Shown here piece by piece: positions 1-64,000 of a stretch of 64,000 nucleotides of DNA. The notes under the pieces are model-generated. The model worked only from the letters and a program-made list of their open reading frames with translations, was not told the DNA's origin and made no database searches. Numbering within the stretch: position 1 is the stretch's first letter; every line of letters begins with the position of its first letter. Source of the stretch: Candidatus Gastranaerophilales bacterium (GTDB taxonomy: Bacteria > Cyanobacteriota > Vampirovibrionia > Gastranaerophilales > CAJFVJ01); the NCBI GenBank assembly GCA_944323485.1, contig CALUSR010000006.1, positions 62,001 to 126,000 on the forward strand. The letters are read 5' to 3'. A program made the position numbers and the translations under genes.

Positions 1-934
1 CCAAACCGAATTGTTTCAACTTTTCGATAACTTCATCTGATGATTTCTTACCGAAGTTTTTGATGTTGAGCAAATCATATTCTGATTTTTTCAACAACTC
101 CGGTAATGAGTTTATGCTTGCTCTTTTCAAACAGTTATAAGCTCTTACCGAGAGTTCCAAATCTTCGATTGTTATGCTTGGTGTAACATCTTCTTCTACT
201 TCTTCTTCAACAGCCTGAGTCAAACCGCCGACAAAAGTAGGTTGACCTGTAAGTGAAGAAATAGCCATAAAGTGTTCAATCAACAGATTTGAAGCTTGAG
301 TCAGGGCAGTATTGATATCAACGCTGCCATTACCCCAAATTTCAAGTATCAATTTGTCATAATCGGTAACTTGACCGACACGTGTATGTTCAACTGTATA
401 ACTTACTTTCTTAATCGGCATAAAGCTTGCATCAATCGGCAACAAGTCTATCGGAAGATTTCCTTTGCCTTCTTTAAGAACATCAACAGTAATATATCCC
501 TTGCCTACTTCGATTGTAATTTCGGCATGGATGCTTCCGCCTTCGGCTACTGTACAAATTAACCAGTCAGGGTTAATAACTTTAACACCTGCAGGTAGCT
601 GCAAATCGCTTGCTAATACAGGACCTGCAGTATCAACATCAAGTCTCAAAATTTGAGGTTCTTTTTCTTCCGTTTTTACAACAAGACCTTTTAAGTTAAG
701 CATTATATCGATAACATCTTCAACAACTCCGGGGATGGAAGTGTATTCATGAGTGATACCTTCAATTCTCAAAGAAGTAGCAGCCGCTCCTTCCAGACTT
801 GAAAGAAGCACTCTTCTCAAAGAGTTACCGATTGTAGTACCAAAACCTCTATCCAACGGTTCGATAACAAATTTACCATAGTTAGAACCATCTGAAGCTG
901 TTGTTGTATTTACGCATTTAATTTTTAAATCCAT
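1..934 (-). CDS. rpoA: RNA polymerase subunit alpha (C-terminal end cut by window)
   Basis: The 311 visible codons encode RNA polymerase alpha, which dimerises to start core enzyme assembly. The N-terminal domain carries the conserved stretch EPLDRGFGTTIGNSLRRVLL near residues 25-45. An acidic linker (EEEVEEDV) leads to the C-terminal domain, whose helix-hairpin-helix part (LLNIKNFGKKSSDEV) is visible before the window edge. Only the last few residues and the stop are missing. The start is an ATG at 932-934 behind a perfect AGGAGG site. It is the last visible gene of rpsM-rpsK-rpsD-rpoA; rplQ usually follows but lies outside. Confidence 0.97.
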   Translation of the reverse strand, partial: MDLKIKCVNTTTASDGSNYGKFVIEPLDRGFGTTIGNSLRRVLLSSLEGAAATSLRIEGITHEYTSIPGVVEDVIDIMLNLKGLVVKTEEKEPQILRLDVDTAGPVLASDLQLPAGVKVINPDWLICTVAEGGSIHAEITIEVGKGYITVDVLKEGKGNLPIDLLPIDASFMPIKKVSYTVEHTRVGQVTDYDKLILEIWGNGSVDINTALTQASNLLIEHFMAISSLTGQPTFVGGLTQAVEEEVEEDVTPSITIEDLELSVRAYNCLKRASINSLPELLKKSEYDLLNIKNFGKKSSDEVIEKLKQFGL

Positions 935-957
935 GGTAGCCTTGATCCTCCTAAACT

Positions 958-1560
958 CTATTTAGAGTAATATTCTATGACTAATTGTTCCTTGAAATCA
1001 GGATCCATCTCCTCTCTTTGAGGAATTCTTTCAAATGTAACTTTCAATTCATCCTTGTCAACAGCCATCCATGCAGGCATAACCGCAACATCTATTGACT
1101 CTGTCAAAGATTTGAATAATTCTTTGCTTCTTTCTCTGATAGTGATTACATCTGAAGGTTTTACGAGGTAAGAGGGGATATCAACTTTTTTCCCGTTTAC
1201 CAAAACATGACCATGACCTACCAATTGTCTTGATTGGCGTCTTGTAGTTGAAAAACCTGCTCTGTACAAAACATTATCCAATCTGGATTCAAGAAGTTGG
1301 AGAAGGATTGTACCTGTTACTCCCTGACGTCTTGCAGCTTCTTTGTAATATTTTGCAAATTGTTTTTCACTAACCAAATATGTTAGACGAATTTTTTGTT
1401 TTTCATTCAGGTGAACAGCATAATCAGAAAGTTTTTTTCTGTTTTGACCATGCTGACCTGAGGCATATTGCGTCATTGAAGAAACAAGTTTCTTCGCTGA
1501 AATATCTTTTACACCGTAGTTTCTAAATAACTTATGTGCCGGTTCTCTGTATCTAGCCAA
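958..1560 (-). CDS. rpsD: 30S ribosomal protein S4
   Basis: This 200-residue protein is S4 (uS4), a primary 16S rRNA-binding protein that nucleates assembly of the 30S body. The N-terminal part (residues 1-85) starts MARYREPAHKLFRNYG. The S4 RNA-binding domain follows around residues 90-150 (SRLDNVLYRAGF, RQLVGHGHVLVNGKKVDIPS). The N-terminal domain has no cysteines, so this is the zinc-free form. It lies 32 bases after rpsK and 23 bases before rpoA, in the alpha-operon order common outside cyanobacteria. S4 is the translational repressor of this operon in Escherichia coli; whether that holds here is unknown. Confidence 0.97.
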   Translation of the reverse strand: MARYREPAHKLFRNYGVKDISAKKLVSSMTQYASGQHGQNRKKLSDYAVHLNEKQKIRLTYLVSEKQFAKYYKEAARRQGVTGTILLQLLESRLDNVLYRAGFSTTRRQSRQLVGHGHVLVNGKKVDIPSYLVKPSDVITIRERSKELFKSLTESIDVAVMPAWMAVDKDELKVTFERIPQREEMDPDFKEQLVIEYYSK

Positions 1561-1592
1561 TTTGGGGCTCCTTTTTGTTTCAATTAATTACC

Positions 1593-1985
1593 TTATACTC
1601 TTCTTTTCTTTGGTGGACGACAGCCGTTGTGAGGAATTGGAGTAACATCTTTTATCAACGTAATTTCCAATCCTGCAGCCTGTATGGATCTGATAGCTGT
1701 TTCTCTGCCTGATCCCGGTCCTTTTACATAAACTTCAACTTTTTTCATACCTTGGTCGATAGATTTTTTTGCAACCAATTCAGCCGCTGATTGAGCTGCA
1801 AACGGAGTACCTTTTCTTGCTCCCTTAAATCCGCAAGCGCCAGCTGAAGCCCAGGCAACAGCATTTCCCTGCATATCAGTTGAAGTTACAATTGTATTAT
1901 TAAAAGTAGATTGAATATGTACTACGCCTTGCAGTACATTCTTCTTTTCTTTACGTTTTACTTTTGTCTTTGCGACCTTAGCCAT
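1593..1985 (-). CDS. rpsK: 30S ribosomal protein S11
   Basis: The 130-residue protein is S11 (uS11), part of the 30S platform near the mRNA exit. It has the family core [15 protein letters not shown] near residues 20-34, [15 protein letters not shown] in the middle, and the typical end [16 protein letters not shown]. The length is normal. It sits 20 bases downstream of rpsM and 32 bases upstream of rpsD, so it is almost certainly cotranscribed with them. Confidence 0.97.
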
Positions 1986-2005
1986 TATTTAATATTCTCC
2001 TTTAA

Positions 2006-2371
2006 TTATTTTTTCTTGGATACCGGACCAGATTTTTTGCCTCTTCTTGTTCTTGCGTTTGTTTTTGTACGTTGACCGCGAACAGGCAAACCTCTTCTGT
2101 GTCTCATTCCTCGATATGAATTAATTTCACTTAATCTTTTTATGTTAAGACTCTCCATTCTTCTCAAATCACCTTCAATGTGATATTTAGAGAGTTCTTC
2201 TCTTATACGGCTGATTTCTTCTTCCGTCAGATCATCCGAACGGGTATCTTCGGATATTCCGCAGGCAGCAAGTATGTTTCTTGATAAAGTAGGACCTATG
2301 CCGTATATGTAGGTCATCGCTATTACCATTCTTTTATTACGAGGTAAATCAACCCCTGCTATTCTAGCCAT
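2006..2371 (-). CDS. rpsM: 30S ribosomal protein S13
   Basis: The 121-residue protein is S13 (uS13), which sits in the 30S head and contacts the 50S subunit and P-site tRNA. It starts [26 protein letters not shown] and ends with the basic tail [23 protein letters not shown], both diagnostic. It opens the rpsM-rpsK-rpsD-rpoA group and is separated from rpmJ by 131 bases that hold a terminator-like hairpin and a TATAAT box, suggesting that it can be transcribed separately from the secY part. Confidence 0.97.
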
Positions 2372-2433
2372 CTGTTCTCCTTTATATTGAGTTTTATATT
2401 AATTTACGTTAATTTGGGCGCAAAGTCCCATGA

Positions 2434-2439
2434 ATTATA
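2434..2439 (-). promoter_or_regulatory. candidate -10 box for rpsM-rpoA
   Basis: A perfect TATAAT on the minus strand lies about 60 bases before the rpsM start and downstream of the rpmJ hairpin. The sequence 17 bases upstream (GTTTTT) is a poor -35 match, so the assignment is tentative. It would produce a leader that includes the short GGG...CCC fold near 2414-2430. Confidence 0.35.
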
Positions 2440-2454
2440 AATTTAGATTAAACA

Positions 2455-2489
2455 TAAAAAACATTCAAGATATCGCCGCGGTTCTTGAA
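2455..2489 (-). terminator. hairpin with U-tract between rpmJ and rpsM
   Basis: On the minus strand TTCAAGA (2483-2489) pairs perfectly with TCTTGAA (2464-2470) around a GC-rich loop, followed by TGTTTTTTATG. This looks like a weak intrinsic terminator or attenuator at the end of the secY-rpmJ segment. Confidence 0.45.
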
Positions 2490-2502
2490 GTTTTTTAAAG
2501 AT

Positions 2503-2616
2503 TTAACCTTGTCTTTGTTTGTGTTTCGGGTTTTCGCAGATTACGGCAACTCTTCCTTTTCTGCGGATAACTTTACACTTGTCGCATATTTTCTTTACTG
2601 ATGCTCTGACTTTCAT
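2503..2616 (-). CDS. rpmJ: 50S ribosomal protein L36
   Basis: A 37-residue protein, [20 protein letters not shown] followed by [17 protein letters not shown], is L36 (bL36), the smallest 50S protein. The zinc ligands are C11, C14, C27 and H32, so this is the zinc-binding form. It starts four bases after the infA stop, as in most bacteria. Its short length explains why simple ORF finders miss it. Confidence 0.96.
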
Positions 2617-2620
2617 TATT

Positions 2621-2839
2621 TTATCCTTTCAATCTGTAAGTTATTCTTCCTCTTGTTAAATCGTACGGGGTCAACTCTACTTTCACTTTGTCACCAGGAA
2701 GTATTCTGATGAAATTTTTTCTGATTTTCCCCGATATATGAGCCAAAACTTGATGATCGTTTTCCAATTTTACTTTAAACATAGCATTTGGCAAAGATTC
2801 AAGTATTGTGCCTTCAAATTCCATTACGTCTTTTGACAT
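2621..2839 (-). CDS. infA: translation initiation factor IF-1
   Basis: The 72-residue protein is IF-1, a single OB-fold factor that occupies the 30S A site during initiation. Family hallmarks are [39 protein letters not shown] and the ending [13 protein letters not shown], all at the expected places. It lies between map and rpmJ with a 150-base gap on the map side that holds a candidate promoter. Confidence 0.97.
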
Positions 2840-2890
2840 CTACGTTTTTTTCCTTTTTTGTATAGACTACTATACACTCTTTCACTTTTA

Positions 2891-2918
2891 ATTCTAACCT
2901 GAACATGACTTTTTACAA
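2891..2918 (-). promoter_or_regulatory. candidate sigma-70 promoter for infA-rpmJ
   Basis: Reading the minus strand, TTGTAA (2913-2918) is followed after 16 bases by TAGAAT (2891-2896). Transcription would start near 2884, about 45 bases before infA. The gap also holds a GTATAG/CTATAC inverted repeat. Confidence 0.4.
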
Positions 2919-2989
2919 GTTTTTTTGAACTTTCATGAGGTCTAAATAATTAAATATTTAATTTTTCTTTACAAATCTTAAATATTTTA

Positions 2990-3763
2990 CTATTTCACCA
3001 GAGTCAAAATTTCCGGTTCAGCATCAGTTACGGCAATCGTATGTTCAAAGTGTGCCGAAGGTTTTCCGTCATTTGTAACAACAGTCCAACCATCTGCTGC
3101 AGTATGTACATCTCCTGTGCCCAAATTCAACATCGGTTCGATAGCAATTGTCATGCCCGAACGCAACATTGGACCAGGGTTTGATGGTACCCGTATATTA
3201 AAGATAAACGGTTCTTCATGCATTTCAGCACCGACACCATGCCCGCCGTATTGAGAAACGATTCCGAGTCCTGCCTCATTTGCAACATCCTCAACAGCGC
3301 CTGAAACTTCTATAAGCATATGTCCGTCACGAGCCTTATCAATAGCCGCATAGAGTGCTTTCTCAGTTATTTCAAGAAGTCTTTTCAGTTCGTCAGAGAT
3401 TTCTCCGACAGGGTAAGTCCATGCCGAATCACCGACCATGCCATGGTATGTAGCACCGACATCTATGCTGATGATATCCCCCTCTTTCAAGATAACATCT
3501 TTTGAAGGAATACCATGTACGACCTGATTATTCACAGATGCACAAATTGTAGCGGGATAAGGAGTGTCCGCAAAGTGTGCCTGATAATTCAAAAAAGACG
3601 GAATTGCCCCGCTTTTATGAATAACATCGTAGGCTATCTTATCAAGGTCATATGTGCTTATTCCAGGGCGAACCGCCTCTTTCATTGCTTTATGGACATC
3701 GGCAACAATCTGACCGGCTTTTCTCATTATAACCAGTTCATGTTTTGATTTACGTTTTACCAT
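2990..3763 (-). CDS. map: type I methionine aminopeptidase
   Basis: This 257-residue cytosolic metalloprotease removes the initiator methionine from new proteins. The pita-bread fold metal ligands are all visible: the Asp in SIDVGATYHG, the Asp in GMVGDSAWTYP, the His in GGHGVGAEMHEEP, the Glu in TIAIEPML, and the Glu in HFEHTIAVT. There is no N-terminal zinc-finger extension, so it is a type Ia enzyme. It sits four bases after adk, in the conserved secY-adk-map order. Confidence 0.97.
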   Translation of the reverse strand: MVKRKSKHELVIMRKAGQIVADVHKAMKEAVRPGISTYDLDKIAYDVIHKSGAIPSFLNYQAHFADTPYPATICASVNNQVVHGIPSKDVILKEGDIISIDVGATYHGMVGDSAWTYPVGEISDELKRLLEITEKALYAAIDKARDGHMLIEVSGAVEDVANEAGLGIVSQYGGHGVGAEMHEEPFIFNIRVPSNPGPMLRSGMTIAIEPMLNLGTGDVHTAADGWTVVTNDGKPSAHFEHTIAVTDAEPEILTLVK

Positions 3764-3767
3764 AATA

Positions 3768-4430
3768 TCAACCCTGTTTAATCTGTTCTTTTATTGAAGA
3801 ATAAATTTCTTCAATACCTCTGTTTCCATCAACAACTCTCAGGAGACCTTTCTTTTCATAAAAATCAACGAGAGGTGCTGTTTGAGTGTTATATGTATCA
3901 AGTCTTTTTGATGCAACTTCTTCAGTGTCATCTGAGCGCTGAACCAACTCTGCGCCGCAGACATCACATATACCTTCTTTTTTAGGGGCAACAAACTTAA
4001 GATTATAAATCTTCTTGCACTTAGGACATGAACGACGGTTGACAATTCTTTCAATAAGAAGCTTTTCATCTACGTCTATATCAATAACAAGAAGTTTAAC
4101 ATCCTGTCCTTTATTTATATCCTCAAGTATTTCATCCAAAATTTCGGCCTGCTCTATGCTTCTTGGATAACCATCAAGGATAAAACCGTTTTTACAGTCA
4201 TCTTCATGAAGCCGGTCTTTGATAATTGATGCAACAACATCAATCGGAACAAGCTGACCTTTTTCCATAAAGCTGCCGGCTCTTTTACCTGCCTCGGTAC
4301 CTTTTGCAACAGCAGCCCTTAGCATGCTTCCCGTATCAATATGCGGCAAATTCAAATCTTTCACGAGTCTTTCTGTATGGGTGCCTTTACCGCTTGCAGG
4401 CGCACCCAAAAATATCAATTCTGTTTTCAT
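3768..4430 (-). CDS. adk: adenylate kinase with zinc-binding lid
   Basis: The 220-residue enzyme converts ATP plus AMP to two ADP. The P-loop reads GAPASGKGTHTER near residues 9-21, slightly off the usual GAPGAGKGT. The AMP site is DTGSMLR near residue 32. The lid domain (residues about 133-160) carries a four-cysteine site, CPKC and CDVC, as in Gram-positive enzymes. Its ATG overlaps the secY stop by four bases, implying translational coupling, and map follows four bases later. Confidence 0.96.
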   Translation of the reverse strand: MKTELIFLGAPASGKGTHTERLVKDLNLPHIDTGSMLRAAVAKGTEAGKRAGSFMEKGQLVPIDVVASIIKDRLHEDDCKNGFILDGYPRSIEQAEILDEILEDINKGQDVKLLVIDIDVDEKLLIERIVNRRSCPKCKKIYNLKFVAPKKEGICDVCGAELVQRSDDTEEVASKRLDTYNTQTAPLVDFYEKKGLLRVVDGNRGIEEIYSSIKEQIKQG

Positions 4431-5764
4431 TGTTTCAAAAAGCCTTCATAATGTCTTGCCAAAAGATGTGTTTTTATCTGATTAATAAAATCAAGCGCAA
4501 CACCAACCATAATTATCAGAGATGTCGCTCCGATACCCTGTATGGTGCTGATACCTGTCAGCGCAGTAGCTGCGTTCGGGACAAGGGCAATAATACCCAA
4601 ACCCATAGCACCGATAAATGTCGTTTTTGAAAGAATTTTATCGAGCGCATCAGCTGTCGGTTTACCGGGTTTTATTCCCGGGATTGAGCTTCCGTATTTT
4701 TTCAGATTGTTTGCGATATCTTTAGGCTGCATATTAGGAATGATTGATGCATAAAAGAATGTCAAACCTACAATCAGCAAGAAATAAATTATATAATAAG
4801 GAGCTTTCGCAGGATTTAACAAATCCATACTCAAGAAAGTTATCACCTTACCCAAAAAGCCTCCCGGCATGTTCTGTCCGAGCAAACTGAGAATAGTCAT
4901 CGGAAACAAAAGCATTGCCATCGCAAAGATAATAGGCATAACACCGCCAGGATTCAGTTTAAACGGAATATATGTATTAGTTCCTCCGTAAACTTTATTT
5001 CCGACCTGTCTTTTTGCGTTAACTATAATAACTTTTCTTATAGCCTCCTGCATAACAACAATCATAATCATCGCAAGGAAAAAGATTGCAAGCAAAACCA
5101 GAAGCCATAACTGCTTTGAAGGATCATTAGACACTAAAACAGCTGTCCTTTCCGTATAAAGCGGAATACCTGATAATATCCCGATAAAAATCAACAAAGA
5201 ACCGCCGTTGCCTAAACCTCTTTCTGTAATCAGCTCTGCAAGCCACATAACAAGAACAGAACCCGCAGTCAAAGAAACAACGGCTCCCGTGTAAAATAAA
5301 AAGTGGTTATCCGTAAGTATAGCCCCAGGATAATGAGCGAGAAAACCCATGACCGCTACTGATTGAACTATCGCAAGAACAACCGTAAAATATCTTGTTA
5401 TTTGTGAAATTTTTCTTCTGCCGGCTTCCCCTTCTTCTTTTTGAAGGTTCTCAAGATAAGGGATAACAGCCGTCATCAGCTGTATGATAATTGATGCGGT
5501 GATGTATGGCCCGATACCCATTGCAAAAATGGATACCTTCCCCAGGGCACCGCCTGAAAACAAATCCAAAAAACCTACAATATTATTGCCTGCTGCCAGA
5601 TTTGCAAAAATTTCCGAATTAATTCCAAAAATAGGAATCTGTGCCCCGAAACGGAACACAGCTATCATTAAAAAAGTAAAAATTAATTTTTGTTTTAACC
5701 CCGATACTTGCCACATCCCCGCCAAGTCATCCAATGTGGGCATTTTTATTTGCGCTTGCGCCAT
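4427..5764 (-). CDS. secY: preprotein translocase subunit SecY
   Basis: The 445-residue protein is the channel subunit of the Sec translocon in the inner membrane, with about ten hydrophobic segments. Recognisable parts are FRFGAQIPIFGI near the first segment, ERGLGNGGSLLIF, the cytosolic loop AKRQVGNKVYGG, and the C-terminal loop KKYGSSIPGIKPGKPTADAL. The coding region lies two bases after rplO and overlaps adk by four bases, the classical spc-operon arrangement. Confidence 0.98.
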   Translation of the reverse strand: MAQAQIKMPTLDDLAGMWQVSGLKQKLIFTFLMIAVFRFGAQIPIFGINSEIFANLAAGNNIVGFLDLFSGGALGKVSIFAMGIGPYITASIIIQLMTAVIPYLENLQKEEGEAGRRKISQITRYFTVVLAIVQSVAVMGFLAHYPGAILTDNHFLFYTGAVVSLTAGSVLVMWLAELITERGLGNGGSLLIFIGILSGIPLYTERTAVLVSNDPSKQLWLLVLLAIFFLAMIMIVVMQEAIRKVIIVNAKRQVGNKVYGGTNTYIPFKLNPGGVMPIIFAMAMLLFPMTILSLLGQNMPGGFLGKVITFLSMDLLNPAKAPYYIIYFLLIVGLTFFYASIIPNMQPKDIANNLKKYGSSIPGIKPGKPTADALDKILSKTTFIGAMGLGIIALVPNAATALTGISTIQGIGATSLIIMVGVALDFINQIKTHLLARHYEGFLKQ

Positions 5765-5766
5765 AA

Positions 5767-6222
5767 TTAAACTACCTCTGCTTTACCGCCTGCTTTCTCA
5801 ATCTTTTCCTTTGCAGATGCAGTGAAGTAAACAGCTTTCACATTTACTGCTTTGGTAACTTCCCCGTTTCCAAGAACTCTCAAAGCTTCGGTTGTTCTAT
5901 GAGCAAGTCCTTTTTCTTTCAATAATTCCAAAGTAATTTCTTTGTTATCTGCCAGAGAATCAAGAGAGCTTACATTGATTTCAGCATATCTGATTGGTCT
6001 GACAAGAGGGAAACCTTTCAACTTCGGCATTTTTCTGTAACCGGGCATCTGTCCGCCTTCGAAACCTCTTTTTGCAGAACGTCCCGAACGTTGCCCTTCA
6101 CCATTGTTACCTCTTGAAGAAGTTTTTCCCATACCTGATGAACGACCGCGACCGACTCTTTTTGTTCTGTGGGTTGCGCCTTCAGCAGGTTTTAAGTCTT
6201 CTAATTTTATTCTTTCTTCCAT
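5767..6222 (-). CDS. rplO: 50S ribosomal protein L15
   Basis: The 151-residue protein is L15 (uL15), a late-assembling 50S protein. The glycine/arginine-rich N-terminal tail KRVGRGRSSGMGKTSSRGNN and the following GFEGGQMPGYRKMPKLKGF are diagnostic. The C-terminal globular part ends with a short lysine/glycine stretch. It sits directly before secY, two bases apart. Confidence 0.97.
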   Translation of the reverse strand: MEERIKLEDLKPAEGATHRTKRVGRGRSSGMGKTSSRGNNGEGQRSGRSAKRGFEGGQMPGYRKMPKLKGFPLVRPIRYAEINVSSLDSLADNKEITLELLKEKGLAHRTTEALRVLGNGEVTKAVNVKAVYFTASAKEKIEKAGGKAEVV

Positions 6223-6255
6223 TTTTATAAATACCTTCCTGTTAAAAAATCATGT

Positions 6256-6432
6256 TTATTCAACACAGACCATATGAGGTACGGCATTAATCATGCCCTT
6301 GATTACGTCTGTATTTTCATGCTCTACAACCTGATTAAGCTTTGTAAGACCTAATGCCTTAACAACTTTTTTCTGTTTTGCAGATGCACCGATTAAACTT
6401 TTGGTTAATTTTATCTTCAACTTTTCAGCCAT
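6256..6432 (-). CDS. rpmD: 50S ribosomal protein L30
   Basis: This 58-residue protein starts MAEKLKIKLTKSLIGASAKQ and continues with KVVKALGLTKLNQVVEHEN, matching bacterial L30 (uL30) in length and sequence. It lies between rpsE and rplO, its usual place. Cyanobacteria generally lack rpmD, so its presence is compatible with a non-photosynthetic sister lineage or with an unrelated phylum. Confidence 0.92.
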   Translation of the reverse strand: MAEKLKIKLTKSLIGASAKQKKVVKALGLTKLNQVVEHENTDVIKGMINAVPHMVCVE

Positions 6433-6457
6433 TATTTTTTATCCTTTTTAAATTTAA

Positions 6458-6997
6458 TTAGTTTAACATTCCGCTTAATGATAAACCTCTGCTTTGAGCA
6501 ACACTCTGGAATGTTCTCAAAGAGTTCAAAGCGTTCATAGTTGCTCTTGCAGCATTCAGAGGTGATTTTGAACCGAGTGATTTGCTCAAAATGTTTTCAA
6601 CACCTGCAAGTTCCAATACTGCTCTGACTGCACCGCCTGCAATAACACCGGTACCTTGAGAAGCAGGTTTGAGAACAACTTTTCCTGCTCCAGAAACAGC
6701 TTCGATTCTGTGAGGAATTGTTGTTTTGAAAATAGGTACTTCGATTGTGCTTTTTCTTGCTTCTGCAACAGCTTTTTGTATAGCACCGATAACTTCGCTT
6801 GATTTACCGACACCGACACCTACAGTACCTTTTGAGTTTCCTACTACGACAACTGCTCTGAAACTCAATTTTTTACCGCCTTTTACAACCTTAGTAACAC
6901 GGCGTATTTGAACGACTCTTTCTTTCCATTCGGAAACAGGAGCTTCTTTTTTTACTTCTTCACGTTTGCGACGTGTGCGTTTTTTTTGTTCTTCCAC
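6458..6997 (-). CDS. rpsE: 30S ribosomal protein S5
   Basis: The 179-residue protein is S5 (uS5), needed for mRNA entry and decoding fidelity. After a basic N-terminal extension ([13 protein letters not shown]) comes the double-stranded RNA-binding fold [18 protein letters not shown] and the second domain with [18 protein letters not shown]. The start codon is GTG, with AGAGG nine bases upstream. In most genomes rplR precedes rpsE; here the upstream neighbour is an unrelated gene, so the ribosomal cluster is broken at this point. Confidence 0.97.
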
Positions 6998-7290
6998 TTA
7001 TATATCCTCTTTTTGTTACAACTTTTTCTAAAATACCATTGTTCTATATATCAAACAAAAAACATAGAAAAAAATCAAGATGAATCGTACAAGTTTTCCT
7101 CGTACTTAGTCATTCAACCACGAAAAAAATATATTCTGAAATATTTGTTGAAAATATCCTTAATAATTTTTCATAATCCAAAATGCTGCTGCGGCAAGAT
7201 TCTTTGGATATATTGACCCAAAGTTCTTTGCTGTAGTGCAAGAATTCTGTTTTTGCAAAACAACAAAACACCATGCCTTTTATTTTTCAC
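6998..7290 (-). other. structured leader/promoter region of rpsE
   Basis: About 290 bases with no credible gene. On the minus strand a 6-bp hairpin CTTTGG/CCAAAG (7190-7215 area) is followed by GTACGAG/CTTGTAC with one wobble pair (about 7091-7109), then by a possible promoter, TTGTTT (7053-7058), 17 bases, TATTTT (7030-7035), about 30 bases before the GTG of rpsE. The promoter boxes are weak. The folds may belong to an autoregulatory leader, but no known r-protein leader was recognised. Confidence 0.35.
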
Positions 7291-7321
7291 AAAAAAATAA
7301 AGCGATACTGAGAAGTACCGC
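7291..7321 (-). terminator. intrinsic terminator after the 7383-8153 gene
   Basis: On the minus strand an 8-bp stem (7302-7321, one G-U pair, loop TCTC) is followed by TTATTTTTTT. It separates the unknown gene upstream from the ribosomal operon. Confidence 0.8.
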
Positions 7322-7382
7322 CAAAGGACATAAAAGAGGGGGTTATTATTTATATTGCGTTTAGAGTTTTCTTTTTTAAAAC

Positions 7383-8153
7383 TTATGCATACAGGCTGTT
7401 AGTAACTTTGTTGACCATTTCATTTTCTGTTGTCAGACCGTCTACAACCCATACATACTGGTCTTTGATATCTGCAATCAAGTCACCGTCATAAAGGTTC
7501 ATGATTTCGTTCATTCTAGATCCTGAGTTATCAAGGATTTCGTTGATTGTTTCTCTGTCTTTGAATATAACTCCCTGATTAAGAGCATTTTTCAAAGCAT
7601 TTGCAGATACTTGAGTGCTTACTTCTGCACCTTTATTCAATATCCCGATAGCATCGCATTCAGAAATCGTATCAAAACCGAGCAATTTGCCGACTGTATT
7701 TCTGAACAGGTTCGGTATCCAGCTGAGAACAGGCCATTCTGTAGACCAGTTGTTCAAACTTTTTCTTATATCATCACGTAAAGCGGTCGGAGAGCCTGCT
7801 GCGTTTCCATAAGCAATTTCAAGGCTTGCAAGAGTTGTCGGATCATCTTCGATAGAGGTTAAAATTTGTTTGACCAGCTTTGAATCACCTTCATGCAATG
7901 CTGTTTGCATAGTGCTTGCAAGTTTTGTAACTTTATCACCGTTGCGTGTTCCCAGCTGAGAAGACATGCTGACTTCTCTGTCGTTATACAGTGCATTCAT
8001 ATAAGAATTATAATCTTCTTCACTGCTGAAGTTTGCATTTGATCCCATTGCAGTTGAATAATAATTCGTATAATTTCCTGAGCCTGAAACATTGCTCATT
8101 GAATTGAAATATGTAGCCAAAGGGCTTAAAGAAGCAACATAAGAACTTGTCAT
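7383..8153 (-). CDS. unknown helical protein, faintly annexin-like
   Basis: The 256-residue product is not recognised with confidence. It has no signal peptide or membrane segment. The N-terminal 65 residues are Ser/Asn/Tyr-rich and probably disordered. Residues about 75-130 (TMQTALHEGDSKLVKQILTS ... LRDDIRKSL) and about 185-235 (ALKNALNQG ... ETINEILDNSG ... DGDLIADIKDQ) each show the helix pattern and end motif of an annexin repeat. This is a resemblance by eye, not a proven assignment. It forms its own unit, ending at the terminator at 7291-7321, between korB and rpsE. Confidence 0.7.
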   Translation of the reverse strand: MTSSYVASLSPLATYFNSMSNVSGSGNYTNYYSTAMGSNANFSSEEDYNSYMNALYNDREVSMSSQLGTRNGDKVTKLASTMQTALHEGDSKLVKQILTSIEDDPTTLASLEIAYGNAAGSPTALRDDIRKSLNNWSTEWPVLSWIPNLFRNTVGKLLGFDTISECDAIGILNKGAEVSTQVSANALKNALNQGVIFKDRETINEILDNSGSRMNEIMNLYDGDLIADIKDQYVWVVDGLTTENEMVNKVTNSLYA

Positions 8154-8288
8154 TAACTCTACCTACGCTCCGCTATAATAACCTTACCTGTTTATATAAA
8201 AACAATAAGTTTTGAAGTATTGCGTATTTTAATCAAAATATTAAGTTTTATTAACAAATTCTTTGTATTTATACTGCCTAAAAAGCCC

Positions 8289-9140
8289 TTAAGAGAATTG
8301 TTTCACTATATCTCTGACACTAAAATCAACAGGGAGGTTTGCTTGTGATTTTGCTTTAACCTCATTCAGTTTATCTCCGAGGGTAGGTCTTTCCTGTTTA
8401 TAGATTACACCGGTGTAGTAAGTACCGACTTCAAGAACCAGCTGCATGCCGGCTATTCTGTCAGAAAGATTGTGATTTTCCGGTACGGGACGTATTTTTT
8501 CTTTTACAGAGTCATAAGTTATTTTATCGTTATATTGCATACATGGAGAGAGTACATGCACGAAAGAAAAACCTCTATGGCTGATTGCCTGAGTGATTAA
8601 GTCTTTTAACTGAACAACATCTCCTGAAAAACCTCTGGCAACAAATGATGTATTAAATGACAAAGCCATCATAACGGGATTTACCCGTTCTTCTACGGAC
8701 ATATAAGGGCTTACTTTTGTCACAATTTCATGTGAGGTAGGTGAATTCTGACCTTTTGTAAGAGCATAAATTTCGTTATCCATAACAATATAGGTAATGT
8801 TAGGATTCTTTCTTGAGGCATGTATAAAGTGATTTCCCCCTATAGAAAAGCCATCGCCATCACCGCCTACAGTAATTACGTTTATTTTCGGATTTGCCGA
8901 CTTCAGGCCGATAGCAACCGGCAGAGCTCTGCCATGGATGGAATGAAATCCATAGGTACTTGTAAAAAACGGAAATCTGCTGGAACATCCGATACCTGAA
9001 ACTATTGTTGTATCTGCAGGGTTAAGATTTAAGTCTGCCATTGCCCCCATAAGAGCATTCAGCACTGAATAATCTCCGCACCCGGGGCACCATGATGGTT
9101 TTACTGCACTTTTATAATCATTTGGTTTATATTCTGTCAT
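8289..9140 (-). CDS. korB: 2-oxoacid:ferredoxin oxidoreductase, beta (TPP) subunit
   Basis: The 283-residue protein is the thiamine-diphosphate-binding subunit of a 2-oxoacid (probably 2-oxoglutarate) ferredoxin oxidoreductase. CPGCGDYSVLNAL near residues 18-30 and the TPP/Mg motif GDGDGFSIGGNHFIHASRKN near 93-112, followed by MDNEIYALTKGQ, are typical. It lies 12 bases after the fused gamma-alpha gene, so the two form one enzyme. The enzyme exchanges CoA-dependent oxidation of a 2-oxoacid with ferredoxin reduction. Substrate specificity cannot be fixed from sequence alone. Confidence 0.93.
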   Translation of the reverse strand: MTEYKPNDYKSAVKPSWCPGCGDYSVLNALMGAMADLNLNPADTTIVSGIGCSSRFPFFTSTYGFHSIHGRALPVAIGLKSANPKINVITVGGDGDGFSIGGNHFIHASRKNPNITYIVMDNEIYALTKGQNSPTSHEIVTKVSPYMSVEERVNPVMMALSFNTSFVARGFSGDVVQLKDLITQAISHRGFSFVHVLSPCMQYNDKITYDSVKEKIRPVPENHNLSDRIAGMQLVLEVGTYYTGVIYKQERPTLGDKLNEVKAKSQANLPVDFSVRDIVKQFS

Positions 9141-9152
9141 TTTTCAATCCTT

Positions 9153-10958
9153 CTAAAATTTATATTGATGTTCGGTTGTATCATTTGAGAAAGTATATCT
9201 CAATGACTGCTGGCGTATAATCTTATCTATACGGTCATAGACCTCTCTTGCACTCAAAATAGAACCGTCATATTTCAATATTTCGAAAAACTTAATGTCT
9301 TTGTTTATCGAGTTGCATCTGTAAACAAGAGTATGAAGCAACTGAGCAGTATAGTTATGTTCAACAACTATAACTATTTCTTTATCTGCAAGAAAATCCT
9401 GTAGCCATTCCTGCGGAAGCGGATAGAGCGTTCTCGGGTAAAGTGCCTGAATTTTATACCCGCTGTCTTTTGCCATATCAACAGCCTCTAAAACAGCACC
9501 TGTCGTGCTACCCCAGCTGATTATACCTATTTTGGCATCATCAGGTCCGTATTTTTTTGCCGATATAAACTCATGAGTTGCCGTTTCGAGTTTTCTGAAA
9601 CGTTTTTCAACCATCATTTTACGAATTTCAGGATCAGAGGTCGGGTTGCATAACTCGGTATGCTCAAGTCCGGTTGCAACATAAGCTCCGCCTTCATCTC
9701 CCGGGGTAGCTATCGGAGATATACCCGATTTTGTGTTTCTATAACGAACATACAAACCTGCATCTTTTGTTCTGTCATGTTTCAATCTGTTTACGATTTT
9801 CAAAGAATCAAAGTTTATCAAATCAACACATTCACGGCGCTGACCGACAGCAGCATCGGAGAGAAGAATTACTGGCACCTGATACTGTTCCGCATAGTTA
9901 AATGCGTTTATTGTTTGAATAAAACAATCCTGCACATCCATAGGAGCAAGGACTATTTTCGGTCCTTCTCCATGTGTTCCGTAAATAGCCATATTCAAAT
10001 CAGATTGTTCTGATTTTGTCGGAAGCCCCGTACTAGGACCTCCTCGTTGAACATCCACAACAACAAGAGGAATTTCTGACATTGTTGCAAGCCCTATAGC
10101 TTCACTCATAAGTGAAAATCCCGGTCCGCTTGTTGCCGTCATGGCTTTAGTGCCGCCGTAAGAAGCACCTATAGCAGCAGTCACGGAAGCTATTTCATCT
10201 TCACACTGGAGCATAACTCCGCCTACTTTCGGAAGTTCTCTTGCTAACCACTCCATAATTTCTGTAGCGGGAGTAATAGGATACCCTGAATAAAATCGGC
10301 AGCCTGCAACCAATGCTCCCAGAGCAATAGCCTCATTTCCGCTCATAATAAGTTTTTCGCCTGATTTACTCATTGATATATTATTCAAATTATCATGGCG
10401 TTCGAGTTTTGAGGAGGCATATTCATATCCTGCCTCAAAAGCTTTGATATTTGAGTCGATAATTTCTTCAGAATACTTTGCATACCGTCTTCTTATATCA
10501 TTTTTGAACTGTTCTTTCATCGGAATTTGTGAGATAAGACCTGCTATAAGCCCTATAGACACCATATTTTTAGCTTTCACGGAAGCAACATCTTTAGCAA
10601 TGGTGGTAATAGGGACATAGTATTTTATTATCTCCATAAAACTTTCACCTGAAAGTTCGCCTACTTCATCAGAGTCAACAAGAAGAATCCCGCCTGATTT
10701 CAAATGTTTAACGTTGACATCTACGGCTTTTTGATTGAATGCGACAAGCACATCAGAAAAATGCCCCACAGTGTATGTTTTTTCCTGACTAATTCTGAGT
10801 TGAAAAGCACACTGTCCTTCTCCTCTTATTTCTGAGGGAAAAGACCTGTAAGTTGTAACGTAGTATCCCGATCTTGCAGCAGCAAGAGAAAAAATATCTC
10901 CAGAACTGATTACGCCCTGTCCCGCTGTTCCTGCTATTCTGACAATTAATTCATTCAT
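9153..10958 (-). CDS. korA: 2-oxoacid:ferredoxin oxidoreductase, fused gamma-alpha subunit
   Basis: The 601-residue protein fuses the gamma subunit (residues 1-185, starting RIAGTAGQGVISSGDIFSLA) to the alpha subunit (residues about 205-580, starting GNEAIALGALVAGCRFYSGYP). The pyrimidine-binding alpha part includes PITPATEIMEWLARELPK and ATSGPGFSLMSEA. Such gamma-alpha fusions are common in 2-oxoglutarate-type enzymes. No 4Fe-4S ferredoxin-like delta subunit is visible nearby. The beta gene korB follows after 12 bases. It points to an anaerobic, ferredoxin-based central metabolism. Confidence 0.93.
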   Translation of the reverse strand: MNELIVRIAGTAGQGVISSGDIFSLAAARSGYYVTTYRSFPSEIRGEGQCAFQLRISQEKTYTVGHFSDVLVAFNQKAVDVNVKHLKSGGILLVDSDEVGELSGESFMEIIKYYVPITTIAKDVASVKAKNMVSIGLIAGLISQIPMKEQFKNDIRRRYAKYSEEIIDSNIKAFEAGYEYASSKLERHDNLNNISMSKSGEKLIMSGNEAIALGALVAGCRFYSGYPITPATEIMEWLARELPKVGGVMLQCEDEIASVTAAIGASYGGTKAMTATSGPGFSLMSEAIGLATMSEIPLVVVDVQRGGPSTGLPTKSEQSDLNMAIYGTHGEGPKIVLAPMDVQDCFIQTINAFNYAEQYQVPVILLSDAAVGQRRECVDLINFDSLKIVNRLKHDRTKDAGLYVRYRNTKSGISPIATPGDEGGAYVATGLEHTELCNPTSDPEIRKMMVEKRFRKLETATHEFISAKKYGPDDAKIGIISWGSTTGAVLEAVDMAKDSGYKIQALYPRTLYPLPQEWLQDFLADKEIVIVVEHNYTAQLLHTLVYRCNSINKDIKFFEILKYDGSILSAREVYDRIDKIIRQQSLRYTFSNDTTEHQYKF

Positions 10959-11020
10959 TTTAAGTCCTTTAAATTTTTCAAAAACCTAAATACATCACTC
11001 CTAAATTTTATTACCAGAGA

Positions 11021-11446
11021 TTATTTATGGCAAACTTTTTTTAAGACTTCTTCGAAGGAAAATATCGGCTCAAAACTATACCCGCAATTTTCTGCTAACG
11101 AAGCCCCCATGGAGAAAATTTCCTCCTGAGGATATTTCCTGCAAATAGCCGGTCTTGTTGAATGAACCGTACACATGCCCGTATCTTTATCAAGTTTGGA
11201 ACACTCAAATATAAGCCCCATATCATCTTTTCCGATAACTTTCAGATAAGAGTAAAAAAAATGTCCTTTTTTAAGGTTTTCAAATTCTTTTTCCGTTTTT
11301 ATAACATCTTTTGAATGCCTTACATAAATTTTTGTACAACATCTCCCGCAGCAGCTGCAATGCCCTTTTCTAAAATATTTTCTTCCGAGTATTTTTGAAT
11401 AAAATTGCTGTTTAAATTTGTACAAATATTCTTTTATCAATTTCAT
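11021..11446 (-). CDS. YkgJ-type cysteine-cluster protein
   Basis: The 141-residue protein belongs to the YkgJ/UPF0153 family of putative zinc- or iron-chelating proteins. The cysteine signature is visible: C30, C32, C33, C36 and C37 in GHCSCCGRCC, then ECSKLDKDTGMCTVHSTRPA and ICRKYP. Its start overlaps the stop of the TPR gene by four bases (ATGA), implying coupled translation. The cellular function of the family is unknown. Confidence 0.85.
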   Translation of the reverse strand: MKLIKEYLYKFKQQFYSKILGRKYFRKGHCSCCGRCCTKIYVRHSKDVIKTEKEFENLKKGHFFYSYLKVIGKDDMGLIFECSKLDKDTGMCTVHSTRPAICRKYPQEEIFSMGASLAENCGYSFEPIFSFEEVLKKVCHK

Positions 11447-12708
11447 CCGTGCAATCTATGTTCTCTTTTATAATTTATTACCTTATAACATAAATTTATC
11501 ATAGTTCGTGCTTCCTGTTGAAGTTCGTCATTATTTTTTTCAATAACAATAACTTTTCTCAATAATATTGCAGCATCCTCAAATTTTTTATTTTTATAAT
11601 ATTTTTCAGCCTGTTCAAAATATTTCAGGCTGACAGAACTTTCAGGAAACAAGCTGACTTTCATCGCATTGATTTTTTTATCTATCTCAGTATTTTGAGG
11701 ATTAATCATTTTCGCATTCTCATATTCATATAAAGCATCAAAATAATTTCTGTTTGCAAGATGTTTATCCCCTAAAGTTATGTGTGAGTTGGCGCTTCCT
11801 GTTTTGTCTTTTATTTCCTCCGCCCTTTGAGAAACACGCAATACTTCAAAAGTATCTTCTCCTTGTTTCATATCAAGATATCTTTTATAGAAGCAATACG
11901 CATAAGAATATTCTCCTGCTTTATCATAAGCAAGCGCTACATTCCCCGCATTTTCGGCATTTTTCGGGTCAATAATAAAAGCCATATACCAGAATTTCGC
12001 AGCATCCTTATATTCTCCTGCTTTATAACATATTGCCCCCATATTCAAATTGGCATGCAAATGGTTCGGATAAACTTCGAGTACTTTCAAATATGCCTCT
12101 GCCGCAGCACGAAACTTCTGCGCTTTCTGATATTTCAGACCTATATCAAAGTTATAATCAGCCACCTGATGAAGTTTTCTAACTTTGTACAAAATCAGCT
12201 CATAATCCTCTGTCTTTTGATAAACAGAATAATCAAGATATTTTTGATAATAATAGTTTGTTATAAAATTCATGCCCTTTTTTTCATAAGCCATACACAA
12301 ATTGGCAATAATGGAGCAGTCAACAACATCCATTGAATGAGCAATAAGCCAATAACTGATTGCCTCATCATATTTTTGCTCTTTATAAAAAATAGACCCC
12401 AGCATTATATTGGCTTTGATAACAGTCGGATCTTTGACGACCACCTGTTTGAAAATCTTTTTTGCCTCTTCATATTCCTCTTTTGCAAACAAAACATTCC
12501 CGACGTTGCACAACGCTTCCATATTATCGGGATTTCTCTCAAGAACTTCATCAAAAAAGCCCAAAGAAACATCAAATTTCCCGTAGCGAAAAAAACGGAT
12601 TCCAAGATTAAAAATATCCTCCTCCGTATCATTTTCGGATATAAACTTCTCTAACTCCGCTTTAGAAGCATCATCAAGCAAAATAAGTTCTTTTATATGT
12701 TTAGGCAT
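11443..12708 (-). CDS. TPR-repeat protein
   Basis: The 421-residue protein is made almost wholly of tetratricopeptide repeats, for example GIRFFRYGKFDVSLGFFDEV, NPDNMEALCNVGNVLFAKEE, TVIKANIMLGSIFYKEQKYD and HLHANLNMGAICYKAGEYKD. No signal peptide or catalytic domain is seen, so it is probably a cytosolic scaffold. It follows the FlgM-like gene by 13 bases and overlaps the YkgJ-type gene, so these three are one operon, probably extending into korA. Confidence 0.88.
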   Translation of the reverse strand: MPKHIKELILLDDASKAELEKFISENDTEEDIFNLGIRFFRYGKFDVSLGFFDEVLERNPDNMEALCNVGNVLFAKEEYEEAKKIFKQVVVKDPTVIKANIMLGSIFYKEQKYDEAISYWLIAHSMDVVDCSIIANLCMAYEKKGMNFITNYYYQKYLDYSVYQKTEDYELILYKVRKLHQVADYNFDIGLKYQKAQKFRAAAEAYLKVLEVYPNHLHANLNMGAICYKAGEYKDAAKFWYMAFIIDPKNAENAGNVALAYDKAGEYSYAYCFYKRYLDMKQGEDTFEVLRVSQRAEEIKDKTGSANSHITLGDKHLANRNYFDALYEYENAKMINPQNTEIDKKINAMKVSLFPESSVSLKYFEQAEKYYKNKKFEDAAILLRKVIVIEKNNDELQQEARTMINLCYKVINYKREHRLHG

Positions 12709-12721
12709 TTTTATCTATGTT

Positions 12722-13072
12722 CTAAAACAACATACTCAAAAAATCATCATCATTAGCCAGTACATCAGCTAAAGTTTTTTCATCTATTTCAAAGTTATTA
12801 TTTTCTATTAAGTCTTTTATCTCGTCAGCTTTTGAATTTGATGATGTCTCATCAATCTTCAGCATATTCAAAACAATATCTTTGTATTTTCTGATTTCCT
12901 GCTCTTGCTCATATTTAGCAATAGCATCATCTGAAATCTCCGTTTGATCCAACAGGTCTGTACGATTATTGTATGCCTGCTTCAGAGCATTTGATGATAA
13001 CTGAACAATCTTTGATCTTGCTTGTATGGAGGAATTATTCAATATCCCGTCATTATTTATATTATCAAACAT
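12722..13072 (-). CDS. small FlgM-like protein (tentative anti-sigma factor)
   Basis: The 116-residue acidic protein has an internal DQTEISDDAIAKYEQEQEIR stretch and a C-terminal SKADEIKDLIENNNFEIDEK followed by TLADVLAND. This layout (xEISxxA, then KxxxIKxxIxxxxxxIDxxxLAxxL) resembles FlgM, the anti-sigma-28 factor of flagellar regulons. No FliA gene is in the window. The resemblance is by eye and short, so the call is tentative. It is first in an operon with the TPR gene. A TATAAT box lies at 13107-13112 on the minus strand. Confidence 0.75.
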   Translation of the reverse strand: MFDNINNDGILNNSSIQARSKIVQLSSNALKQAYNNRTDLLDQTEISDDAIAKYEQEQEIRKYKDIVLNMLKIDETSSNSKADEIKDLIENNNFEIDEKTLADVLANDDDFLSMLF

Positions 13073-13449
13073 AAGGCATATACTCCCAACGGTCCTCTAT
13101 AAATATATTATATCCTTATGCAATGTTTTATATCTACCGTTGGATTAATAAAAATATAATCCATATGGTTTATATTTAACAATGATTAACAAAATTTTAC
13201 ATTTAATTTTTTATACATAATATATATTTTATAAATATTAAATATAAACTAAAGATAGATATACTATATTTTTTGAAAACATTCATCAATTTCGTCCAAA
13301 AAGTTTAAGAAATAAATCATTTATTATTGTTTTTATATATATACAGAGACTTTCATAAAAGATTTTTTCTTATTCTCAAGGGGGTTATAGATTAGGTTAA
13401 GGGAAGTGTAGTATGTGTAATAATGAGGCATCAAGCCTCTTTTTTTTAC
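13073..13449. other. intergenic region with possible plus-strand small RNA
   Basis: These 377 bases lie between the start of the FlgM-like gene and the end of uvrA. The left part is very AT-rich and holds the TATAAT box (13107-13112, minus) for the FlgM-like gene. The right part ends in a plus-strand terminator (13425-13447), although no plus-strand gene precedes it. A short RNA from about 13350 is possible; no good -35/-10 pair was found. Confidence 0.4.
13425..13447 (+). terminator. orphan intrinsic terminator on plus strand
   Basis: GAGGC (13425-13429) pairs with GCCTC (13435-13439) around ATCAA and is followed directly by eight T. The minus-strand reading has no U-tract after the stem (ATTATT), so it is not a good uvrA terminator. 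The T run touches the uvrA stop codon at 13450. Confidence 0.6.
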
Positions 13450-16296
13450 CTATTTTTTCAACATTTTTTTCAAATACATCCCGGTATAAGACCCATTATG
13501 AAGAGCCACATCTTCTGGAGTGCCTTCTGCAATTATCTGTCCTCCATGTTCGCCGCCGTCAGGTCCAAGGTCAATTATCCAATCCGCTGTTTTTATTAAA
13601 TCAAGATTATGCTCAATAACAACAATCGTATTCCCGAGATCAGCCAGTTTTTGCAAAATTTCAATCAATTTGTTCAAATCCTCCCAGTGAAGACCGACTG
13701 ATGGTTCATCAAGGAGATAAAGTGTTTTGCCGGTATTTCTTTTGTTCAATTCTGATGCCAGTTTTACACGCTGAGCCTCTCCGCCTGAAAGTGTTGTTGC
13801 GCTCTGACCGAGTTTTATATAATCAAGTCCGACATCATAAAGAGTTTGCAGTTTTGTCTTTATCTTCGGTATGTTCTCAAAAAACTCAAGAGCCTCTTCT
13901 ACTGTCATATCAAGGACATCATAGATTGATTTGCCTTTGTATTTAACCTCAAGAGTTTCCCTGTTGTATCTTTTACCATGACATACTTCACATGGAACAT
14001 ACACATCAGGAAGAAAGTTCATCTCAATCTTGATAATCCCGTCGCCTGAGCAGGCTTCGCATCGACCGCCTTTTACGTTAAAGCTGAATCTTCCGGGTTG
14101 ATATCCTCTGATTTTTGCCTCATTTGTCTTGGAGAACAACTCTCTGATAGGGTCAAACACTCCCGTATAAGTTGCAGGATTGCTGCGTGGAGTTCTTCCT
14201 ATCGGAGATTGGTCTATATCGATAATTTTATCAATATTCTCAAGTCCTGTTATACTGTCTACGCCGTAAGGTTTTGGAGTATTCTTGCGAAGTTTGTGAA
14301 TTACATATTTATCAAGAACATCGAAGACAAGAGAAGACTTTCCTGACCCGCTTACACCTGTTACACAAACAATTTTTCCGAGGGGGATGACAACATCAAG
14401 ATTCTTGAGATTATTCAAAAATGCATTCTTGATTGTGATAACTTCCCCGTTTCCTTCTCTTCTTTTTCTCGGTACTTCAATTTTTCTGCGTCCGCTGAGA
14501 TAAGCTCCCGTAAGAGAATTTTCAGACTGTTTAATCTCTTCAAGAGTACCTGCAGCAACTACATGCCCGCCATGAAGACCTGCTTTAGGACCTATATCAA
14601 CAATATAGTCGGCTTTCTCCATTGTTTCTTCGTCATGTTCGACAACAATCAAAGTGTTTCCGAGATTACGCAGCTTTATCAAAGTATTAATTAATTTTTC
14701 ATTATTCACCTGATGAAGACCTATACTTGGTTCATCAAGAACGTATAAAACACCGCTGAGTCCCGAGCCGATTTGCGTAGCAAGTCTTATTCTCTGAGCT
14801 TCGCCGCCGGAGAGCGTGTTTGAACTCCTTGCAAGCGTAAGATATCCCAATCCGACATCAATTAAGAATTTCAGGCGTTCTCTTATTTCCTCAAGAAGTT
14901 TCTTCACTATCTTCATTTGATAGTCATTAAGAAGAAGAAACAACGAAGAAATAAACTCATACGCTTTCTCAACAGACATCGAACATACATCATAAATTGA
15001 CTTGTCCTGAATGGTGACAGCAAGCACAAACGGTTTCAACCTGGCACCACCGCAGGCGCTGCATGGGATAGCTGTCATATATTTTTCGACTTCTCCTCTG
15101 ATGAGGTCTGATGTCGACGAATCATAGCGGGCACGTATCATGGGAATTACACCCTTGAACGGAGCTCTATAAGTTTTCATATAACGGTTTTTAAAATCAG
15201 GATATGTCAAATCTATCTTCTTTGCTCCATTTCCATAGAGAATAATTTTCTTATGCTCTTCGCTTAAGTTTTTGAACGGAGCATTCATATCAATTCCATA
15301 ATGGAGTGCAACAGAAGTCAAAAGACTTTCATAATACGAGTTCCCTGTTTTTGCCCACGGATAAATAGCCCCCTGTTTCAAAGACTTTTCTTCATCAGGA
15401 ATAATCAGATGAGGATTTATCTCAAAATGAGCACCGAGCCCGGAGCACATCTCGCAAGCGCCATAAGGATTATTAAAGCTGAACATCCTCGGTTCGAGTT
15501 CATCAAAACTCAAATTGCAATCAGCGCAGGCAAGTTTTTCAGAAAAAGTTATCTCTTTGTTATTCAACAAATCAAGAATCATCAATCCGTCAGAGCGCTT
15601 GAGAGCAATCTGCACACTATCCGCTATTCTTGATTTTGCATCAGGTTTTATTACAATTCTGTCAACAATTATTTCAATATCATGTTTTTGAGTTTTGGTG
15701 AGTTTTATCTCATCTTCGTCCAGATTATAAACCTCTCCGTCAACTCTCACACGAATAAATCCTTCCTGTTTCAGTTCATTAAACAAAGAAGAATACTCGC
15801 CTTTTTTACCTCTCACAACAGGTGATAAAATCTGCGCCCTTGTTCCTTCATCATATTTAAGGATGCTGTCAACAATTTCATCAACTGTCTGAGGTTTGAT
15901 TTCTCTTCCGCATTGAGGACAATGGGGTATGCCTATTCTTGCAAACAAAAGACGAAGGTGGTCATAAATTTCAGTAACAGTTCCAACGGTAGAACGAGGG
16001 TTATGGCTTGTTGATTTCTGGTCAATCGAAATGGCAGGGCTCAGACCTTCGATGTTTTCAACATCAGGTTTGTCAAACTGACCCAAAAACTGTCTTGCAT
16101 AAGTGTTAAGACTCTCAACATAACGTCTTTGCCCCTCGGCAAAGATTGTATCAAAAGCAAGAGAACTTTTTCCTGAACCGCTTACTCCCGTAAAAACAAC
16201 AAGTTTATTCTTCGGAATTTTAACACTTACATTTTTCAAATTGTGCTGTTTTGCGCCGCGGACAAATATAAAATCGTTATCGAAACTATTTTGCAT
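13450..16296 (-). CDS. uvrA: excinuclease ABC subunit A
   Basis: This 948-residue DNA-damage sensor is UvrA, which loads UvrB in nucleotide excision repair. Both ATPase halves are complete: [20 protein letters not shown] near the start, [38 protein letters not shown], and [15 protein letters not shown]. Zinc modules are seen as CPQC, CADC...CEMC and CEACSGDG...[10 protein letters not shown]. An in-frame ATG at 16326 lies inside the probable promoter, whereas the ATG at 16296 has AGAGGA six bases upstream, so the latter is chosen. Confidence 0.97.
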
Positions 16297-16317
16297 ACAC
16301 ATTCCTCTTTCAAGAAC

Positions 16318-16346
16318 ATTATGCAATAAATAAATTTCAACATCAA
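16318..16346 (-). promoter_or_regulatory. candidate sigma-70 promoter for uvrA
   Basis: On the minus strand TTGATG (16341-16346), 17 bases, then CATAAT (16318-16323). Transcription would start near 16311, between the two possible start codons, and supports the downstream ATG at 16296. Confidence 0.6.
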
Positions 16347-16360
16347 TTTAATAACTCAAA

Positions 16361-16392
16361 AACGCAAAAAGGGACTCATAAGAGTCCCTTTT
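16361..16392 (-). terminator. intrinsic terminator after the microprotein gene
   Basis: Perfect 7-bp stem GGGACTC/GAGTCCC (16371-16388, loop of 4), extended by A-T pairs. The minus-strand tail reads TTTTTGCGTTTTT. It separates the microprotein gene from uvrA; on the plus strand the tail is TTTTG, so it could be weakly bidirectional. Confidence 0.75.
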
Positions 16393-16412
16393 GTCCATTT
16401 GCGCCTACGTCT

Positions 16413-16511
16413 CTAATGATGACCGGCCTGTTCCATCATGCTAGGAACATAAACAAACATTACATAAACCAGAAAACCAGCGATAATTGAATTTACAGTA
16501 ACCTCTAACAT
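16413..16511 (-). CDS. 32-residue single-span membrane microprotein
   Basis: An ATG at 16511 with GGAG seven bases upstream opens a 32-codon frame: MLEVTVNSIIAGFLVYVMFV followed by YVPSMMEQAGHH. Residues about 7-24 form one hydrophobic helix, and the C-terminus ends in two histidines. It has its own terminator (16361-16392), and no other gene shares the transcript. I do not recognise it. The size and topology resemble accessory subunits of respiratory or photosynthetic complexes, but this is analogy only. Confidence 0.6.
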   Translation of the reverse strand: MLEVTVNSIIAGFLVYVMFVYVPSMMEQAGHH

Positions 16512-16782
16512 AACGCGACTCCTTAATTTATAACTCAAACTCATTTTCTATTTGGATACTATTTATATTCCACATGAATGCATTTTTTAAACATATTTCG
16601 ACATAAATCTACATATAGAAAAAAGCCTAGAAACACAAAGAATTCAGAGGATTTTTCCACAATAAATATTTATAAAATTTTGCATACTAAACATATATAT
16701 ATAATGTTTTTATTTTAAAAATTTGAAATTTTCAAAAATGAATGCATAATACTAATATATCTCTTTTAAAGGCAGGTTAGAT

Positions 16783-17118
16783 ATGAACGGTTCAGATATT
16801 ATCAAATTATTTTTTTCAAAAATGAAATGCTCAAACTGTGACCACTTTTTCAACGAAGAGGACATAACCATTTTGAGAGATGAAGGTGATTATATCGTCG
16901 CAAGAATTTATTGCAGCCGCTGTGGAAAAAACGTGGGAATAGCACTGCTCGGGCTTGACCGTGAAATGATGAAAAAAACGCTTGAAGCCTCGGATACAGA
17001 AAGTATCAGCGGGATAAAAGAACCTATCACTTATGATGACGTTATAGACGCCCATGCGTTCTTTTCTTCTCTCGGCGATGACTGGACAAAGTTTATCCCC
17101 CAGGAATACAAGAACTAA
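16783..17118 (+). CDS. unknown protein with zinc-ribbon-like cysteines
   Basis: The 111-residue product has two CxxC pairs, C16/C19 (KCSNCDHFF) and C44/C47 (YCSRCGKN), which should bind one zinc. The rest is acidic, with no membrane segment. I do not recognise a family. A weak AGG-type ribosome site precedes the ATG. Its last 26 bases overlap the end of the convergent radical SAM gene on the other strand. Confidence 0.72.
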   Translation: MNGSDIIKLFFSKMKCSNCDHFFNEEDITILRDEGDYIVARIYCSRCGKNVGIALLGLDREMMKKTLEASDTESISGIKEPITYDDVIDAHAFFSSLGDDWTKFIPQEYKN

Positions 17119-18034
17119 AATTCTTCCCCTGATATGATTCCCTTTTTTCAAGTTCATCATCGATAGCAGTAAGAACTTCAAATTTATCACTCAACCATCT
17201 TGGAGCAACAAGAATTTTCTTGAGCCCGTTTCCTGCAAGACGGTGAATGGTCATCGAAGGGGGAAGCTCCTCAAGAAAGTCGCATACAACTTCGACATAT
17301 TCATTTTTTGAGAGAAGGCTTATTTCGTTGTTGTTGTACATCTGTTCGAGCTTCGTGTTTTTCAGTACGCATAAAAGATGGATTTTAACACCGTCAACGC
17401 CGAGAGAAGCAAGCAATCTGGCAGTATTCAGTGCATCTTTGTTTGTTTCATTCGGCAAACCTAGAATAACATGAGCACAAATTTTTATACCTTTGTTCTT
17501 TGTCATCTCAACAGCATGGATAAAGTCCTTAACCGTATGACCTCTGTTTATAAACCTGAGAGTTTCATCATTTGAGGACTGAAGTCCATACTCTATCCAG
17601 GTTTCATAATCTTTTGAATAAGACAAGATAAGGGAAATTTTATCTTCATCAACACAGTCAGGACGGGTTCCGATTGAAATACCGACAACATCCTCATGAG
17701 AAAGAGCCTGAGAATATACCTTTTCAAGATGTTCTATACTTCCGTATGTATTTGTATATGCCTGAAGATAAGATATAAACTTTTGTGCCCCGAAACGCTT
17801 TCTCTGGTTTTCTATTCCAATATGCAATTGTTCCTTTATTGATAGTTTGTTGTCATGAGCACAGGAAAAAGAACCTGACGCATCACAGAAAATACACCCG
17901 CCCGATGAAATAGCCCCATCCCTGTTCGGACAGCTAAAACCGGCATCAAGAGTAACCTTGTAGACTTTTTGTCCAAAGAGTTCTTTCAGATACCGGCTGT
18001 ATTGATAATATCTTTTTTCTTCAGGAGCGCTCAT
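17093..18034 (-). CDS. YhcC-type radical SAM protein (TIGR01212 family)
   Basis: The 313-residue protein has the family start RYLKELFGQKVYKVTLDAGF, then SCPNRDGAISSGGCIFCDAS; the cysteines hold a 4Fe-4S cluster in the CxxxxxxxxxxCxxC spacing typical of YhcC/Elp3-like members. Further matches are GISIGTRPDC and EYGLQSSNDETLRFINRGH. The substrate is not established here. It follows a small zinc-ribbon gene by three bases, so the two are one operon. Confidence 0.9.
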   Translation of the reverse strand: MSAPEEKRYYQYSRYLKELFGQKVYKVTLDAGFSCPNRDGAISSGGCIFCDASGSFSCAHDNKLSIKEQLHIGIENQRKRFGAQKFISYLQAYTNTYGSIEHLEKVYSQALSHEDVVGISIGTRPDCVDEDKISLILSYSKDYETWIEYGLQSSNDETLRFINRGHTVKDFIHAVEMTKNKGIKICAHVILGLPNETNKDALNTARLLASLGVDGVKIHLLCVLKNTKLEQMYNNNEISLLSKNEYVEVVCDFLEELPPSMTIHRLAGNGLKKILVAPRWLSDKFEVLTAIDDELEKRESYQGKNFSSCIPGG

Positions 18035-18037
18035 TAA

Positions 18038-18205
18038 TTAATTATCTGAATCATCAGCTTTTGGTGGATAGAGGTAGTGTTCACCGCATTTAGGACAGAC
18101 AACTTCCTGTTGTTTGCCATCTTCGAGCTGAGCAACCTCAAAAAGAGTTTTGCATCCCGATTGTACACATCTGATAGCCCATGTAGGTCTTATAATTCTA
18201 GCCAT
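18038..18205 (-). CDS. 55-residue zinc-ribbon protein
   Basis: A short frame from ATG 18205 encodes MARIIRPTWAIRCVQSGCKT with a second pair, VVCPKCGEHYLYPP. The four cysteines (C13, C18, C37, C40) suggest a zinc ribbon. It is immediately upstream of the YhcC-type gene (three bases), so it is probably cotranscribed with it. Function unknown. Confidence 0.8.
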   Translation of the reverse strand: MARIIRPTWAIRCVQSGCKTLFEVAQLEDGKQQEVVCPKCGEHYLYPPKADDSDN

Positions 18206-18218
18206 AGTTAACCTCAAA

Positions 18219-18256
18219 TAAAAAAATCTTGTATTACTGGTTTAATAATACAAGAT
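18219..18256 (-). terminator. intrinsic terminator after the 18287-18862 gene
   Basis: Perfect 11-bp stem ATCTTGTATTA/TAATACAAGAT (18226-18256, loop of 9) followed on the minus strand by seven T. Confidence 0.85.
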
Positions 18257-18286
18257 TTCATAATAATTATTCAAGAAGTTTTTTAA

Positions 18287-18862
18287 TTATTTGCTGTGAA
18301 GTCCGAGGATATAACCGAAAGCGTTTCTTGTATCTTTATCGACATATCCTTCTACAGCTTCGAATAATTTTTTTGTATCACCTTTTGACAGATAAGGGTT
18401 TGATGCTGAATCGTTAGCATATAAATCAACAAGCGCACCTTTGACTTTATCTCTTCCTTCTTGAGGCAATTTTGCAGGAGATGGAGAGATTTTTTCTTTG
18501 ATACCCATCAGAATTGCGCCAATTTTATTTTTCGGTCTTGGCGACGGCTCTATGGTTTGTCTAATTTTAGAGAGATTTCCGACAACCTGTTTGTGAGTAA
18601 AATCTGCTCTCAAAGACGGAGGGATAACATCATTCAGACCGCATTCACTAACAACCTGAACGAATCTGTCAGCATCCTGTTCATCAGTAAGAACTCTTGC
18701 AAGATCTTTACCTTTTTTGAAAAACGCATCATACTGACCTTTTGTCGAAACAGGAGTAACACCCATTTCATGCAAGATTTTCTTTCCGACTTTATCAACA
18801 CGGGCCATCCCGAAGTTTACGTTATTACATTGATTTTGAGTTGAGGATACTGCATTTAACAT
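18287..18862 (-). CDS. unknown soluble protein
   Basis: The 191-residue product starts MLNAVSSTQNQCNNVNFGMA and is otherwise basic and helical, with no signal peptide, membrane span or known motif. A short NVNFG-type sequence close to the N-terminus is echoed by QQSFG near the start of the acetyltransferase-like protein at 46249-46944. It is a single-gene unit with a strong terminator, divergent from the LysM gene. Confidence 0.75.
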   Translation of the reverse strand: MLNAVSSTQNQCNNVNFGMARVDKVGKKILHEMGVTPVSTKGQYDAFFKKGKDLARVLTDEQDADRFVQVVSECGLNDVIPPSLRADFTHKQVVGNLSKIRQTIEPSPRPKNKIGAILMGIKEKISPSPAKLPQEGRDKVKGALVDLYANDSASNPYLSKGDTKKLFEAVEGYVDKDTRNAFGYILGLHSK

Positions 18863-19138
18863 ATTTATTTCCCTTTCGTCTTTTTTCTACCTATCCTACA
18901 ATAAATGTCGAATTTGAAATTAAAAATTAATACATACCGTAAAAAACAAAATAGTTATTTTTCACAAATCCGAGTTATTTTTATTAAATAAAAACAAAGA
19001 AAAAATTTCCTAAAAAGTTCAATTTTAAGTTACAAATCTTCACAATATAGCTTATTTTTTTTGATTTTCTATTATCATATTATTAGAGTCTATTTAAAAA
19101 ATTAAATAACTTGGGATGAAATTATTGAGGAATTAAGA

Positions 19139-19675
19139 ATGAAAAGCAGTACTCTCCACAGATCCAATTTATCCAAAGAAAGAATTGCCGTATTAGAAGA
19201 ACTCATCTCAGACAAAAAACGTCCGCTGACATCATCACCGGGTGTTTATATGAGAAACAACAAGGACAAAGACCTTGACCTGTTGTGGCAAGATCTCAAA
19301 TCAAATACAGCAAAAGGAGCAACTCGTTCTACTGCTTCTCTGCTCGCTATGGGCTTTGTTATCGGCTCAATTTGCACATTCTTAATGACATCTATATTTT
19401 ATTCTACGTCAACAAATGATATAGATTATACAGCTTGGAAAAAATCTTCAAATGCTCCGGTAGCATTGAATGTTGCCCCTGCAGACGAAGTCAATCCCGC
19501 AACACAAACAACTTCATTAAAAGAATACACTGTCCAAAGCGGAGATACTCTTGATAGTATTTCTTTGAAATTCTACGGAACAATAAGCGGAGCTTCAAAA
19601 ATTCAGCAAAAAAATAATCTGAAAAATCCGCACAGAATTTCTATCGGACAAAAATTGTTGATACCTGTGGAATAA
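19139..19675 (+). CDS. membrane-anchored LysM-domain protein
   Basis: The 178-residue protein has a cytosolic N-terminal region of about 60 residues, one membrane helix (about 64-87, LLAMGFVIGSICTFLMTSIF), a short linker, and a C-terminal LysM domain (about 128-177: YTVQSGDTLDSISLKFYG ... NPHRISIGQKLLIP). LysM binds peptidoglycan, so it probably ties the inner membrane to the cell wall. The start has GAGGA upstream. It is convergent with the fliT-like gene, three bases apart. Confidence 0.88.
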   Translation: MKSSTLHRSNLSKERIAVLEELISDKKRPLTSSPGVYMRNNKDKDLDLLWQDLKSNTAKGATRSTASLLAMGFVIGSICTFLMTSIFYSTSTNDIDYTAWKKSSNAPVALNVAPADEVNPATQTTSLKEYTVQSGDTLDSISLKFYGTISGASKIQQKNNLKNPHRISIGQKLLIPVE

Positions 19676-19678
19676 TTT

Positions 19679-20011
19679 TTACATATCTTTTTCGTTAAAA
19701 AAAACAGGTTGAATATTTTTCATAATTTTATATGCAGAAACTGCTTTTGCATTTGAAGAAACAGTCTTTAACTCTTTTCCTGTGTTAAGCTGAGCTTGCT
19801 TTAGCAAAGTTTCTGCTTCTTGTTTCTTTATCTTTATTTTGGAAAGAAGTTCTTTTTCTTCTTCTGATTCGTCTGTCTTCTGCAAATTAATATATTCTTT
19901 TACAAGCTTCGCTCTTTTTTCAACGAGTTTTATAACATCATCAAAATCAGATCTCTTTATTGACACCAAAAGCTCGTCCGTTAACTCATAAATTTCCCTG
20001 AGTTTATCCAT
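19679..20011 (-). CDS. FliT-like flagellar chaperone (tentative)
   Basis: The 110-residue, all-helical, charged protein lies 20 bases downstream of fliS, the usual position of fliT. It starts MDKLREIYELTDELLVSIKR and continues with heptad-like helices. FliT proteins are poorly conserved in sequence, so the assignment rests mainly on size, helical nature and position after flaG-fliS. In other species FliT binds the filament cap protein FliD before export. Confidence 0.6.
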   Translation of the reverse strand: MDKLREIYELTDELLVSIKRSDFDDVIKLVEKRAKLVKEYINLQKTDESEEEKELLSKIKIKKQEAETLLKQAQLNTGKELKTVSSNAKAVSAYKIMKNIQPVFFNEKDM

Positions 20012-20031
20012 GGTTGTTTATCTCCCATAAA

Positions 20032-20466
20032 TTAAACCGTCTGAGATGAAGAGGAATCCTCATCAAAACCCTCTTTTTCTTTCCGTTCTTTTGCGGCTAT
20101 TACAATCGCCTCTTCCCACGCTGATTTAAGCGTTTTAAGTATATCGACGGCATCGTCTATCATCGTCGGATCATGTTTTATATTTGCCTGAATAAGTTTG
20201 TATTTTATGAAATCATACAAACTGTACAAATTTCTGGCGACCTCTGGGTTAGGGTCAAACGATAAAGAAGACATAAACTCCGTAACTATCGCCTGTGCCC
20301 TCAAAAGAAGAGTATGCGCCTCCGATATATTTTTGTTCTCCAGATGAATTTTAGCCTGCAGCGAATATTGTATTGCTCCGTCATATAACATAATAAGAAG
20401 CTTTTCAGGAGATGCTGTTGTTATCTGCGTTTTTTGATACTGTTTTAAATAAGGATTCGGATTCAT
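20032..20466 (-). CDS. fliS: flagellar export chaperone FliS
   Basis: The protein, 144 residues from the chosen start, is FliS, which caps flagellin in the cytoplasm until export. YLKQYQKTQITTASPEKLLI followed by MLYDGAIQYSLQAK is the family signature, and the helical core continues to FDPNPEVARNLYSLYDFIKY. A longer frame starts 12 codons upstream, but the family normally begins close to NPYLKQY, so ATG 20466 is preferred. Neither start has a clear ribosome site. It lies between the flaG-like and fliT-like genes. Confidence 0.92.
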   Translation of the reverse strand: MNPNPYLKQYQKTQITTASPEKLLIMLYDGAIQYSLQAKIHLENKNISEAHTLLLRAQAIVTEFMSSLSFDPNPEVARNLYSLYDFIKYKLIQANIKHDPTMIDDAVDILKTLKSAWEEAIVIAAKERKEKEGFDEDSSSSQTV

Positions 20467-20551
20467 CTGTATAACATGCCAATAAAAATTGATACTCTTC
20501 ATTATAATTATTTATTAACAAAGAGAAAATTTTATCCTATAAAAATATTAT

Positions 20552-20971
20552 TTAACCTGATTTATCAACAAGAAGCCCGGAAGGATTCTTTATATGGGCA
20601 AAAAATTTCTTCAACTGTTCTACAGAAATTTTTTCTACAACCTCTCCCGTGTTCAAATCTATAATCTCGACAAACTCATCTTGCAGCCGGCATGCAATAC
20701 GGTTCTTGCTCTCAACAAATTCTGAAGGATTATCTTCTTGAGAAACATCATTATCCTCTTCAGACCCGTTTTTCTCAAATTCATAATCCCCGGCATTTTC
20801 ATGTTTTTTTTGAGAATCAGGATTAAGTTTTATTTTTTCAGAATTTTCTATCTGCTTAAATATTTTGCTTGCCTGCTCATCAGCATCCTGTTTGACATAA
20901 TTCAATAACTCAGCAGGAGTGACCTCTCTGAGCAGTCCCAAATTCAAGTTCGTAAGTCCGTCAATGCCCAT
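20552..20971 (-). CDS. flaG: FlaG-family flagellar protein
   Basis: The 139-residue protein has a disordered acidic middle and a C-terminal domain: NRIACRLQDEFVEIIDLNTG, EVVEKISVEQLKKFF and GLLVDKSG. The pattern of a hydrophobic beta pair, I(D)xxTGEVV and a GLLVD end is typical of FlaG, which influences filament length. A frame extending 37 codons upstream exists, but ATG 20971 has AGGA at good distance and starts MGIDGLTNLNLGLL. It is the first gene of flaG-fliS-fliT-like. Confidence 0.8.
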   Translation of the reverse strand: MGIDGLTNLNLGLLREVTPAELLNYVKQDADEQASKIFKQIENSEKIKLNPDSQKKHENAGDYEFEKNGSEEDNDVSQEDNPSEFVESKNRIACRLQDEFVEIIDLNTGEVVEKISVEQLKKFFAHIKNPSGLLVDKSG

Positions 20972-21150
20972 ATTAATACATCCTGTATTGGTGTTCTTTC
21001 CATAGACTCTATCTAATATATTCCACGTTAGAAAAATTTTTAAACATTTTTTTAAAACATTAACTTTTATAACATTTTCCATAAAAAATGAAAGTCTAGT
21101 CCGAAAAAATTGTTATTATAAATATAATGTTAGGCTAAGAGTGAAAAAAC

Positions 21151-21333
21151 GTGTCCAAAGAATTTGAATTTTTTTATGGCTGCAACTGCTACAGCAATAT
21201 ATTAAAAACAGGAAATAAATTTCTGATAAAAGACATATCAGGCGAGTTGCACCAACTCAATATTCAACAGTTTATTCTCATGTCACAGCTGAATAAATTT
21301 AAACTGGCTAAAATATCATCCATGTCAAAATAA
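21151..21333 (+). CDS. 60-residue unknown protein
   Basis: The frame starts at GTG 21151 and encodes MSKEFEFFYGCNCYSNILKT and FLIKDISGELHQLN, with one CxC pair. A TATAAT box lies at 21123-21128; the ribosome site (AAGAG) is weak. It precedes mtnP by 71 bases. I do not recognise it. Protein-like composition favours a real gene, but confidence is modest. Confidence 0.45.
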   Translation: MSKEFEFFYGCNCYSNILKTGNKFLIKDISGELHQLNIQQFILMSQLNKFKLAKISSMSK

Positions 21334-21404
21334 TCAGCTGCTTTAAAAATCCTATCTTTTATGATAAAAAGAATAATCATAATAAGACATAGGAGAGAAA
21401 ATTA

Positions 21405-22199
21405 ATGCAGCAACAAGTTCTGGCTGATATCGGCGTATTTGGCGGTTCAGGTTTTTATGAATTTTTAGATAATACAAAACAAATATCAGTCGAAACTCCT
21501 TATGGAGACCCGAGTGATAAAATTACTATTGGAACAATCGGCAATAAAAAAGTAGCCTTCCTTCCACGTCATGGAGCGGATCACAGAATAGCCCCTCATA
21601 AAATAAACTACAGGGCAAATGTCTGGGCAATGAAATCTCTCGGCATAAAAAGAGTTATCTCTCCATGCGCTGCAGGCAGTCTTCAAAAGCATGTCGAACC
21701 GGGAAGTTTTGTCATCTGCGACCAGTTTGTAAACAAAACCTGGGGAAGATGCGACACCTTCTTCGAAGGACCGCAGATTAAGCATATAAGCGCAGCTGAC
21801 CCATACTGTCCTGAGCTCAGAAAACTCGCCATAGAAGCAGCAAAACAAAATGATATCAAAGTACATGAAACAGGAACCATTCTGGTTATCCAAGGACCAA
21901 GATTCAGCACCAAAGCAGAATCAAAATTCTATACGGAAAACGGCTGGGACGTCATCAACATGACTCAATACCCTGAAGTTTATCTTGTCAAAGAAATGGA
22001 TATGTGTCCGCTCAACATCTCTCTCATTACGGACTATGACGCAGGTCTTGTCAGCGATACAGAACCCGTAAGCCATGAAGCTGTCTTGAAAGTGTTCAAA
22101 GAAAACAATGAAAAACTCAAAAAATTGCTTTTCACTCTGATAGAAAATATCCCTGATGAACGCAATAACTGCAACTGTGCTAACTCATCAAATGTTTAA
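21405..22199 (+). CDS. mtnP: S-methyl-5'-thioadenosine phosphorylase family enzyme
   Basis: The 264-residue enzyme cleaves methylthioadenosine to adenine and methylthioribose-1-phosphate, in methionine salvage. The phosphate-binding GGSGFYEF near residues 13-20, FLPRHGADHRIAPHKINYRA, the substrate Met in NMTQYPE, and ITDYDAG (base-binding aspartates) match the family. GTILVIQGPRFSTKAE is also conserved. Purine nucleoside phosphorylases of the same family are close, so inosine-type activity cannot be excluded. yggT follows directly. Confidence 0.9.
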   Translation: MQQQVLADIGVFGGSGFYEFLDNTKQISVETPYGDPSDKITIGTIGNKKVAFLPRHGADHRIAPHKINYRANVWAMKSLGIKRVISPCAAGSLQKHVEPGSFVICDQFVNKTWGRCDTFFEGPQIKHISAADPYCPELRKLAIEAAKQNDIKVHETGTILVIQGPRFSTKAESKFYTENGWDVINMTQYPEVYLVKEMDMCPLNISLITDYDAGLVSDTEPVSHEAVLKVFKENNEKLKKLLFTLIENIPDERNNCNCANSSNV

Positions 22200-22211
22200 G
22201 GAGATATGACA

Positions 22212-22463
22212 ATGGAACTCAAAGAAGCACTCACACATCTCTTTACTCTGCTATATTTGATTCTCCTTCTGAGAATCGCTCTGAGTTGGTTCCCTAGAGT
22301 TGACTGGTATAAACAACCGTTCAAATTTATAAATGATGTAGCAGAGCCTATTCTCGCTCCATTCAGAAGAATAATCCCCCCGATAGCAGGAATAGACTTT
22401 TCTCCGATAGCGGCATTCTTCGTTCTGCAGATAATTTATTCACTTATTTTAAACATTCTTTAA
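22212..22463 (+). CDS. yggT: YggT family membrane protein
   Basis: The 83-residue protein has two hydrophobic helices (about residues 5-24 and 62-82) around the family motif LRIALSWFPRVDW and AEPILAPFRRIIPPIAGIDFSPI. YggT/YlmG proteins are inner-membrane proteins linked to division or nucleoid placement in cyanobacteria and plastids. The AAGGAG site at 22198-22203, which overlaps the mtnP stop, is eight bases from ATG 22212 but only two from ATG 22206, so the second is chosen. Confidence 0.9.
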   Translation: MELKEALTHLFTLLYLILLLRIALSWFPRVDWYKQPFKFINDVAEPILAPFRRIIPPIAGIDFSPIAAFFVLQIIYSLILNIL

Positions 22464-22478
22464 ATTTTTTAATTTTAA

Positions 22479-22508
22479 TTGTTAAATAATTTTTGTTCCG
22501 TATATAAT
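22479..22508 (+). promoter_or_regulatory. sigma-70 promoter for rplY
   Basis: TTGTTA (22479-22484), 18 bases, TATAAT (22503-22508). Transcription from about 22515 gives a short leader to the AAAGGAG site before ATG 22542. Confidence 0.6.
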
Positions 22509-22541
22509 AACTATTACTGTTAATAAAAAAAGGAGAAAACA

Positions 22542-22823
22542 ATGAGTAATACAATAACTCTCGATATAGAAGAAAGAACACAAGGGCAAAACCCGAGACA
22601 AATCAGAGCAAACGGTAATCTTCCAATCACAATCTACGGAAAAGGAATGGACTCAGTGTCTGCTCAAATCAACACCCATGAATTCAAACATATCTATAGA
22701 GACAACAAAGACGCCGTATATGAATTGAAACTCGGCAAAAAAACTTATAAAACAGTTGTCCAAAACCTCCAAATCAACTACGGTACAACTGAAGAATTAA
22801 ACGTAGAATTTAAAGTTATATAA
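22542..22823 (+). CDS. rplY: 50S ribosomal protein L25, short form
   Basis: The 93-residue protein is bL25, which binds 5S rRNA. It has the family pattern RQIRANGNLPITIYGKG and the ending YGTTEELNVEFKVI. Only the N-terminal 5S-binding domain is present, without the C-terminal CTC/TL5 extension, as in Escherichia coli. It has its own promoter and terminator. Confidence 0.88.
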   Translation: MSNTITLDIEERTQGQNPRQIRANGNLPITIYGKGMDSVSAQINTHEFKHIYRDNKDAVYELKLGKKTYKTVVQNLQINYGTTEELNVEFKVI

Positions 22824-22838
22824 TCAATTCACAAAAAA

Positions 22839-22874
22839 CAAAACTTCCTGTATTATCGGAAGTTTTGTTTTTTT
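22839..22874 (+). terminator. intrinsic terminator of rplY
   Basis: A 10-bp stem CAAAACTTCC/GGAAGTTTTG (loop of 9) followed by seven T on the plus strand. Confidence 0.9.
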
Positions 22875-22908
22875 ATGAGGAAATAACTCCCCTCAATGAA
22901 AAAATTTG

Positions 22909-22934
22909 CAAAAAAAAGACCGACTCGCGTCGGT
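22909..22934 (-). terminator. orphan intrinsic terminator on minus strand
   Basis: Minus strand: ACCGAC, loop GCGA, GTCGGT, then C and eight T. It is a strong GNRA-type terminator, but no minus-strand gene ends here. Confidence 0.8.
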
Positions 22935-23043
22935 TAAGTCTACCACATATTAGAGAGAGGAATTAGAGAGAGAAAATTTTTAAGTAAGATTTTTTTCTTA
23001 CATGAGATTAATTCCACTTTTTTTTTGTTTCTAAACAATTTTA
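22911..23043 (-). ncRNA. candidate small RNA, about 130 nt
   Basis: The space between rplY and the rqcH-like gene ends in a strong minus-strand terminator. A possible promoter (TTGAAG 23074-23079, 18 bases, TATAAA 23050-23055) lies 130 bases upstream. The predicted RNA has a GTAAGA/TCTTAC hairpin and a tandem CTCTCTCTAAT stretch before the terminator. No open frame is credible. Ends are estimates. Confidence 0.4.
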
Positions 23044-23049
23044 TTCAAA

Positions 23050-23079
23050 TTTATAAAGAAATATTAAGATAAACTTCAA
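23050..23079 (-). promoter_or_regulatory. candidate promoter of the minus-strand small RNA
   Basis: TTGAAG (23074-23079), 18 bases, TATAAA (23050-23055) on the minus strand, just before the divergent rqcH-like start. Confidence 0.35.
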
Positions 23080-23081
23080 AA

Positions 23082-24806
23082 ATGATTAACTTTGACTCAT
23101 TATGTTTGAAATATTTTGGTTCTGAATTCGCACAGATACTTACTTCCGGGCGCATACAAAAAATTCAGCAGCCATCAAGAAAAGAAATAATTCTTAATAT
23201 CCGTTCTCTTGGACAAAATTATCCTCTGTATATAAACATCAATCCTCAATACCCTCACCTGTGTGTTATGACAAAGCATGGTGAAAAACAAAGAGAAGTT
23301 GAAAATCCTCAAAAACCGCCAATGTTTTGCATGCTGCTTCGTAAATATATCGAAGGCTCAAAAATTAAAAAAATTAATATCCCTAACCATGAAAGAATCT
23401 TTGAAATTTTTGTAGACAGCTACAGTGAACTCGGTGACACAGAAGAACTTGTTCTGTCAGTAGAGTTGATGGGTAAATACAGCAATATAATTCTCTATAA
23501 AAACTCGGATAAAACTATCATCGGATGTGCTCATAATATCGGCTCAGAAAAAAGCAGAGTCAGAGAACTATCAGGAGGGTTGCCTTATATCTACCCTGAG
23601 CAGCCTCAAAAAAAAGATATCCTCTCAACTTCAAAAGAAGAATTTTTTCATGATATGAAACTTCTCCACCAGCCAATATTCTGGGAGCTTAACCAGCTGT
23701 ATTATGATATAAGTGTCCCCATGGCAAAAGAACTATGTGACTGCTGCAACATATACAGCGACTTCGAAAAAATTTCCGCTATCGAAACTCAAAAAATTTT
23801 CGACCTCTATGACAAAACCTGCTCTGCGCTGTCTTCAATGACTCTCAATCCTTCAATCAGCAGCGATAAAAGTACTTACTCCATATTCTCTCTCAAAAAA
23901 GAAGAGAATCAAACATACTACAGTTCGATAAATGAAATGCTTAATGACTACTTCGGGCACTTCGTCTTCGAAGATAAAATGAATAAAATCAAAAATAAAA
24001 TCTTAAATATCACCAACAAAAATATAAAATACCTCAAAAAAGAAATTGAAAAACTGACCCCCACTCAAAATGACAGCGAAAAAGCCATAAAATACAAGCA
24101 AATCGGAGATATTTTGGCAGCAAACCTCTATATGCTCACCGAAAAACAAAACTCTGTAACCCTAAAAAACTTCTATGACAACAACAACGATATAACAATA
24201 CCCCTGAACCCTTCAATCAGCATAAACGATAACATACAAAAATACTACAAACTTCACTCAAAAGCCAAAACCGCAATGGTTATGAATAAACAAAGAATAG
24301 AAAAACTCAAAGAAGATCTCTATTATTTTCTTGAAATTCAAACCTCAACAAACTATGCAGATAAAATATCCACCCTGCTCGAAATCAAAGAAGAACTGGT
24401 TTCACAAAAAATACTTGAAGACGCACAACACGTAGAAAAAAAACAAAAAACAAAAAATACTATTGAACTGGACAGAGAAGAAATTAACGGCTATACGATA
24501 TTCATCGGCAAAAATAATAAACAAAACGACTACATCGTTTCAAAAATATCAAGACCGAATGATATATGGATGCATGCCCAAAATATGCCGGGGTCACACA
24601 TCCTGATAAAACTCCCCCCGGGTGAAGAAACACCTCCTGATAATATCCTTCTGAGAGGAGCTCAACTCGCAGCATACTACTCTCAGGGGAGAAATTCAAA
24701 AAAAGTCGAAATTCTATATACAAAAAGAAAATATCTCAAAAAACCACCGGGAGCAAAACCCGGATACGTAACATATACCGAAGAAAAAACAATCGTCGTA
24801 GACTGA
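23082..24806 (+). CDS. rqcH: RqcH/Rqc2-type NFACT protein (ribosome quality control)
   Basis: The 574-residue protein has an NFACT-N domain (MINFDSLCLKYFGSEFAQIL ... PPMFCMLLRKYIEG), a long coiled-coil middle (about residues 290-440), and a C-terminal NFACT-R domain (NGYTIFIGKNNKQNDYIVSK ... PNDIWMHAQNMPGSHILIK). RqcH homologues bind stalled 50S subunits and direct alanine tailing. The usual Asp-Arg pair after LLRKxIEG (D97-R98 in Bacillus) reads HERIFEI here, so Asp is replaced by Glu. No clear ribosome site precedes the ATG. Confidence 0.9.
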   Translation: MINFDSLCLKYFGSEFAQILTSGRIQKIQQPSRKEIILNIRSLGQNYPLYININPQYPHLCVMTKHGEKQREVENPQKPPMFCMLLRKYIEGSKIKKINIPNHERIFEIFVDSYSELGDTEELVLSVELMGKYSNIILYKNSDKTIIGCAHNIGSEKSRVRELSGGLPYIYPEQPQKKDILSTSKEEFFHDMKLLHQPIFWELNQLYYDISVPMAKELCDCCNIYSDFEKISAIETQKIFDLYDKTCSALSSMTLNPSISSDKSTYSIFSLKKEENQTYYSSINEMLNDYFGHFVFEDKMNKIKNKILNITNKNIKYLKKEIEKLTPTQNDSEKAIKYKQIGDILAANLYMLTEKQNSVTLKNFYDNNNDITIPLNPSISINDNIQKYYKLHSKAKTAMVMNKQRIEKLKEDLYYFLEIQTSTNYADKISTLLEIKEELVSQKILEDAQHVEKKQKTKNTIELDREEINGYTIFIGKNNKQNDYIVSKISRPNDIWMHAQNMPGSHILIKLPPGEETPPDNILLRGAQLAAYYSQGRNSKKVEILYTKRKYLKKPPGAKPGYVTYTEEKTIVVD

Positions 24807-24842
24807 AATAACTACCCCACTTAGCTGATTAATGATATATTA

Positions 24843-24863
24843 TATATAAGAAAATCTTATATA
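24843..24863. repeat. perfect palindrome before the cyclase gene
   Basis: TATATAAG (24843-24850) and CTTATATA (24856-24863) form an 8-bp inverted repeat with a 5-base centre, just before the ribosome site of the cyclase gene. It may be an operator or a 5' leader hairpin. Confidence 0.4.
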
Positions 24864-24876
24864 GGGTGTTAATTCG

Positions 24877-26781
24877 GTGAAAAAATATTCAAACAACTTT
24901 CATAAATTCATCATCTTTATAATAATAACCATGCTCTGCATAATTACTTATTTTACAAATCAGTATTTTGTAGAACCGTCAGTGCATGACCTCTTCTTGA
25001 GGATGAATCTCTCAAATACTCCCTCTTCGCAAATTATCAATATAGCAATAGACGAAAATTCACTGTCAAAAGTCGGCAGATGGCCCTGGAACAGAAATCT
25101 CTACGGAAATATATTCGAATATGTCAAAGACGCCAAAGTCATAGTCTTCGACTCGGTCATAACTACATCTGATAACATCCGATCAGACCAAAAATTCTTC
25201 TCAAGACTGAAAAATATGGATAACCTTATCCTCGGCACATTCTTCTGCAACAAAGAACAAAATTCAACAATAAATATGACTCCATTTGCCGTAAATATTA
25301 AAAACGGAGAACAAATGAAACTCATAGAATATCAGTATTACGCCAACCTGCCTGAAGATTTGATTAAAAATGCTCACGCTATAGGTTCCGTATCAACTCT
25401 TCCTGATAACGACGGCGTAATCAGAAAACTAAGTCCAATCTTCCTCCACAACAACACTTTCTATCCGTCAGTTGCCATAAAAGCTGCAATGAAATACAAA
25501 AACATAAACTCTCTTATATACAAGAATAACACCCTTATACTTGACAATATAACAATACCTCTTGATAAAACAAACTCTGAAGTATACCTCCAATGGTACA
25601 AACCATCAAAACAGAACGCAAACTTCATCACTCACAAAACTTACAGCGCCTCTGACATTCTTGACTCTTACAATAAAGTGCAAAAAGGAGAAAAACCTCC
25701 AATTCCTCAAGAAGAGTTCAAAGATAAAATCGTAATAGTAGGTGCCACAGCTTACGCACTCAACGATATCAAAAAAACACCCGTAGGCGTGGACTACCCG
25801 GGGCTCGAAATACAGGCAACTTTCATCGATAACATCATCAACAACGACTTCATGAAAAAAGCAAGCCTCGCTTTAAACCTCATTGTCCTTGTTGTTCTTG
25901 TCATTCTGACTGTTCAAACAGCAAAGCAGCTGCCTATTCTTTACTCTCTGCTTACCCTCATAACAGTAATCCTCGGTTGGTTCTATATAGCAAAAAATAT
26001 CTTCTTCGCTAACGGTTATATTATCGATGTTATAACTCCTTTGAGTTTCGTTCTGCTGGCATACTCCCTCACATTTGTCTACAAATACTTCCTTGCAGGA
26101 AGAAGCAGAAACAATCTCAAAAATGTAATGAGTAAATACATCTCAAAATCTGTTATGAAAGATGTTCTCCAAAATGAAACTGCCGAACTTGGAGGGAAAA
26201 GAGCTTATGTATCCGTTCTGTTCGCTGACATAAGACAATTTACATCAATCTCAGAAGTGTACACGCCTGAAGAAGTTTCTTCTCTGCTAAATGAATACTT
26301 CTCACTAATCGCCCCGATAATAGATAAATACAACGGAACTCTCAACAAGTTTATGGGGGATGCTGTCATGGCTATCTTCGGAGCACCGATAGAAGATGAC
26401 AATCACGCCCAAAATGCGGTCCTCTGCGCCGAAGAAATTCTGCTGGAAGTAAAAAAACTTAACTATAAATGGAAAATATCAAATAAACCTGAAATTCGAA
26501 TAGGAGTTGCAATCAACACAGGCTACGTGTTTATAGGCAATATCGGATCAAAAGACCGGATGGAATTTACAGTAATCGGAGACAGCGTCAACATCGCAAG
26601 CAGAATAGAATCACTCAACAGAGTCTACAACACCTCTTTTTTAATAAGCTCATCAACCTACGAAAAAGTCAAAGATATAGTCAATACAATCAAAATACGT
26701 GATGTGTCAATAAAAGGAAGAATATCAAGCGTAACAATCCATGAAGTAATAGAAATAAAACATGACAATCAAAATAACTAA
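24877..26781 (+). CDS. CHASE2-domain class III adenylyl cyclase
   Basis: The 634-residue protein has an N-terminal membrane helix (about 10-30), an extracytoplasmic CHASE2 sensor (about 32-330), three membrane helices (about 335-410), and a cytosolic class III cyclase domain (about 440-610). Metal-binding aspartates are in FADIRQFT and GDAVMAIFG; the transition-state Asn/Arg are in GDSVNIASR. Lys in NKFMGD and Thr in EFTVIGD at the base-selecting positions fit ATP, so the product is probably cAMP. The start is GTG. It overlaps recG by 20 bases. CHASE2 cyclases are frequent in cyanobacteria. Confidence 0.92.
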   Translation: MKKYSNNFHKFIIFIIITMLCIITYFTNQYFVEPSVHDLFLRMNLSNTPSSQIINIAIDENSLSKVGRWPWNRNLYGNIFEYVKDAKVIVFDSVITTSDNIRSDQKFFSRLKNMDNLILGTFFCNKEQNSTINMTPFAVNIKNGEQMKLIEYQYYANLPEDLIKNAHAIGSVSTLPDNDGVIRKLSPIFLHNNTFYPSVAIKAAMKYKNINSLIYKNNTLILDNITIPLDKTNSEVYLQWYKPSKQNANFITHKTYSASDILDSYNKVQKGEKPPIPQEEFKDKIVIVGATAYALNDIKKTPVGVDYPGLEIQATFIDNIINNDFMKKASLALNLIVLVVLVILTVQTAKQLPILYSLLTLITVILGWFYIAKNIFFANGYIIDVITPLSFVLLAYSLTFVYKYFLAGRSRNNLKNVMSKYISKSVMKDVLQNETAELGGKRAYVSVLFADIRQFTSISEVYTPEEVSSLLNEYFSLIAPIIDKYNGTLNKFMGDAVMAIFGAPIEDDNHAQNAVLCAEEILLEVKKLNYKWKISNKPEIRIGVAINTGYVFIGNIGSKDRMEFTVIGDSVNIASRIESLNRVYNTSFLISSSTYEKVKDIVNTIKIRDVSIKGRISSVTIHEVIEIKHDNQNN

Positions 26782-29173
26782 TCTTGAAATCCTCAAAAAA
26801 GCAATCGAAATAGAAATAGAAAACCACTACATAGACATAAGAGGAAAGTCGCACACTTTCTCAAGTTTTATTCTGCAAGAACTCAAAAATATTCTCAAAC
26901 AGGATAAATCAAATCCCAAACTTAAAAATCTCCTAAAAATTTTCGAAAATTACCCGCTTGACAACGTGGCTGGGAGAATCAAAGCCGTAAAACACCTCAT
27001 AAACACTCTTAACCACCCTGAAAATGATGAACCTCAAAAGACAACTTCATCTTCAACAACACCCTTCACAAAAACTCCGGATAAAACAGACGTTATGTAT
27101 GTGAAAGGCGTTGGACCAAAACTTGCAAACATATTCAACAAAATGGGTATCTACACGGCAGAAGACCTCCTTAAATATTACCCGAGAAAATACCTTGACT
27201 ACTCTGTCAGAACCTGCATTGCAGACCTCGAAGAAGGAACAGATTCATCAATCTTCGGCACAATCAAATCAGTCAACGCATACACTTCGCATCGAAAACA
27301 AAACCTCTCAATCATTACCATACAAGTATATGACTCAACAGGCACTGTTCAGGCAAGCTGGTTTTACGGAAAAACAAACAGATATACCCTCGAAAGATAC
27401 AAATCACGATTCAAAAAAGGCGCAAATATCATTCTCTCAGGCAAAGTCAAACGTGATGAATACACAGGACAAATTATCATCGACAAACCTCAGGAACAAA
27501 TCCTTTCGGGTGACTTCGACGAAAATTCAGAACCTACAAGCCTGCATCTCGGAAGAATAGTCCCTGTCTATCCTCTCATAGAAAACCTCCACATAAAAAC
27601 ACTCAGAAATGCAATACATAATGCAATAGAAAAATATGCGGAATTCATAAACGAAGTTCTTCCTCCATCTGTAATAAAGGATTACAATCTTCTATCAAAA
27701 CAACAGGCAATAAGACAAATCCACTTCCCGAGCTCTCAGGACATCCTCGATAAAGCGAGAAAACGCCTCATCTTTGAGGAACTGTTTCTCATTCAGCTCC
27801 GCCTTGCATACATGCGCCAGTTGAATAAAATCTCACAAGAAGGAAATATCATCGGTATCAAAGATGATGGTCTTGTACATCAGTTCATAAAAACCCTCCC
27901 CTTTACTCTTACTTCCGCACAGAATAATGCCTTCAACGAAATTCTTCGGGATTTACAGGATAAAACCCCTATGCAAAGACTGCTGCAAGGTGATGTCGGC
28001 AGCGGTAAAACAGTTGTCGCATGCCTTGCAATATTGAGTGCCATCGAAAACGGTTACCAGACAGCACTCATGGCTCCGACAGAAATTCTCGCAGAACAGC
28101 ATTACAAAAATTTTGTAAACTGGCTCACCCCTCTTGGCTTGAGCGTCGGTCTTTTCGTCGGAAAACACGGAGCAAAAGTAAGAAGAGAAATGCGCCAAAA
28201 CCTCAAAAACGGTCAAATTCATCTTGCAATAGGAACCCATGCCCTTATACAAGAAGGCATAGAATTCAACAACCTTGGACTTGTCGTCATAGATGAACAG
28301 CACAGATTTGGGGTAAAACAACGCCTTGAGCTGAAAAACAAAGGAATTAACCCGGAAATGCTTACAATGACAGCAACACCAATACCAAGAACTTTAGCAC
28401 TCACAGTGCATGGAGATTTGGATATCACTGTTATAGATGAATTGCCAAAAGGAAGAAAACCGGTAAAAACAGCTTTATTAACGGCATCAGAACGAAAAAA
28501 AGCTTATAACCTTATAAAACAGGAAATCATGTCAAAAAATCAGGTTTATATAGTCTTTCCATTGATAGAAGAATCTGAAACCCTCTCGGCAAAAGCCGCC
28601 ACGAAAGAAGCAAAACGCCTGCAAGAAGAAGTATTTCCTCAATACAGCATAGGACTTGTGCATGGAAAAATGCCTTCTCAGGAAAAAGATGAAATCATGG
28701 AGGACTTTAGAAAAGGCAAATATCAAATCCTTGTCAGTACAACAGTAATTGAAGTCGGCGTGGATGTGCCGAATGCCACTGTAATAATTATCGAAAACGC
28801 CGAACGTTTCGGACTATCCCAGCTGCATCAGCTCAGAGGACGTGTTGGACGCTCTGATAAACAATCATATTGCATATTAATTAGCAACTCAAAAACTCCC
28901 GAAACACTTGAACGCTTGAATATAATGACTCAAACAAACGACGGCTTTATCATCGCAGAAAAAGACCTTCAAATCAGAGGTCCGGGCGAATTTATGGGAA
29001 CAAGACAAAGCGGTGTCGCCGATTTGCTCATCGCAGATATAGCAAACGACACAGAAATCCTCGATCAAGCTCGAAAAGCTGCCTTTGATTTTATATCAAA
29101 CAACAGCCTCTCAGATTACCCTCAACTTTCCCAATACATAAAAAACAACACAGAGCTACTTAACGCAGGTTAA
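26762..29173 (+). CDS. recG: ATP-dependent DNA helicase RecG
   Basis: The 803-residue protein is RecG, which remodels stalled replication forks and Holliday junctions. It has an extra N-terminal region of about 115 residues, an OB-fold wedge domain (about 160-260), and the two helicase domains with GDVGSGKT near residue 410, DEQHRFG near 511, TATPIPRTLAL, and HQLRGRVGRSDKQSYC. The extended N-terminus is typical of cyanobacterial and related RecG. Its ATG lies inside the end of the cyclase gene. Confidence 0.96.
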   Translation: MTIKITNLEILKKAIEIEIENHYIDIRGKSHTFSSFILQELKNILKQDKSNPKLKNLLKIFENYPLDNVAGRIKAVKHLINTLNHPENDEPQKTTSSSTTPFTKTPDKTDVMYVKGVGPKLANIFNKMGIYTAEDLLKYYPRKYLDYSVRTCIADLEEGTDSSIFGTIKSVNAYTSHRKQNLSIITIQVYDSTGTVQASWFYGKTNRYTLERYKSRFKKGANIILSGKVKRDEYTGQIIIDKPQEQILSGDFDENSEPTSLHLGRIVPVYPLIENLHIKTLRNAIHNAIEKYAEFINEVLPPSVIKDYNLLSKQQAIRQIHFPSSQDILDKARKRLIFEELFLIQLRLAYMRQLNKISQEGNIIGIKDDGLVHQFIKTLPFTLTSAQNNAFNEILRDLQDKTPMQRLLQGDVGSGKTVVACLAILSAIENGYQTALMAPTEILAEQHYKNFVNWLTPLGLSVGLFVGKHGAKVRREMRQNLKNGQIHLAIGTHALIQEGIEFNNLGLVVIDEQHRFGVKQRLELKNKGINPEMLTMTATPIPRTLALTVHGDLDITVIDELPKGRKPVKTALLTASERKKAYNLIKQEIMSKNQVYIVFPLIEESETLSAKAATKEAKRLQEEVFPQYSIGLVHGKMPSQEKDEIMEDFRKGKYQILVSTTVIEVGVDVPNATVIIIENAERFGLSQLHQLRGRVGRSDKQSYCILISNSKTPETLERLNIMTQTNDGFIIAEKDLQIRGPGEFMGTRQSGVADLLIADIANDTEILDQARKAAFDFISNNSLSDYPQLSQYIKNNTELLNAG

Positions 29174-29179
29174 ATCTCC

Positions 29180-29344
29180 CTAGTCGTCTTTTCTCATCTC
29201 TATTTCTTTCTCTTTTTGCCTGAGAAAATTTTTCGCCATAACATTCTTCGCTTCATTGTTAATCTTTACAAAAGATGCAATAAAACTCAGACGATGTCTT
29301 GTTGAATAAAAACTCTCAGTAAAATAAATCTCATCAGGAGTCAT
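29180..29344 (-). CDS. 54-residue unknown protein
   Basis: From ATG 29344, behind a GAGAG site, a frame encodes MTPDEIYFTESFYSTRHRLS and ends with a charged helix (NFLRQKEKEIEMRKDD). It is convergent with recG, six bases apart. A five-codon frame, ATGAGTGAGAGAAAATGA, overlaps its start. Not recognised; protein-like composition and a ribosome site support it. Confidence 0.55.
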   Translation of the reverse strand: MTPDEIYFTESFYSTRHRLSFIASFVKINNEAKNVMAKNFLRQKEKEIEMRKDD

Positions 29345-29520
29345 TTTCTCTCACTCATTCTCTTTTGGTAATAAGCAAATATAACGCTTATTTTTGTAAT
29401 GTTATCGTAAAAAAAACAAAATATAAATAAATTTGATAATAAATATAAAAAACTTTTCAAAAACTTTACAATAACCAATACTCATTGTTTTATAATAAAA
29501 TAAACTACCAGAGGTGAATT

Positions 29521-30048
29521 ATGAAGAAATATGTAATAGCCGTTTCAGGAAAACAATTTTCAGGAAAAGATACCGTCGTAGAAATCCTTCTGCAATATCT
29601 GACAAACTTTAAAAGAATCGGTATAGGTGATGCAATTAAAGAAGAATATTCAAAAAGAACCGGACTTTCGCTTGAAGAAATAGAAAAAAACAAATCTATA
29701 TACAGACCAGATTTAATAGCACTCGGCGATGAAGGTAGAGCCATCAGTTCTGATTACTGGCTAAGAAAAATTCTCGATTCTGACTTTAATGTCATAATCT
29801 CTGATTTAAGACTGAAAAATGAGCTAAATCTCGCAAAAGAATATAATGCTATAACAATAAGAATTGAATCCTCAAGAGAAAACAGAGCAAAAAGAGGAAA
29901 TATCGTCAAAGAAAACGACCTGACCGAAACTGATTTGGACGATATACAATCTTGGGATTACGTCATAGAAAACAACTCTGATTATGAAACTCTCAAAAAT
30001 GAAGTAAAAATTGTCGCAGAAAAAATAAAAGAAAACATCTTTCCCTAA
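29521..30048 (+). CDS. P-loop nucleotide kinase (dNMP/dephospho-CoA kinase-like)
   Basis: The 175-residue protein starts KKYVIAVSGKQFSGKDTVVE, a P-loop with the GKDT ending seen in deoxynucleoside monophosphate and phosphomevalonate-type kinases. ISDLRLKNELNLAKEYNAIT and RIESSRENRAKRG resemble the lid of the same group. The substrate is uncertain. It has its own upstream region with GAGG before the ATG. Its stop codon overlaps the U-tract of a minus-strand terminator. Confidence 0.75.
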   Translation: MKKYVIAVSGKQFSGKDTVVEILLQYLTNFKRIGIGDAIKEEYSKRTGLSLEEIEKNKSIYRPDLIALGDEGRAISSDYWLRKILDSDFNVIISDLRLKNELNLAKEYNAITIRIESSRENRAKRGNIVKENDLTETDLDDIQSWDYVIENNSDYETLKNEVKIVAEKIKENIFP

Positions 30049-30077
30049 AAAATAAAGCCATCCATTTTTGGACGGCT
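30045..30077 (-). terminator. orphan intrinsic terminator on minus strand
   Basis: Minus strand: AGCCGTCC pairs with GGATGGCT (one G-U) around a 6-base loop and is followed by TTATTTTTTAGGG. On the plus strand there is no U-tract after the stem and one A-C mismatch, so it acts on the minus strand. Confidence 0.7.
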
Positions 30078-30123
30078 ACTAGACTTGGGGAGGAGGTTGG
30101 GGTATGACCTTTCGGTCTTATAC
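30045..30123 (-). ncRNA. candidate small RNA with CCUCCU-rich single strand
   Basis: On the minus strand a hairpin (30102-30123) with GACC/GGTC and outer GTAT/ATAC pairs closes a GAAA tetraloop. It is followed by CCCAACCTCCTCCCC (30087-30101) and then by the terminator at 30045-30077. Two hairpins around a pyrimidine-rich strand able to pair with Shine-Dalgarno sequences is the layout of cyanobacterial Yfr1, though the sequence differs. A -10-like GATAAA at about 30130 could start it. A TATAAG box nearer by would cut off the first hairpin. Confidence 0.45.
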
Positions 30124-30413
30124 TATGTTTATCGGCAACAACAAAAAAGTCTTTAGTTTTTATTTCAAAACTCCTCCATTTGATGTATATCAAAATATCT
30201 GTTATATTAATAATAAGATATTTATTAAAATCTTTGTTCAAATAATATCCCGCATACCAACAAGACAACATATTTTATCTCTTCTCCATATCAAATATTA
30301 ATAAATTTTGCAATTATTTTTATAAATAAAGCAATTTTTGTTGACCTCTTGTTTTATTATAAACACACAAAAAAAGGTATGTTTTTAGACTTAAAACTGA
30401 TTTTGGAGGTTCT
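30124..30413. other. AT-rich intergenic region before the GntR-type gene
   Basis: About 290 bases with no convincing gene. It should hold promoters for the minus-strand RNA and for the GntR-type gene. TATAAA at 30356-30361 with TTTTTG 17 bases upstream is the only spaced pair seen for the latter, and the -35 match is poor. A TTGACC lies too close to be its partner. Confidence 0.3.
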
Positions 30414-31586
30414 ATGACTGGTAGTGAATATAAAACCGTAGACAAATCAACAATGACCAAGCTTACTGTAGCTTGTCTTCCATCAGAAATCCCTGATTTG
30501 AATTCGGTTGACTCAACAAAAGACAACATCATCGCCGCATGGCTTCAAAATTGGATAAAAAATGATTTAAGCACAGGAAAGATTTCTACAGGCAACCTTC
30601 TGCCTCAAAAAGCAGATATAGCAAAATACCTTGGCGTAAGCATAGGTACCGTACAGAATGCCATCAGATACATTGAAGACAACGGTTATGTTGAATCAAA
30701 ACAGCGTATCGGTACTATGGTTAAAGATTTGAACTCTTCAGACGCACAGGTCAGAAAACAAACTTCAAAAAGAGACAGGGTAATAGCATCCATCAAGAAA
30801 CTCATAATAGATAACAACTACAAAGTTGATGAGTCTCTGCCTTCTTCAAGAGAATTTTCAAAAATGCTCGGCAGTACAGCAAATACAACACGACTTGCTC
30901 TAGAACATCTGAGTGCTCTCGGCGTTGTAGAATCAAAAAACAGCAGAGGCAACAAATCAAACTGGATTCTCAGACAAAAACCACAAATAGATTCTGAGAC
31001 AGAAGAAGTATCAGGAGATATATCATCAGATACACTTGTTGATCAGGTCGAAAGAGATTTGAAAAACTATATAACAAAAAATTTCAAAGTTAATGATAAA
31101 ATGCCTACACATTTTGAACTGGCAGATGTATTGCATGTAAGCATCAAAACAGTTCATGACGGAATGAAAAGACTGATTGAACAAAAAATTCTCAAAGCGA
31201 GAAGAGGCAGATACGGCACCGTTATCACAAGAATGCCTGATTCAGAAGCATCACCAGAGGATATGATGTTCGCACCTGCTTCAGATGCTGTATTCTACAA
31301 CTATGAACGAGTTGAAAAACATCTGAAAATGCTTATCAAATCAAATTATAAAGTAGGACAAAAACTTCCGTCTATGGATGAACTCTCAAAAGAACTTGAC
31401 GTGAGCAGCAATACAATAAGAAAAGCACTGCAAAATCTCGAAAAAGATCATATAGTAGAATTTTCAAGAGGCAGATACGGCGGAACATTCATCACAAGAA
31501 TACCTGAAGAAAAAGAAAGCGCAAAATACTCATGGGTCTCTGTTAACCATGAACACATTAAAGCTTACAAAACTCCATCCGTCTAA
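30414..31586 (+). CDS. regulator with four tandem GntR-type winged helices
   Basis: The 390-residue protein contains four successive GntR-like winged-helix units and no effector-binding domain: about 37-104 (LPQKADIAKYLGVSIGTVQN), 120-187 (LPSSREFSKMLGSTANTTR), 208-273 (MPTHFELADVLHVSIKTVHD) and 298-363 (LPSMDELSKELDVSSNTIRK). Units 3 and 4 share the wing RGRYG..ITR.P. Four DNA-binding units suggest recognition of a long or repeated site. GGAGG precedes the ATG. It converges on fliD, overlapping four bases at the ends. Flagellar control is possible only by position. Confidence 0.88.
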   Translation: MTGSEYKTVDKSTMTKLTVACLPSEIPDLNSVDSTKDNIIAAWLQNWIKNDLSTGKISTGNLLPQKADIAKYLGVSIGTVQNAIRYIEDNGYVESKQRIGTMVKDLNSSDAQVRKQTSKRDRVIASIKKLIIDNNYKVDESLPSSREFSKMLGSTANTTRLALEHLSALGVVESKNSRGNKSNWILRQKPQIDSETEEVSGDISSDTLVDQVERDLKNYITKNFKVNDKMPTHFELADVLHVSIKTVHDGMKRLIEQKILKARRGRYGTVITRMPDSEASPEDMMFAPASDAVFYNYERVEKHLKMLIKSNYKVGQKLPSMDELSKELDVSSNTIRKALQNLEKDHIVEFSRGRYGGTFITRIPEEKESAKYSWVSVNHEHIKAYKTPSV

Positions 31587-33394
31587 AATGACTGCGATTG
31601 CAACTCAGCAAGAGTTGTTTCCATATTCGCATACTGTTTTTGAAGGCGTTCTCTGATTGCTTCAAGACGTTCTTCTTCGTCGCTTATTGATTTATCAAGG
31701 CTTGTTATGCTCTGGCTGATTGAATTTGTCTTCATGACAAAATAACCGTCTTCATAGTCAAGATAATCATCAAGACGTTCATCAAGCTTTTCAAAAATAC
31801 CCTGAATTCCTGCATCGCTATCTCCTATCAAAAGCGCTCTTACATCATCAGGATGCTCGTTGAAAGCTTCCAAAAAAGCATCTTTATCAAATGTCAGAGT
31901 AGAAGATGTTGATGTTGCATCTGTAGATATAGCTCCGCTTGTTATACCGATTAATGAAGGGGTTTTGTATTCCAAATCATCACTGTCTACAGTTCCCATC
32001 AACATGCTGCGGAGCTCGGTTTGCATACGTGATAGGGTATATTCCCCTTTCAACACACCGTATTCACCTGTTTCAGTATCACTTGTTGAATAAGACTCAA
32101 GCGTCGTAACCATATCATTATAAGCATCAACAACTTTTTGTATTGCTTCAACAAGCGCATCGGTATTCTCCGTAATTGAAACCTCTACTGGTTCATCTTC
32201 TTTGGTAACCTTTTGAAGAGTCAGCGTAAGCCCCTCAATACCTGATTCGCTTGATGTAACAACATTTGATTTGACAGAAATTTTCTTTCCGTCAATTTCT
32301 ATCTCGCCATCAACTCTTTTTGAATGGTTCCCGCCTGAGTTATCCCACACACCTGCTGAGTCGGTAACTCCGTAGTTGCTCAACAATGCAGAACCTGAGA
32401 AAAAGATATAATCCGAACATAACGTATCCTTTCCTGTAAATACAAGCTCGTTTTTAACCTTATCATAACTGACCGTTGCCGTTGAATCACTGTCTTTGTT
32501 AACGGCATTAATCAAATCATTAACAGTTGTATCTTCATCTATCTCTATCTCAACTCCCGCAAGGTTTATTTTGCCTCCGCTTGTAACAGGAAATTTCAAA
32601 TTTGCACTGTTATCAAGAATTTTCCCTGATAAATTCAACCAAGTCTTCTGATCACCGACTATCTCCGTCGGGATAACATTCTCATCAAATGTAATTCCCA
32701 TTACATCAAAAAAGTTCGATGACGACCCTCCAACACCGCTCAGCCTGAAGTTACTTGACTCTGTAGTGTGAGAACCGAGGTCAATCGAAAATCTTCCATC
32801 ATCAGTTATGGAACACTTTACATCGGACAATCCGAGAGAATTCCCATCACCGTCCGTTGCCTCTGCCATGGCATCGTTTATCTTCGTCATAAGCGAATCC
32901 ATGGTATCACCGTTTGTTATTTCTACAGTAATTTGAGTTGTCTTCGGATTTGACGTATCTGAATAATAACTGAAAGATATATTTCCGCTCGTAATTCCTA
33001 AATCAGTTACTAACGTCTTCCCTGTCATGTAACCGGCAAAATCCTCTAAAACTGTTTTCGGGGGTTCTGCAAGTTTATTTACGGATATCTCATAATCGCC
33101 TTTTTGTATAAGATTGTTTGATGTAACTTTTATAGCAGACTCATTAGAGCTTGTAATATCTTTTTTGTTAAATAAATCAAATGAGGAAACAATATTACCA
33201 TCCAATAATGTCTGCAATGCAGACTGGAAAGCTTTATATTTTGTACTCATTGTTTGATATGCCGTCTTTTCGGCATTGTATGTTTCCTGCTGCTCTTTAA
33301 ATCTGTTCAATCTGTAAGATTTTGAAGATATCTCCGCAGATATAAGAGCATCCGTATCCAACCCTGAAACCAATCCGCCAAATGTTACTGACAT
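31583..33394 (-). CDS. fliD: flagellar hook-associated protein 2 (filament cap)
   Basis: The 603-residue protein is FliD. The N-terminal domain starts TFGGLVSGLDTDALISAEIS, followed by the coiled region KEQQETYNAEKTAYQTMSTK. The C-terminal domain has LVEAIQKVVDAYNDMVTTLE, GVLKGEYTLSRMQTELRSML and a coiled end (SITSLDKSISDEEERLEAIR). FliD is exported and caps the growing filament. It lies 84 bases downstream of a decarboxylase gene on the same strand and away from flaG-fliS. Confidence 0.94.
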   Translation of the reverse strand: MSVTFGGLVSGLDTDALISAEISSKSYRLNRFKEQQETYNAEKTAYQTMSTKYKAFQSALQTLLDGNIVSSFDLFNKKDITSSNESAIKVTSNNLIQKGDYEISVNKLAEPPKTVLEDFAGYMTGKTLVTDLGITSGNISFSYYSDTSNPKTTQITVEITNGDTMDSLMTKINDAMAEATDGDGNSLGLSDVKCSITDDGRFSIDLGSHTTESSNFRLSGVGGSSSNFFDVMGITFDENVIPTEIVGDQKTWLNLSGKILDNSANLKFPVTSGGKINLAGVEIEIDEDTTVNDLINAVNKDSDSTATVSYDKVKNELVFTGKDTLCSDYIFFSGSALLSNYGVTDSAGVWDNSGGNHSKRVDGEIEIDGKKISVKSNVVTSSESGIEGLTLTLQKVTKEDEPVEVSITENTDALVEAIQKVVDAYNDMVTTLESYSTSDTETGEYGVLKGEYTLSRMQTELRSMLMGTVDSDDLEYKTPSLIGITSGAISTDATSTSSTLTFDKDAFLEAFNEHPDDVRALLIGDSDAGIQGIFEKLDERLDDYLDYEDGYFVMKTNSISQSITSLDKSISDEEERLEAIRERLQKQYANMETTLAELQSQSF

Positions 33395-33478
33395 AACTTT
33401 TCCTCATCATATAGTTTTACTCCTACATGATAGATTGATTTGCAAGCTCTTTCATCCTGTAAAAACAGTATTTGATTG

Positions 33479-34957
33479 TTATTTCTTTATGACTGTAATT
33501 TCTTTATAATGCGTCAAATAAGGCAGGTGCTTCTCTTCTATCAGCTCCCCTGGCATAAGTATTGATATCCCTGGCGGACACTCCGCAATAACTTCCGCAC
33601 AAATTCTTCCTATAGCTTCACAAAGAGGTATTCTCTCAGTATCACTCTGATGAGCCTTTCTCGGCGACATAACTATATCAGGCTCACACAAAGGCATATA
33701 CTTGCTTTCTTCTGTTTCAAGATGAGATATATCAGAAAATCCGCTCTTTATAATCGACTCTACACAATCACAAAAATACTCTATGTCTTCAAATTTATTA
33801 CCTATATTCGATAATATAAGAATACCCTCATCAGACGCAGACTCTATTTCAATATGATATTCCACTTCAAGGATTGTCTCAAGTCTTTTGCCACTAAGCC
33901 CCTTAACCTTCAAAAAGATTTTCGTCGGGTCAATGGTCTTTTCATCAGGAGAAAGACATTCAACACTTTCAATAGAAGACAAACGCTGTCTTAAATATTT
34001 CGAATGTTTCAGAGCTTTCTCAATTGCAACATGCCCCATTCTGCTCTGAAGATAGGCTCTTGCCGAATCTAAACTGGCAAGAAGAAGATATGACGGGCTT
34101 GTTGTGTGCAAAAGTTTTAAATTAGCTTCCAAATTAACAAGATTAATTCTCGAATTTTCAGCTACATGAAGCATGGAACTCTGCGAAAAACTTCCGCCTG
34201 TTTTATGAAGTGAATGCACAACAGCATCAGCACCAAGTTTCAGAGCGGACTCAGGAAGGTCCTTATTAAAATTCCACAAACAGCCATGCGCTTCATCGAC
34301 AATCAAAGGAACATCATAACGCCTGCAAACATCAGCAATTGATTTTATATCACTGACAATCCCTTCATAAGTAGGACTTGTTACCCAGACAAATGCGGCA
34401 TCTCTGTTTTTCTTCAAAGCTTCTTCTATGGATTCAGGCGTAATCTCACCAAAAAGCCCCCAGTTATCAAGTTTCTCAGGCATAACCCACACGGGATTTG
34501 CTCCTGACATAATCAAACTTGTCAAAACAGAGCGATGAGAATTTCTTCCGACAATAACACTTTGGTTTTCTTTTGCAAGCGTAAGCCCGAGCGCAAGATT
34601 ACCAATTGTTGAACCATTCAATAAAAAGAAGGTTTTCTTTGCTCCGAATGCTTTTGCAGCAAGCTCCTGAGCTTCTGCTATCGGACCTGTCGCAGGATGA
34701 AGAGTTCCAAGATTATCAAATTCATCAGTCGTATCAAGAAACGGAACTCTTTCTCCTATCAAATCTCTAAAATCTTTGAGAATAGCTTCGCCTCTCGTAT
34801 GCCCCGGAATATGCAGCTGAACCGAAGGATTTTCATAATATTTTTTCAAAGCATTGACAACAGGAGCGTATGGAACTTCAATATCTTTAAACAATAACTT
34901 ATCTCTAAAAGACAGTGTTTTTGTAATGATATTTTTACCTTTTATAAAATTGTTCAA
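33479..34957 (-). CDS. Orn/Lys/Arg decarboxylase-type PLP enzyme (copy 1)
   Basis: The 492-residue protein is a fold-type I PLP enzyme of the Orn/Lys/Arg decarboxylase major-domain family. Visible are LHIPGHTRGE, DTTDEFDNLG, FFLLNGSTIGN, the PLP aspartate in IVDEAHG and the Schiff-base lysine in VVHSLHKTGGS. The C-terminal part has the family ending CPPGISILMPGELI. It could make cadaverine, putrescine or agmatine; the substrate is not determined. The start appears to be TTG with AAGGA upstream. A second copy lies at 38995-40353. Confidence 0.87.
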   Translation of the reverse strand: MNNFIKGKNIITKTLSFRDKLLFKDIEVPYAPVVNALKKYYENPSVQLHIPGHTRGEAILKDFRDLIGERVPFLDTTDEFDNLGTLHPATGPIAEAQELAAKAFGAKKTFFLLNGSTIGNLALGLTLAKENQSVIVGRNSHRSVLTSLIMSGANPVWVMPEKLDNWGLFGEITPESIEEALKKNRDAAFVWVTSPTYEGIVSDIKSIADVCRRYDVPLIVDEAHGCLWNFNKDLPESALKLGADAVVHSLHKTGGSFSQSSMLHVAENSRINLVNLEANLKLLHTTSPSYLLLASLDSARAYLQSRMGHVAIEKALKHSKYLRQRLSSIESVECLSPDEKTIDPTKIFLKVKGLSGKRLETILEVEYHIEIESASDEGILILSNIGNKFEDIEYFCDCVESIIKSGFSDISHLETEESKYMPLCEPDIVMSPRKAHQSDTERIPLCEAIGRICAEVIAECPPGISILMPGELIEEKHLPYLTHYKEITVIKK

Positions 34958-35091
34958 CTCTCAAGATTCCTTCTTTTTGCCTAGTGATTACATACCGGTG
35001 ATTATGTTATACTTTATAATTACAACTATTTCAATACTTTATAATAAAAAACAAAAAGTTTTTATTTTTGCCACTGCTTCAGCTTTACATT

Positions 35092-36195
35092 ATGAAACAA
35101 TTAACCATGTTTAAATTTGCCTCACCCAAAACACTGTTGTTCTCAATATTTCTTCTGCCGTTCCTTATCTTTGGAAACTATTCTTATGCGGTGCAGGAAT
35201 ACTCGGAGGAAGAAACAAGCATCGAACGTGAAGAAAAAGATCCGAATCAACCTCTCGAATCTCAAATCGAAATAATAGAACATGAACTGAATGAACCTAT
35301 TCGAGGATTTCTTGGAGAAGATGCAAAAATCAGAATAGGCGGTGATATGGTTTATGGAACTGGAGATGGAGCAAATCAGGTCTATTTCCCGCAGTTTTCG
35401 GTAGGTCTACAGGGAAATATTACAGAAAATAACTTCTTCCTGATAGACTGGAATATCGCAAATATGTGGAGAGGAAACTTTGAACAGAGCATGATGGATA
35501 TCACTCTGAGGAATGAGTCTATAAAAAACAACAAAATTTATATAGGAAGAATGCGCCCTCAGGTTGGTATTGACGGAACAGTGTCAAGTTATCATATCCC
35601 GATGATAGAAAGAGCTCAAATTTCAAGGACTTTTGCCGGAGTAAGAGACTACGGGATAAAAATAAACGGCGACTACAAATATGCAAAATATTCCTTCGGA
35701 TTGTTCAACGGTTTCAGAAACGAATTGAGGCATAATCCAGGAAGCCCTGATTTTTCAGGAATGATTGTGCTTATCCCGATGAACAGCGAAAAATTCGGCG
35801 AATTCTCCATCGGCGGAGGATACTCTACAGGAAAGAGATATTACAGCTACAATGTGCTCAGCTCTTATGCAAAATATTCATATAAAAAACTCGACATAGA
35901 AGCTGAATATATGCATGCTGACGGTTACAACGGAGAAGTCAACAGCCCTGATAAAGCTCAGGGATTTTATATTATGCCCACCTACCACCTCAAAGATAAC
36001 ATAGAAATTCTTGCCCGCTATGATGTCTTTGACCCGAATGTAAATATCGGCGATAACAACTCAAAAGAGTACTCCATAGGCATAAACTACTATCTCGCAA
36101 ACAGAAGAATAAGACTCGCCACAAACTATGTATACGCTGATACACCAAACGGAAACTCAAACCGCATAATGTTTATGACTCAGTTCAGACCCTAG
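35092..36195 (+). CDS. outer-membrane porin, OprO/OprP-like
   Basis: The product has a signal peptide (LLFSIFLLPFLIFGNYSYA, cut near YA-VQE) and then a beta-barrel pattern of alternating residues: RIGGDMVYGTGDGANQVYFP, YIGRMRPQVGIDG, GVRDYGIKINGDYKYAKYSF, IEILARYDVFDPN and a final MFMTQFRP. The motifs match phosphate-selective porin O/P-type proteins, which shows that the cell has an outer membrane. No clear ribosome site separates ATG 35092 from ATG 35107. It ends four bases inside the convergent phosphoesterase gene. Confidence 0.8.
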   Translation: MKQLTMFKFASPKTLLFSIFLLPFLIFGNYSYAVQEYSEEETSIEREEKDPNQPLESQIEIIEHELNEPIRGFLGEDAKIRIGGDMVYGTGDGANQVYFPQFSVGLQGNITENNFFLIDWNIANMWRGNFEQSMMDITLRNESIKNNKIYIGRMRPQVGIDGTVSSYHIPMIERAQISRTFAGVRDYGIKINGDYKYAKYSFGLFNGFRNELRHNPGSPDFSGMIVLIPMNSEKFGEFSIGGGYSTGKRYYSYNVLSSYAKYSYKKLDIEAEYMHADGYNGEVNSPDKAQGFYIMPTYHLKDNIEILARYDVFDPNVNIGDNNSKEYSIGINYYLANRRIRLATNYVYADTPNGNSNRIMFMTQFRP

Positions 36196-36941
36196 GGATA
36201 ACGTGATGTTGCCTTCTCAAGCATATGAGCAAGCGCTTCGCTTCCTTCAAAGGGCTGTTTTTTCAACTTTTCAACCGCCGAAGCAACATCATAGTCAACA
36301 AATTTATGCACAATTTCATACTCTGATTTTTTCAAATCAGGATAATTGAATATAACATAACATGCCTTCGGCTCTTCGCTGAAAGGACGTCCGACGCTGC
36401 CAGCGTTAACTACGGTTTGATTTTCAAGCTGGTAGCCTGCAGGCATGTGAGTATGCCCGCAAAAAATCAAATCCTCATCAGCATCCTGAATTATTTCTTT
36501 TATTTTATCAACCGGCTGGTTCGGCAATATATCCTCATTATTCCTGCGCGGGGATCCATGAACAAACAAAACATCAATCTGACCGATTGTTTCAGTGTGA
36601 GCAAAAGGAAGCTCGCTCAAAAATTCTTTCTGGGACTCGTTCAACACATCCTGTGCATATACAAGAGCATTTGCCATAATTTTATTCGGAGGAGTATATT
36701 TTTCTCTGTCTGCGCCGACAGCTTTGACAATCATTTCATCAGTATTACCCTGAATAAAAGTAACATCTTCTTCTTCAGAAAGCTTTCTCAAAAAATCTAT
36801 GGTTTCTGATGGTTGAGGTCCGGCCATCGCCAAATCCCCGCATATAAAAATCCTGTCAGCTTTCTCTTTTTTGGCGTCCTCCAATACAGCCTTAAGCGCA
36901 TCGAGATTGCCATGAATATCAGATAAAACCGCTGCTTTCAT
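36192..36941 (-). CDS. metallophosphoesterase, YfcE/ApaH-like
   Basis: The 249-residue protein shows the calcineurin-like phosphoesterase motifs in order: SDIHGN near residue 7, ICGDLAMAGP, QGNTDE (in place of GNHD), VHGSP and FCGHTHMP, then VNAGSVGRP. These bind two metal ions. Members cleave phosphodiesters or nucleotides such as Ap4A or act as YfcE-type phosphodiesterases; the substrate is unknown. It follows a small Cys-rich gene by one base. Confidence 0.88.
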   Translation of the reverse strand: MKAAVLSDIHGNLDALKAVLEDAKKEKADRIFICGDLAMAGPQPSETIDFLRKLSEEEDVTFIQGNTDEMIVKAVGADREKYTPPNKIMANALVYAQDVLNESQKEFLSELPFAHTETIGQIDVLFVHGSPRRNNEDILPNQPVDKIKEIIQDADEDLIFCGHTHMPAGYQLENQTVVNAGSVGRPFSEEPKACYVIFNYPDLKKSEYEIVHKFVDYDVASAVEKLKKQPFEGSEALAHMLEKATSRYP

Positions 36942-36942
36942 A

Positions 36943-37119
36943 TTATCCCTTTTGTTGTTTCGATTTTATGTCTAACGCCGCATCATGTGCCAAGAGATAT
37001 ACTCCGCAAGTTTTATAAGGTTTCATATACCAAGCGCACTCTTCTTGCAGACACACCTGAGGATATGTCTGACCTGCGCTAATCAGCGGGCAAAACGGTA
37101 TTTCTTTTGTTGCAGCCAT
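36943..37119 (-). CDS. 58-residue Cys-rich protein
   Basis: A short frame from ATG 37119 encodes MAATKEIPFCPLISAGQTYP, QVCLQEECAWYMKPYKTCGV and a hydrophilic tail. The pattern CPLIS, C...ECAWY...C is a recurring small-protein signature that probably binds a metal or iron-sulfur cluster. It is first in a two-gene unit with the phosphoesterase. Function unknown. Confidence 0.8.
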   Translation of the reverse strand: MAATKEIPFCPLISAGQTYPQVCLQEECAWYMKPYKTCGVYLLAHDAALDIKSKQQKG

Positions 37120-37177
37120 TTTTTATTTCTCCATTACATTAAACAAACATAATTATACAAATTTTCTTTAATTATGG

Positions 37178-38947
37178 CTACATAGATTCTGGAGCGCTGA
37201 CCCCAATCAAGCCTAAAGCCGTTTTTAGAACCTGTTTCGTTGATATAACAAGAGATAAACGCGCCTTCATAACTTCCTTTTCAACATTCAGAACTCTTGC
37301 ACAGTTGTAAAAATGATGGAAAGAAGCAGCAAGCTCCAACAAATATCTGCATATCATATAAGGTGCCCTGAGCTTTGATGCTACAAGCACAACATCTTTG
37401 AAGTTTTCTATTTTCAAAATCAATTCTCTTGTCGCTGAAACAGCATCTTTATCAGAGTCATTCCACAAATTAGTCAAATCAACACTCTTTTCAAGATTAT
37501 CAATTTCTTCTTTTTCAAAGAATGCGCTCAATGTGGAATTATTCTCTACATCAACCCTCGGAGCACATGCATTTCTCAATATGCTCGATGAACGGGCATG
37601 AGCATACTGTGCATAATACACGGGATTTTCATCATTTGATGATTTGGCAAGGTCTATATCAAAATCAAGCGTAGTATCTATGTTTCTCATAATCATCCAG
37701 AAACGTGTAGCATCAACGCCAACCTCATTAATCAAATCTTCTAGAGTAAGCATCCTCGTACGTTTACCCATCCTTACCTGTTCGCCGTTTTCAACAAGAT
37801 TAACTAACTGCCCGAGCAAAACTTCCAACTTATCAGGGTCATCTCCAAGTGCCTCTATTGATGCTTTAACCCTTGCAACATAACCGTGGTGGTCTGCACC
37901 CCAGATATTTATCAGCTTGTCAAAACCTCTTTTGAGTTTGTCATAGTGATAAGCAATATCTGCAGTCAAATAGGTATTTGTACCATCATTTTTTTTGATT
38001 ACTCTATCCTGTGTATCCCCATAATCAGAAGATTTGAACCATACAGCCCCGTCTTTTTCATAGAGTTTGCCGGCTTCTTCAAGTTTTTTCACACATGCAT
38101 CAACATATCCGTTTTGATGGAGGTACAACTCGCTGAAATAGTTATCAAAATGAACTCTGAAATTCGCAAGCAAATCCTGTTGTTTTTTTAGCATCTGAGC
38201 TTTTGCATAAACAGCCATCTCTTTCATTATTTCATCCGAAGGATTGAGCACATCCTGACAGCTCTTTGCAAAATCTTCTGCTTTTTCTGAGTTCTCTTTC
38301 AAATAGTTTTGAGCTGTTTCTATCAGATAATCACCCGTGTAATAATTTTTCGACAACTCTTCATCAGCAGGGAAATCAGCAGGCTTGCCCATTTGCTGCA
38401 AAACTCTTATCCATAAAGATTTTGCAAGATTGTTTATCTGATTGCCTGCATCGTTGATATAAAACTCCTGATAAACATCATAAGAAGAAAACTTCAACAA
38501 ATTGGCAAGAGCACTTCCCATTGCAGCCCACCTGCCATGCCCGATATGCAAAGGACCTGTAGGATTAGCAGAAATATATTCAAGAATAATTTTTTGAGAT
38601 TTTCCTGACTCATTTGACCCGTACATATCTTTTTTTGTCAAAACTTCTTCTACGACGGAATTCAAGATTTTATTTGTCAGCTTAAAGTTAACAAATCCAG
38701 CCACTACATTAACATCGGCATCAGAAAAATCCATATTATCAGCAATAATCTGCGCTATCTGAGCGGGAGCTTTTCTTGCAAACTTTGCAAGCGGAGAAAC
38801 ATTTACCGCAAAATCGCCATATTCTACGTTTTTGGGAATTTCACATCTCAAAAGTTTCTGATAATCTTCCATCTCAGGCAGCTGCCCTGCTTGTACAGCT
38901 TTTATGACAGCTGATTCTATTTTATTCAAAATTAAATCTTTAAACAT
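37178..38947 (-). CDS. argS: arginyl-tRNA synthetase
   Basis: The 589-residue class I synthetase charges tRNA-Arg. The N-terminal Add-1 domain (1-110) is followed by the HIGH motif in ISANPTGPLHIGHGRWAA near residue 125. Further are TYLTADIAYHYDKLKRGFD, INIWGADHHGYVARVKA, the modified KMSK loop VRMGKRTRMLTLEDL, and the C-terminal anticodon-binding helices ending GLIGVSAPESM. Length and order are normal. Confidence 0.97.
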   Translation of the reverse strand: MFKDLILNKIESAVIKAVQAGQLPEMEDYQKLLRCEIPKNVEYGDFAVNVSPLAKFARKAPAQIAQIIADNMDFSDADVNVVAGFVNFKLTNKILNSVVEEVLTKKDMYGSNESGKSQKIILEYISANPTGPLHIGHGRWAAMGSALANLLKFSSYDVYQEFYINDAGNQINNLAKSLWIRVLQQMGKPADFPADEELSKNYYTGDYLIETAQNYLKENSEKAEDFAKSCQDVLNPSDEIMKEMAVYAKAQMLKKQQDLLANFRVHFDNYFSELYLHQNGYVDACVKKLEEAGKLYEKDGAVWFKSSDYGDTQDRVIKKNDGTNTYLTADIAYHYDKLKRGFDKLINIWGADHHGYVARVKASIEALGDDPDKLEVLLGQLVNLVENGEQVRMGKRTRMLTLEDLINEVGVDATRFWMIMRNIDTTLDFDIDLAKSSNDENPVYYAQYAHARSSSILRNACAPRVDVENNSTLSAFFEKEEIDNLEKSVDLTNLWNDSDKDAVSATRELILKIENFKDVVLVASKLRAPYMICRYLLELAASFHHFYNCARVLNVEKEVMKARLSLVISTKQVLKTALGLIGVSAPESM

Positions 38948-38994
38948 ATTCCTATCCTATTCGCTCTTTTGCGTAAAACAATTATAACAAAAAA

Positions 38995-40353
38995 TTATTC
39001 ATCCACTACTTCAATATAATCTTTCTCTATCATTTTGATATGTTCTCGAGAAATCTTCTCCCCAGGTACCAAAACAGCAATCCCAGGCGGATAAAACGTA
39101 ACGGTTTCCTTTGATATTAAACCTGCTGATTCTTCTTTTCTTACTTTCCTGCCTTTCGAAAAAAACGCTTTCCTCGGCGGCAGCTTCATCTCAGGAAGAA
39201 TATATTCATTAGAAGAAGCCTGATTCATTGATGAATAACTCTTTGATGATATGCTCTTGAGCGCACGATATAATCTTTCAAATTTATTTTTCTCAGTTCC
39301 GCTTCCGAAAATAAAAAGTACACCTTTTGAGTTACATAACTCATCTTCTATTCTGAATTTTTCAAATAATATATCGGAGAGTTCATAACCGCTTAGACCT
39401 CTCACGCTCACAAACAATTTTGTCACATCATCATTTTTTAATATTTCAATTCCATCAATAGATTCAAGCTTTTGTATCATAGAAAAAGATTCCTCTATAA
39501 CACAGTTGAATTTTTTCCTCCCTTTTGATGAACTCAAAAAAGATACGGCACCCTCTACGCTTGCAAGAATCGGGAAAGACGGGGAAGTTGTATTTACCAG
39601 ATTCAGTGCCTGCTGAATTTTCTCATCCTCAACCATAGAATGGTGAGAAACATGCAAAATAGCCCCCTGATTTAATGCTGATGCATTCTTATGCAGCGAC
39701 TGAATACTCACATCAGCCCCTTCTTCTATAGCGGTAAAAGGAAGCTCAGGAGAAAAGTTCCACAGTGCACCATGTGCCTCATCAACAATTAATACAACCC
39801 CATGCTCATGGCATAAATTGGCAATACCTGCAATGTCACTCTTCTTTCCTTCATAAGTCGGACTTGTTAAGATAAGAGCTTTTATATCTCCATGCTCTCT
39901 CAGTAAATCAGACACATCATCAGCCATCACACCTGAGAACAAATCCCACTTATCATCCTTTTCAGGCATAAACCACTCAGGAATTGCTCCGCTCAAAATA
40001 AGCCCCTGAATTACGCTTATATGAACATTTCTCGGAAGCAAAACCCTGTCGCCGTCTTTCAAAACAGCAAGCATTGACGCCACTATGCCTGATGTTGAAC
40101 CATTATATAGATAAAAACTTTTTTTTGCCCCGTAAATTTCAGCAGCCTGTTTCTGGGAGTCCCAAAATGCACCATGAGGATTCCTTATATTATCAAACCC
40201 GTCAATTTCAGAAAAATCGTTGCGAAAAACCTTACTGCCAAACAAACTCTTTGCAGGATTACAGATTATCTTTGATTGAACATGCACTGAGGTTGTAAAT
40301 AAAAACCTCTTGAGAGAATGATTAAATCTTTTTGCCAAATTTATAACTTTCAT
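38995..40353 (-). CDS. Orn/Lys/Arg decarboxylase-type PLP enzyme (copy 2)
   Basis: A second fold-type I PLP protein, paralogous to the one at 33479-34957: YLYNGSTSGIVASMLAVL, the PLP aspartate in LIVDEAHGALWNFSPELPF, the lysine in SIQSLHKNASALNQG, and CPPG-like YPPGIAVLVPGEKI near the end. The N-terminus is shorter and the HxPGHxxG motif of copy 1 is missing, so activity may differ. A frame 18 codons longer is open, but TATAAT at about 40360-40365 on the minus strand would place transcription start at ATG 40353, suggesting a leaderless message. It is divergent from ligA. Confidence 0.82.
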   Translation of the reverse strand: MKVINLAKRFNHSLKRFLFTTSVHVQSKIICNPAKSLFGSKVFRNDFSEIDGFDNIRNPHGAFWDSQKQAAEIYGAKKSFYLYNGSTSGIVASMLAVLKDGDRVLLPRNVHISVIQGLILSGAIPEWFMPEKDDKWDLFSGVMADDVSDLLREHGDIKALILTSPTYEGKKSDIAGIANLCHEHGVVLIVDEAHGALWNFSPELPFTAIEEGADVSIQSLHKNASALNQGAILHVSHHSMVEDEKIQQALNLVNTTSPSFPILASVEGAVSFLSSSKGRKKFNCVIEESFSMIQKLESIDGIEILKNDDVTKLFVSVRGLSGYELSDILFEKFRIEDELCNSKGVLFIFGSGTEKNKFERLYRALKSISSKSYSSMNQASSNEYILPEMKLPPRKAFFSKGRKVRKEESAGLISKETVTFYPPGIAVLVPGEKISREHIKMIEKDYIEVVDE

Positions 40354-40398
40354 ACTTAGATTATAGTAAAATATATTGAGAAACGCTAAATTTTCTAA

Positions 40399-42423
<2,025 letters not shown>

Positions 42424-42432
42424 GAGAGAAAT

Positions 42433-42792
42433 ATGAATAAGAAAGAAAAAGGTTTCAAAGTTGTTCAAATTTCAGGTCTAAAAGGACTCTTTTTGATATG
42501 TTTTGTCCTGTTTTGTTTATTCTGCGGATTTATTATATTCCCTGTATGGCTAATCATGCAGGTTTGGAACTACGGATTAACTGAGATTGTCTCGCTGCCA
42601 AAACTCAGCGCCCTGCAAGGGGCTCTAATCTGGAGTATTGTCTGTGTTCTTGCTGTTATGTCATGCAGAAACAGCTTTTCAATACAGGCATGTTCAGAAG
42701 ATATCATAGCCAAAGATTTGGAACTGAAAAATATTGTAAAAGACCAAATTGTAAATGACTATGAGTCTGAAAAAGAGGAAATACATAAATAA
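42433..42792 (+). CDS. unknown two-span membrane protein
   Basis: The 119-residue protein has two hydrophobic helices (about 19-45, LFLICFVLFCLFCGFIIFPV, and 66-82, GALIWSIVCVLAVMSC) and a charged cytosolic tail. I do not recognise a family. GGAGAG stands before the ATG. It sits between ligA (nine bases) and the SIMPL-domain gene (15 bases), so the three are likely cotranscribed. Confidence 0.75.
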   Translation: MNKKEKGFKVVQISGLKGLFLICFVLFCLFCGFIIFPVWLIMQVWNYGLTEIVSLPKLSALQGALIWSIVCVLAVMSCRNSFSIQACSEDIIAKDLELKNIVKDQIVNDYESEKEEIHK

Positions 42793-42807
42793 AGGAATGA
42801 ATGAAGT

Positions 42808-43551
42808 ATGAACAAAAAATTACCGGTCGTTTTATCGGCTTTTGTTTTGTTATCCGCACTCAGCGTAAGTTGTGCTTACGCAGCACCAGCTTGTCCTGAT
42901 AACAGAGGTGTTATTGTAACTGATGCAACAGAAACAGACTATGTTGACCCGGATCAGATGATACTGACAGTAAGCATAGAAACTCAAGCAAAAAATGCAA
43001 AAGAAGCAATGGACAAAAACACTGAAAAAGCATCTGCCGTGGTAAAAGCGCTAAAAGCAAAAGTAAATGAAAACGAAGTAAGTACATCAAATATCAGCGT
43101 ATACCCTGTATATAACTATAAAAATAAGGTAAACTCTCTTGAGTATTACAGAGCGCAAAATGAAATTACAGTAAAAACAAACAAAATTAATATCGGAGGG
43201 GAACTAATTTCTGCCGCTCTTGCTAATGGAGCAAACAGAGTAACAGGAATCAACTTTGCCCTAAAAGATAAAAGCCCTTATTGCAGTGCGTCTATGCAAA
43301 AATCAATTGAAACCGCAAAAGCAAAAGCTGACTTAATTGCAAAAACATTAGGAATACAAATTGCAGGCGTAAAAAGAGTTACATCAAACTGCAGCTCAAA
43401 TAACTATTCAGCTTACAACGGCGTGAGAATGCTCAAAGCCTCAGCAGCCTCTATGGATGCTGCAGGAGAAGCTTCCTCTGTCGAAGTTCCCGTTGAAATC
43501 AAAAAAATTCCGATGACTTCAACAACGTCAATCGAATTTTTTGTAAAATAG
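42808..43551 (+). CDS. exported SIMPL-domain (DUF541) protein
   Basis: The 247-residue protein has a signal peptide (LPVVLSAFVLLSALSVSCAYA) and a SIMPL/DUF541 domain: LTVSIETQAKNAKEAMDKNT, SNISVYPVYNYKN, and the late region TAKAKADLIAKTLGIQIAGV. These periplasmic or membrane-associated proteins form oligomers of unclear role. The sequence VSC at the signal end could also be a lipobox (LSVSC), so a lipoprotein is possible. It is followed by an intrinsic terminator. Confidence 0.85.
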   Translation: MNKKLPVVLSAFVLLSALSVSCAYAAPACPDNRGVIVTDATETDYVDPDQMILTVSIETQAKNAKEAMDKNTEKASAVVKALKAKVNENEVSTSNISVYPVYNYKNKVNSLEYYRAQNEITVKTNKINIGGELISAALANGANRVTGINFALKDKSPYCSASMQKSIETAKAKADLIAKTLGIQIAGVKRVTSNCSSNNYSAYNGVRMLKASAASMDAAGEASSVEVPVEIKKIPMTSTTSIEFFVK

Positions 43552-43573
43552 TGACACCTGAAAAACTAATTCA

Positions 43574-43612
43574 AACTCCCTGCCATAAAAATAACAGGGA
43601 GTTCTTTTATTA
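43574..43612 (+). terminator. terminator between the SIMPL gene and the sigma gene
   Basis: A 9-bp stem AACTCCCTG/CAGGGAGTT (loop of 12) followed on the plus strand by CTTTTATTATT. It ends the ligA-SIMPL operon; the minus-strand side has no U-tract. Confidence 0.7.
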
Positions 43613-43616
43613 TTAA

Positions 43617-44471
43617 TTATATATAACAACTCAGCAAATCATCTTTTAAACAAATATCTCTGAGCTTTCTGATTGCCCTAAGTTCGGTTTGTCTTATGCA
43701 CTCTTTTGTCACTCCATAAGAAATCCCTATTTCCTCAAGAGTGTTCTTCTTCGTATCATCCAGCCCGAAACGTCTTTTAATCACATCTTTTTCTCTCGTT
43801 TTCAACCTGTCAAGAACATTGCTCAAATCTTTTTTTAGCTCATCGAACTCAGCAAACTCACTTCCATAAGGATTTTTCGAAGCAAGAATATCCCCAAGAC
43901 AAACCTCCTTCCCGTCAGATGCCTCAAACTCAGAATTTAAAGACAACGATGAAGTAAAAGCATTCAAAAAACTCTCCATCTTTTTCGGAGGAATATTCAT
44001 CTTCTGAGCAACCTCTGAAAGCTTTACCTCATTGTGATACATCGCCTCCATCCGAGCCTTCAACCTTGAATACTTAGAAACCGTTTCCTGAACATACACA
44101 GGAATTTTTACACTGTAAGACTGCTCTGAAATTGCTTTAAATATCATCTGTTTTATCCACCATGTTGCATATGTGCTGAAACGATACCCCAGTTTGTAGT
44201 TAAATTTTTCAACGGCAATCATCAATCCCGTATTCCCCTCTTGAATAAGATCAAAAAAAGTTAAATTTGAATTTACTACATTTTTTTTTATAACACTGAC
44301 GACAAGCCTCAAATTCGATTGTATCAGCTGCTTTTTTGCCTTACTGTCGCCCTGTTTGATTTTCTTTGCAATCTCATACTCTTCTTTTGCACTCAAAAGA
44401 GGATACTTTGCAATCTGCCTCAAATACTTATCTACAGATTCATTGAATGATAAAAACACAGCATTAGTCAT
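43617..44471 (-). CDS. group 2 sigma-70 family RNA polymerase sigma factor
   Basis: The 284-residue protein has region 1.2 (ESVDKYLRQIAKYPLLSAKE), region 2 (FFDLIQEGNTGLMIAVEKFN followed by YKLGYRFSTYATWWIKQMIF), region 3, and region 4 with an HTH (TLEEIGISYGVTKECIRQTE). It lacks region 1.1. The layout is that of primary-like group 2 factors common in cyanobacteria, not FliA. ATG 44471 has AGGAG upstream, so a 13-codon longer frame is rejected. A promoter with TTGTTT and TATATA lies about 130 bases upstream. Confidence 0.9.
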   Translation of the reverse strand: MTNAVFLSFNESVDKYLRQIAKYPLLSAKEEYEIAKKIKQGDSKAKKQLIQSNLRLVVSVIKKNVVNSNLTFFDLIQEGNTGLMIAVEKFNYKLGYRFSTYATWWIKQMIFKAISEQSYSVKIPVYVQETVSKYSRLKARMEAMYHNEVKLSEVAQKMNIPPKKMESFLNAFTSSLSLNSEFEASDGKEVCLGDILASKNPYGSEFAEFDELKKDLSNVLDRLKTREKDVIKRRFGLDDTKKNTLEEIGISYGVTKECIRQTELRAIRKLRDICLKDDLLSCYI

Positions 44472-44601
44472 AATAACCACTCCTAAAAAACATACAAAAA
44501 CTAACCCCAAAATAGATTACACTACGGGATAAAAAGTAAAAAACACAACAAAAATAACCCTCTTGAAGAAACCTTCCTCAAGATAAATTTGATATACTTT
44601 A

Positions 44602-44630
44602 TATATATCATAGTATATACTAAAAAACAA
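44602..44630 (-). promoter_or_regulatory. candidate promoter of the sigma factor gene
   Basis: Minus strand: TTGTTT (44625-44630), 17 bases containing the palindrome TAGTATATACTA, then TATATA (44602-44607). The leader would be about 125 bases and includes an imperfect TCTTGA/TCAAGA hairpin near 44562-44584. Confidence 0.45.
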
Positions 44631-44698
44631 TCATGTTATTAAGAAATATTAAGCTAAATATAAAAAAAGCTCGCTAGCTTAATAATCCTTAATATTCT

Positions 44699-44735
44699 AA
44701 AAACAAAAGAGAAGCCCTGTATTCAAGGCTTCTCT
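44699..44735 (-). terminator. terminator of the SLH-domain gene
   Basis: Stem AGAGAAGCC/GGCTTCTCT (9 bp, extended by A-T pairs, loop of 10). The minus-strand tail is TTTTGTTTTTAG. Confidence 0.8.
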
Positions 44736-44753
44736 TTTTGGTATAAAACTAAA

Positions 44754-45893
44754 CTAGTCAATAACAGAACCGTTAGTCAAATCTATTTTCACCGCTTTAT
44801 TCAGCTGAACATACAGAGGAATACCTTCTTCCAGTGTAATTTTTTCGCCTTTGAAAATAGCTCTGAAAACTTTTTCATACCATTTTTTCTCTTTTGATGT
44901 ATCAATTACCCCTTTGAATACAGCCTGTTGTTCAAGACCTTTCGGAGTAATCGATTTTGTTTCAAGAACCAGAAGACCATTTCTTACGAAATATCTGCCG
45001 TATTTAACATCAAAAACTTCTCCTGATATCACGCTGTCTTTTTCGATTACAAGGTAGCCTTCTTTTGTTACGAGATTTTCTGGGACAACTGTTTTGAATG
45101 CATCAAACATTGTGTTTTTCTGACTGCTCAAAGTTTGAACAAGAACTACAGGAATTTTTGAACCTGCAGGAATTGTTGCAATTGTTCCGTTGACGATTAC
45201 ATCAGGAAGTTCTACACCTTTTGCTTCACGTGGTGTCAAGACTTCAGCAAGTTTTTTGTTCGGTCTTGATTGTACCCATTTTCTCATGTTGCAAAGGCTT
45301 GCAGCCATCTCAGCTCTTGTAATTTGTTTATCAGGTTCGAATTTGTTTTCAAAACCAGGAACTTTCACAACTATAGCCAGTGCATCAGCCTTAGCAGCAT
45401 TAATCACAAACCATTCCTGAATTGATGCATGGTCAACATAGCTTGCTTCAAGAATTTTCTTTGCTTCTGCAAGAGTCATCGGATCTGTATCCAAAGATGA
45501 CATAATCAAAGAAATAGCTTCAGCTTTCGTTACACTGCCTTCAGGATTGAAGGTTCCGTCAGGAAGACCTTTTACAAGGTCAAAGCTGAATGCTCTTTGA
45601 ATGTTATCATGAGCCCAATAATCACTCGGAACATCACTAAATTCAAACGTTTCTTTTGCTGTTGCGTTCTCCACATTTATAGCTTTCAAAGCCATTGTAG
45701 CGAACTCAGCTCTTGTTACAGGCTGGTCAGGTTTGAAATTTCCGTCCGGATATCCTGCAATAACCCCGTCATCAGCCAATGCCTGAATTTGAGGATAAGC
45801 CCAATAAGATTCCGATAAATCAACAAAATCTTTTGCAAATACACTGTTCATTGAGAACAACATAAGAGCAAAAATAAGTAATACCTTTTTCAT
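44754..45893 (-). CDS. exported protein with three SLH domains
   Basis: The 379-residue protein has a signal peptide (VLLIFALMLFSMNSVFA, cut before KDF) and three S-layer homology repeats: YWAYPQIQALADDGVIAGYP, YWAHDNIQRAFSFDLVKGLP, and FVINAAKADALAIVVKVPGF, each ending in an ITRAE/VTRAE-like motif. A C-terminal region of about 160 residues is not recognised. SLH domains bind secondary cell-wall polymer or peptidoglycan in cells that link the outer layer to the wall. It has a strong own promoter and a terminator. Confidence 0.9.
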   Translation of the reverse strand: MKKVLLIFALMLFSMNSVFAKDFVDLSESYWAYPQIQALADDGVIAGYPDGNFKPDQPVTRAEFATMALKAINVENATAKETFEFSDVPSDYWAHDNIQRAFSFDLVKGLPDGTFNPEGSVTKAEAISLIMSSLDTDPMTLAEAKKILEASYVDHASIQEWFVINAAKADALAIVVKVPGFENKFEPDKQITRAEMAASLCNMRKWVQSRPNKKLAEVLTPREAKGVELPDVIVNGTIATIPAGSKIPVVLVQTLSSQKNTMFDAFKTVVPENLVTKEGYLVIEKDSVISGEVFDVKYGRYFVRNGLLVLETKSITPKGLEQQAVFKGVIDTSKEKKWYEKVFRAIFKGEKITLEEGIPLYVQLNKAVKIDLTNGSVID

Positions 45894-45923
45894 ACTCCAC
45901 TCCTAGCTTTCTGGTACACTAAA

Positions 45924-45952
45924 ATTTTATCTTATTCACCCGAGTCTGTAAA
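45924..45952 (-). promoter_or_regulatory. sigma-70 promoter of the SLH-domain gene
   Basis: Minus strand: TTTACA (45947-45952), 17 bases, TAAAAT (45924-45929); both boxes match the consensus at five of six positions. The start AGGAGTGG precedes ATG 45893. Confidence 0.65.
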
Positions 45953-46119
45953 CTTTATTATTTTACAAATGAAACAAAAATTATTCATTCTACCAACACC
46001 GGCAAAAGATTTCGACAAATAATATTCGGTAAATTTTTTTTAACAAAACCGTTCCATTAGCTAAAGTTTTTCAACAAATTTCCGATGATAAAAACATAAT
46101 AAAAAAAGGGAATATACAT

Positions 46120-46245
46120 ATGAACTATACAAATTACTGGGTAGGAACCTACTGCTTTGATATCAAACTTGTTTTAACAATCATAAAAAAACATGTGGAT
46201 GAGCTGTTGGAGCAAATCGAAAAAACAGAAAAAATGCTTGGCTAA
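46120..46245 (+). CDS. 41-residue unknown protein
   Basis: ATG 46120, with AGGGA about nine bases upstream, opens MNYTNYWVGTYCFDIKLVLT and an amphipathic coiled end (HVDELLEQIEKTEKMLG). It is not recognised. It converges with the acetyltransferase-like gene, three bases apart. Coding potential is supported by the ribosome site only. Confidence 0.5.
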   Translation: MNYTNYWVGTYCFDIKLVLTIIKKHVDELLEQIEKTEKMLG

Positions 46246-46248
46246 ACT

Positions 46249-46944
46249 CTATCCGCCAACAAGCTCTTTTGCTTTTTCCTCAGATAAATACATAATCCCA
46301 TGCGATAAACTTGATGGAAGATTCTTTGACTTACTTCTCAAAAATTCTTCCATAGACTTGTTTGCGTCTTCATCTTCAAACCTGAATCCGCATTTGTAAT
46401 AAAAAGGAACGGGAGAAGCATATCCATTTGCCGCTGAAAGAATCAGTCTGCCTTTATAACCGTTTCTGATACTTTCTCTCACGGCAGATTTAATGAGTTC
46501 AGTACCAATACCTTTATATTTGCTGAGTTCATGTCCGTCATTATCTGAATATAGATAGTCAACATACATGGATTTCTTCGCAAATTTTCTGAAAAAATCA
46601 CTTGAATCAAAACATACACTCTCTGCCTGCTCCGGAGTTTGAATTATAATACCTCCAAGTTCCCCTTCATTTTTCACATATATTCCAAAAGAAACCAAAT
46701 CATCATGCTCATCCCTTGAAATATAAGCAGGAACTTTTTTGTCTGATTTTCTCAAAGATAACTCCGCCACCTCAAACACATCCTTCCCGTAAATTCTGGA
46801 AGAAACAAAATCATTATTATCAGAAGTTTTTACAAATGTATCTTTGTTCTCTCTTTTTCTTCTGAAAAAGCTTCCGAAAGATTGCTGCTGTACGCCTCTG
46901 TAATTTTTATTATATATATTTATATTTACGGGTAAAACTAACAT
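46249..46944 (-). CDS. GNAT-like acetyltransferase
   Basis: The 231-residue protein has a basic N-terminal stretch (QQQSFGSFFRRKRENKDTF) and a C-terminal GNAT fold with the acetyl-CoA loop YKGIGTELIKSAVRESIRNG and ANGYASPVPFYYKCGFRF. The substrate is unknown. A TTG start four codons earlier is possible, but ATG 46944 with GGA upstream is preferred. The QQSFG element near the start recalls the NVNFG element of the 18287-18862 protein. Confidence 0.75.
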   Translation of the reverse strand: MLVLPVNINIYNKNYRGVQQQSFGSFFRRKRENKDTFVKTSDNNDFVSSRIYGKDVFEVAELSLRKSDKKVPAYISRDEHDDLVSFGIYVKNEGELGGIIIQTPEQAESVCFDSSDFFRKFAKKSMYVDYLYSDNDGHELSKYKGIGTELIKSAVRESIRNGYKGRLILSAANGYASPVPFYYKCGFRFEDEDANKSMEEFLRSKSKNLPSSLSHGIMYLSEEKAKELVGG

Positions 46945-47067
46945 AGCTTTTTCCAATTTCCGCTACCAATAAATAAAAACCAAAATAATTTTTAGTTGCC
47001 ATCAGCTGTCAGGCAAAAAATTTTATGTAATAATAAAATCTGTAAGCTATAAACAGAGAATTTGTCT

Positions 47068-47709
47068 ATGAATGATATCCTCAATACAGCAGTTGTAGTC
47101 TTTTGGTCACTGTTTTTCACAATAGATGTGCTTGGAACAACACCTATATTCATATCTTTGACAGCAGGCGGGACGAGGGATTATCAAAAAAGAATGGCAA
47201 AAAAAGGCGCCCTCACTGCATTTTTTATCCTGCTCGTATTTACCCTGAGCGGTTCTTTAGTTCTTGATATGTTTGGAATAAGCCTGCCTGCGTTCAGAAT
47301 AGCGGGAGGAATATTATTGCTTCTCCTGTCTATCGGAATGGTCATGGCAACACCTGAGGCTCCAATAAAGAGTACAAACAAAGAAGAAAAAGAAGAGACA
47401 CTCCACAGAGATGATATTTCCGTATTTCCTCTTGCAATTCCTCTTCTATCAGGACCTGCTGCGATTACCATGCTGATTTTGTTTATGAAACAATTTGAAG
47501 GTGTTCCTCTAAAACAACTTATGGTTATACTGGCTCTTATATCCAATATAGTTATATGCTGGATAGTGTTGACCTTTGCATCAAAAATAAGCAGATTTTT
47601 AGGTAGAACGGGGATAAATGTCCTTACAAGAATTTTCGGTATTCTTCTGACTGCGTTAGCCTGTCAATTCTTTATCGACGGAGTTATCGAAGCGTTTAAA
47701 ATAAATTAA
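47068..47709 (+). CDS. MarC family integral membrane protein
   Basis: The 213-residue protein has six hydrophobic segments typical of MarC/UPF0056: VVFWSLFFTIDVLGTTPIFI, AFRIAGGILLLLLSIGMVMA, SVFPLAIPLLSGPAAITMLI, and FGILLTALACQFFIDGV. The role of the family is unknown despite its name. ATG 47068 is preferred over a TTG two codons upstream because AGAG is closer to the right spacing. Confidence 0.9.
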   Translation: MNDILNTAVVVFWSLFFTIDVLGTTPIFISLTAGGTRDYQKRMAKKGALTAFFILLVFTLSGSLVLDMFGISLPAFRIAGGILLLLLSIGMVMATPEAPIKSTNKEEKEETLHRDDISVFPLAIPLLSGPAAITMLILFMKQFEGVPLKQLMVILALISNIVICWIVLTFASKISRFLGRTGINVLTRIFGILLTALACQFFIDGVIEAFKIN

Positions 47710-47730
47710 AAAAAAATAAAATAAAAAAAT

Positions 47731-47759
47731 GAACTTTCTAAATTATAAATCGTTATAAT
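47731..47759 (+). promoter_or_regulatory. ECF-type promoter of the anti-sigma/sigma module
   Basis: GAAC (47731-47734), 16 bases, CGTT (47751-47754) has the box sequences and spacing of many ECF promoters. GAACTT followed 17 bases later by TATAAT (47754-47759) also allows sigma-70 use. It lies 26 bases before the anti-sigma start and would make the module self-inducing. Confidence 0.5.
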
Positions 47760-47784
47760 AAATAGAAAGGACAAAACGAAGAAA

Positions 47785-48162
47785 ATGACAAAAAAATGCG
47801 ACAAATACGAATCTTTATTTATTTTTGCAGATGAAGAAACTCTGAACAAACACCTGCAAGAATGTGAAGATTGTCGAAGAGAACATGAAAAAATGCACAA
47901 AGTCTCGGCTCTTGTCAAAGAAGCAGAACCTGAATTGAAAAGACGGGCAGCTTTTTTTAATTCTCTGAAAGTAGCTTGCGTGTTGTTCCTGTTTATCACA
48001 GGCGGGGTATTTTTCCAGACATTTGCACCTATGCAGCTAAATAACTCAAACGCAACAATGACTGCAAGCATAAGCTCGGATATGTCATTTGACTACGAGG
48101 ATTCAATTATCGCAGATATGGGTCTGCCAACGGATGACTACGGGCTTTTAATGTTAGATTAA
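47785..48162 (+). CDS. membrane anti-sigma factor with HxxxCxxC zinc motif
   Basis: The 125-residue protein has a cytosolic part with the ZAS signature HLQECEDC (HxxxCxxC) near residues 23-30, one membrane helix (about 61-79, LKVACVLFLFITGGVFFQTF), and an acidic exported tail of about 40 residues. ZAS proteins hold ECF sigma factors inactive. It is followed 13 bases later by an ECF sigma gene. The order anti-sigma first is less common but is seen in cnr-type systems. Confidence 0.8.
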   Translation: MTKKCDKYESLFIFADEETLNKHLQECEDCRREHEKMHKVSALVKEAEPELKRRAAFFNSLKVACVLFLFITGGVFFQTFAPMQLNNSNATMTASISSDMSFDYEDSIIADMGLPTDDYGLLMLD

Positions 48163-48175
48163 GCGGAAGAAGAAG

Positions 48176-48664
48176 TTGAAAGAGATTATAAAAACCTATC
48201 AGAACACGATAAAACACAAAATCAGACAACTGACAGGCACATCAAATGAAGACCTGGAGCAGGAAGTCTATATTAAAACCTGGAAAAATTTAGGCAGGTA
48301 CAAAGAAGAAGGGAAATTCAAACAATGGATAAATACCATTACCTACAATACTTGCAAAGACTTCTTAAAGTCCTCTTCCCATAAGAATCAAACATTATCT
48401 GACGGCGAAGACAAACTTGTCTATATAAAAGATTCCAAAAATTCCCCGGACAAAAAAATTCTTCAAAAAGAACGTCAAAAAATTATTGCAGATGCAATAG
48501 AAAAACTCAAACCGAAACTGAAAGAAGTAATCATATTATCCGATATAAAAGATATGAACTATGAAGAAATTTCAAAAAAACTAAACGTTCCTCAGGGAAC
48601 AGTAAAATCAAGATTATTTAATGCGAGACAACAACTCAGTGAAGTATTGAAAGATTTATTGTAA
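48176..48664 (+). CDS. ECF sigma factor
   Basis: The 162-residue protein has sigma region 2 (TSNEDLEQEVYIKTWKNLGR and KFKQWINTITYNTCKDFLKS) and region 4 with an HTH (NYEEISKKLNVPQGTVKSRL). The start is TTG behind a GGAAGAAGAAG stretch, inside a purine-rich run. It is the middle gene of the anti-sigma/sigma/metal-binding module. Confidence 0.88.
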   Translation: MKEIIKTYQNTIKHKIRQLTGTSNEDLEQEVYIKTWKNLGRYKEEGKFKQWINTITYNTCKDFLKSSSHKNQTLSDGEDKLVYIKDSKNSPDKKILQKERQKIIADAIEKLKPKLKEVIILSDIKDMNYEEISKKLNVPQGTVKSRLFNARQQLSEVLKDLL

Positions 48665-48675
48665 AGGAGATTATT

Positions 48676-49293
48676 ATGAACAAAAATTTTATTTTAGCGA
48701 CTGTTTTGGGACTTAGTTTGAGCCTTGGAACAACTCTTGCAAATGCAGAAAAATTGCCTGCTCCTGATGGTCCAATAAAACCTCCCTGCAACTGTGACTG
48801 CAAATGTGACTGCGGATGCGACCACCATAAAGGACATCATCATGGTTACCACAAAGGACATCACCCATGCCCGCCTCACAAAAAACACAACCATGAGCTC
48901 GAAAACAAACTGAATCTTACAGAAGAACAAAAAGTTAAAGCCAAAGAAATCAGAATGCAGGGACGTGAAGAACTAAAACCGATAATCGATGAACTCCGTG
49001 TAAAAAAAGAAAAAATTCGTGAAATAAAAGACTCAACCCTCTCAGAAAAAGAAAAAGCTTCTCAAATTGAAGCACAAAGAAAAGAAATAATATCACTGAG
49101 AGAACAAGCCGACAAAATCAGAGAAAAAAATATGGCTCAATTCGAAGAAATTCTGACAGCAGAACAAAAAACAGAATTTAACAAGTTCAAACAAGAAATG
49201 AAAGCAAAACATGAAGCTTTCAAAAAACAAATGGAGCAGAAAAGACAACAAAAAATGCAGCCTCAGCCTACAACTGCTCCTGAAGAAAAATAA
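48676..49293 (+). CDS. His/Cys-rich periplasmic Spy/CpxP-like protein
   Basis: The 205-residue protein has a signal peptide (ILATVLGLSLSLGTTLANA), then a metal-binding segment of about 38 residues with six Cys as CNCDCKCDCGC and many His (HHKGHHHGYHKGHH). The rest is helical with two LTxxQ motifs (LNLTEEQKVKAKEI, LTAEQKTEF), as in Spy, CpxP and CnrX/ZraP sensors. It should sense or buffer metals (possibly copper, zinc or nickel) in the periplasm and act on the anti-sigma factor. Confidence 0.85.
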   Translation: MNKNFILATVLGLSLSLGTTLANAEKLPAPDGPIKPPCNCDCKCDCGCDHHKGHHHGYHKGHHPCPPHKKHNHELENKLNLTEEQKVKAKEIRMQGREELKPIIDELRVKKEKIREIKDSTLSEKEKASQIEAQRKEIISLREQADKIREKNMAQFEEILTAEQKTEFNKFKQEMKAKHEAFKKQMEQKRQQKMQPQPTTAPEEK

Positions 49294-49325
49294 AACCTTA
49301 AATTGCCAAAAACAAACATACCTGA

Positions 49326-49352
49326 GGGTCGAAATATTCGACCCCTTTTTTT
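49326..49352 (+). terminator. terminator of the sigma module
   Basis: GGGTCGAA pairs with TTCGACCC around ATA (49326-49344) and is followed by C and seven T on the plus strand; the T run meets the rlmH stop codon. Confidence 0.85.
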
Positions 49353-49821
49353 ATTTGTGATAAGTTTCGTTATTCAAAATCTTGAATGCCCTATACAGCT
49401 GTTTTAAAAGCATAAGGCGGGCAAACTGATGAGTAAAAGTCATCTTCGACATACTCAGCCTGAAATCAGCAGACTTTTTGAATCCATCATCAAGCCCTGT
49501 AGAACTGCCGATGACAAATACAACAGAATTTAAACCTGAAGAAGCTAAAGCGTCTATTTTTTTCGCAAACTCCTCAGATGACAACTCTACACCGTCTATG
49601 TCGAGAGCAACAACAAAAGAATTTGACCCTATTTTTTCCCGAATTTTTTTTGCCTCTATCTCTCTTGCATGTGAGGCAAGAACATCAGAATAAACAGGTT
49701 CCTCTTGAACTTCAACTATCTGCATTGAACAATAAGGACGAATCCTCTTCAAAAATTCGTCTATTGCGGATTTCATATATTTCTCTTTTATCTTTCCTAA
49801 GGCAATAACTTTAATATTCAT
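49351..49821 (-). CDS. rlmH: 23S rRNA (pseudouridine1915-N3)-methyltransferase
   Basis: The 156-residue SPOUT enzyme methylates pseudouridine 1915 in helix 69 of 23S rRNA. It starts NIKVIALGKIKEKYMKSAID; the SAM-binding knot reads VVFVIGSSTGLDDGF, followed by SKMTFTHQFARLMLLKQLYR and the conserved C-terminal YHK. Its length and ending are typical. It stands alone on the minus strand between two plus-strand units. Confidence 0.95.
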   Translation of the reverse strand: MNIKVIALGKIKEKYMKSAIDEFLKRIRPYCSMQIVEVQEEPVYSDVLASHAREIEAKKIREKIGSNSFVVALDIDGVELSSEEFAKKIDALASSGLNSVVFVIGSSTGLDDGFKKSADFRLSMSKMTFTHQFARLMLLKQLYRAFKILNNETYHK

Positions 49822-49907
49822 GCCATTTATTGTTTTATAAATTAGCCTTTTTGTAAATATCTGAAGTATAATTAATTTAAATAATGCAGTTATTTCTCTG
49901 TGTAATC

Positions 49908-49916
49908 TGCTATAAT
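49908..49916 (+). promoter_or_regulatory. extended -10 promoter of fliL-fliM-fliN
   Basis: TGCTATAAT is an extended -10 element. The -35 region (TTATTT, 16 bases upstream) is weak. The start site near 49922 gives a leader of about 47 bases with AAGGAG before fliL. It looks like sigma-70, not sigma-28. Confidence 0.5.
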
Positions 49917-49969
49917 TTCAATGGAATCTACTGATAATTTTTCACCGTAATTACAAGGAGCAACTCAAA

Positions 49970-50614
49970 ATGGTAATGCCTACAGGCCCAAAGGATATAA
50001 AACAAAAATCCGAAACACCATCTATCGGACAAAAAGACAACAGAGGTCAATCTATGGATATGACCAAAATGATTATAATTAACACCGTAATAATCGCCGT
50101 TGTATGTTCATTGTTTATGGGTATAAACTATCATATCCAAAACTCTCTGCTATCCCAAAAGCTTTCAAAACTGGCAGTTGCAGCTGGGGAAGAAGAAGAT
50201 TTGTCTTCTGGTGATGAAGACGTAGTAGAACGAGGTATCGTTGTTGACCTCGGTGATTTCATTCTCAACCTCAGTGATACAAATGCAAGAAGATACCTCA
50301 AAGTTAACGTAGCTATCGAATTAAGCAGAAAAGATACAGACCCTGACCCGACAGCTGCAGCTTCAGGCGGCGGTCATGGAGGTCATGGAAGCGCCCCTGA
50401 CCCTATGGCACAAATAGAACAAGAAATGTCTCAATATAAACCCGCTATCAGAGATGCCGTAATTTCTTGCATTTCAACAAAAAACTCGGATGAACTGGCG
50501 ACTATAGCAGGAAAAGAACAAACAAAACAGGAAATCAAAGAATCCGTTAATGCCATACTCAACGGAGAAAGAGAAGTAATAAGAGTAAGTTTCGGCAATT
50601 TTATTATTCAATAA
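49970..50614 (+). CDS. fliL: flagellar basal body protein FliL
   Basis: The 214-residue protein has a short cytosolic N-terminus, one membrane helix (about 33-52, MIIINTVIIAVVCSLFMGIN) and a periplasmic domain starting VVDLGDFILNLSDTNARRYL, followed by KVNVAIEL. FliL supports the stator and torque. Compared with typical members it carries an insert rich in Gly/His (GGGHGGHGSAPDP) near residues 130-145. It starts the fliL-fliM-fliN operon. Confidence 0.9.
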   Translation: MVMPTGPKDIKQKSETPSIGQKDNRGQSMDMTKMIIINTVIIAVVCSLFMGINYHIQNSLLSQKLSKLAVAAGEEEDLSSGDEDVVERGIVVDLGDFILNLSDTNARRYLKVNVAIELSRKDTDPDPTAAASGGGHGGHGSAPDPMAQIEQEMSQYKPAIRDAVISCISTKNSDELATIAGKEQTKQEIKESVNAILNGEREVIRVSFGNFIIQ

Positions 50615-50630
50615 AATAGGAATTTTGACC

Positions 50631-51638
50631 TTGGCTAAAAATATCAACAGCAAATCAAAATCATCAAATATCAACGTCTATGGATATTCCCTGGATGATC
50701 AGAGTGCAATACCTCATTCTCTTATGGAGAGCAACTTTGAGAATACAAAAAAAGGTTATAAACTCTACAATTTTAAAAGACCCGATAAATTCTCAAAAGA
50801 CCATCTCAGAGTATTGCAGGACATACACAGAGAATTTGCCCGCCAGCTAACACTAATCCTGACGGCATATCTTCGTATGCATGTCGAAATAAATGTCGTT
50901 TCAATTGACCAGCTCACTTATGAAGAATTTACAAATTCAATGCCGGAAACAGTAACGGTAGGTATTGTAGAGCTTGTACCTTTGCCAAGTCAGGCTTTGA
51001 TTTATCTCAATCATGAAGTCGTAACAAGTATTATAGACAGAATGTTCGGCGGTACCGGCGAAAGCGAAATAAGACTCAGGGAATTGACCGATATAGAAGA
51101 ATCACTCGTAACAAAATTGCTCGAACGTATGCTGCAAGCATTGAAAGAAGCTTGGAGCAAAATTATCCCCATTGAAGGACATATTATTAATATCGACAAC
51201 AATCTCTCATATTCTCAAGTTGCAAACGCAAGCGAAATAGCTGCGCTCATAACTTTTGAAGTACAACTCGCATCAAAATACTTCGGTCTTTTCAGTATAT
51301 GTTTTCCTTATCCTGTTTTGGAAAATCTTCTTGATAAATTGAGCTCACAGCACATATTTCAGGGCAGAGGAATTCAAGCTACCGAAGAAGAAACCAATAA
51401 TCTGATTGAAAGATTGAACATCACAGATGTCGATGTCCGTGTCGAACTAGGAACAACAGAAATAACAATGAAAGATTTTATGGATCTCAAAAACGGAGAT
51501 GTTATCAAACTAGATAACACGGTCAGCGACAATCTCCTTGTAAGAATAAACGGAGAGCGTAAATTTTATGCTACTCCCGGGATGAGAAAAAATAAAATAT
51601 CGGTAGAAATTACCGATGTTTATACTCCGGAAGAATAA
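50631..51638 (+). CDS. fliM: flagellar motor switch protein FliM
   Basis: The 335-residue protein is FliM. The middle domain reads FKRPDKFSKDHLRVLQDIHR and FARQLTLILTAYLRMHVEIN, with the GGTGES loop (RMFGGTGESEIRLRELTDIE), and the C-terminal SpoA domain is at about 255-330 (VRVELGTTEITMKDFMDLKN). The N-terminal CheY-binding motif LSQxEIDALL is not present. TTG 50631 is chosen since AGGA lies eight bases before it, while the earlier TTG at 50625 is too close. Confidence 0.93.
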   Translation: MAKNINSKSKSSNINVYGYSLDDQSAIPHSLMESNFENTKKGYKLYNFKRPDKFSKDHLRVLQDIHREFARQLTLILTAYLRMHVEINVVSIDQLTYEEFTNSMPETVTVGIVELVPLPSQALIYLNHEVVTSIIDRMFGGTGESEIRLRELTDIEESLVTKLLERMLQALKEAWSKIIPIEGHIINIDNNLSYSQVANASEIAALITFEVQLASKYFGLFSICFPYPVLENLLDKLSSQHIFQGRGIQATEEETNNLIERLNITDVDVRVELGTTEITMKDFMDLKNGDVIKLDNTVSDNLLVRINGERKFYATPGMRKNKISVEITDVYTPEE

Positions 51639-51652
51639 GGAAACTTCGCAAA

Positions 51653-52612
51653 ATGCCGACAAACAACAAGCTTAGTAACAAATTAATAAACCAGCTAAAT
51701 GAAATATATTCTCAAATATTTGCTGATATCAGCAGCACTTTGGGCGGCATTGCAAACAAATCAATCGAAATTTCCATAGAAAATATAGAAAAATTCCCAA
51801 ATCTTAACAAATTTCTCGAACAACTAAAATATGAAGACTTTATCTGTAATTTTGAAGAATATGGAGGAAGACAAGACCTCTGCTCTTTGACTATAATTTC
51901 TCATGAGGCTTCAAAAGAAATATTCGAAAAAAAAGCTCCTCAAGAAAAAATTTTTTCTGAAATAATCAAACAATACAACCAAAAGAACCCTGATTCGGAT
52001 ATAAAAACAAAAGAAATTGTTACCGATAAAAATAAACTCAAAAACACTATAAATTATCCGATAATCATACTAAATACAAAACTGAAAGTTGAGAACAAAG
52101 AGTATTATCTTATCAGAGTAATCCCGGAGGAAGTCCTGATGACAGACAAAAAGAACAAAAAAGAAACAGAAGAGAACAACACAGCAAAAAGCGACATAAT
52201 TGACCAGGAAATAACTAAAGATACAAAATTTGATGAATTTCCAAGTATAACATCAAAAGAATCTGATACTTCTCAGACAGGAGAACAGCCGATTACTGTT
52301 CAACCCGTTCAGTTCCCTTCTTTTGACAACCATCTCGGGATGAAACTCGAAGGAAACAGAAACTTTGACCTGCTCCTCGATATAAAACTACAGTTGACTG
52401 TAGAACTTGGAAGAACAGAAATGCCAATCAAAAAAATACTTGAACTTACAAGAGGTTCTATTATTGAACTTGATAAAGTTGCAGGAGAACCTGTCGAACT
52501 CTATGCAAGCGGGAAAATGATTGCAAAAGGTGAAGTTGTTGTTATCGAGGACAACTTCGGGTTGAGAATTATTAGTATAGTCAGCCCTGATGACAGAATT
52601 AAAAATTTATAA
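51653..52612 (+). CDS. fliN: flagellar motor switch protein FliN/FliY
   Basis: The 319-residue protein has a long N-terminal region and a C-terminal SpoA domain (about 235-310: LLLDIKLQLTVELGRTEMPI followed by KKILELTRGSIIELDKVAGE). The N-terminal 190 residues look like a degenerate CheC/FliY-type domain (NQLNEIYSQIFADISSTLGG) but lack a visible ExxN phosphatase site. A low-complexity linker separates the parts. The stop codon is the first target base pair of the adjacent mobile element (TAA within the 8-bp duplication). Confidence 0.85.
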   Translation: MPTNNKLSNKLINQLNEIYSQIFADISSTLGGIANKSIEISIENIEKFPNLNKFLEQLKYEDFICNFEEYGGRQDLCSLTIISHEASKEIFEKKAPQEKIFSEIIKQYNQKNPDSDIKTKEIVTDKNKLKNTINYPIIILNTKLKVENKEYYLIRVIPEEVLMTDKKNKKETEENNTAKSDIIDQEITKDTKFDEFPSITSKESDTSQTGEQPITVQPVQFPSFDNHLGMKLEGNRNFDLLLDIKLQLTVELGRTEMPIKKILELTRGSIIELDKVAGEPVELYASGKMIAKGEVVVIEDNFGLRIISIVSPDDRIKNL

Positions 52613-52776
52613 AAACAAGGGATTTATATAGCAAATTCCACCAAAAATTTCCAAAACAACGTCATACTGAGCGTTAGAGAAGTATCTAAACAAAAAAGAT
52701 TCTTCGGGCTAAAGCCCTCAGAATGACGGACTTTTAATAGTATCTGTGGAATTTGCTATATAAATCCCAAAAACAA
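52611..52776. mobile_element. MITE-like element with 23-bp inverted repeats and 8-bp target duplication
   Basis: The element proper (52619-52768, 150 bp) has perfect 23-bp terminal inverted repeats, left 52619-52641 starting GGGATTTATATAGCAAATTC and right 52746-52768. Both sides carry the same 8 bases AAAAACAA (52611-52618 and 52769-52776), a target-site duplication. Inside is a second, near-perfect inverted pair, CGTCATACTGAG and CTCAGAATGACG, whose core resembles the widespread CGTCATTCTGAG repeats. It has no coding capacity. Confidence 0.85.
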
Positions 52777-52780
52777 ATAC

Positions 52781-52809
52781 TTGAAATTTTCTTTTGATTG
52801 GTTAATAAT
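52781..52809 (+). promoter_or_regulatory. promoter of the tRNA pair
   Basis: TTGAAA (52781-52786), 17 bases, AATAAT (52804-52809). The start would be near 52816, seven bases before the first tRNA. Confidence 0.5.
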
Positions 52810-52822
52810 AATGAAACGAGGT

Positions 52823-52896
52823 GGCATAGTAGCTCAGTTGGCTAGAGCACGTGGCTCATACCCGCGAGGTCACTGGTTCGAACCCAGTCTATGCTA
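52823..52896 (+). tRNA. tRNA-Met (CAT anticodon)
   Basis: A 74-base cloverleaf: acceptor GGCATAG/CTATGCT with discriminator A, D arm GCTC...GAGC, anticodon arm CGTGG/CCGCG with loop CTCATAC, and T arm ACTGG/CCAGT with TTCGAAC. The anticodon is CAT. The first pair is G-U, which is unlike initiator tRNA, so elongator Met is preferred; Ile2 is possible. CCA is not encoded. Confidence 0.9.
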
Positions 52897-52902
52897 TTTT
52901 GA

Positions 52903-52974
52903 GGGCTTGTGGCGCAGCGGTAGCGCAGAGGACTCATAATCCTTTGGTCGCTGGTTCGAATCCAGCCGGGCCCA
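52903..52974 (+). tRNA. tRNA-Ile2 (CAT anticodon) or Met
   Basis: A 72-base cloverleaf: acceptor GGGCTTG/CGGGCCC with discriminator A, D arm GCGC...GCGC, anticodon loop CTCATAA with anticodon CAT, T arm GCTGG/CCAGC. The stretch GACTCATAATC followed by TTGGTCGCTGGTTC is close to Escherichia coli tRNA-Ile with lysidine-modified CAT. It is the last host feature before the accessory island. Confidence 0.85.
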
Positions 52975-52993
52975 TTTTTTAAAGGTTTATTAT

Positions 52994-53020
52994 AATCCCT
53001 CTTCAAAGAGGGATTTTCTG
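52994..53020 (+). terminator. terminator of the tRNA operon
   Basis: AATCCCTCTT (52994-53003) pairs with AAGAGGGATT (53006-53015), followed by TTC and T-rich sequence on the plus strand. Confidence 0.75.
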
Positions 53021-53456
53021 TTGTTTGTTGCTGTAGTTTTTTGTCCAGATTGATTTGTACGGATAGATTGATATTTTTGGAAAGTCCGCTTTGTGTGGGC
53101 TTTTTCAGGTCGGAATTTTAAGTATTCCAAAATAATCAAACTGCCGAACTGGACTTTTTTCGGACTGTACGGATAGATTGAGATTTTCTTAATATAGCTG
53201 TAAAGAAACAGGACAGTATAGAAAAGTGGAACCTGCCTTAAAGTCGCTGTTGGTAAATAATTTTAAATAAATTTAGGGTTTCAGAAAAGTCCAAAATGTC
53301 TGATTACTGTCCTTTATATGTCTAAAAATACCGAAAAAATTTAATAGACATGCCCCAAAGGGTTATTTCCGTAAGAGAAAAGATAAGGACAGTGATAAGA
53401 CATTCATTGTCAAAAATTTAACAGAAGTTCCAGAAAAAAATTTTTCTGTTCATAAA
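53021..53456. other. repeat-rich noncoding left part of the accessory island
   Basis: No gene is seen here. A 22-bp direct repeat beginning TGTACGGATAGATTGA is found at 53056-53077 and 53166-53187 with one mismatch. GGACAGT occurs near 53212 and 53395 directly and as ACTGTCC near 53309. ATGTCTA/TAGACAT forms an inverted pair around 53318-53352. Short repeats clustered beside a tRNA gene are what transposase-binding sites at an element end look like. Confidence 0.5.
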
Positions 53457-53523
53457 CGGAACCTTAACGGAACTTTATTCGGAACCAAACGGAACATTAG
53501 TTTTAGTATGTTTAATGTATAAT
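53457..53523 (+). promoter_or_regulatory. four CGGAAC repeats and -10 box before the DUF262 operon
   Basis: CGGAAC occurs at 53457, 53468, 53480 and 53490 (spacing 11, 12 and 10, about one helix turn), all in the same direction. TATAAT follows at 53518-53523. No -35 box is visible; the last repeat occupies that place. This is the layout of an activator-dependent promoter. The same hexamer appears before the Mor-like gene. Confidence 0.65.
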
Positions 53524-53547
53524 GAAGTTCAAAGGAAAATAAAGCTG

Positions 53548-55272
53548 ATGAATAATGAAATAATACTTGATACAAAGCTTATTGGTGATATAAAAGGAAA
53601 CTTCTTTGTTCCTTCTTATCAAAGAGGTTATCGTTGGGGAAAGTCAGAAGTTACACGTCTTTTAGAAGATTTATGTTCTACCGATGGGAAAAGAAATTAC
53701 TGTCTTCAACCTATTGTTGTAAGAGCAAATGGTGATAAATATGAACTGATAGATGGCCAACAAAGATTAACTACAATATATTTAATTTATAGGTACATGA
53801 ACGAAGTAAGTTTTGGATTTATTGATGAACCACGTTTTACACTTTCTTATAAAACTAGAGAAAAATCAGAAAAATTTCTAAAAACAATAGATGAATCGTG
53901 CAAGGATGACAATATTGACTTTTGGCATATTTGTTCTGCCTATCAAAGTATTAAAGAATGGTTTGACAAAAAGGATAAAAAATCAACTATAACAAATATA
54001 AATAAATATTTTGATGAAATCGTCAAAGTTATATGGTATGAAGTCAGTGAGTCAGAAGATGCTATAAATTTATTCACAAGGCTTAATATTGGTAAAATCC
54101 CGCTTACTAGTGCTGAGCTCGTAAAAGCAATGTTTTTAAGTAGGAGTAAAGAAACAAATCTTGGAAAGAAAAAACAAGAAGAAATTTCTTTGCAATGGGA
54201 TTATATCGAAAAAGAACTTCACAATGATCATTTATGGTATTTTTTAACAAACAAAACAAAAATAAAATATCAGACAAGAATAGATCTAATTCTTGATCTC
54301 ATCTCTGCAAAACCTATTGATAATCGTGAAAAATACTACACTTTTTTTAAATTTGATGAAATGAGCAAAATCGACTCATTGGATAGTATATGGGAGAATA
54401 TTCAACAAACATTTCTTATATTAAAAGATTGGTACGAAAACCATGAATTATACCATAAGATAGGCTATTTAATTGCATCAGAGACACTAACATTGGGAGA
54501 AATTTTTGATATTTCAAAAAATAAAACAAAAAATAAATTTAGGGAAGTTATTGATGAAAAAATAAAAAATAGTATAAAAATCAATGAAAATTATTCCGAA
54601 TTAAGTTACGAAAAAGAAACAGATAGAAATAGAATATCTACCTTATTGTTACTTTTTAATATTGAATCCGTTCGTCAAAATGGTGAAGAAACTCAATGGT
54701 TTCCTTTTGATAAATACAAATATAGTAAGGATGAAAAAGTTTTATGGAGTCTTGAACATATTCATGCACAACATTCTGAGGGGATGAAAACTCAAGAAAC
54801 TTGGAAAACATGGCTTACACTTCATCTTCCTTCTATCCAAGTCGTTAAAAAAGAGTCAAACGAACTTATAGATAAGATAAAATCTGCAATAAAAAAAGAA
54901 AAATTAGAAAGAACAGAATTTGAAGCAATTCAAAAAGATATCATTAATATACTTTCAGTAGAAGGAAATATTGAATATCTACATTCAATATCTAACTTAG
55001 CAATACTTAATTGTGGTGATAATGCAGCATTGAACAATTCAACTTTTGATGTTAAAAGAAATGCAATTATAGAGATGGATAAAGGAGGAAAATATATACC
55101 ATTTTGTACTAAAATGGTCTTTTTAAAATATTACACACCTTCGTCAGATAATCAATTACATTTTTGGGGACATTCTGACAGAGTGGCATACATCAAAGCA
55201 ATAAATGAGATTTTATACTATAAATCTCATTATCTTGATGAACCTATATACCTTGAAGGGGAGGAAAATTAA
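53548..55272 (+). CDS. DUF262/DUF1524 protein (GmrSD-like, putative defence)
   Basis: The 574-residue protein has an N-terminal DUF262 domain with YQRGYRW near residues 24-30 and DGQQRLTT near 69-76, and a C-terminal DUF1524 domain with the HNH-like EHIHAQ near 403 and NNSTFDVKRNA near 495. GmrSD and related type IV restriction enzymes combine these domains to hydrolyse NTP and cut modified DNA. An in-frame ATG at 53515 lies upstream of the -10 box, so ATG 53548, with AAAGGA ahead, is chosen. A second DUF262 gene follows at once. Confidence 0.85.
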   Translation: MNNEIILDTKLIGDIKGNFFVPSYQRGYRWGKSEVTRLLEDLCSTDGKRNYCLQPIVVRANGDKYELIDGQQRLTTIYLIYRYMNEVSFGFIDEPRFTLSYKTREKSEKFLKTIDESCKDDNIDFWHICSAYQSIKEWFDKKDKKSTITNINKYFDEIVKVIWYEVSESEDAINLFTRLNIGKIPLTSAELVKAMFLSRSKETNLGKKKQEEISLQWDYIEKELHNDHLWYFLTNKTKIKYQTRIDLILDLISAKPIDNREKYYTFFKFDEMSKIDSLDSIWENIQQTFLILKDWYENHELYHKIGYLIASETLTLGEIFDISKNKTKNKFREVIDEKIKNSIKINENYSELSYEKETDRNRISTLLLLFNIESVRQNGEETQWFPFDKYKYSKDEKVLWSLEHIHAQHSEGMKTQETWKTWLTLHLPSIQVVKKESNELIDKIKSAIKKEKLERTEFEAIQKDIINILSVEGNIEYLHSISNLAILNCGDNAALNNSTFDVKRNAIIEMDKGGKYIPFCTKMVFLKYYTPSSDNQLHFWGHSDRVAYIKAINEILYYKSHYLDEPIYLEGEEN

Positions 55273-57459
55273 GTGGAAGCTAAACTTTATTCTTTTATTG
55301 ACATTTTCAATAGTGAATTTAATACCGATCAAGAAATTGTAAGACTTGAGCAAATTACAATACCAATCATACAAAGAGATTACGCCCAAGGAAGAAATGA
55401 TCCAAGCATAGAACGTATAAGAGATCGTTTTCTTAATTCTTTGTATGCTGCTATTACCAAAAAGCCTATAATTCTTGATTTTATATATGGTGATATTGAT
55501 AAGTTTGGTAATATGACACCGTTAGATGGTCAACAACGACTTACAACCTTATTTTTACTTTATTGGTATGCTGCAAAAAAAGAAAATATTTCAGAAAACG
55601 AATATAGTTTTCTGAATAAATTCAGTTATGATACAAGATATAGTGCTCGAACTTTTTGTAAATATCTTGTAAAATTTTGTCCATCTTTTGAGGACGCTCT
55701 TTCTAATGAAATTATCGATCAGGAATGGTTCCCACTGGATTGGAAAAAAGACTCTACAATTAGTTCAATGCTTGTAATGCTTGATGCTATAGATGAAAAA
55801 TTTAAAGATGTAGAAAAACTGTGGCAAAAATTAAAAAATAAATCTATTATGTTTTATTTTTTGCCAATCAAAGATATGGGACTTACAGATGAACTTTATA
55901 TAAAAATGAATTCTCGTGGCAAACCTCTAACTATCTTTGAGCATTTTAAAGCCGAATTAGAACGTAATATTCGTATAATAGATGAGAACCTTGCAGACAA
56001 TATAATTTATAAAATTGACCAAGATTGGACTAATTTATTGTGGCGATATAGAAATAGTCATATTGGCTCTGAAGACGATAATATCATTGATGATGAATTT
56101 CTTCGTTATTTTAAATTTATATGTGATATAATCTGTTATAAAAATAAGGAAAATCCAAAAGAAAATAAAGATGAATTTGATTTACTACAGAAATATTTTT
56201 CTCCCGACAATCCAGATGTATTAAAAAATCTTTCTACAATGGAAGCATTTTTTGATTGTTGGTGTAATCTTTCAGGATATAATACTCCTTTTGATTTTTT
56301 TAAATCGTTTATGTCATATAAACATGAATTTAATAAAATTATAGTAGAATCTCGTTTTAACATTGATATCCTTGGAGATTGTCTTCATACATATTCTGAT
56401 AGAAATGGTCGTATAAGATTATTTCCATTGAATAGAATGGTGTTATTATATGCAATCATATTTTATCTTAACAATCATGATAGAATAACAGAAAATGATT
56501 TCAAACGAAGGATTAGAATAATTAATAACTTAATTCAGAATTCGGAAGATGAAATAAGTGATAGGGCGGATAAAAATCGTATTCCCGCTATTTTGGATGA
56601 AGTAGATTACATTCTCATGACAGGAGAGATCAACGATAATATCAGTAGCAACTTTAATATTAATCAATTAGAAGAAGAAAAAGAAAAAATTGCTTTTCTA
56701 AAGGAAAAACCACATTTAATAGAGACATTATTTAGACTTGAAGATCACAGTATGTTATTTGGACAAATTAGCATTTTAGGGTTAGATAATTTAACATATG
56801 CTGAGAGATTTGAATCATTATTCAAGTGTAATTGGGATAAAATAGATTGTGCTCTGATGGCAATAGGTGATTATGGGCAAATGGAACAAAATAGGTGGCG
56901 CTATCAATATGCTTCTAGCGCTATTAAACAAGCTTGGATAAAGCTTTTTCATAAAAGTTCCAATTTTGGCTTTGATAAAACTAGAAATATTCTTGTCAAA
57001 TTGTTGTCTATGCACAAAGAATTTAATGATGAAATCTTAGATAAAATAGCTAAAAATTACACGGATGAATGTTTACGTAACAAAATTTTTCCATTTAGAT
57101 ACTATTATATATGTTATCCCGAATATCGTCCTGGTTCTTATGGAAAATTAAGTAATGGTTCTGCTAAGGATGAACCTTATATGTTTGCGGTACTACAAAC
57201 AAAGGCACAATGGTCGAAAAATGCTTATATTCCTTTTTTAAAGGCTGCTGATGCTGAAAATCTTTCTGTCGATTATATGGGACAACGTCTTATATATGAT
57301 AATGAGCAAATTATTTGTAAAAACGATTCATATATATGCCTAAAGAATAATAATATAGTTTACACAATAAAAATCAATCAAAATGAAAATGGTTTTGATA
57401 TTGAAGATCGCATCTTAAAATTGAAAGAATATATTAGGACTCTTCCTAAATGTAATTAA
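55273..57459 (+). CDS. second DUF262 protein (putative defence partner)
   Basis: The 728-residue protein has a DUF262 domain near the N-terminus (IIQRDYAQGRND about 32-43, LDGQQRLTTLFLLYWYA about 83-99) and a long C-terminal part that I cannot assign; no DUF1524 HNH is visible. The GTG start follows the stop of the previous gene without a gap, with GGGGAGG upstream. Two unlike DUF262 proteins in one operon suggest a two-subunit restriction or abortive system. Confidence 0.82.
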   Translation: MEAKLYSFIDIFNSEFNTDQEIVRLEQITIPIIQRDYAQGRNDPSIERIRDRFLNSLYAAITKKPIILDFIYGDIDKFGNMTPLDGQQRLTTLFLLYWYAAKKENISENEYSFLNKFSYDTRYSARTFCKYLVKFCPSFEDALSNEIIDQEWFPLDWKKDSTISSMLVMLDAIDEKFKDVEKLWQKLKNKSIMFYFLPIKDMGLTDELYIKMNSRGKPLTIFEHFKAELERNIRIIDENLADNIIYKIDQDWTNLLWRYRNSHIGSEDDNIIDDEFLRYFKFICDIICYKNKENPKENKDEFDLLQKYFSPDNPDVLKNLSTMEAFFDCWCNLSGYNTPFDFFKSFMSYKHEFNKIIVESRFNIDILGDCLHTYSDRNGRIRLFPLNRMVLLYAIIFYLNNHDRITENDFKRRIRIINNLIQNSEDEISDRADKNRIPAILDEVDYILMTGEINDNISSNFNINQLEEEKEKIAFLKEKPHLIETLFRLEDHSMLFGQISILGLDNLTYAERFESLFKCNWDKIDCALMAIGDYGQMEQNRWRYQYASSAIKQAWIKLFHKSSNFGFDKTRNILVKLLSMHKEFNDEILDKIAKNYTDECLRNKIFPFRYYYICYPEYRPGSYGKLSNGSAKDEPYMFAVLQTKAQWSKNAYIPFLKAADAENLSVDYMGQRLIYDNEQIICKNDSYICLKNNNIVYTIKINQNENGFDIEDRILKLKEYIRTLPKCN

Positions 57460-57480
57460 CATAAAAGATATATTATATTT

Positions 57481-57789
57481 TTATTTTTCACCCTCAACAA
57501 ATTCTTTAATAACCTTGTATACATATCTTGTAGTGGTTTCGCAAGCTAACACAAGTTTATTAATTGTATATTTAGTTCCATCAAAATTATCTATAATATA
57601 TTGTTTTTTGTATTTCTGATTACAATGAGCATGGATTGAAAACTTTTGCCCTGCTGCATTGAACATTAATTTTTTAGTTGCTTCCAAGCCAATAATAGAA
57701 CACAAAAACTTTAAATCATCTGTTGGTAAATTCTCTTCAGTTATGTATTTTGCCCATACCGGCTCTTCTGTTTTGCAATTTCTAACCAT
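57481..57789 (-). CDS. Mor/C-family transcription regulator
   Basis: The 102-residue protein shows the Mor/MuC pattern: LPTDDLKFLCSIIGLEATKK, LMFNAAGQKFSIH, YIIDNFDGTKYTINKLVLAC and TTRYVYKVIKEFVEG. In phage Mu, Mor and C activate middle and late promoters. The start ATG is behind AGGAG. It faces the DUF262 operon end-to-end, and its promoter carries CGGAAC inverted repeats. By context it probably controls the DUF262 promoter and its own. Confidence 0.7.
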   Translation of the reverse strand: MVRNCKTEEPVWAKYITEENLPTDDLKFLCSIIGLEATKKLMFNAAGQKFSIHAHCNQKYKKQYIIDNFDGTKYTINKLVLACETTTRYVYKVIKEFVEGEK

Positions 57790-57805
57790 ATTACTCCTTT
57801 TCTCT

Positions 57806-57851
57806 ATTATAGTACAAACGGAACCTTTGTTGGTTCCGTTTTGTTCCGTTT
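57806..57851 (-). promoter_or_regulatory. promoter and CGGAAC dyad of the Mor-like gene
   Basis: TATAAT (minus strand, 57806-57811) is the -10 box. Next to it AAACGGAACC (57816-57825) and GGTTCCGTTT (57832-57841) form a perfect 10-bp inverted repeat with a 6-base spacer, and a further GTTCCGTTT lies at 57843-57851. The dyad covers the -35 position, so a bound regulator would block or replace -35 contact. Confidence 0.65.
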
Positions 57852-57865
57852 GAAAAAATCTTCTC

Positions 57866-57900
57866 TATCACAAAATTTTTGCTTTTTCAATATCACAAAA
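57866..57900 (+). repeat. direct repeat TATCACAAAA
   Basis: TATCACAAAA occurs at 57866-57875 and at 57891-57900, 25 bases apart, between the Mor-like promoter and the transposase gene. It may be a regulatory or transposase-binding site. Confidence 0.35.
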
Positions 57901-58006
57901 ACAGTGTTTTATTTGCATTGAAGAAGTCAAAAAAGATGTGTTTCGATATGGATACATTGACTACACTTTGTACAGCAACAGAGTTAATCTGAGAGAGGAG
58001 AAAAAT

Positions 58007-59974
58007 ATGCAAACTTCAAATGCTGACTGGATTACAACTAAAGAACTGGCAGAAATTAAAGGAGTATCTGAAAGAGCTGTTAGAAAAGCTATTAGTAATA
58101 ATAAATATGTAATCAGAAAATGCTCTAAATCTTACGAAATTTTAGTAACATCTTTAGAAGAAAATGTTAGAGAAAAAATAACAGCTAGTAAAGAAAATTT
58201 GCCACAAGTAACAAATAATTCATATATTGTTCCGGAAATGCAAAAGAAATTAGCTTTAGCAAAATATGATTTAATTAAGAAATGGGATGAGTTTAGAAAG
58301 GATAAGAAAAATAAAACAATAGCAGGAAAAGATTTCCTTGAAGCATATAATCATAATTGTATTTGCGAAGAATTGTTCAATGTAGTAGGTAAAGTTGCAA
58401 TAGGAACAATTTATGAATGGCATAAAAAACTTCGTACCTATAATGATGATTGGCATTGTTTAATTAATAATTACACTTTTGGTGAAAAGACCAGAAAAAC
58501 ATTAATGAAACCTGAAGAGGAAGCCGAATTTCTTAAAAACCTGTTACATCCTAATCAATTAAATATAGGAAAAGCAATCAAACTAACAAAGTTGGCATTA
58601 ACACAACGAGGTTTTAAAAATTTGTGTTGCGACCTTACGTATAGAAGATTTGCCAATAATTATAAAAATGAGCATTATAATACTTGGGTAGAAGCAAGAG
58701 AAGGTAACAAGGCTCTTCACGATAAAGTTCTGCCATATATAACAAGAGACATTTCAAAACTTGAAGTCGGGGATGTACTTATTGGTGATGGACACAGATT
58801 ATCATTTTTTGTTAAACATCCATATACCGGTAAACCTATAAGACCAATGATGGTAGCATACCAGGATTGGAAATCGGGAGGCTTTGTTGGTTTTGAAATA
58901 ATGCTGGAAGAAAATACGCAATGTATTGCAAGTGCATTGAGAAATGCAATCATAAATTTAGGGAAAGTTCCGAAATTTGTTTATCAAGATAACGGGAAAG
59001 CATTTAAAGCAAAATATTTTATAGAAAATGGGCTAAGCGGTTTATTTACTAATCTTGGAATTCAACCTGTTTATGCAAAACCATATAACGCAAAAGCCAA
59101 ACCCATAGAAAGGTTGTTCCGAGAACTACAAGATAGCTGTGAAGTATTGCTTCCTTCTTATACTGGTACAAGTATTATCAAAAAGCCTGCCCAATTAAAA
59201 AGGAATGAAAAATTACATAAATCTCTTTATAAAGTTAATGTTCCAACTCTTGAGCAAGTAGTAAATTTTATTGGGAATTGGGTACAGAAATATCATTATG
59301 AGCAACCTTGTCCTCATATAGCTGGAGAAACGATTGGTAAGGTTCTTGAAAGCGGTAAAGGGGAAGGCGTTAATATAGAAACATTAGACGATTTTATGAT
59401 GGTAAGAGAAATAAAGAAAATTTACAGGAACGGCATTTTATTCTTAAAAAATAACTATTATGACGAAGCTTTATTTGGATATAAAAAAGAAGTGATTATT
59501 AAATACAGCTTGTTCAATTTGAGTTCAATTAAAGTTTATAAATTAAATGGTGAATTTATATGTGAAGCTAAAAGAATTGAGCCAATACATCCATTGGCAA
59601 ATTACTTAGGTGAAGTGAAAGATATAGAAGAGCTTAAGCAAAAAACAAGGATAAAAAAGAAATTAGAAAAACAGACAGAGCAAGAATATATAAACCAAAT
59701 AAAACGTAATCAAGTTCATACCCCATTATTAACAATGGATTTAATTGAGAAGCAGGAAGAGGATGAAATAAATGATTTTAAATTAGCAATAAAAGAAGAA
59801 ATTCAAGCAGATGATTTTAACGGTTGTTTTAATACAAGATTTGAAAAGTATGAATACCTAATGAAACAAGATAAGTTAACTAAAAAAGAACAAGAATGGA
59901 TTTTGGAATACAAATCAACAAGTGAATATGAGCAAATATATGGCGACGATAATAAGGAGGTTTTTAATGCATAA
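58007..59974 (+). CDS. Mu/TnsB-type DDE transposase
   Basis: The 655-residue protein starts with a Mu-type HTH (WITTKELAEIKGVSERAVRK), has a second DNA-binding region (about 75-230), an RNase H-fold integrase core with D261 (LIGDGHRLSF), D328 (VYQDNGKAFKA) and E368 (KPIERLFREL), and a C-terminal beta-barrel of Mu transposases (KEVIIKYSLFNLSSIKVYKL). The ATG has GAGGAG upstream; a GTG 23 codons earlier lacks one. Its end overlaps the ATPase gene by eight bases. It should cut and join transposon ends. Confidence 0.93.
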   Translation: MQTSNADWITTKELAEIKGVSERAVRKAISNNKYVIRKCSKSYEILVTSLEENVREKITASKENLPQVTNNSYIVPEMQKKLALAKYDLIKKWDEFRKDKKNKTIAGKDFLEAYNHNCICEELFNVVGKVAIGTIYEWHKKLRTYNDDWHCLINNYTFGEKTRKTLMKPEEEAEFLKNLLHPNQLNIGKAIKLTKLALTQRGFKNLCCDLTYRRFANNYKNEHYNTWVEAREGNKALHDKVLPYITRDISKLEVGDVLIGDGHRLSFFVKHPYTGKPIRPMMVAYQDWKSGGFVGFEIMLEENTQCIASALRNAIINLGKVPKFVYQDNGKAFKAKYFIENGLSGLFTNLGIQPVYAKPYNAKAKPIERLFRELQDSCEVLLPSYTGTSIIKKPAQLKRNEKLHKSLYKVNVPTLEQVVNFIGNWVQKYHYEQPCPHIAGETIGKVLESGKGEGVNIETLDDFMMVREIKKIYRNGILFLKNNYYDEALFGYKKEVIIKYSLFNLSSIKVYKLNGEFICEAKRIEPIHPLANYLGEVKDIEELKQKTRIKKKLEKQTEQEYINQIKRNQVHTPLLTMDLIEKQEEDEINDFKLAIKEEIQADDFNGCFNTRFEKYEYLMKQDKLTKKEQEWILEYKSTSEYEQIYGDDNKEVFNA

Positions 59975-60656
59975 ATTATTTGTGAAAACACGTAATGTTA
60001 AAAATTTTATTGATTTAATGAACAACCTTATTGATAAATCAAATGAAGTCCCAAAGATGGGATTAATCTATGGTGATCCTGGTTTAGGAAAAAGTCGAAC
60101 AGCAGTTTGGTGGGCAACACAAAATGATGCTGTCTATGTAAGAGCTCAAAATAATATGACAAGTCATGGAATATTGGAAAAAGTTGTGGAAGATTTAGGA
60201 GAAGCACCTTCTAAAAAATCTACAGAATTAATGAAACAATGTATTGCCCATTTAAGACTTCATCCACAGATAGTTATTGTTGATGAAATTGATTATCTAA
60301 TAGGTCATTCAAGAACAATTGAAACTTTGAGGGATTTACACGATTTAACGGGTGCTCCAATTGTCCTGATAGGAATGCATGAATCAAAAACAAAACTTGG
60401 TAAATACAGACATTTGTATGACAGAATTTCTGAAATTGTCGAATTTAAACCGTTTTCTAAAGAAGATATGGACATTATTGTAGAAGAATTATCAGAAATA
60501 AAAATAACAGACGAGGCTAAAGAAATATTTTTTGAAAAAACAAATCGTTTTAGACAAGTAATTAAGGGGATTGCTTTACTTGAAAATATAGCTAAAACAA
60601 ATGGGTTGAATAAAATTGATGTTAAACAAGTGAAAGGATTAAACATTGAAAAATAA
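59967..60656 (+). CDS. MuB/TnsC-type AAA+ transposition ATPase
   Basis: The 229-residue AAA+ protein has a Walker A GDPGLGKS near residues 36-43, Walker B IVIVDEIDYL near 102-111 and a sensor stretch PIVLIGMHESK. It matches TniB/MuB/TnsC-type ATPases that pick target DNA and stimulate the transposase. It starts at ATG 59967 behind a perfect AGGAGG, inside the end of the transposase gene, and overlaps the next gene by 11 bases, so the three proteins are translationally coupled. Confidence 0.92.
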   Translation: MHKLFVKTRNVKNFIDLMNNLIDKSNEVPKMGLIYGDPGLGKSRTAVWWATQNDAVYVRAQNNMTSHGILEKVVEDLGEAPSKKSTELMKQCIAHLRLHPQIVIVDEIDYLIGHSRTIETLRDLHDLTGAPIVLIGMHESKTKLGKYRHLYDRISEIVEFKPFSKEDMDIIVEELSEIKITDEAKEIFFEKTNRFRQVIKGIALLENIAKTNGLNKIDVKQVKGLNIEK

Positions 60657-62292
60657 AGATTTAATAATAAAAGTAGCAAGAAGATTAGATAAATTTAATC
60701 TTGATGAAATAATTGTAGTATCTGAACTTCAAGAACAAGAAGTGAAAGCGATTTTATCTGATTTAATTAAAGAACAGGTAATTATTAAAAGTAGTAACAA
60801 ATATTTTTTTAATAATAAAAGAAATAATGAGCAAAATGAAATATTATCTACAAAAAATAACACTCTTAAACCTATTATTCTTGAAGAAGAGGAAGGTTAT
60901 GAGGAGCTACTAAAATATAATAAAGATGTTCAAAATAAGATAAAAAGGTATGTCGCAGCGATAAATTTTGTAATTAATGCTGGAAAAGGTAATTTAAAGC
61001 GTGTGGTAGAATTATTTAATGAAACTTCAGGCTTAAAGCGAGTTCCATATTCAATTTTAGTAAAACTTCTTCATAACTATAAAATGTATGGGTTTAAAGG
61101 GATATTACCTAAATACCATAATCATGGTGAAAGCCCTATTCCAGATGAATTATACACGTGTTTTAAAAATTTTTATCTAACAAAAGAAAAATTAAGTGCC
61201 AAAGAGGCCCTATATCGTGCACAAAAGTTATTACACGATGAACAAAGAATTGAACAACCTTATACATATAACCTAAACTCTTTTACAAGAAAAATTAAAA
61301 CGGATTTTACGGAAGAACAAATTAAATACTTTAGAAATAATGTAAAACCATTAAAAGCTAAAATTTCTAATGATGAAAATGATGAACCGCTTGATATGGA
61401 GTTTAAAAATGCTGCCAGAATTTATCTTAATCGATTAAAAATAGAAAATAAGCAAGAAAGATTATTGCATGAGAAAACATATTACAAAAATCATCTGAAA
61501 GAATATTTTGACAATTTAACTATTCGAGAAATTACGCCCAAAGTTGTTGCTAAGTATAAACAAAGTATGTTTGATAAAGGTTTTAAATTAGTATCTGTGA
61601 AGCAATATATTTTACTCTTAAAAGCTATAATAAAAGGTGTTTGCCCCAAAATAAACAATTTAGTAACAAGAGAGGATAAGGATCGTAGAAATGCTTATGC
61701 ACTAGATATGAATATTCTAACTGAAGATGAAATTCTAAATTTACTCAATATATGTAAATTGAAATACCCTGAAGCCTATCCTATAATTTATATTTCATTA
61801 TCAACAGGAGCTAGTGTTCCTGAATTATTGGGGTTAACTTGGGATAGGGTAGACTTTGAAGAAAATACAATATTTTTAAAATACTTTCTATATGATGAAC
61901 GTTTAATTACAAATAGAAGCGGTACTTCAAAAAGAAAATTAAAAATTGATAAAAGGATGACTGAGATTTTGAAAGAAAAGTATAAAGCTACAAAACCTTT
62001 ACCTGCTGATTTTGTTTTTAGATTTTCTTCACCCAAACTACCACAACAATATTTTGAAAATGTGGTATTAAATGGTTTATCCAAAAAATTGAGAATTCAA
62101 AGGATCTATCCAAGTGATTTACAACATAACTTTACTAATTTATGCCTTAAGCAAAAAATCCCTTTTACATATATACAAAAATCATTAGGGTATTTTGGTA
62201 TTATAAACTTTGTTAAAATATATCGAAATCTAATAGAGCAGTCAGAAGAAAAATACTATAATCCGTTAGAAAATTTAAACCCTCTAAAATGA
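60646..62292 (+). CDS. transposase-like DNA-binding region fused to a catalytically dead tyrosine recombinase
   Basis: The 548-residue protein has a winged-helix-like start (1-57), a region (about 85-240, with KGILPKYHNHGESPIPDELY) resembling the DNA-binding part of Mu-type transposases, a core-binding region (about 250-330), and a tyrosine-recombinase fold (about 355-535). Catalytic positions are changed: TGLR reads TGAS (387-390), HxxR reads SDLQ (490-493), LGH reads LGY (514-516); only the Tyr (Y526, KIYRNL) remains. TTG start with AAAGGA. It probably serves in target or end recognition. Confidence 0.8.
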   Translation: MKNKDLIIKVARRLDKFNLDEIIVVSELQEQEVKAILSDLIKEQVIIKSSNKYFFNNKRNNEQNEILSTKNNTLKPIILEEEEGYEELLKYNKDVQNKIKRYVAAINFVINAGKGNLKRVVELFNETSGLKRVPYSILVKLLHNYKMYGFKGILPKYHNHGESPIPDELYTCFKNFYLTKEKLSAKEALYRAQKLLHDEQRIEQPYTYNLNSFTRKIKTDFTEEQIKYFRNNVKPLKAKISNDENDEPLDMEFKNAARIYLNRLKIENKQERLLHEKTYYKNHLKEYFDNLTIREITPKVVAKYKQSMFDKGFKLVSVKQYILLLKAIIKGVCPKINNLVTREDKDRRNAYALDMNILTEDEILNLLNICKLKYPEAYPIIYISLSTGASVPELLGLTWDRVDFEENTIFLKYFLYDERLITNRSGTSKRKLKIDKRMTEILKEKYKATKPLPADFVFRFSSPKLPQQYFENVVLNGLSKKLRIQRIYPSDLQHNFTNLCLKQKIPFTYIQKSLGYFGIINFVKIYRNLIEQSEEKYYNPLENLNPLK

Positions 62293-62316
62293 ACCCTAAG
62301 TGGTTCATTTTTTATT
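62287..62316 (+). terminator. terminator of the transposition operon
   Basis: AAATGAACC (62287-62295) pairs with GGTTCATTT (62302-62310) around CTAAGT, followed by TTTATTTTAG on the plus strand. Confidence 0.8.
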
Positions 62317-62387
62317 TTAGTATATAAAACTATATAAAATGAATTTTATAACCCTTAATGGCGGATTTGAACACTTTTTGAACGGCA

Positions 62388-62621
62388 TTAAAATCTAGTT
62401 TGAATATTCACTTCCGGATAATTTATAAAATATGCATTTAAAGTATCAGAATCTTGTCTAAGATTATGAATAATAGGAGTAATATTTCTAAGCTCTTCGT
62501 ATTCTTGTTGTTTTTGACAGAAATAATCAATTACAACAACCATATTATAAATCCGCTCTGCTAATTTTTCTAACTCCCTAAAATCTTTTTGTTTAATGCG
62601 ATATTTCTTACTTTTACTCAT
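62388..62621 (-). CDS. 77-residue unknown protein of the island
   Basis: From ATG 62621, behind AGGAGG, the frame encodes MSKSKKYRIKQKDFRELEKL and a helical remainder with no known motif. It is basic at the N-terminus. It points toward the transposition operon on the other strand. It may be a regulator or an accessory protein of the element. Confidence 0.65.
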   Translation of the reverse strand: MSKSKKYRIKQKDFRELEKLAERIYNMVVVIDYFCQKQQEYEELRNITPIIHNLRQDSDTLNAYFINYPEVNIQTRF

Positions 62622-62770
62622 ACAACCTCCTAATGTAAACAACACATTAGCGTGAAAGTAAAACAAAAGCATTCAAATCTTTACAGAACAACACAATCAT
62701 TATGATTAGCTTGTAAAATATTTTCCAATTATAGCAATTTTTGTTGTTTTAAGGTGAATGAATGTCGCTT

Positions 62771-63820
62771 CTATTGAGGTATTAAAATTCCAAGTTTCGA
62801 ATCGTATTGGTTGATAAATCTAACTTTTGTCATAACTTCCTCTTCGCCGATTATTAAATCAATATTACTTTGCATTCGAGCCAATGCGTCTTCATCATGG
62901 TAATAAATATTAATAATAGATTTTTCTTTTGCCAAAAGAATATGTTTCAAAATATTATGGTCGGTTTTATCAAGAGAATGTCCTATTATGTGGAATGTCG
63001 GAACATATATTTTCTTAGGGTATTTTAACTCATTTAACAGTTCTTGATATGGTTCTATTGTTCCATATTTATGTCTTTGATGATGTTTTTTAAATATATT
63101 AAATTCGACAGGAATTTGTTCATTATCAAAGCTATGAGTTCCCAAAACCATATTACAGCTATCTTCATTATTTATTTTTCCATGTACATAAACTGCTTTT
63201 GTTTTTATTCCGCAAGAACTATAATTGAAATTTATTTTATAAAGCTGTTCACATGTATCTGTATAATTAAAATTCAACAAGCTTACACAATCACTATTTA
63301 CACGTAAGTTAAATTTGGGCGTATTTTTTATTTTTCTATTTTCTTCTTCAACTAAATATTTTTCAAACTCTTTTACAAAATCACGAAGTTGACTATATAA
63401 AAAGTTAACAAAATCTTTGATTGTTACACAATAACAATCGTTAGCGTTATAAAAGTTTACAGGTTCTCTAAAATATTTTTGAGCTTCATCAAAATTAAAT
63501 TTTCTATAATCTTTCGAAATAAAAAAAACTATATCTTTATATCTTTCATACCAAACACCATTTTTAAAATAAGGCAACTTGCTCAGTTTTGTAATTACAT
63601 TATAAATCTCATTTTCAAGATCAATCCATTTATCACCGGCTAGTGTTTTATTTAAAAAATGTTTAACCCAAACATTGTTATATAAAAAGTTGTTGCTATG
63701 AACTGTACCAACGCTATTAATACTACTATATTTTTCTTGGCAATATTTTAAAAAATCATTATATTTAGTGTCTAATTTGTGAGCTAAATCAAATCCATTT
63801 CCTAAAATCAAAATATCCAT
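62771..63820 (-). CDS. AbiH family abortive-infection protein
   Basis: The 349-residue protein starts MDILILGNGFDLAHKLDTKY, the nucleotide-binding motif (GNGFDLAHxLxTKY) of the AbiH family, known from lactococcal phage resistance. Further family stretches are VYVHGKINNEDSCNMVLGTH and IIGHSLDKTDHNILKHIL. The ATG at 63820 has AGGAG nine bases upstream; the longer frame to 63967 lacks a site. It follows the transposition module and adds to the defence cargo or lies just outside the element. Confidence 0.88.
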   Translation of the reverse strand: MDILILGNGFDLAHKLDTKYNDFLKYCQEKYSSINSVGTVHSNNFLYNNVWVKHFLNKTLAGDKWIDLENEIYNVITKLSKLPYFKNGVWYERYKDIVFFISKDYRKFNFDEAQKYFREPVNFYNANDCYCVTIKDFVNFLYSQLRDFVKEFEKYLVEEENRKIKNTPKFNLRVNSDCVSLLNFNYTDTCEQLYKINFNYSSCGIKTKAVYVHGKINNEDSCNMVLGTHSFDNEQIPVEFNIFKKHHQRHKYGTIEPYQELLNELKYPKKIYVPTFHIIGHSLDKTDHNILKHILLAKEKSIINIYYHDEDALARMQSNIDLIIGEEEVMTKVRFINQYDSKLGILIPQ

Positions 63821-64000
63821 AGAACTACTCCTGATATTCTTTAAAGTTTTCCACTTGTTCCATAACTTTATTAAATGCTCATGTACGGTAAGGAAGCAAG
63901 CAACCGAAAACAAGAGATAGACCGCCAGCACTACACTATTCCGAACCAAAGACCAAAAGATAAGCATTGTGGGAAAATCTAAACTTTTGGATTTTCCTAC
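63821..64000. other. right-edge region without a recognised gene
   Basis: These 180 bases before abiH hold a stretch richer in GC (63890-63950) and, at the very end, GGAAAATC/GATTTTCC as an inverted repeat (63971-63998). No gene or transposon end could be identified; the sequence is cut by the window edge. Confidence 0.3.

Follow-up and report, generated by a model that had tools for sequence, protein, structure and literature searches.

Tn7-like transposons commonly carry defence genes as cargo. Their target selectors have been mapped, and a TnsC survey set apart the MuB clade, whose selectors were not described there (PMC10293859). One characterized selector, TnsF of the Tn7-like element Tn6022, is an inactivated tyrosine recombinase (Faure et al. 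2023; PMC10293859). Attachment sites at tRNA genes are used by Tn7-like elements and by CASTs of types I-B2, I-D, and V-K (PMC11406308). Here, a 64,000-nucleotide stretch of a Candidatus Gastranaerophilales genome (the window) was analyzed, in which a three-gene operon encodes a MuA-type DDE transposase, a MuB-type AAA ATPase, and a third protein, gene 3, each open reading frame (ORF) with a ribosome-binding site. The analysis suggests that in this Mu-related element of a gut bacterium, a dead enzyme has been turned into the address-reader of the jump.

Results

The preliminary description had claimed a DDE transposase, a MuB-type ATPase, and a third gene with a recombinase fold, overlapping by 8 bases (MuA/MuB) and 11 bases (MuB/gene 3), and both the ORFs and the profile matches confirmed this arrangement (Table 1). 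The transposase matched phrog_310 (transposase, E 8e-95) and Mu-transpos_C, with candidate DDE motifs at approximately residues 258, 326, and 365. The ATPase also matched TniB/AAA_22, and its Walker A and Walker B motifs were both intact.

Table 1. Features of the element and its surroundings (window coordinates)
Feature	Position	Strand	Evidence or remark
Two tRNA-Met genes, probable target	52822..52974	+	ARAGORN; 3' ends point toward element
Palindromic repeat between tRNA and element	53031..53185	+	Copies behind other tRNA genes
Element left end, starts TGTAAAGAAACAGGACAGTA	53199..53495	+	~297 bp common to copies with different flanks
Cargo: GmrSD_N / HEC-06-like defence protein	53515..55272	+	Pfam 9e-35; PADLOC HEC-06 1e-23
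Cargo: second GmrSD_N protein	55273..57459	+	Pfam 9e-20
Mor-like regulator, divergent from operon	57481..57789	-	Pfam Mor E 0.0017, below its cut-off; phrog_836 1.6e-5
MuA-type DDE transposase	58007..59974	+	655 aa, ATG 58007 start; phrog_310, DDE motif positions
MuB-type AAA ATPase	59967..60656	+	229 aa, ATG 59967 start; phrog_296 1.6e-50, TniB 3e-9, Walker A/B
Gene 3, proposed target selector	60646..62292	+	548 aa, TTG 60646 start
Gene 3 winged helix (residues 5-55)	60658..60810	+	Domain search; AF2 helices and beta wing
Gene 3 Mu Igamma-like DNA-binding domain (residues 117-231)	60994..61338	+	HTH_Tnp_Mu_2; domain search
Gene 3 SAM-like core-binding domain of tyrosine recombinases (residues 251-329)	61396..61632	+	Phage_int_SAM_3
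Gene 3 tyrosine recombinase catalytic fold, dead (residues 356-530)	61711..62235	+	R1=S, H1=S, R2=Q, H3=Y
Conserved segment 3' of gene 3, ahead of differing right-hand cargo	62293..62631		L024/L025/L026 alignments
Cargo: AbiH-like abortive infection protein	62771..63967	-	Pfam AbiH 5e-34; PADLOC; L026
Last codons of hsdR-like gene	63826..63879	-	Similarity to L026/L027

The operon forms the core of a transposon. Its left end, at 53199, lies well outside the operon (58007 to 62292) and had not been noted in the preliminary description; it adjoins the two tRNA-Met genes and is common to copies with unrelated flanks. The palindromic repeat next to it is similar to left-end regions from sister Mu-like families; a sequence of this kind also stands behind the tRNA to the left of elements L048 and L149. 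By this resemblance, the repeat is probably an older element end or remnant, and its reading as a stand-alone 155-bp MITE was set aside. Similarity of the window to L026 and L027 stops after 63879; therefore, the right end of the element lies outside the window. In the copies, the right end reads ...TTAATTAACA, giving TG...CA termini, and 5-bp target duplications (TTGGA, TCCGG, TTGGT, CTTAT, GTGGG, TTTAT, and CCACA) were detected in 7 of the 12 copies with both ends. A Mu-type transposon is thus indicated by the termini and the duplication as well as by the MuA-family DDE transposase and MuB-family ATPase. Comparison of filled and empty sites, as had been proposed for mapping the ends, yielded a clean empty site: tRNA-Gln and the adjoining gene are uninterrupted in the relatives G266 and G052, and a 16.6-kb copy is present there in G078. 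At the tRNA-Ser of G050, only partial matches with another island between them were obtained, and the L080 site was used instead.

Full copies measured 14 to 19 kb and carried swappable antiphage cargo. The cargo read to the left and right in L024, L025, and L026 consisted of defence genes or unassigned genes, and phage structural genes did not turn up among those cargo proteins that were checked. The AbiH-like gene of the window probably starts near 63820, as its counterpart in L026 does. The Mor-like regulator is a conserved part of the element core and occupies the same position in L032, L033, and L034.

Gene 3 matched Phage_integrase with an E value of 4e-9. It lacks the R-H-R-H/W-Y set of an active tyrosine recombinase or integrase, its four substituted catalytic positions being those listed in Table 1, with the position of the nucleophilic Tyr retained. 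The AlphaFold model (mean pLDDT 83) gave Foldseek matches to Tn1549 Int (E 2.8e-9) and XerA. A direct sequence search of gene 3 alone against the PDB returned no match, whereas profile and fold searches did; the profile match to the MuA Igamma domain (PDB 2ezh) was weak (E 0.04). The catalytic set was intact in none of 30 recombinase domains encoded in such operons (H1 lost in 30/30, R1 in 29/30), compared with 8/8 stand-alone integrases used as controls, and the earlier claim of a noncatalytic recombinase therefore survives.

Relatives of MuA were identified in 163 of 286 Gastranaerophilales genomes, and in almost every case MuB and a third gene come next. The search for the same gene order in other genomes, which would have refuted the earlier idea had the third gene not travelled with the other two, instead found a member of the gene 3 family behind MuA and MuB at almost every locus examined; even in distant relatives, at ∼20 to 60% identity, it is an intact overlapping ORF behind MuB. 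The winged helix was detected in 88 of 89 third genes, and domain swaps leave this N-terminal module in place. The recombinase domain is truncated in several relatives and missing from two third-gene types, wHTH-MuIg and wHTH-FCAG. For the FCAG domain, no outstanding Pfam family and no PDB fold at an E value of ≤0.001 were found. A search of viral contigs yielded one partial relative only.

Fifteen of 20 window-type insertions are located 40 to 381 bp beyond a tRNA gene's 3' end. In 12, a same-strand tRNA precedes the left end by 49 to 381 bp, and in 3, an opposite-strand tRNA follows the right end at 40 to 72 bp; hence, all 15 are on the tRNA 3' side. The space within 400 bp on this side of tRNA genes is 0.8% of the genome, and the chance of 15/20 is about 8e-28 (computed from 42 tRNA genes in 2.05 Mb). 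As a description of the sites, the guess of "tRNA-proximal DNA" thus proved correct. One further insertion (L095) lies behind a 3' remnant of tRNA-Ser, and all three MuA-family elements of the source genome are on the 3' side of tRNA genes (Met, Ser, and Ala). In the SAM-cat clade, a sister group whose recombinase domain is truncated, 0/9 insertions were near tRNA genes (Fisher p 2e-4). An Rfam scan for non-tRNA RNA targets at seven loci without a left-side tRNA found nothing; three of these had a right-side tRNA.

Elements of the wHTH-MuIg and wHTH-FCAG types, free of the recombinase domain, were also located at tRNA genes. The third-gene slot can thus be filled by several modules, of which the dead recombinase is one, and the proposal that the recombinase domain alone explains the tRNA sites was rejected as unproven. 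Observations counted against gene 3 as a selector were the varying tRNA distances, a clade sharing the complete domain order (L132, L145, L142, L143, and L148) that lies off tRNA genes within the side and length that were inspected, and the confounding of third-gene domain type with MuA phylogeny.

Discussion

The data are probably best explained by a Mu-type DDE transposon that inserts into tRNA 3' flanks with gene 3 as its target selector. The recombinase fold of gene 3, unable to cut, would bind either the tRNA gene itself or the flank 3' of it, much as tyrosine integrases bind tRNA attachment sites; the shared T-arm sequence is an obvious candidate for what it may read, since many isoacceptors are used. 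The winged helix and the Mu-like domain would then recruit MuB and the complex of MuA with the element ends, which would join these ends at a distance of 40 to 110 bp, or at a greater one if an older element end intervenes. As recombinase-free third genes occur at tRNA sites, the winged helix, MuB, or MuA may instead determine the choice of tRNA. The chances are about even for a broader reading, that this Mu clade has its own order-wide selector family, in which a constant winged-helix adaptor and interchangeable modules for reading DNA (dead tyrosine recombinase, Mu Igamma-like domain, and FCAG domain) have made random Mu transposition tRNA directed without TniQ.

Gene 3 could also be an end-binding or architectural subunit that aids transpososome assembly, for instance by bending DNA or by acting like an additional DNA-binding module of MuA, the sites being set by MuB, MuA, or accessible DNA behind tRNA genes. 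The Mu Igamma domain of MuA binds transposon ends, and gene 3 has a domain like it; moreover, sister elements with different third-gene domains share the tRNA-side insertion. A generic preference should, however, appear in all clades, yet it was seen in 0/9 of the SAM-cat elements, which have the same ATPase family and related hosts. Phage Mu, with MuA and MuB, has a broad range of insertion sites that spares mature tRNA sequence, although tRNA leader and trailing regions are entered (PMC7350765). A purely architectural role is considered rather unlikely.

Much less probable still is that gene 3 is a resolvase or integrase decayed from an earlier stage and now a passenger or transcriptional regulator. 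Lost catalytic residues and truncated recombinase domains are what decay would leave, but a passenger of this kind is unlikely to have stayed in frame, overlapping, and in its slot behind MuB at such low identity, with its winged helix constant through the swaps. Selection might alternatively have produced the pattern, with insertions elsewhere lost and tRNA 3' flanks serving as safe harbours, in line with tRNA genes being common and tolerated integration sites for many elements (PMC11406308). The concentration of 15/20 insertions in so small a part of the genome, all on one side, argues against this, as do the sister compact elements that persist elsewhere in related hosts and the tRNA-site insertion L080, which breaks a gene conserved in relatives; such selection is considered a very improbable explanation.

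If gene 3 does select targets, then dead recombinases were recruited as address-readers on no fewer than two occasions, by Tn7-like as well as by Mu-type machinery. The elements would then amount to a compact insertion system that needs no guide, whose site (tRNA 3' flanks) can be read and whose reading module is swapped in nature. They would also illustrate the way in which Gastranaerophilales of the gut disseminate and reshuffle their antiphage genes.

With phage Mu and Mu-like transposable phages, the element shares the MuA and MuB families, TG...CA ends, 5-bp duplications, and a Mor-like regulator; unlike the widely inserting Mu, it has defence cargo, a third transposition gene, and a strong site preference. 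Tn7-like and CAST elements at tRNA attachment sites likewise combine a transposase, an ATPase, and selector-directed insertion beside tRNA genes. Their selectors are TniQ/TnsD or CRISPR RNA, neither of which was found in the MuA/MuB/gene 3 operon: the window core proteins gave no match to TniQ/TnsD, and at the loci sampled, the third slot is occupied by gene 3 or one of its relatives. No TnsA-like match was obtained among the window proteins scanned. The varying tRNA distances also differ from Tn7 at glmS. Recombinases of the Tn1549/Tn916 type and Xer have the fold of the C-terminal half of gene 3, which in contrast is without the catalytic R, H, R, and H, is fused to Mu-type DNA-binding modules, and is encoded together with a DDE transposase.

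The closest counterpart is TnsF of Tn6022. Compared by description, both are inactivated tyrosine recombinases whose genes accompany those of a DDE transposase and an AAA ATPase. TnsF acts via TniQ, carries zinc fingers at its N terminus, retains part of the catalytic domain, and is directed to comM (PMC10293859), whereas gene 3 belongs to MuA/MuB machinery with no TniQ found in the operon, has an N-terminal winged helix and a Mu Igamma-like domain in place of zinc fingers, followed by a nearly complete recombinase fold, and is associated with tRNA 3' flanks. The preliminary description had spoken of a "new kind of target selector"; a selector is still the best reading, but the claim of novelty was too strong in view of TnsF (PMC10293859). 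Since a dead-recombinase selector is already known there, gene 3 would represent a new variant, one with no TniQ found, in a Mu clade and directed to tRNA sites.

The transposition operon and its third gene

Open reading frames and family matches bore out the operon of the preliminary description, with MuA, MuB and gene 3 overlapping by 8 and 11 bp, respectively (see table). A ribosome-binding site was present ahead of each gene. The profile of gene 3 relatives matched Tn1549 Int and XerA, with a weak match to the structure of MuA Igamma as well; Tn1549 Int was also matched by the AlphaFold model of gene 3 (2.8e-9). With a mean pLDDT of 83 and a pTM of 0.41, the individual domains of this model are good but their mutual arrangement is not.

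Genes of the transposition operon
Feature	Position	Matches
MuA, transposase	58007-59974	phrog_310 (8e-95); Pfam Mu-transpos_C
MuB, ATPase	59967-60656	phrog_296 (1.6e-50); Pfam TniB/AAA_22
Gene 3	60646-62292	Pfam Phage_integrase, residues 357-529; Mu Igamma, weak, residues 161-241

The third protein had been described as a non-catalytic tyrosine-recombinase fold, and the catalytic residues were indeed gone in gene 3 and its operonic relatives. When 30 operonic recombinase domains were aligned with stand-alone integrases from Gastranaerophilales, the first catalytic His was gone in 30/30 and the first catalytic Arg in 29/30 of the former, none of which thus kept the intact set, while R, H, R, H, and Y were intact in 8/8 of the latter. 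Gene 3 of the window has S, S, Q, and Y at R1, H1, R2, and H3, with the Tyr retained. The operonic domains may have a single origin, with which the sequence tree is compatible (weak support, 79/97). Two loci (L036, 10656-13973; L037, 5157-8432) carry a tandem pair of full-length gene 3 homologues behind MuB, each catalytically dead.

Element ends and cargo

The left end, TGTAAAGAAACAGGACAGTA, lies at 53199 and is common to copies in other Gastranaerophilales genomes, where the preceding flanks are unrelated. The right end, ...TTAATTAACA, was located in longer relatives and for the window copy falls past the contig edge. Of the 12 copies in which both ends were present, 7 had five-base duplications (TTGGA, TCCGG, TTGGT, CTTAT, GTGGG, TTTAT, and CCACA), and the uninterrupted site of one copy (locus L080, genome G078, 16.6 kb) was found in the related genomes G266 (93%) and G052 (84%). 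The order within the element is left end, cargo A, reverse-strand Mor-like regulator, MuA, MuB, gene 3, cargo B, and right end.

Cargo differed sharply between the near-identical cores of the window and loci L024, L025, and L026. On the left were a GmrSD-like pair (window and L026), a Ser/Thr kinase (L024), or a retron-type RT-protease (L025); on the right, AbiH and type I restriction (L026) or a restriction-modification set (L024 and L025) whose nuclease, read from sequence without a family match, is putatively DpnII-like. Locus L073 (G063:C8, ∼8.2 kb) has both ends and cargo straight after the left end, with no transposition core seen, and is possibly a non-autonomous cargo element. A window-type core remnant with an internal deletion (L041, 10843-11448, in G022), in which the N-terminal part of gene 3 is fused to its last residues, lies ∼80 bp behind a tRNA-Ala gene. 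In the window, similarity to all other copies stops inside the hsdR-like 3' end; positions 63880-64000 and the contig's last 179 bases had no match among the fetched loci, and the sequence after 63879 may be another insertion or the assembly end.

Insertion sites

Twenty copies of the window's element (window-type) with the left end found were examined. A same-strand tRNA gene lay 49 to 381 bp ahead of the left end in 12, and an opposite-strand tRNA lay 40 to 72 bp past the right end in 3, the tRNA 3' end facing the element in 15/15. The guess of tRNA-proximal DNA was thus correct as to position. Of the others, one lay behind a tRNA-Ser 3' remnant (L095), one inside an end-like repeat of related elements (L026), and one just behind such a repeat (L081); no tRNA was seen at L086 and L090. 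At a density of 42 tRNA genes per 2.05 Mb, random insertion would fall ≤400 bp from a tRNA 3' end with 0.8% chance, giving a p of ∼8e-28 for 15/20 with the sites taken as independent of host kinship; the sites were scored as separate events because flanks and 5-base target sequences differ. The tRNA-Met, Ser, Gln, Ile, His, and Phe genes were used, and hence the element is not tied to one isoacceptor.

A palindromic repeat lies within the larger tRNA-element gaps (225 to 321 bp; window, L032, L033, and L082). Since it resembles the left-end regions of sister Mu-like families, the sequences suggest that the same tRNA genes are hit repeatedly. About one-third of the searched relatives carry the window's repeat (53031-53185), at 1 to 4 copies per genome, and the copies often follow a tRNA gene at ≤150 bp. 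In G062, a window-type element sits within such a repeat, with the duplication TCCGG.

Third genes across the order

MuA relatives (E < 1e-60) were found in 163/286 Gastranaerophilales genomes. In ∼80 fetched loci, MuA was almost always followed by MuB and a third gene, which thus does travel with the transposase and ATPase. The same N-terminal winged helix was present in 88/89 third-gene products, followed by various combinations of Mu Igamma-like, SAM-like, full or truncated recombinase, or "FCAG" domains, for the last of which neither Pfam nor the PDB gave a clear relative. In a phylum-wide search, the N-terminal half of gene 3 had matches only in Gastranaerophilales (68/386 genomes, a count including some MuA-like transposases, which have the Igamma-like part in common with gene 3). 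Four genomes carry two different MuA/MuB pairs in tandem (L040, 5552-13585; L043, 1953-10074; L048, 1048-9512; L044, 7407-16471): a 665- to 678-aa MuA and a third gene, then a 641- to 678-aa MuA with a 292-aa MuB, then a Mor-like gene. The Mu Igamma-like domain of gene 3 may derive from this second MuA.

Site type grouped by clade on the MuA tree. The tRNA was on the left for window-type, wHTH-MuIg, and some wHTH-FCAG elements (named by third-gene domains) and on the right, mostly tRNA-Asn, for one wHTH-FCAG clade (L113 to L121, L123, L124, L127, L128, and L130). In the wHTH-SAM-cat clade, a tRNA was found at 0/9 elements, two of them at one common site.

Gene 3 as a proposed target selector

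On sequence and analogy, the best-supported reading is that gene 3 would act as the target selector. Its linkage to MuA/MuB is strict, catalysis is lost while the fold is retained, every third-gene version has a likely DNA-binding module, third-gene types differ in site type, and there is a precedent in TnsF (PMC10293859). Counted against a selector role, MuA ancestry and site type are confounded, and third genes without a recombinase domain also accompany tRNA sites. By analogy with Tn7 TnsC, MuB would bridge selector and transposase.

The selector had been proposed as a new kind. A dead-recombinase selector as such is already known in Tn7-like elements (TnsF; PMC10293859), as are tRNA-gene att sites (TniQ/TnsD and V-K CAST; PMC11406308); what stands is the combination, as the literature searched held no report of a dead-recombinase third gene and tRNA sites in Mu-type machinery with a winged-helix adaptor and an operon in which no TniQ was found.
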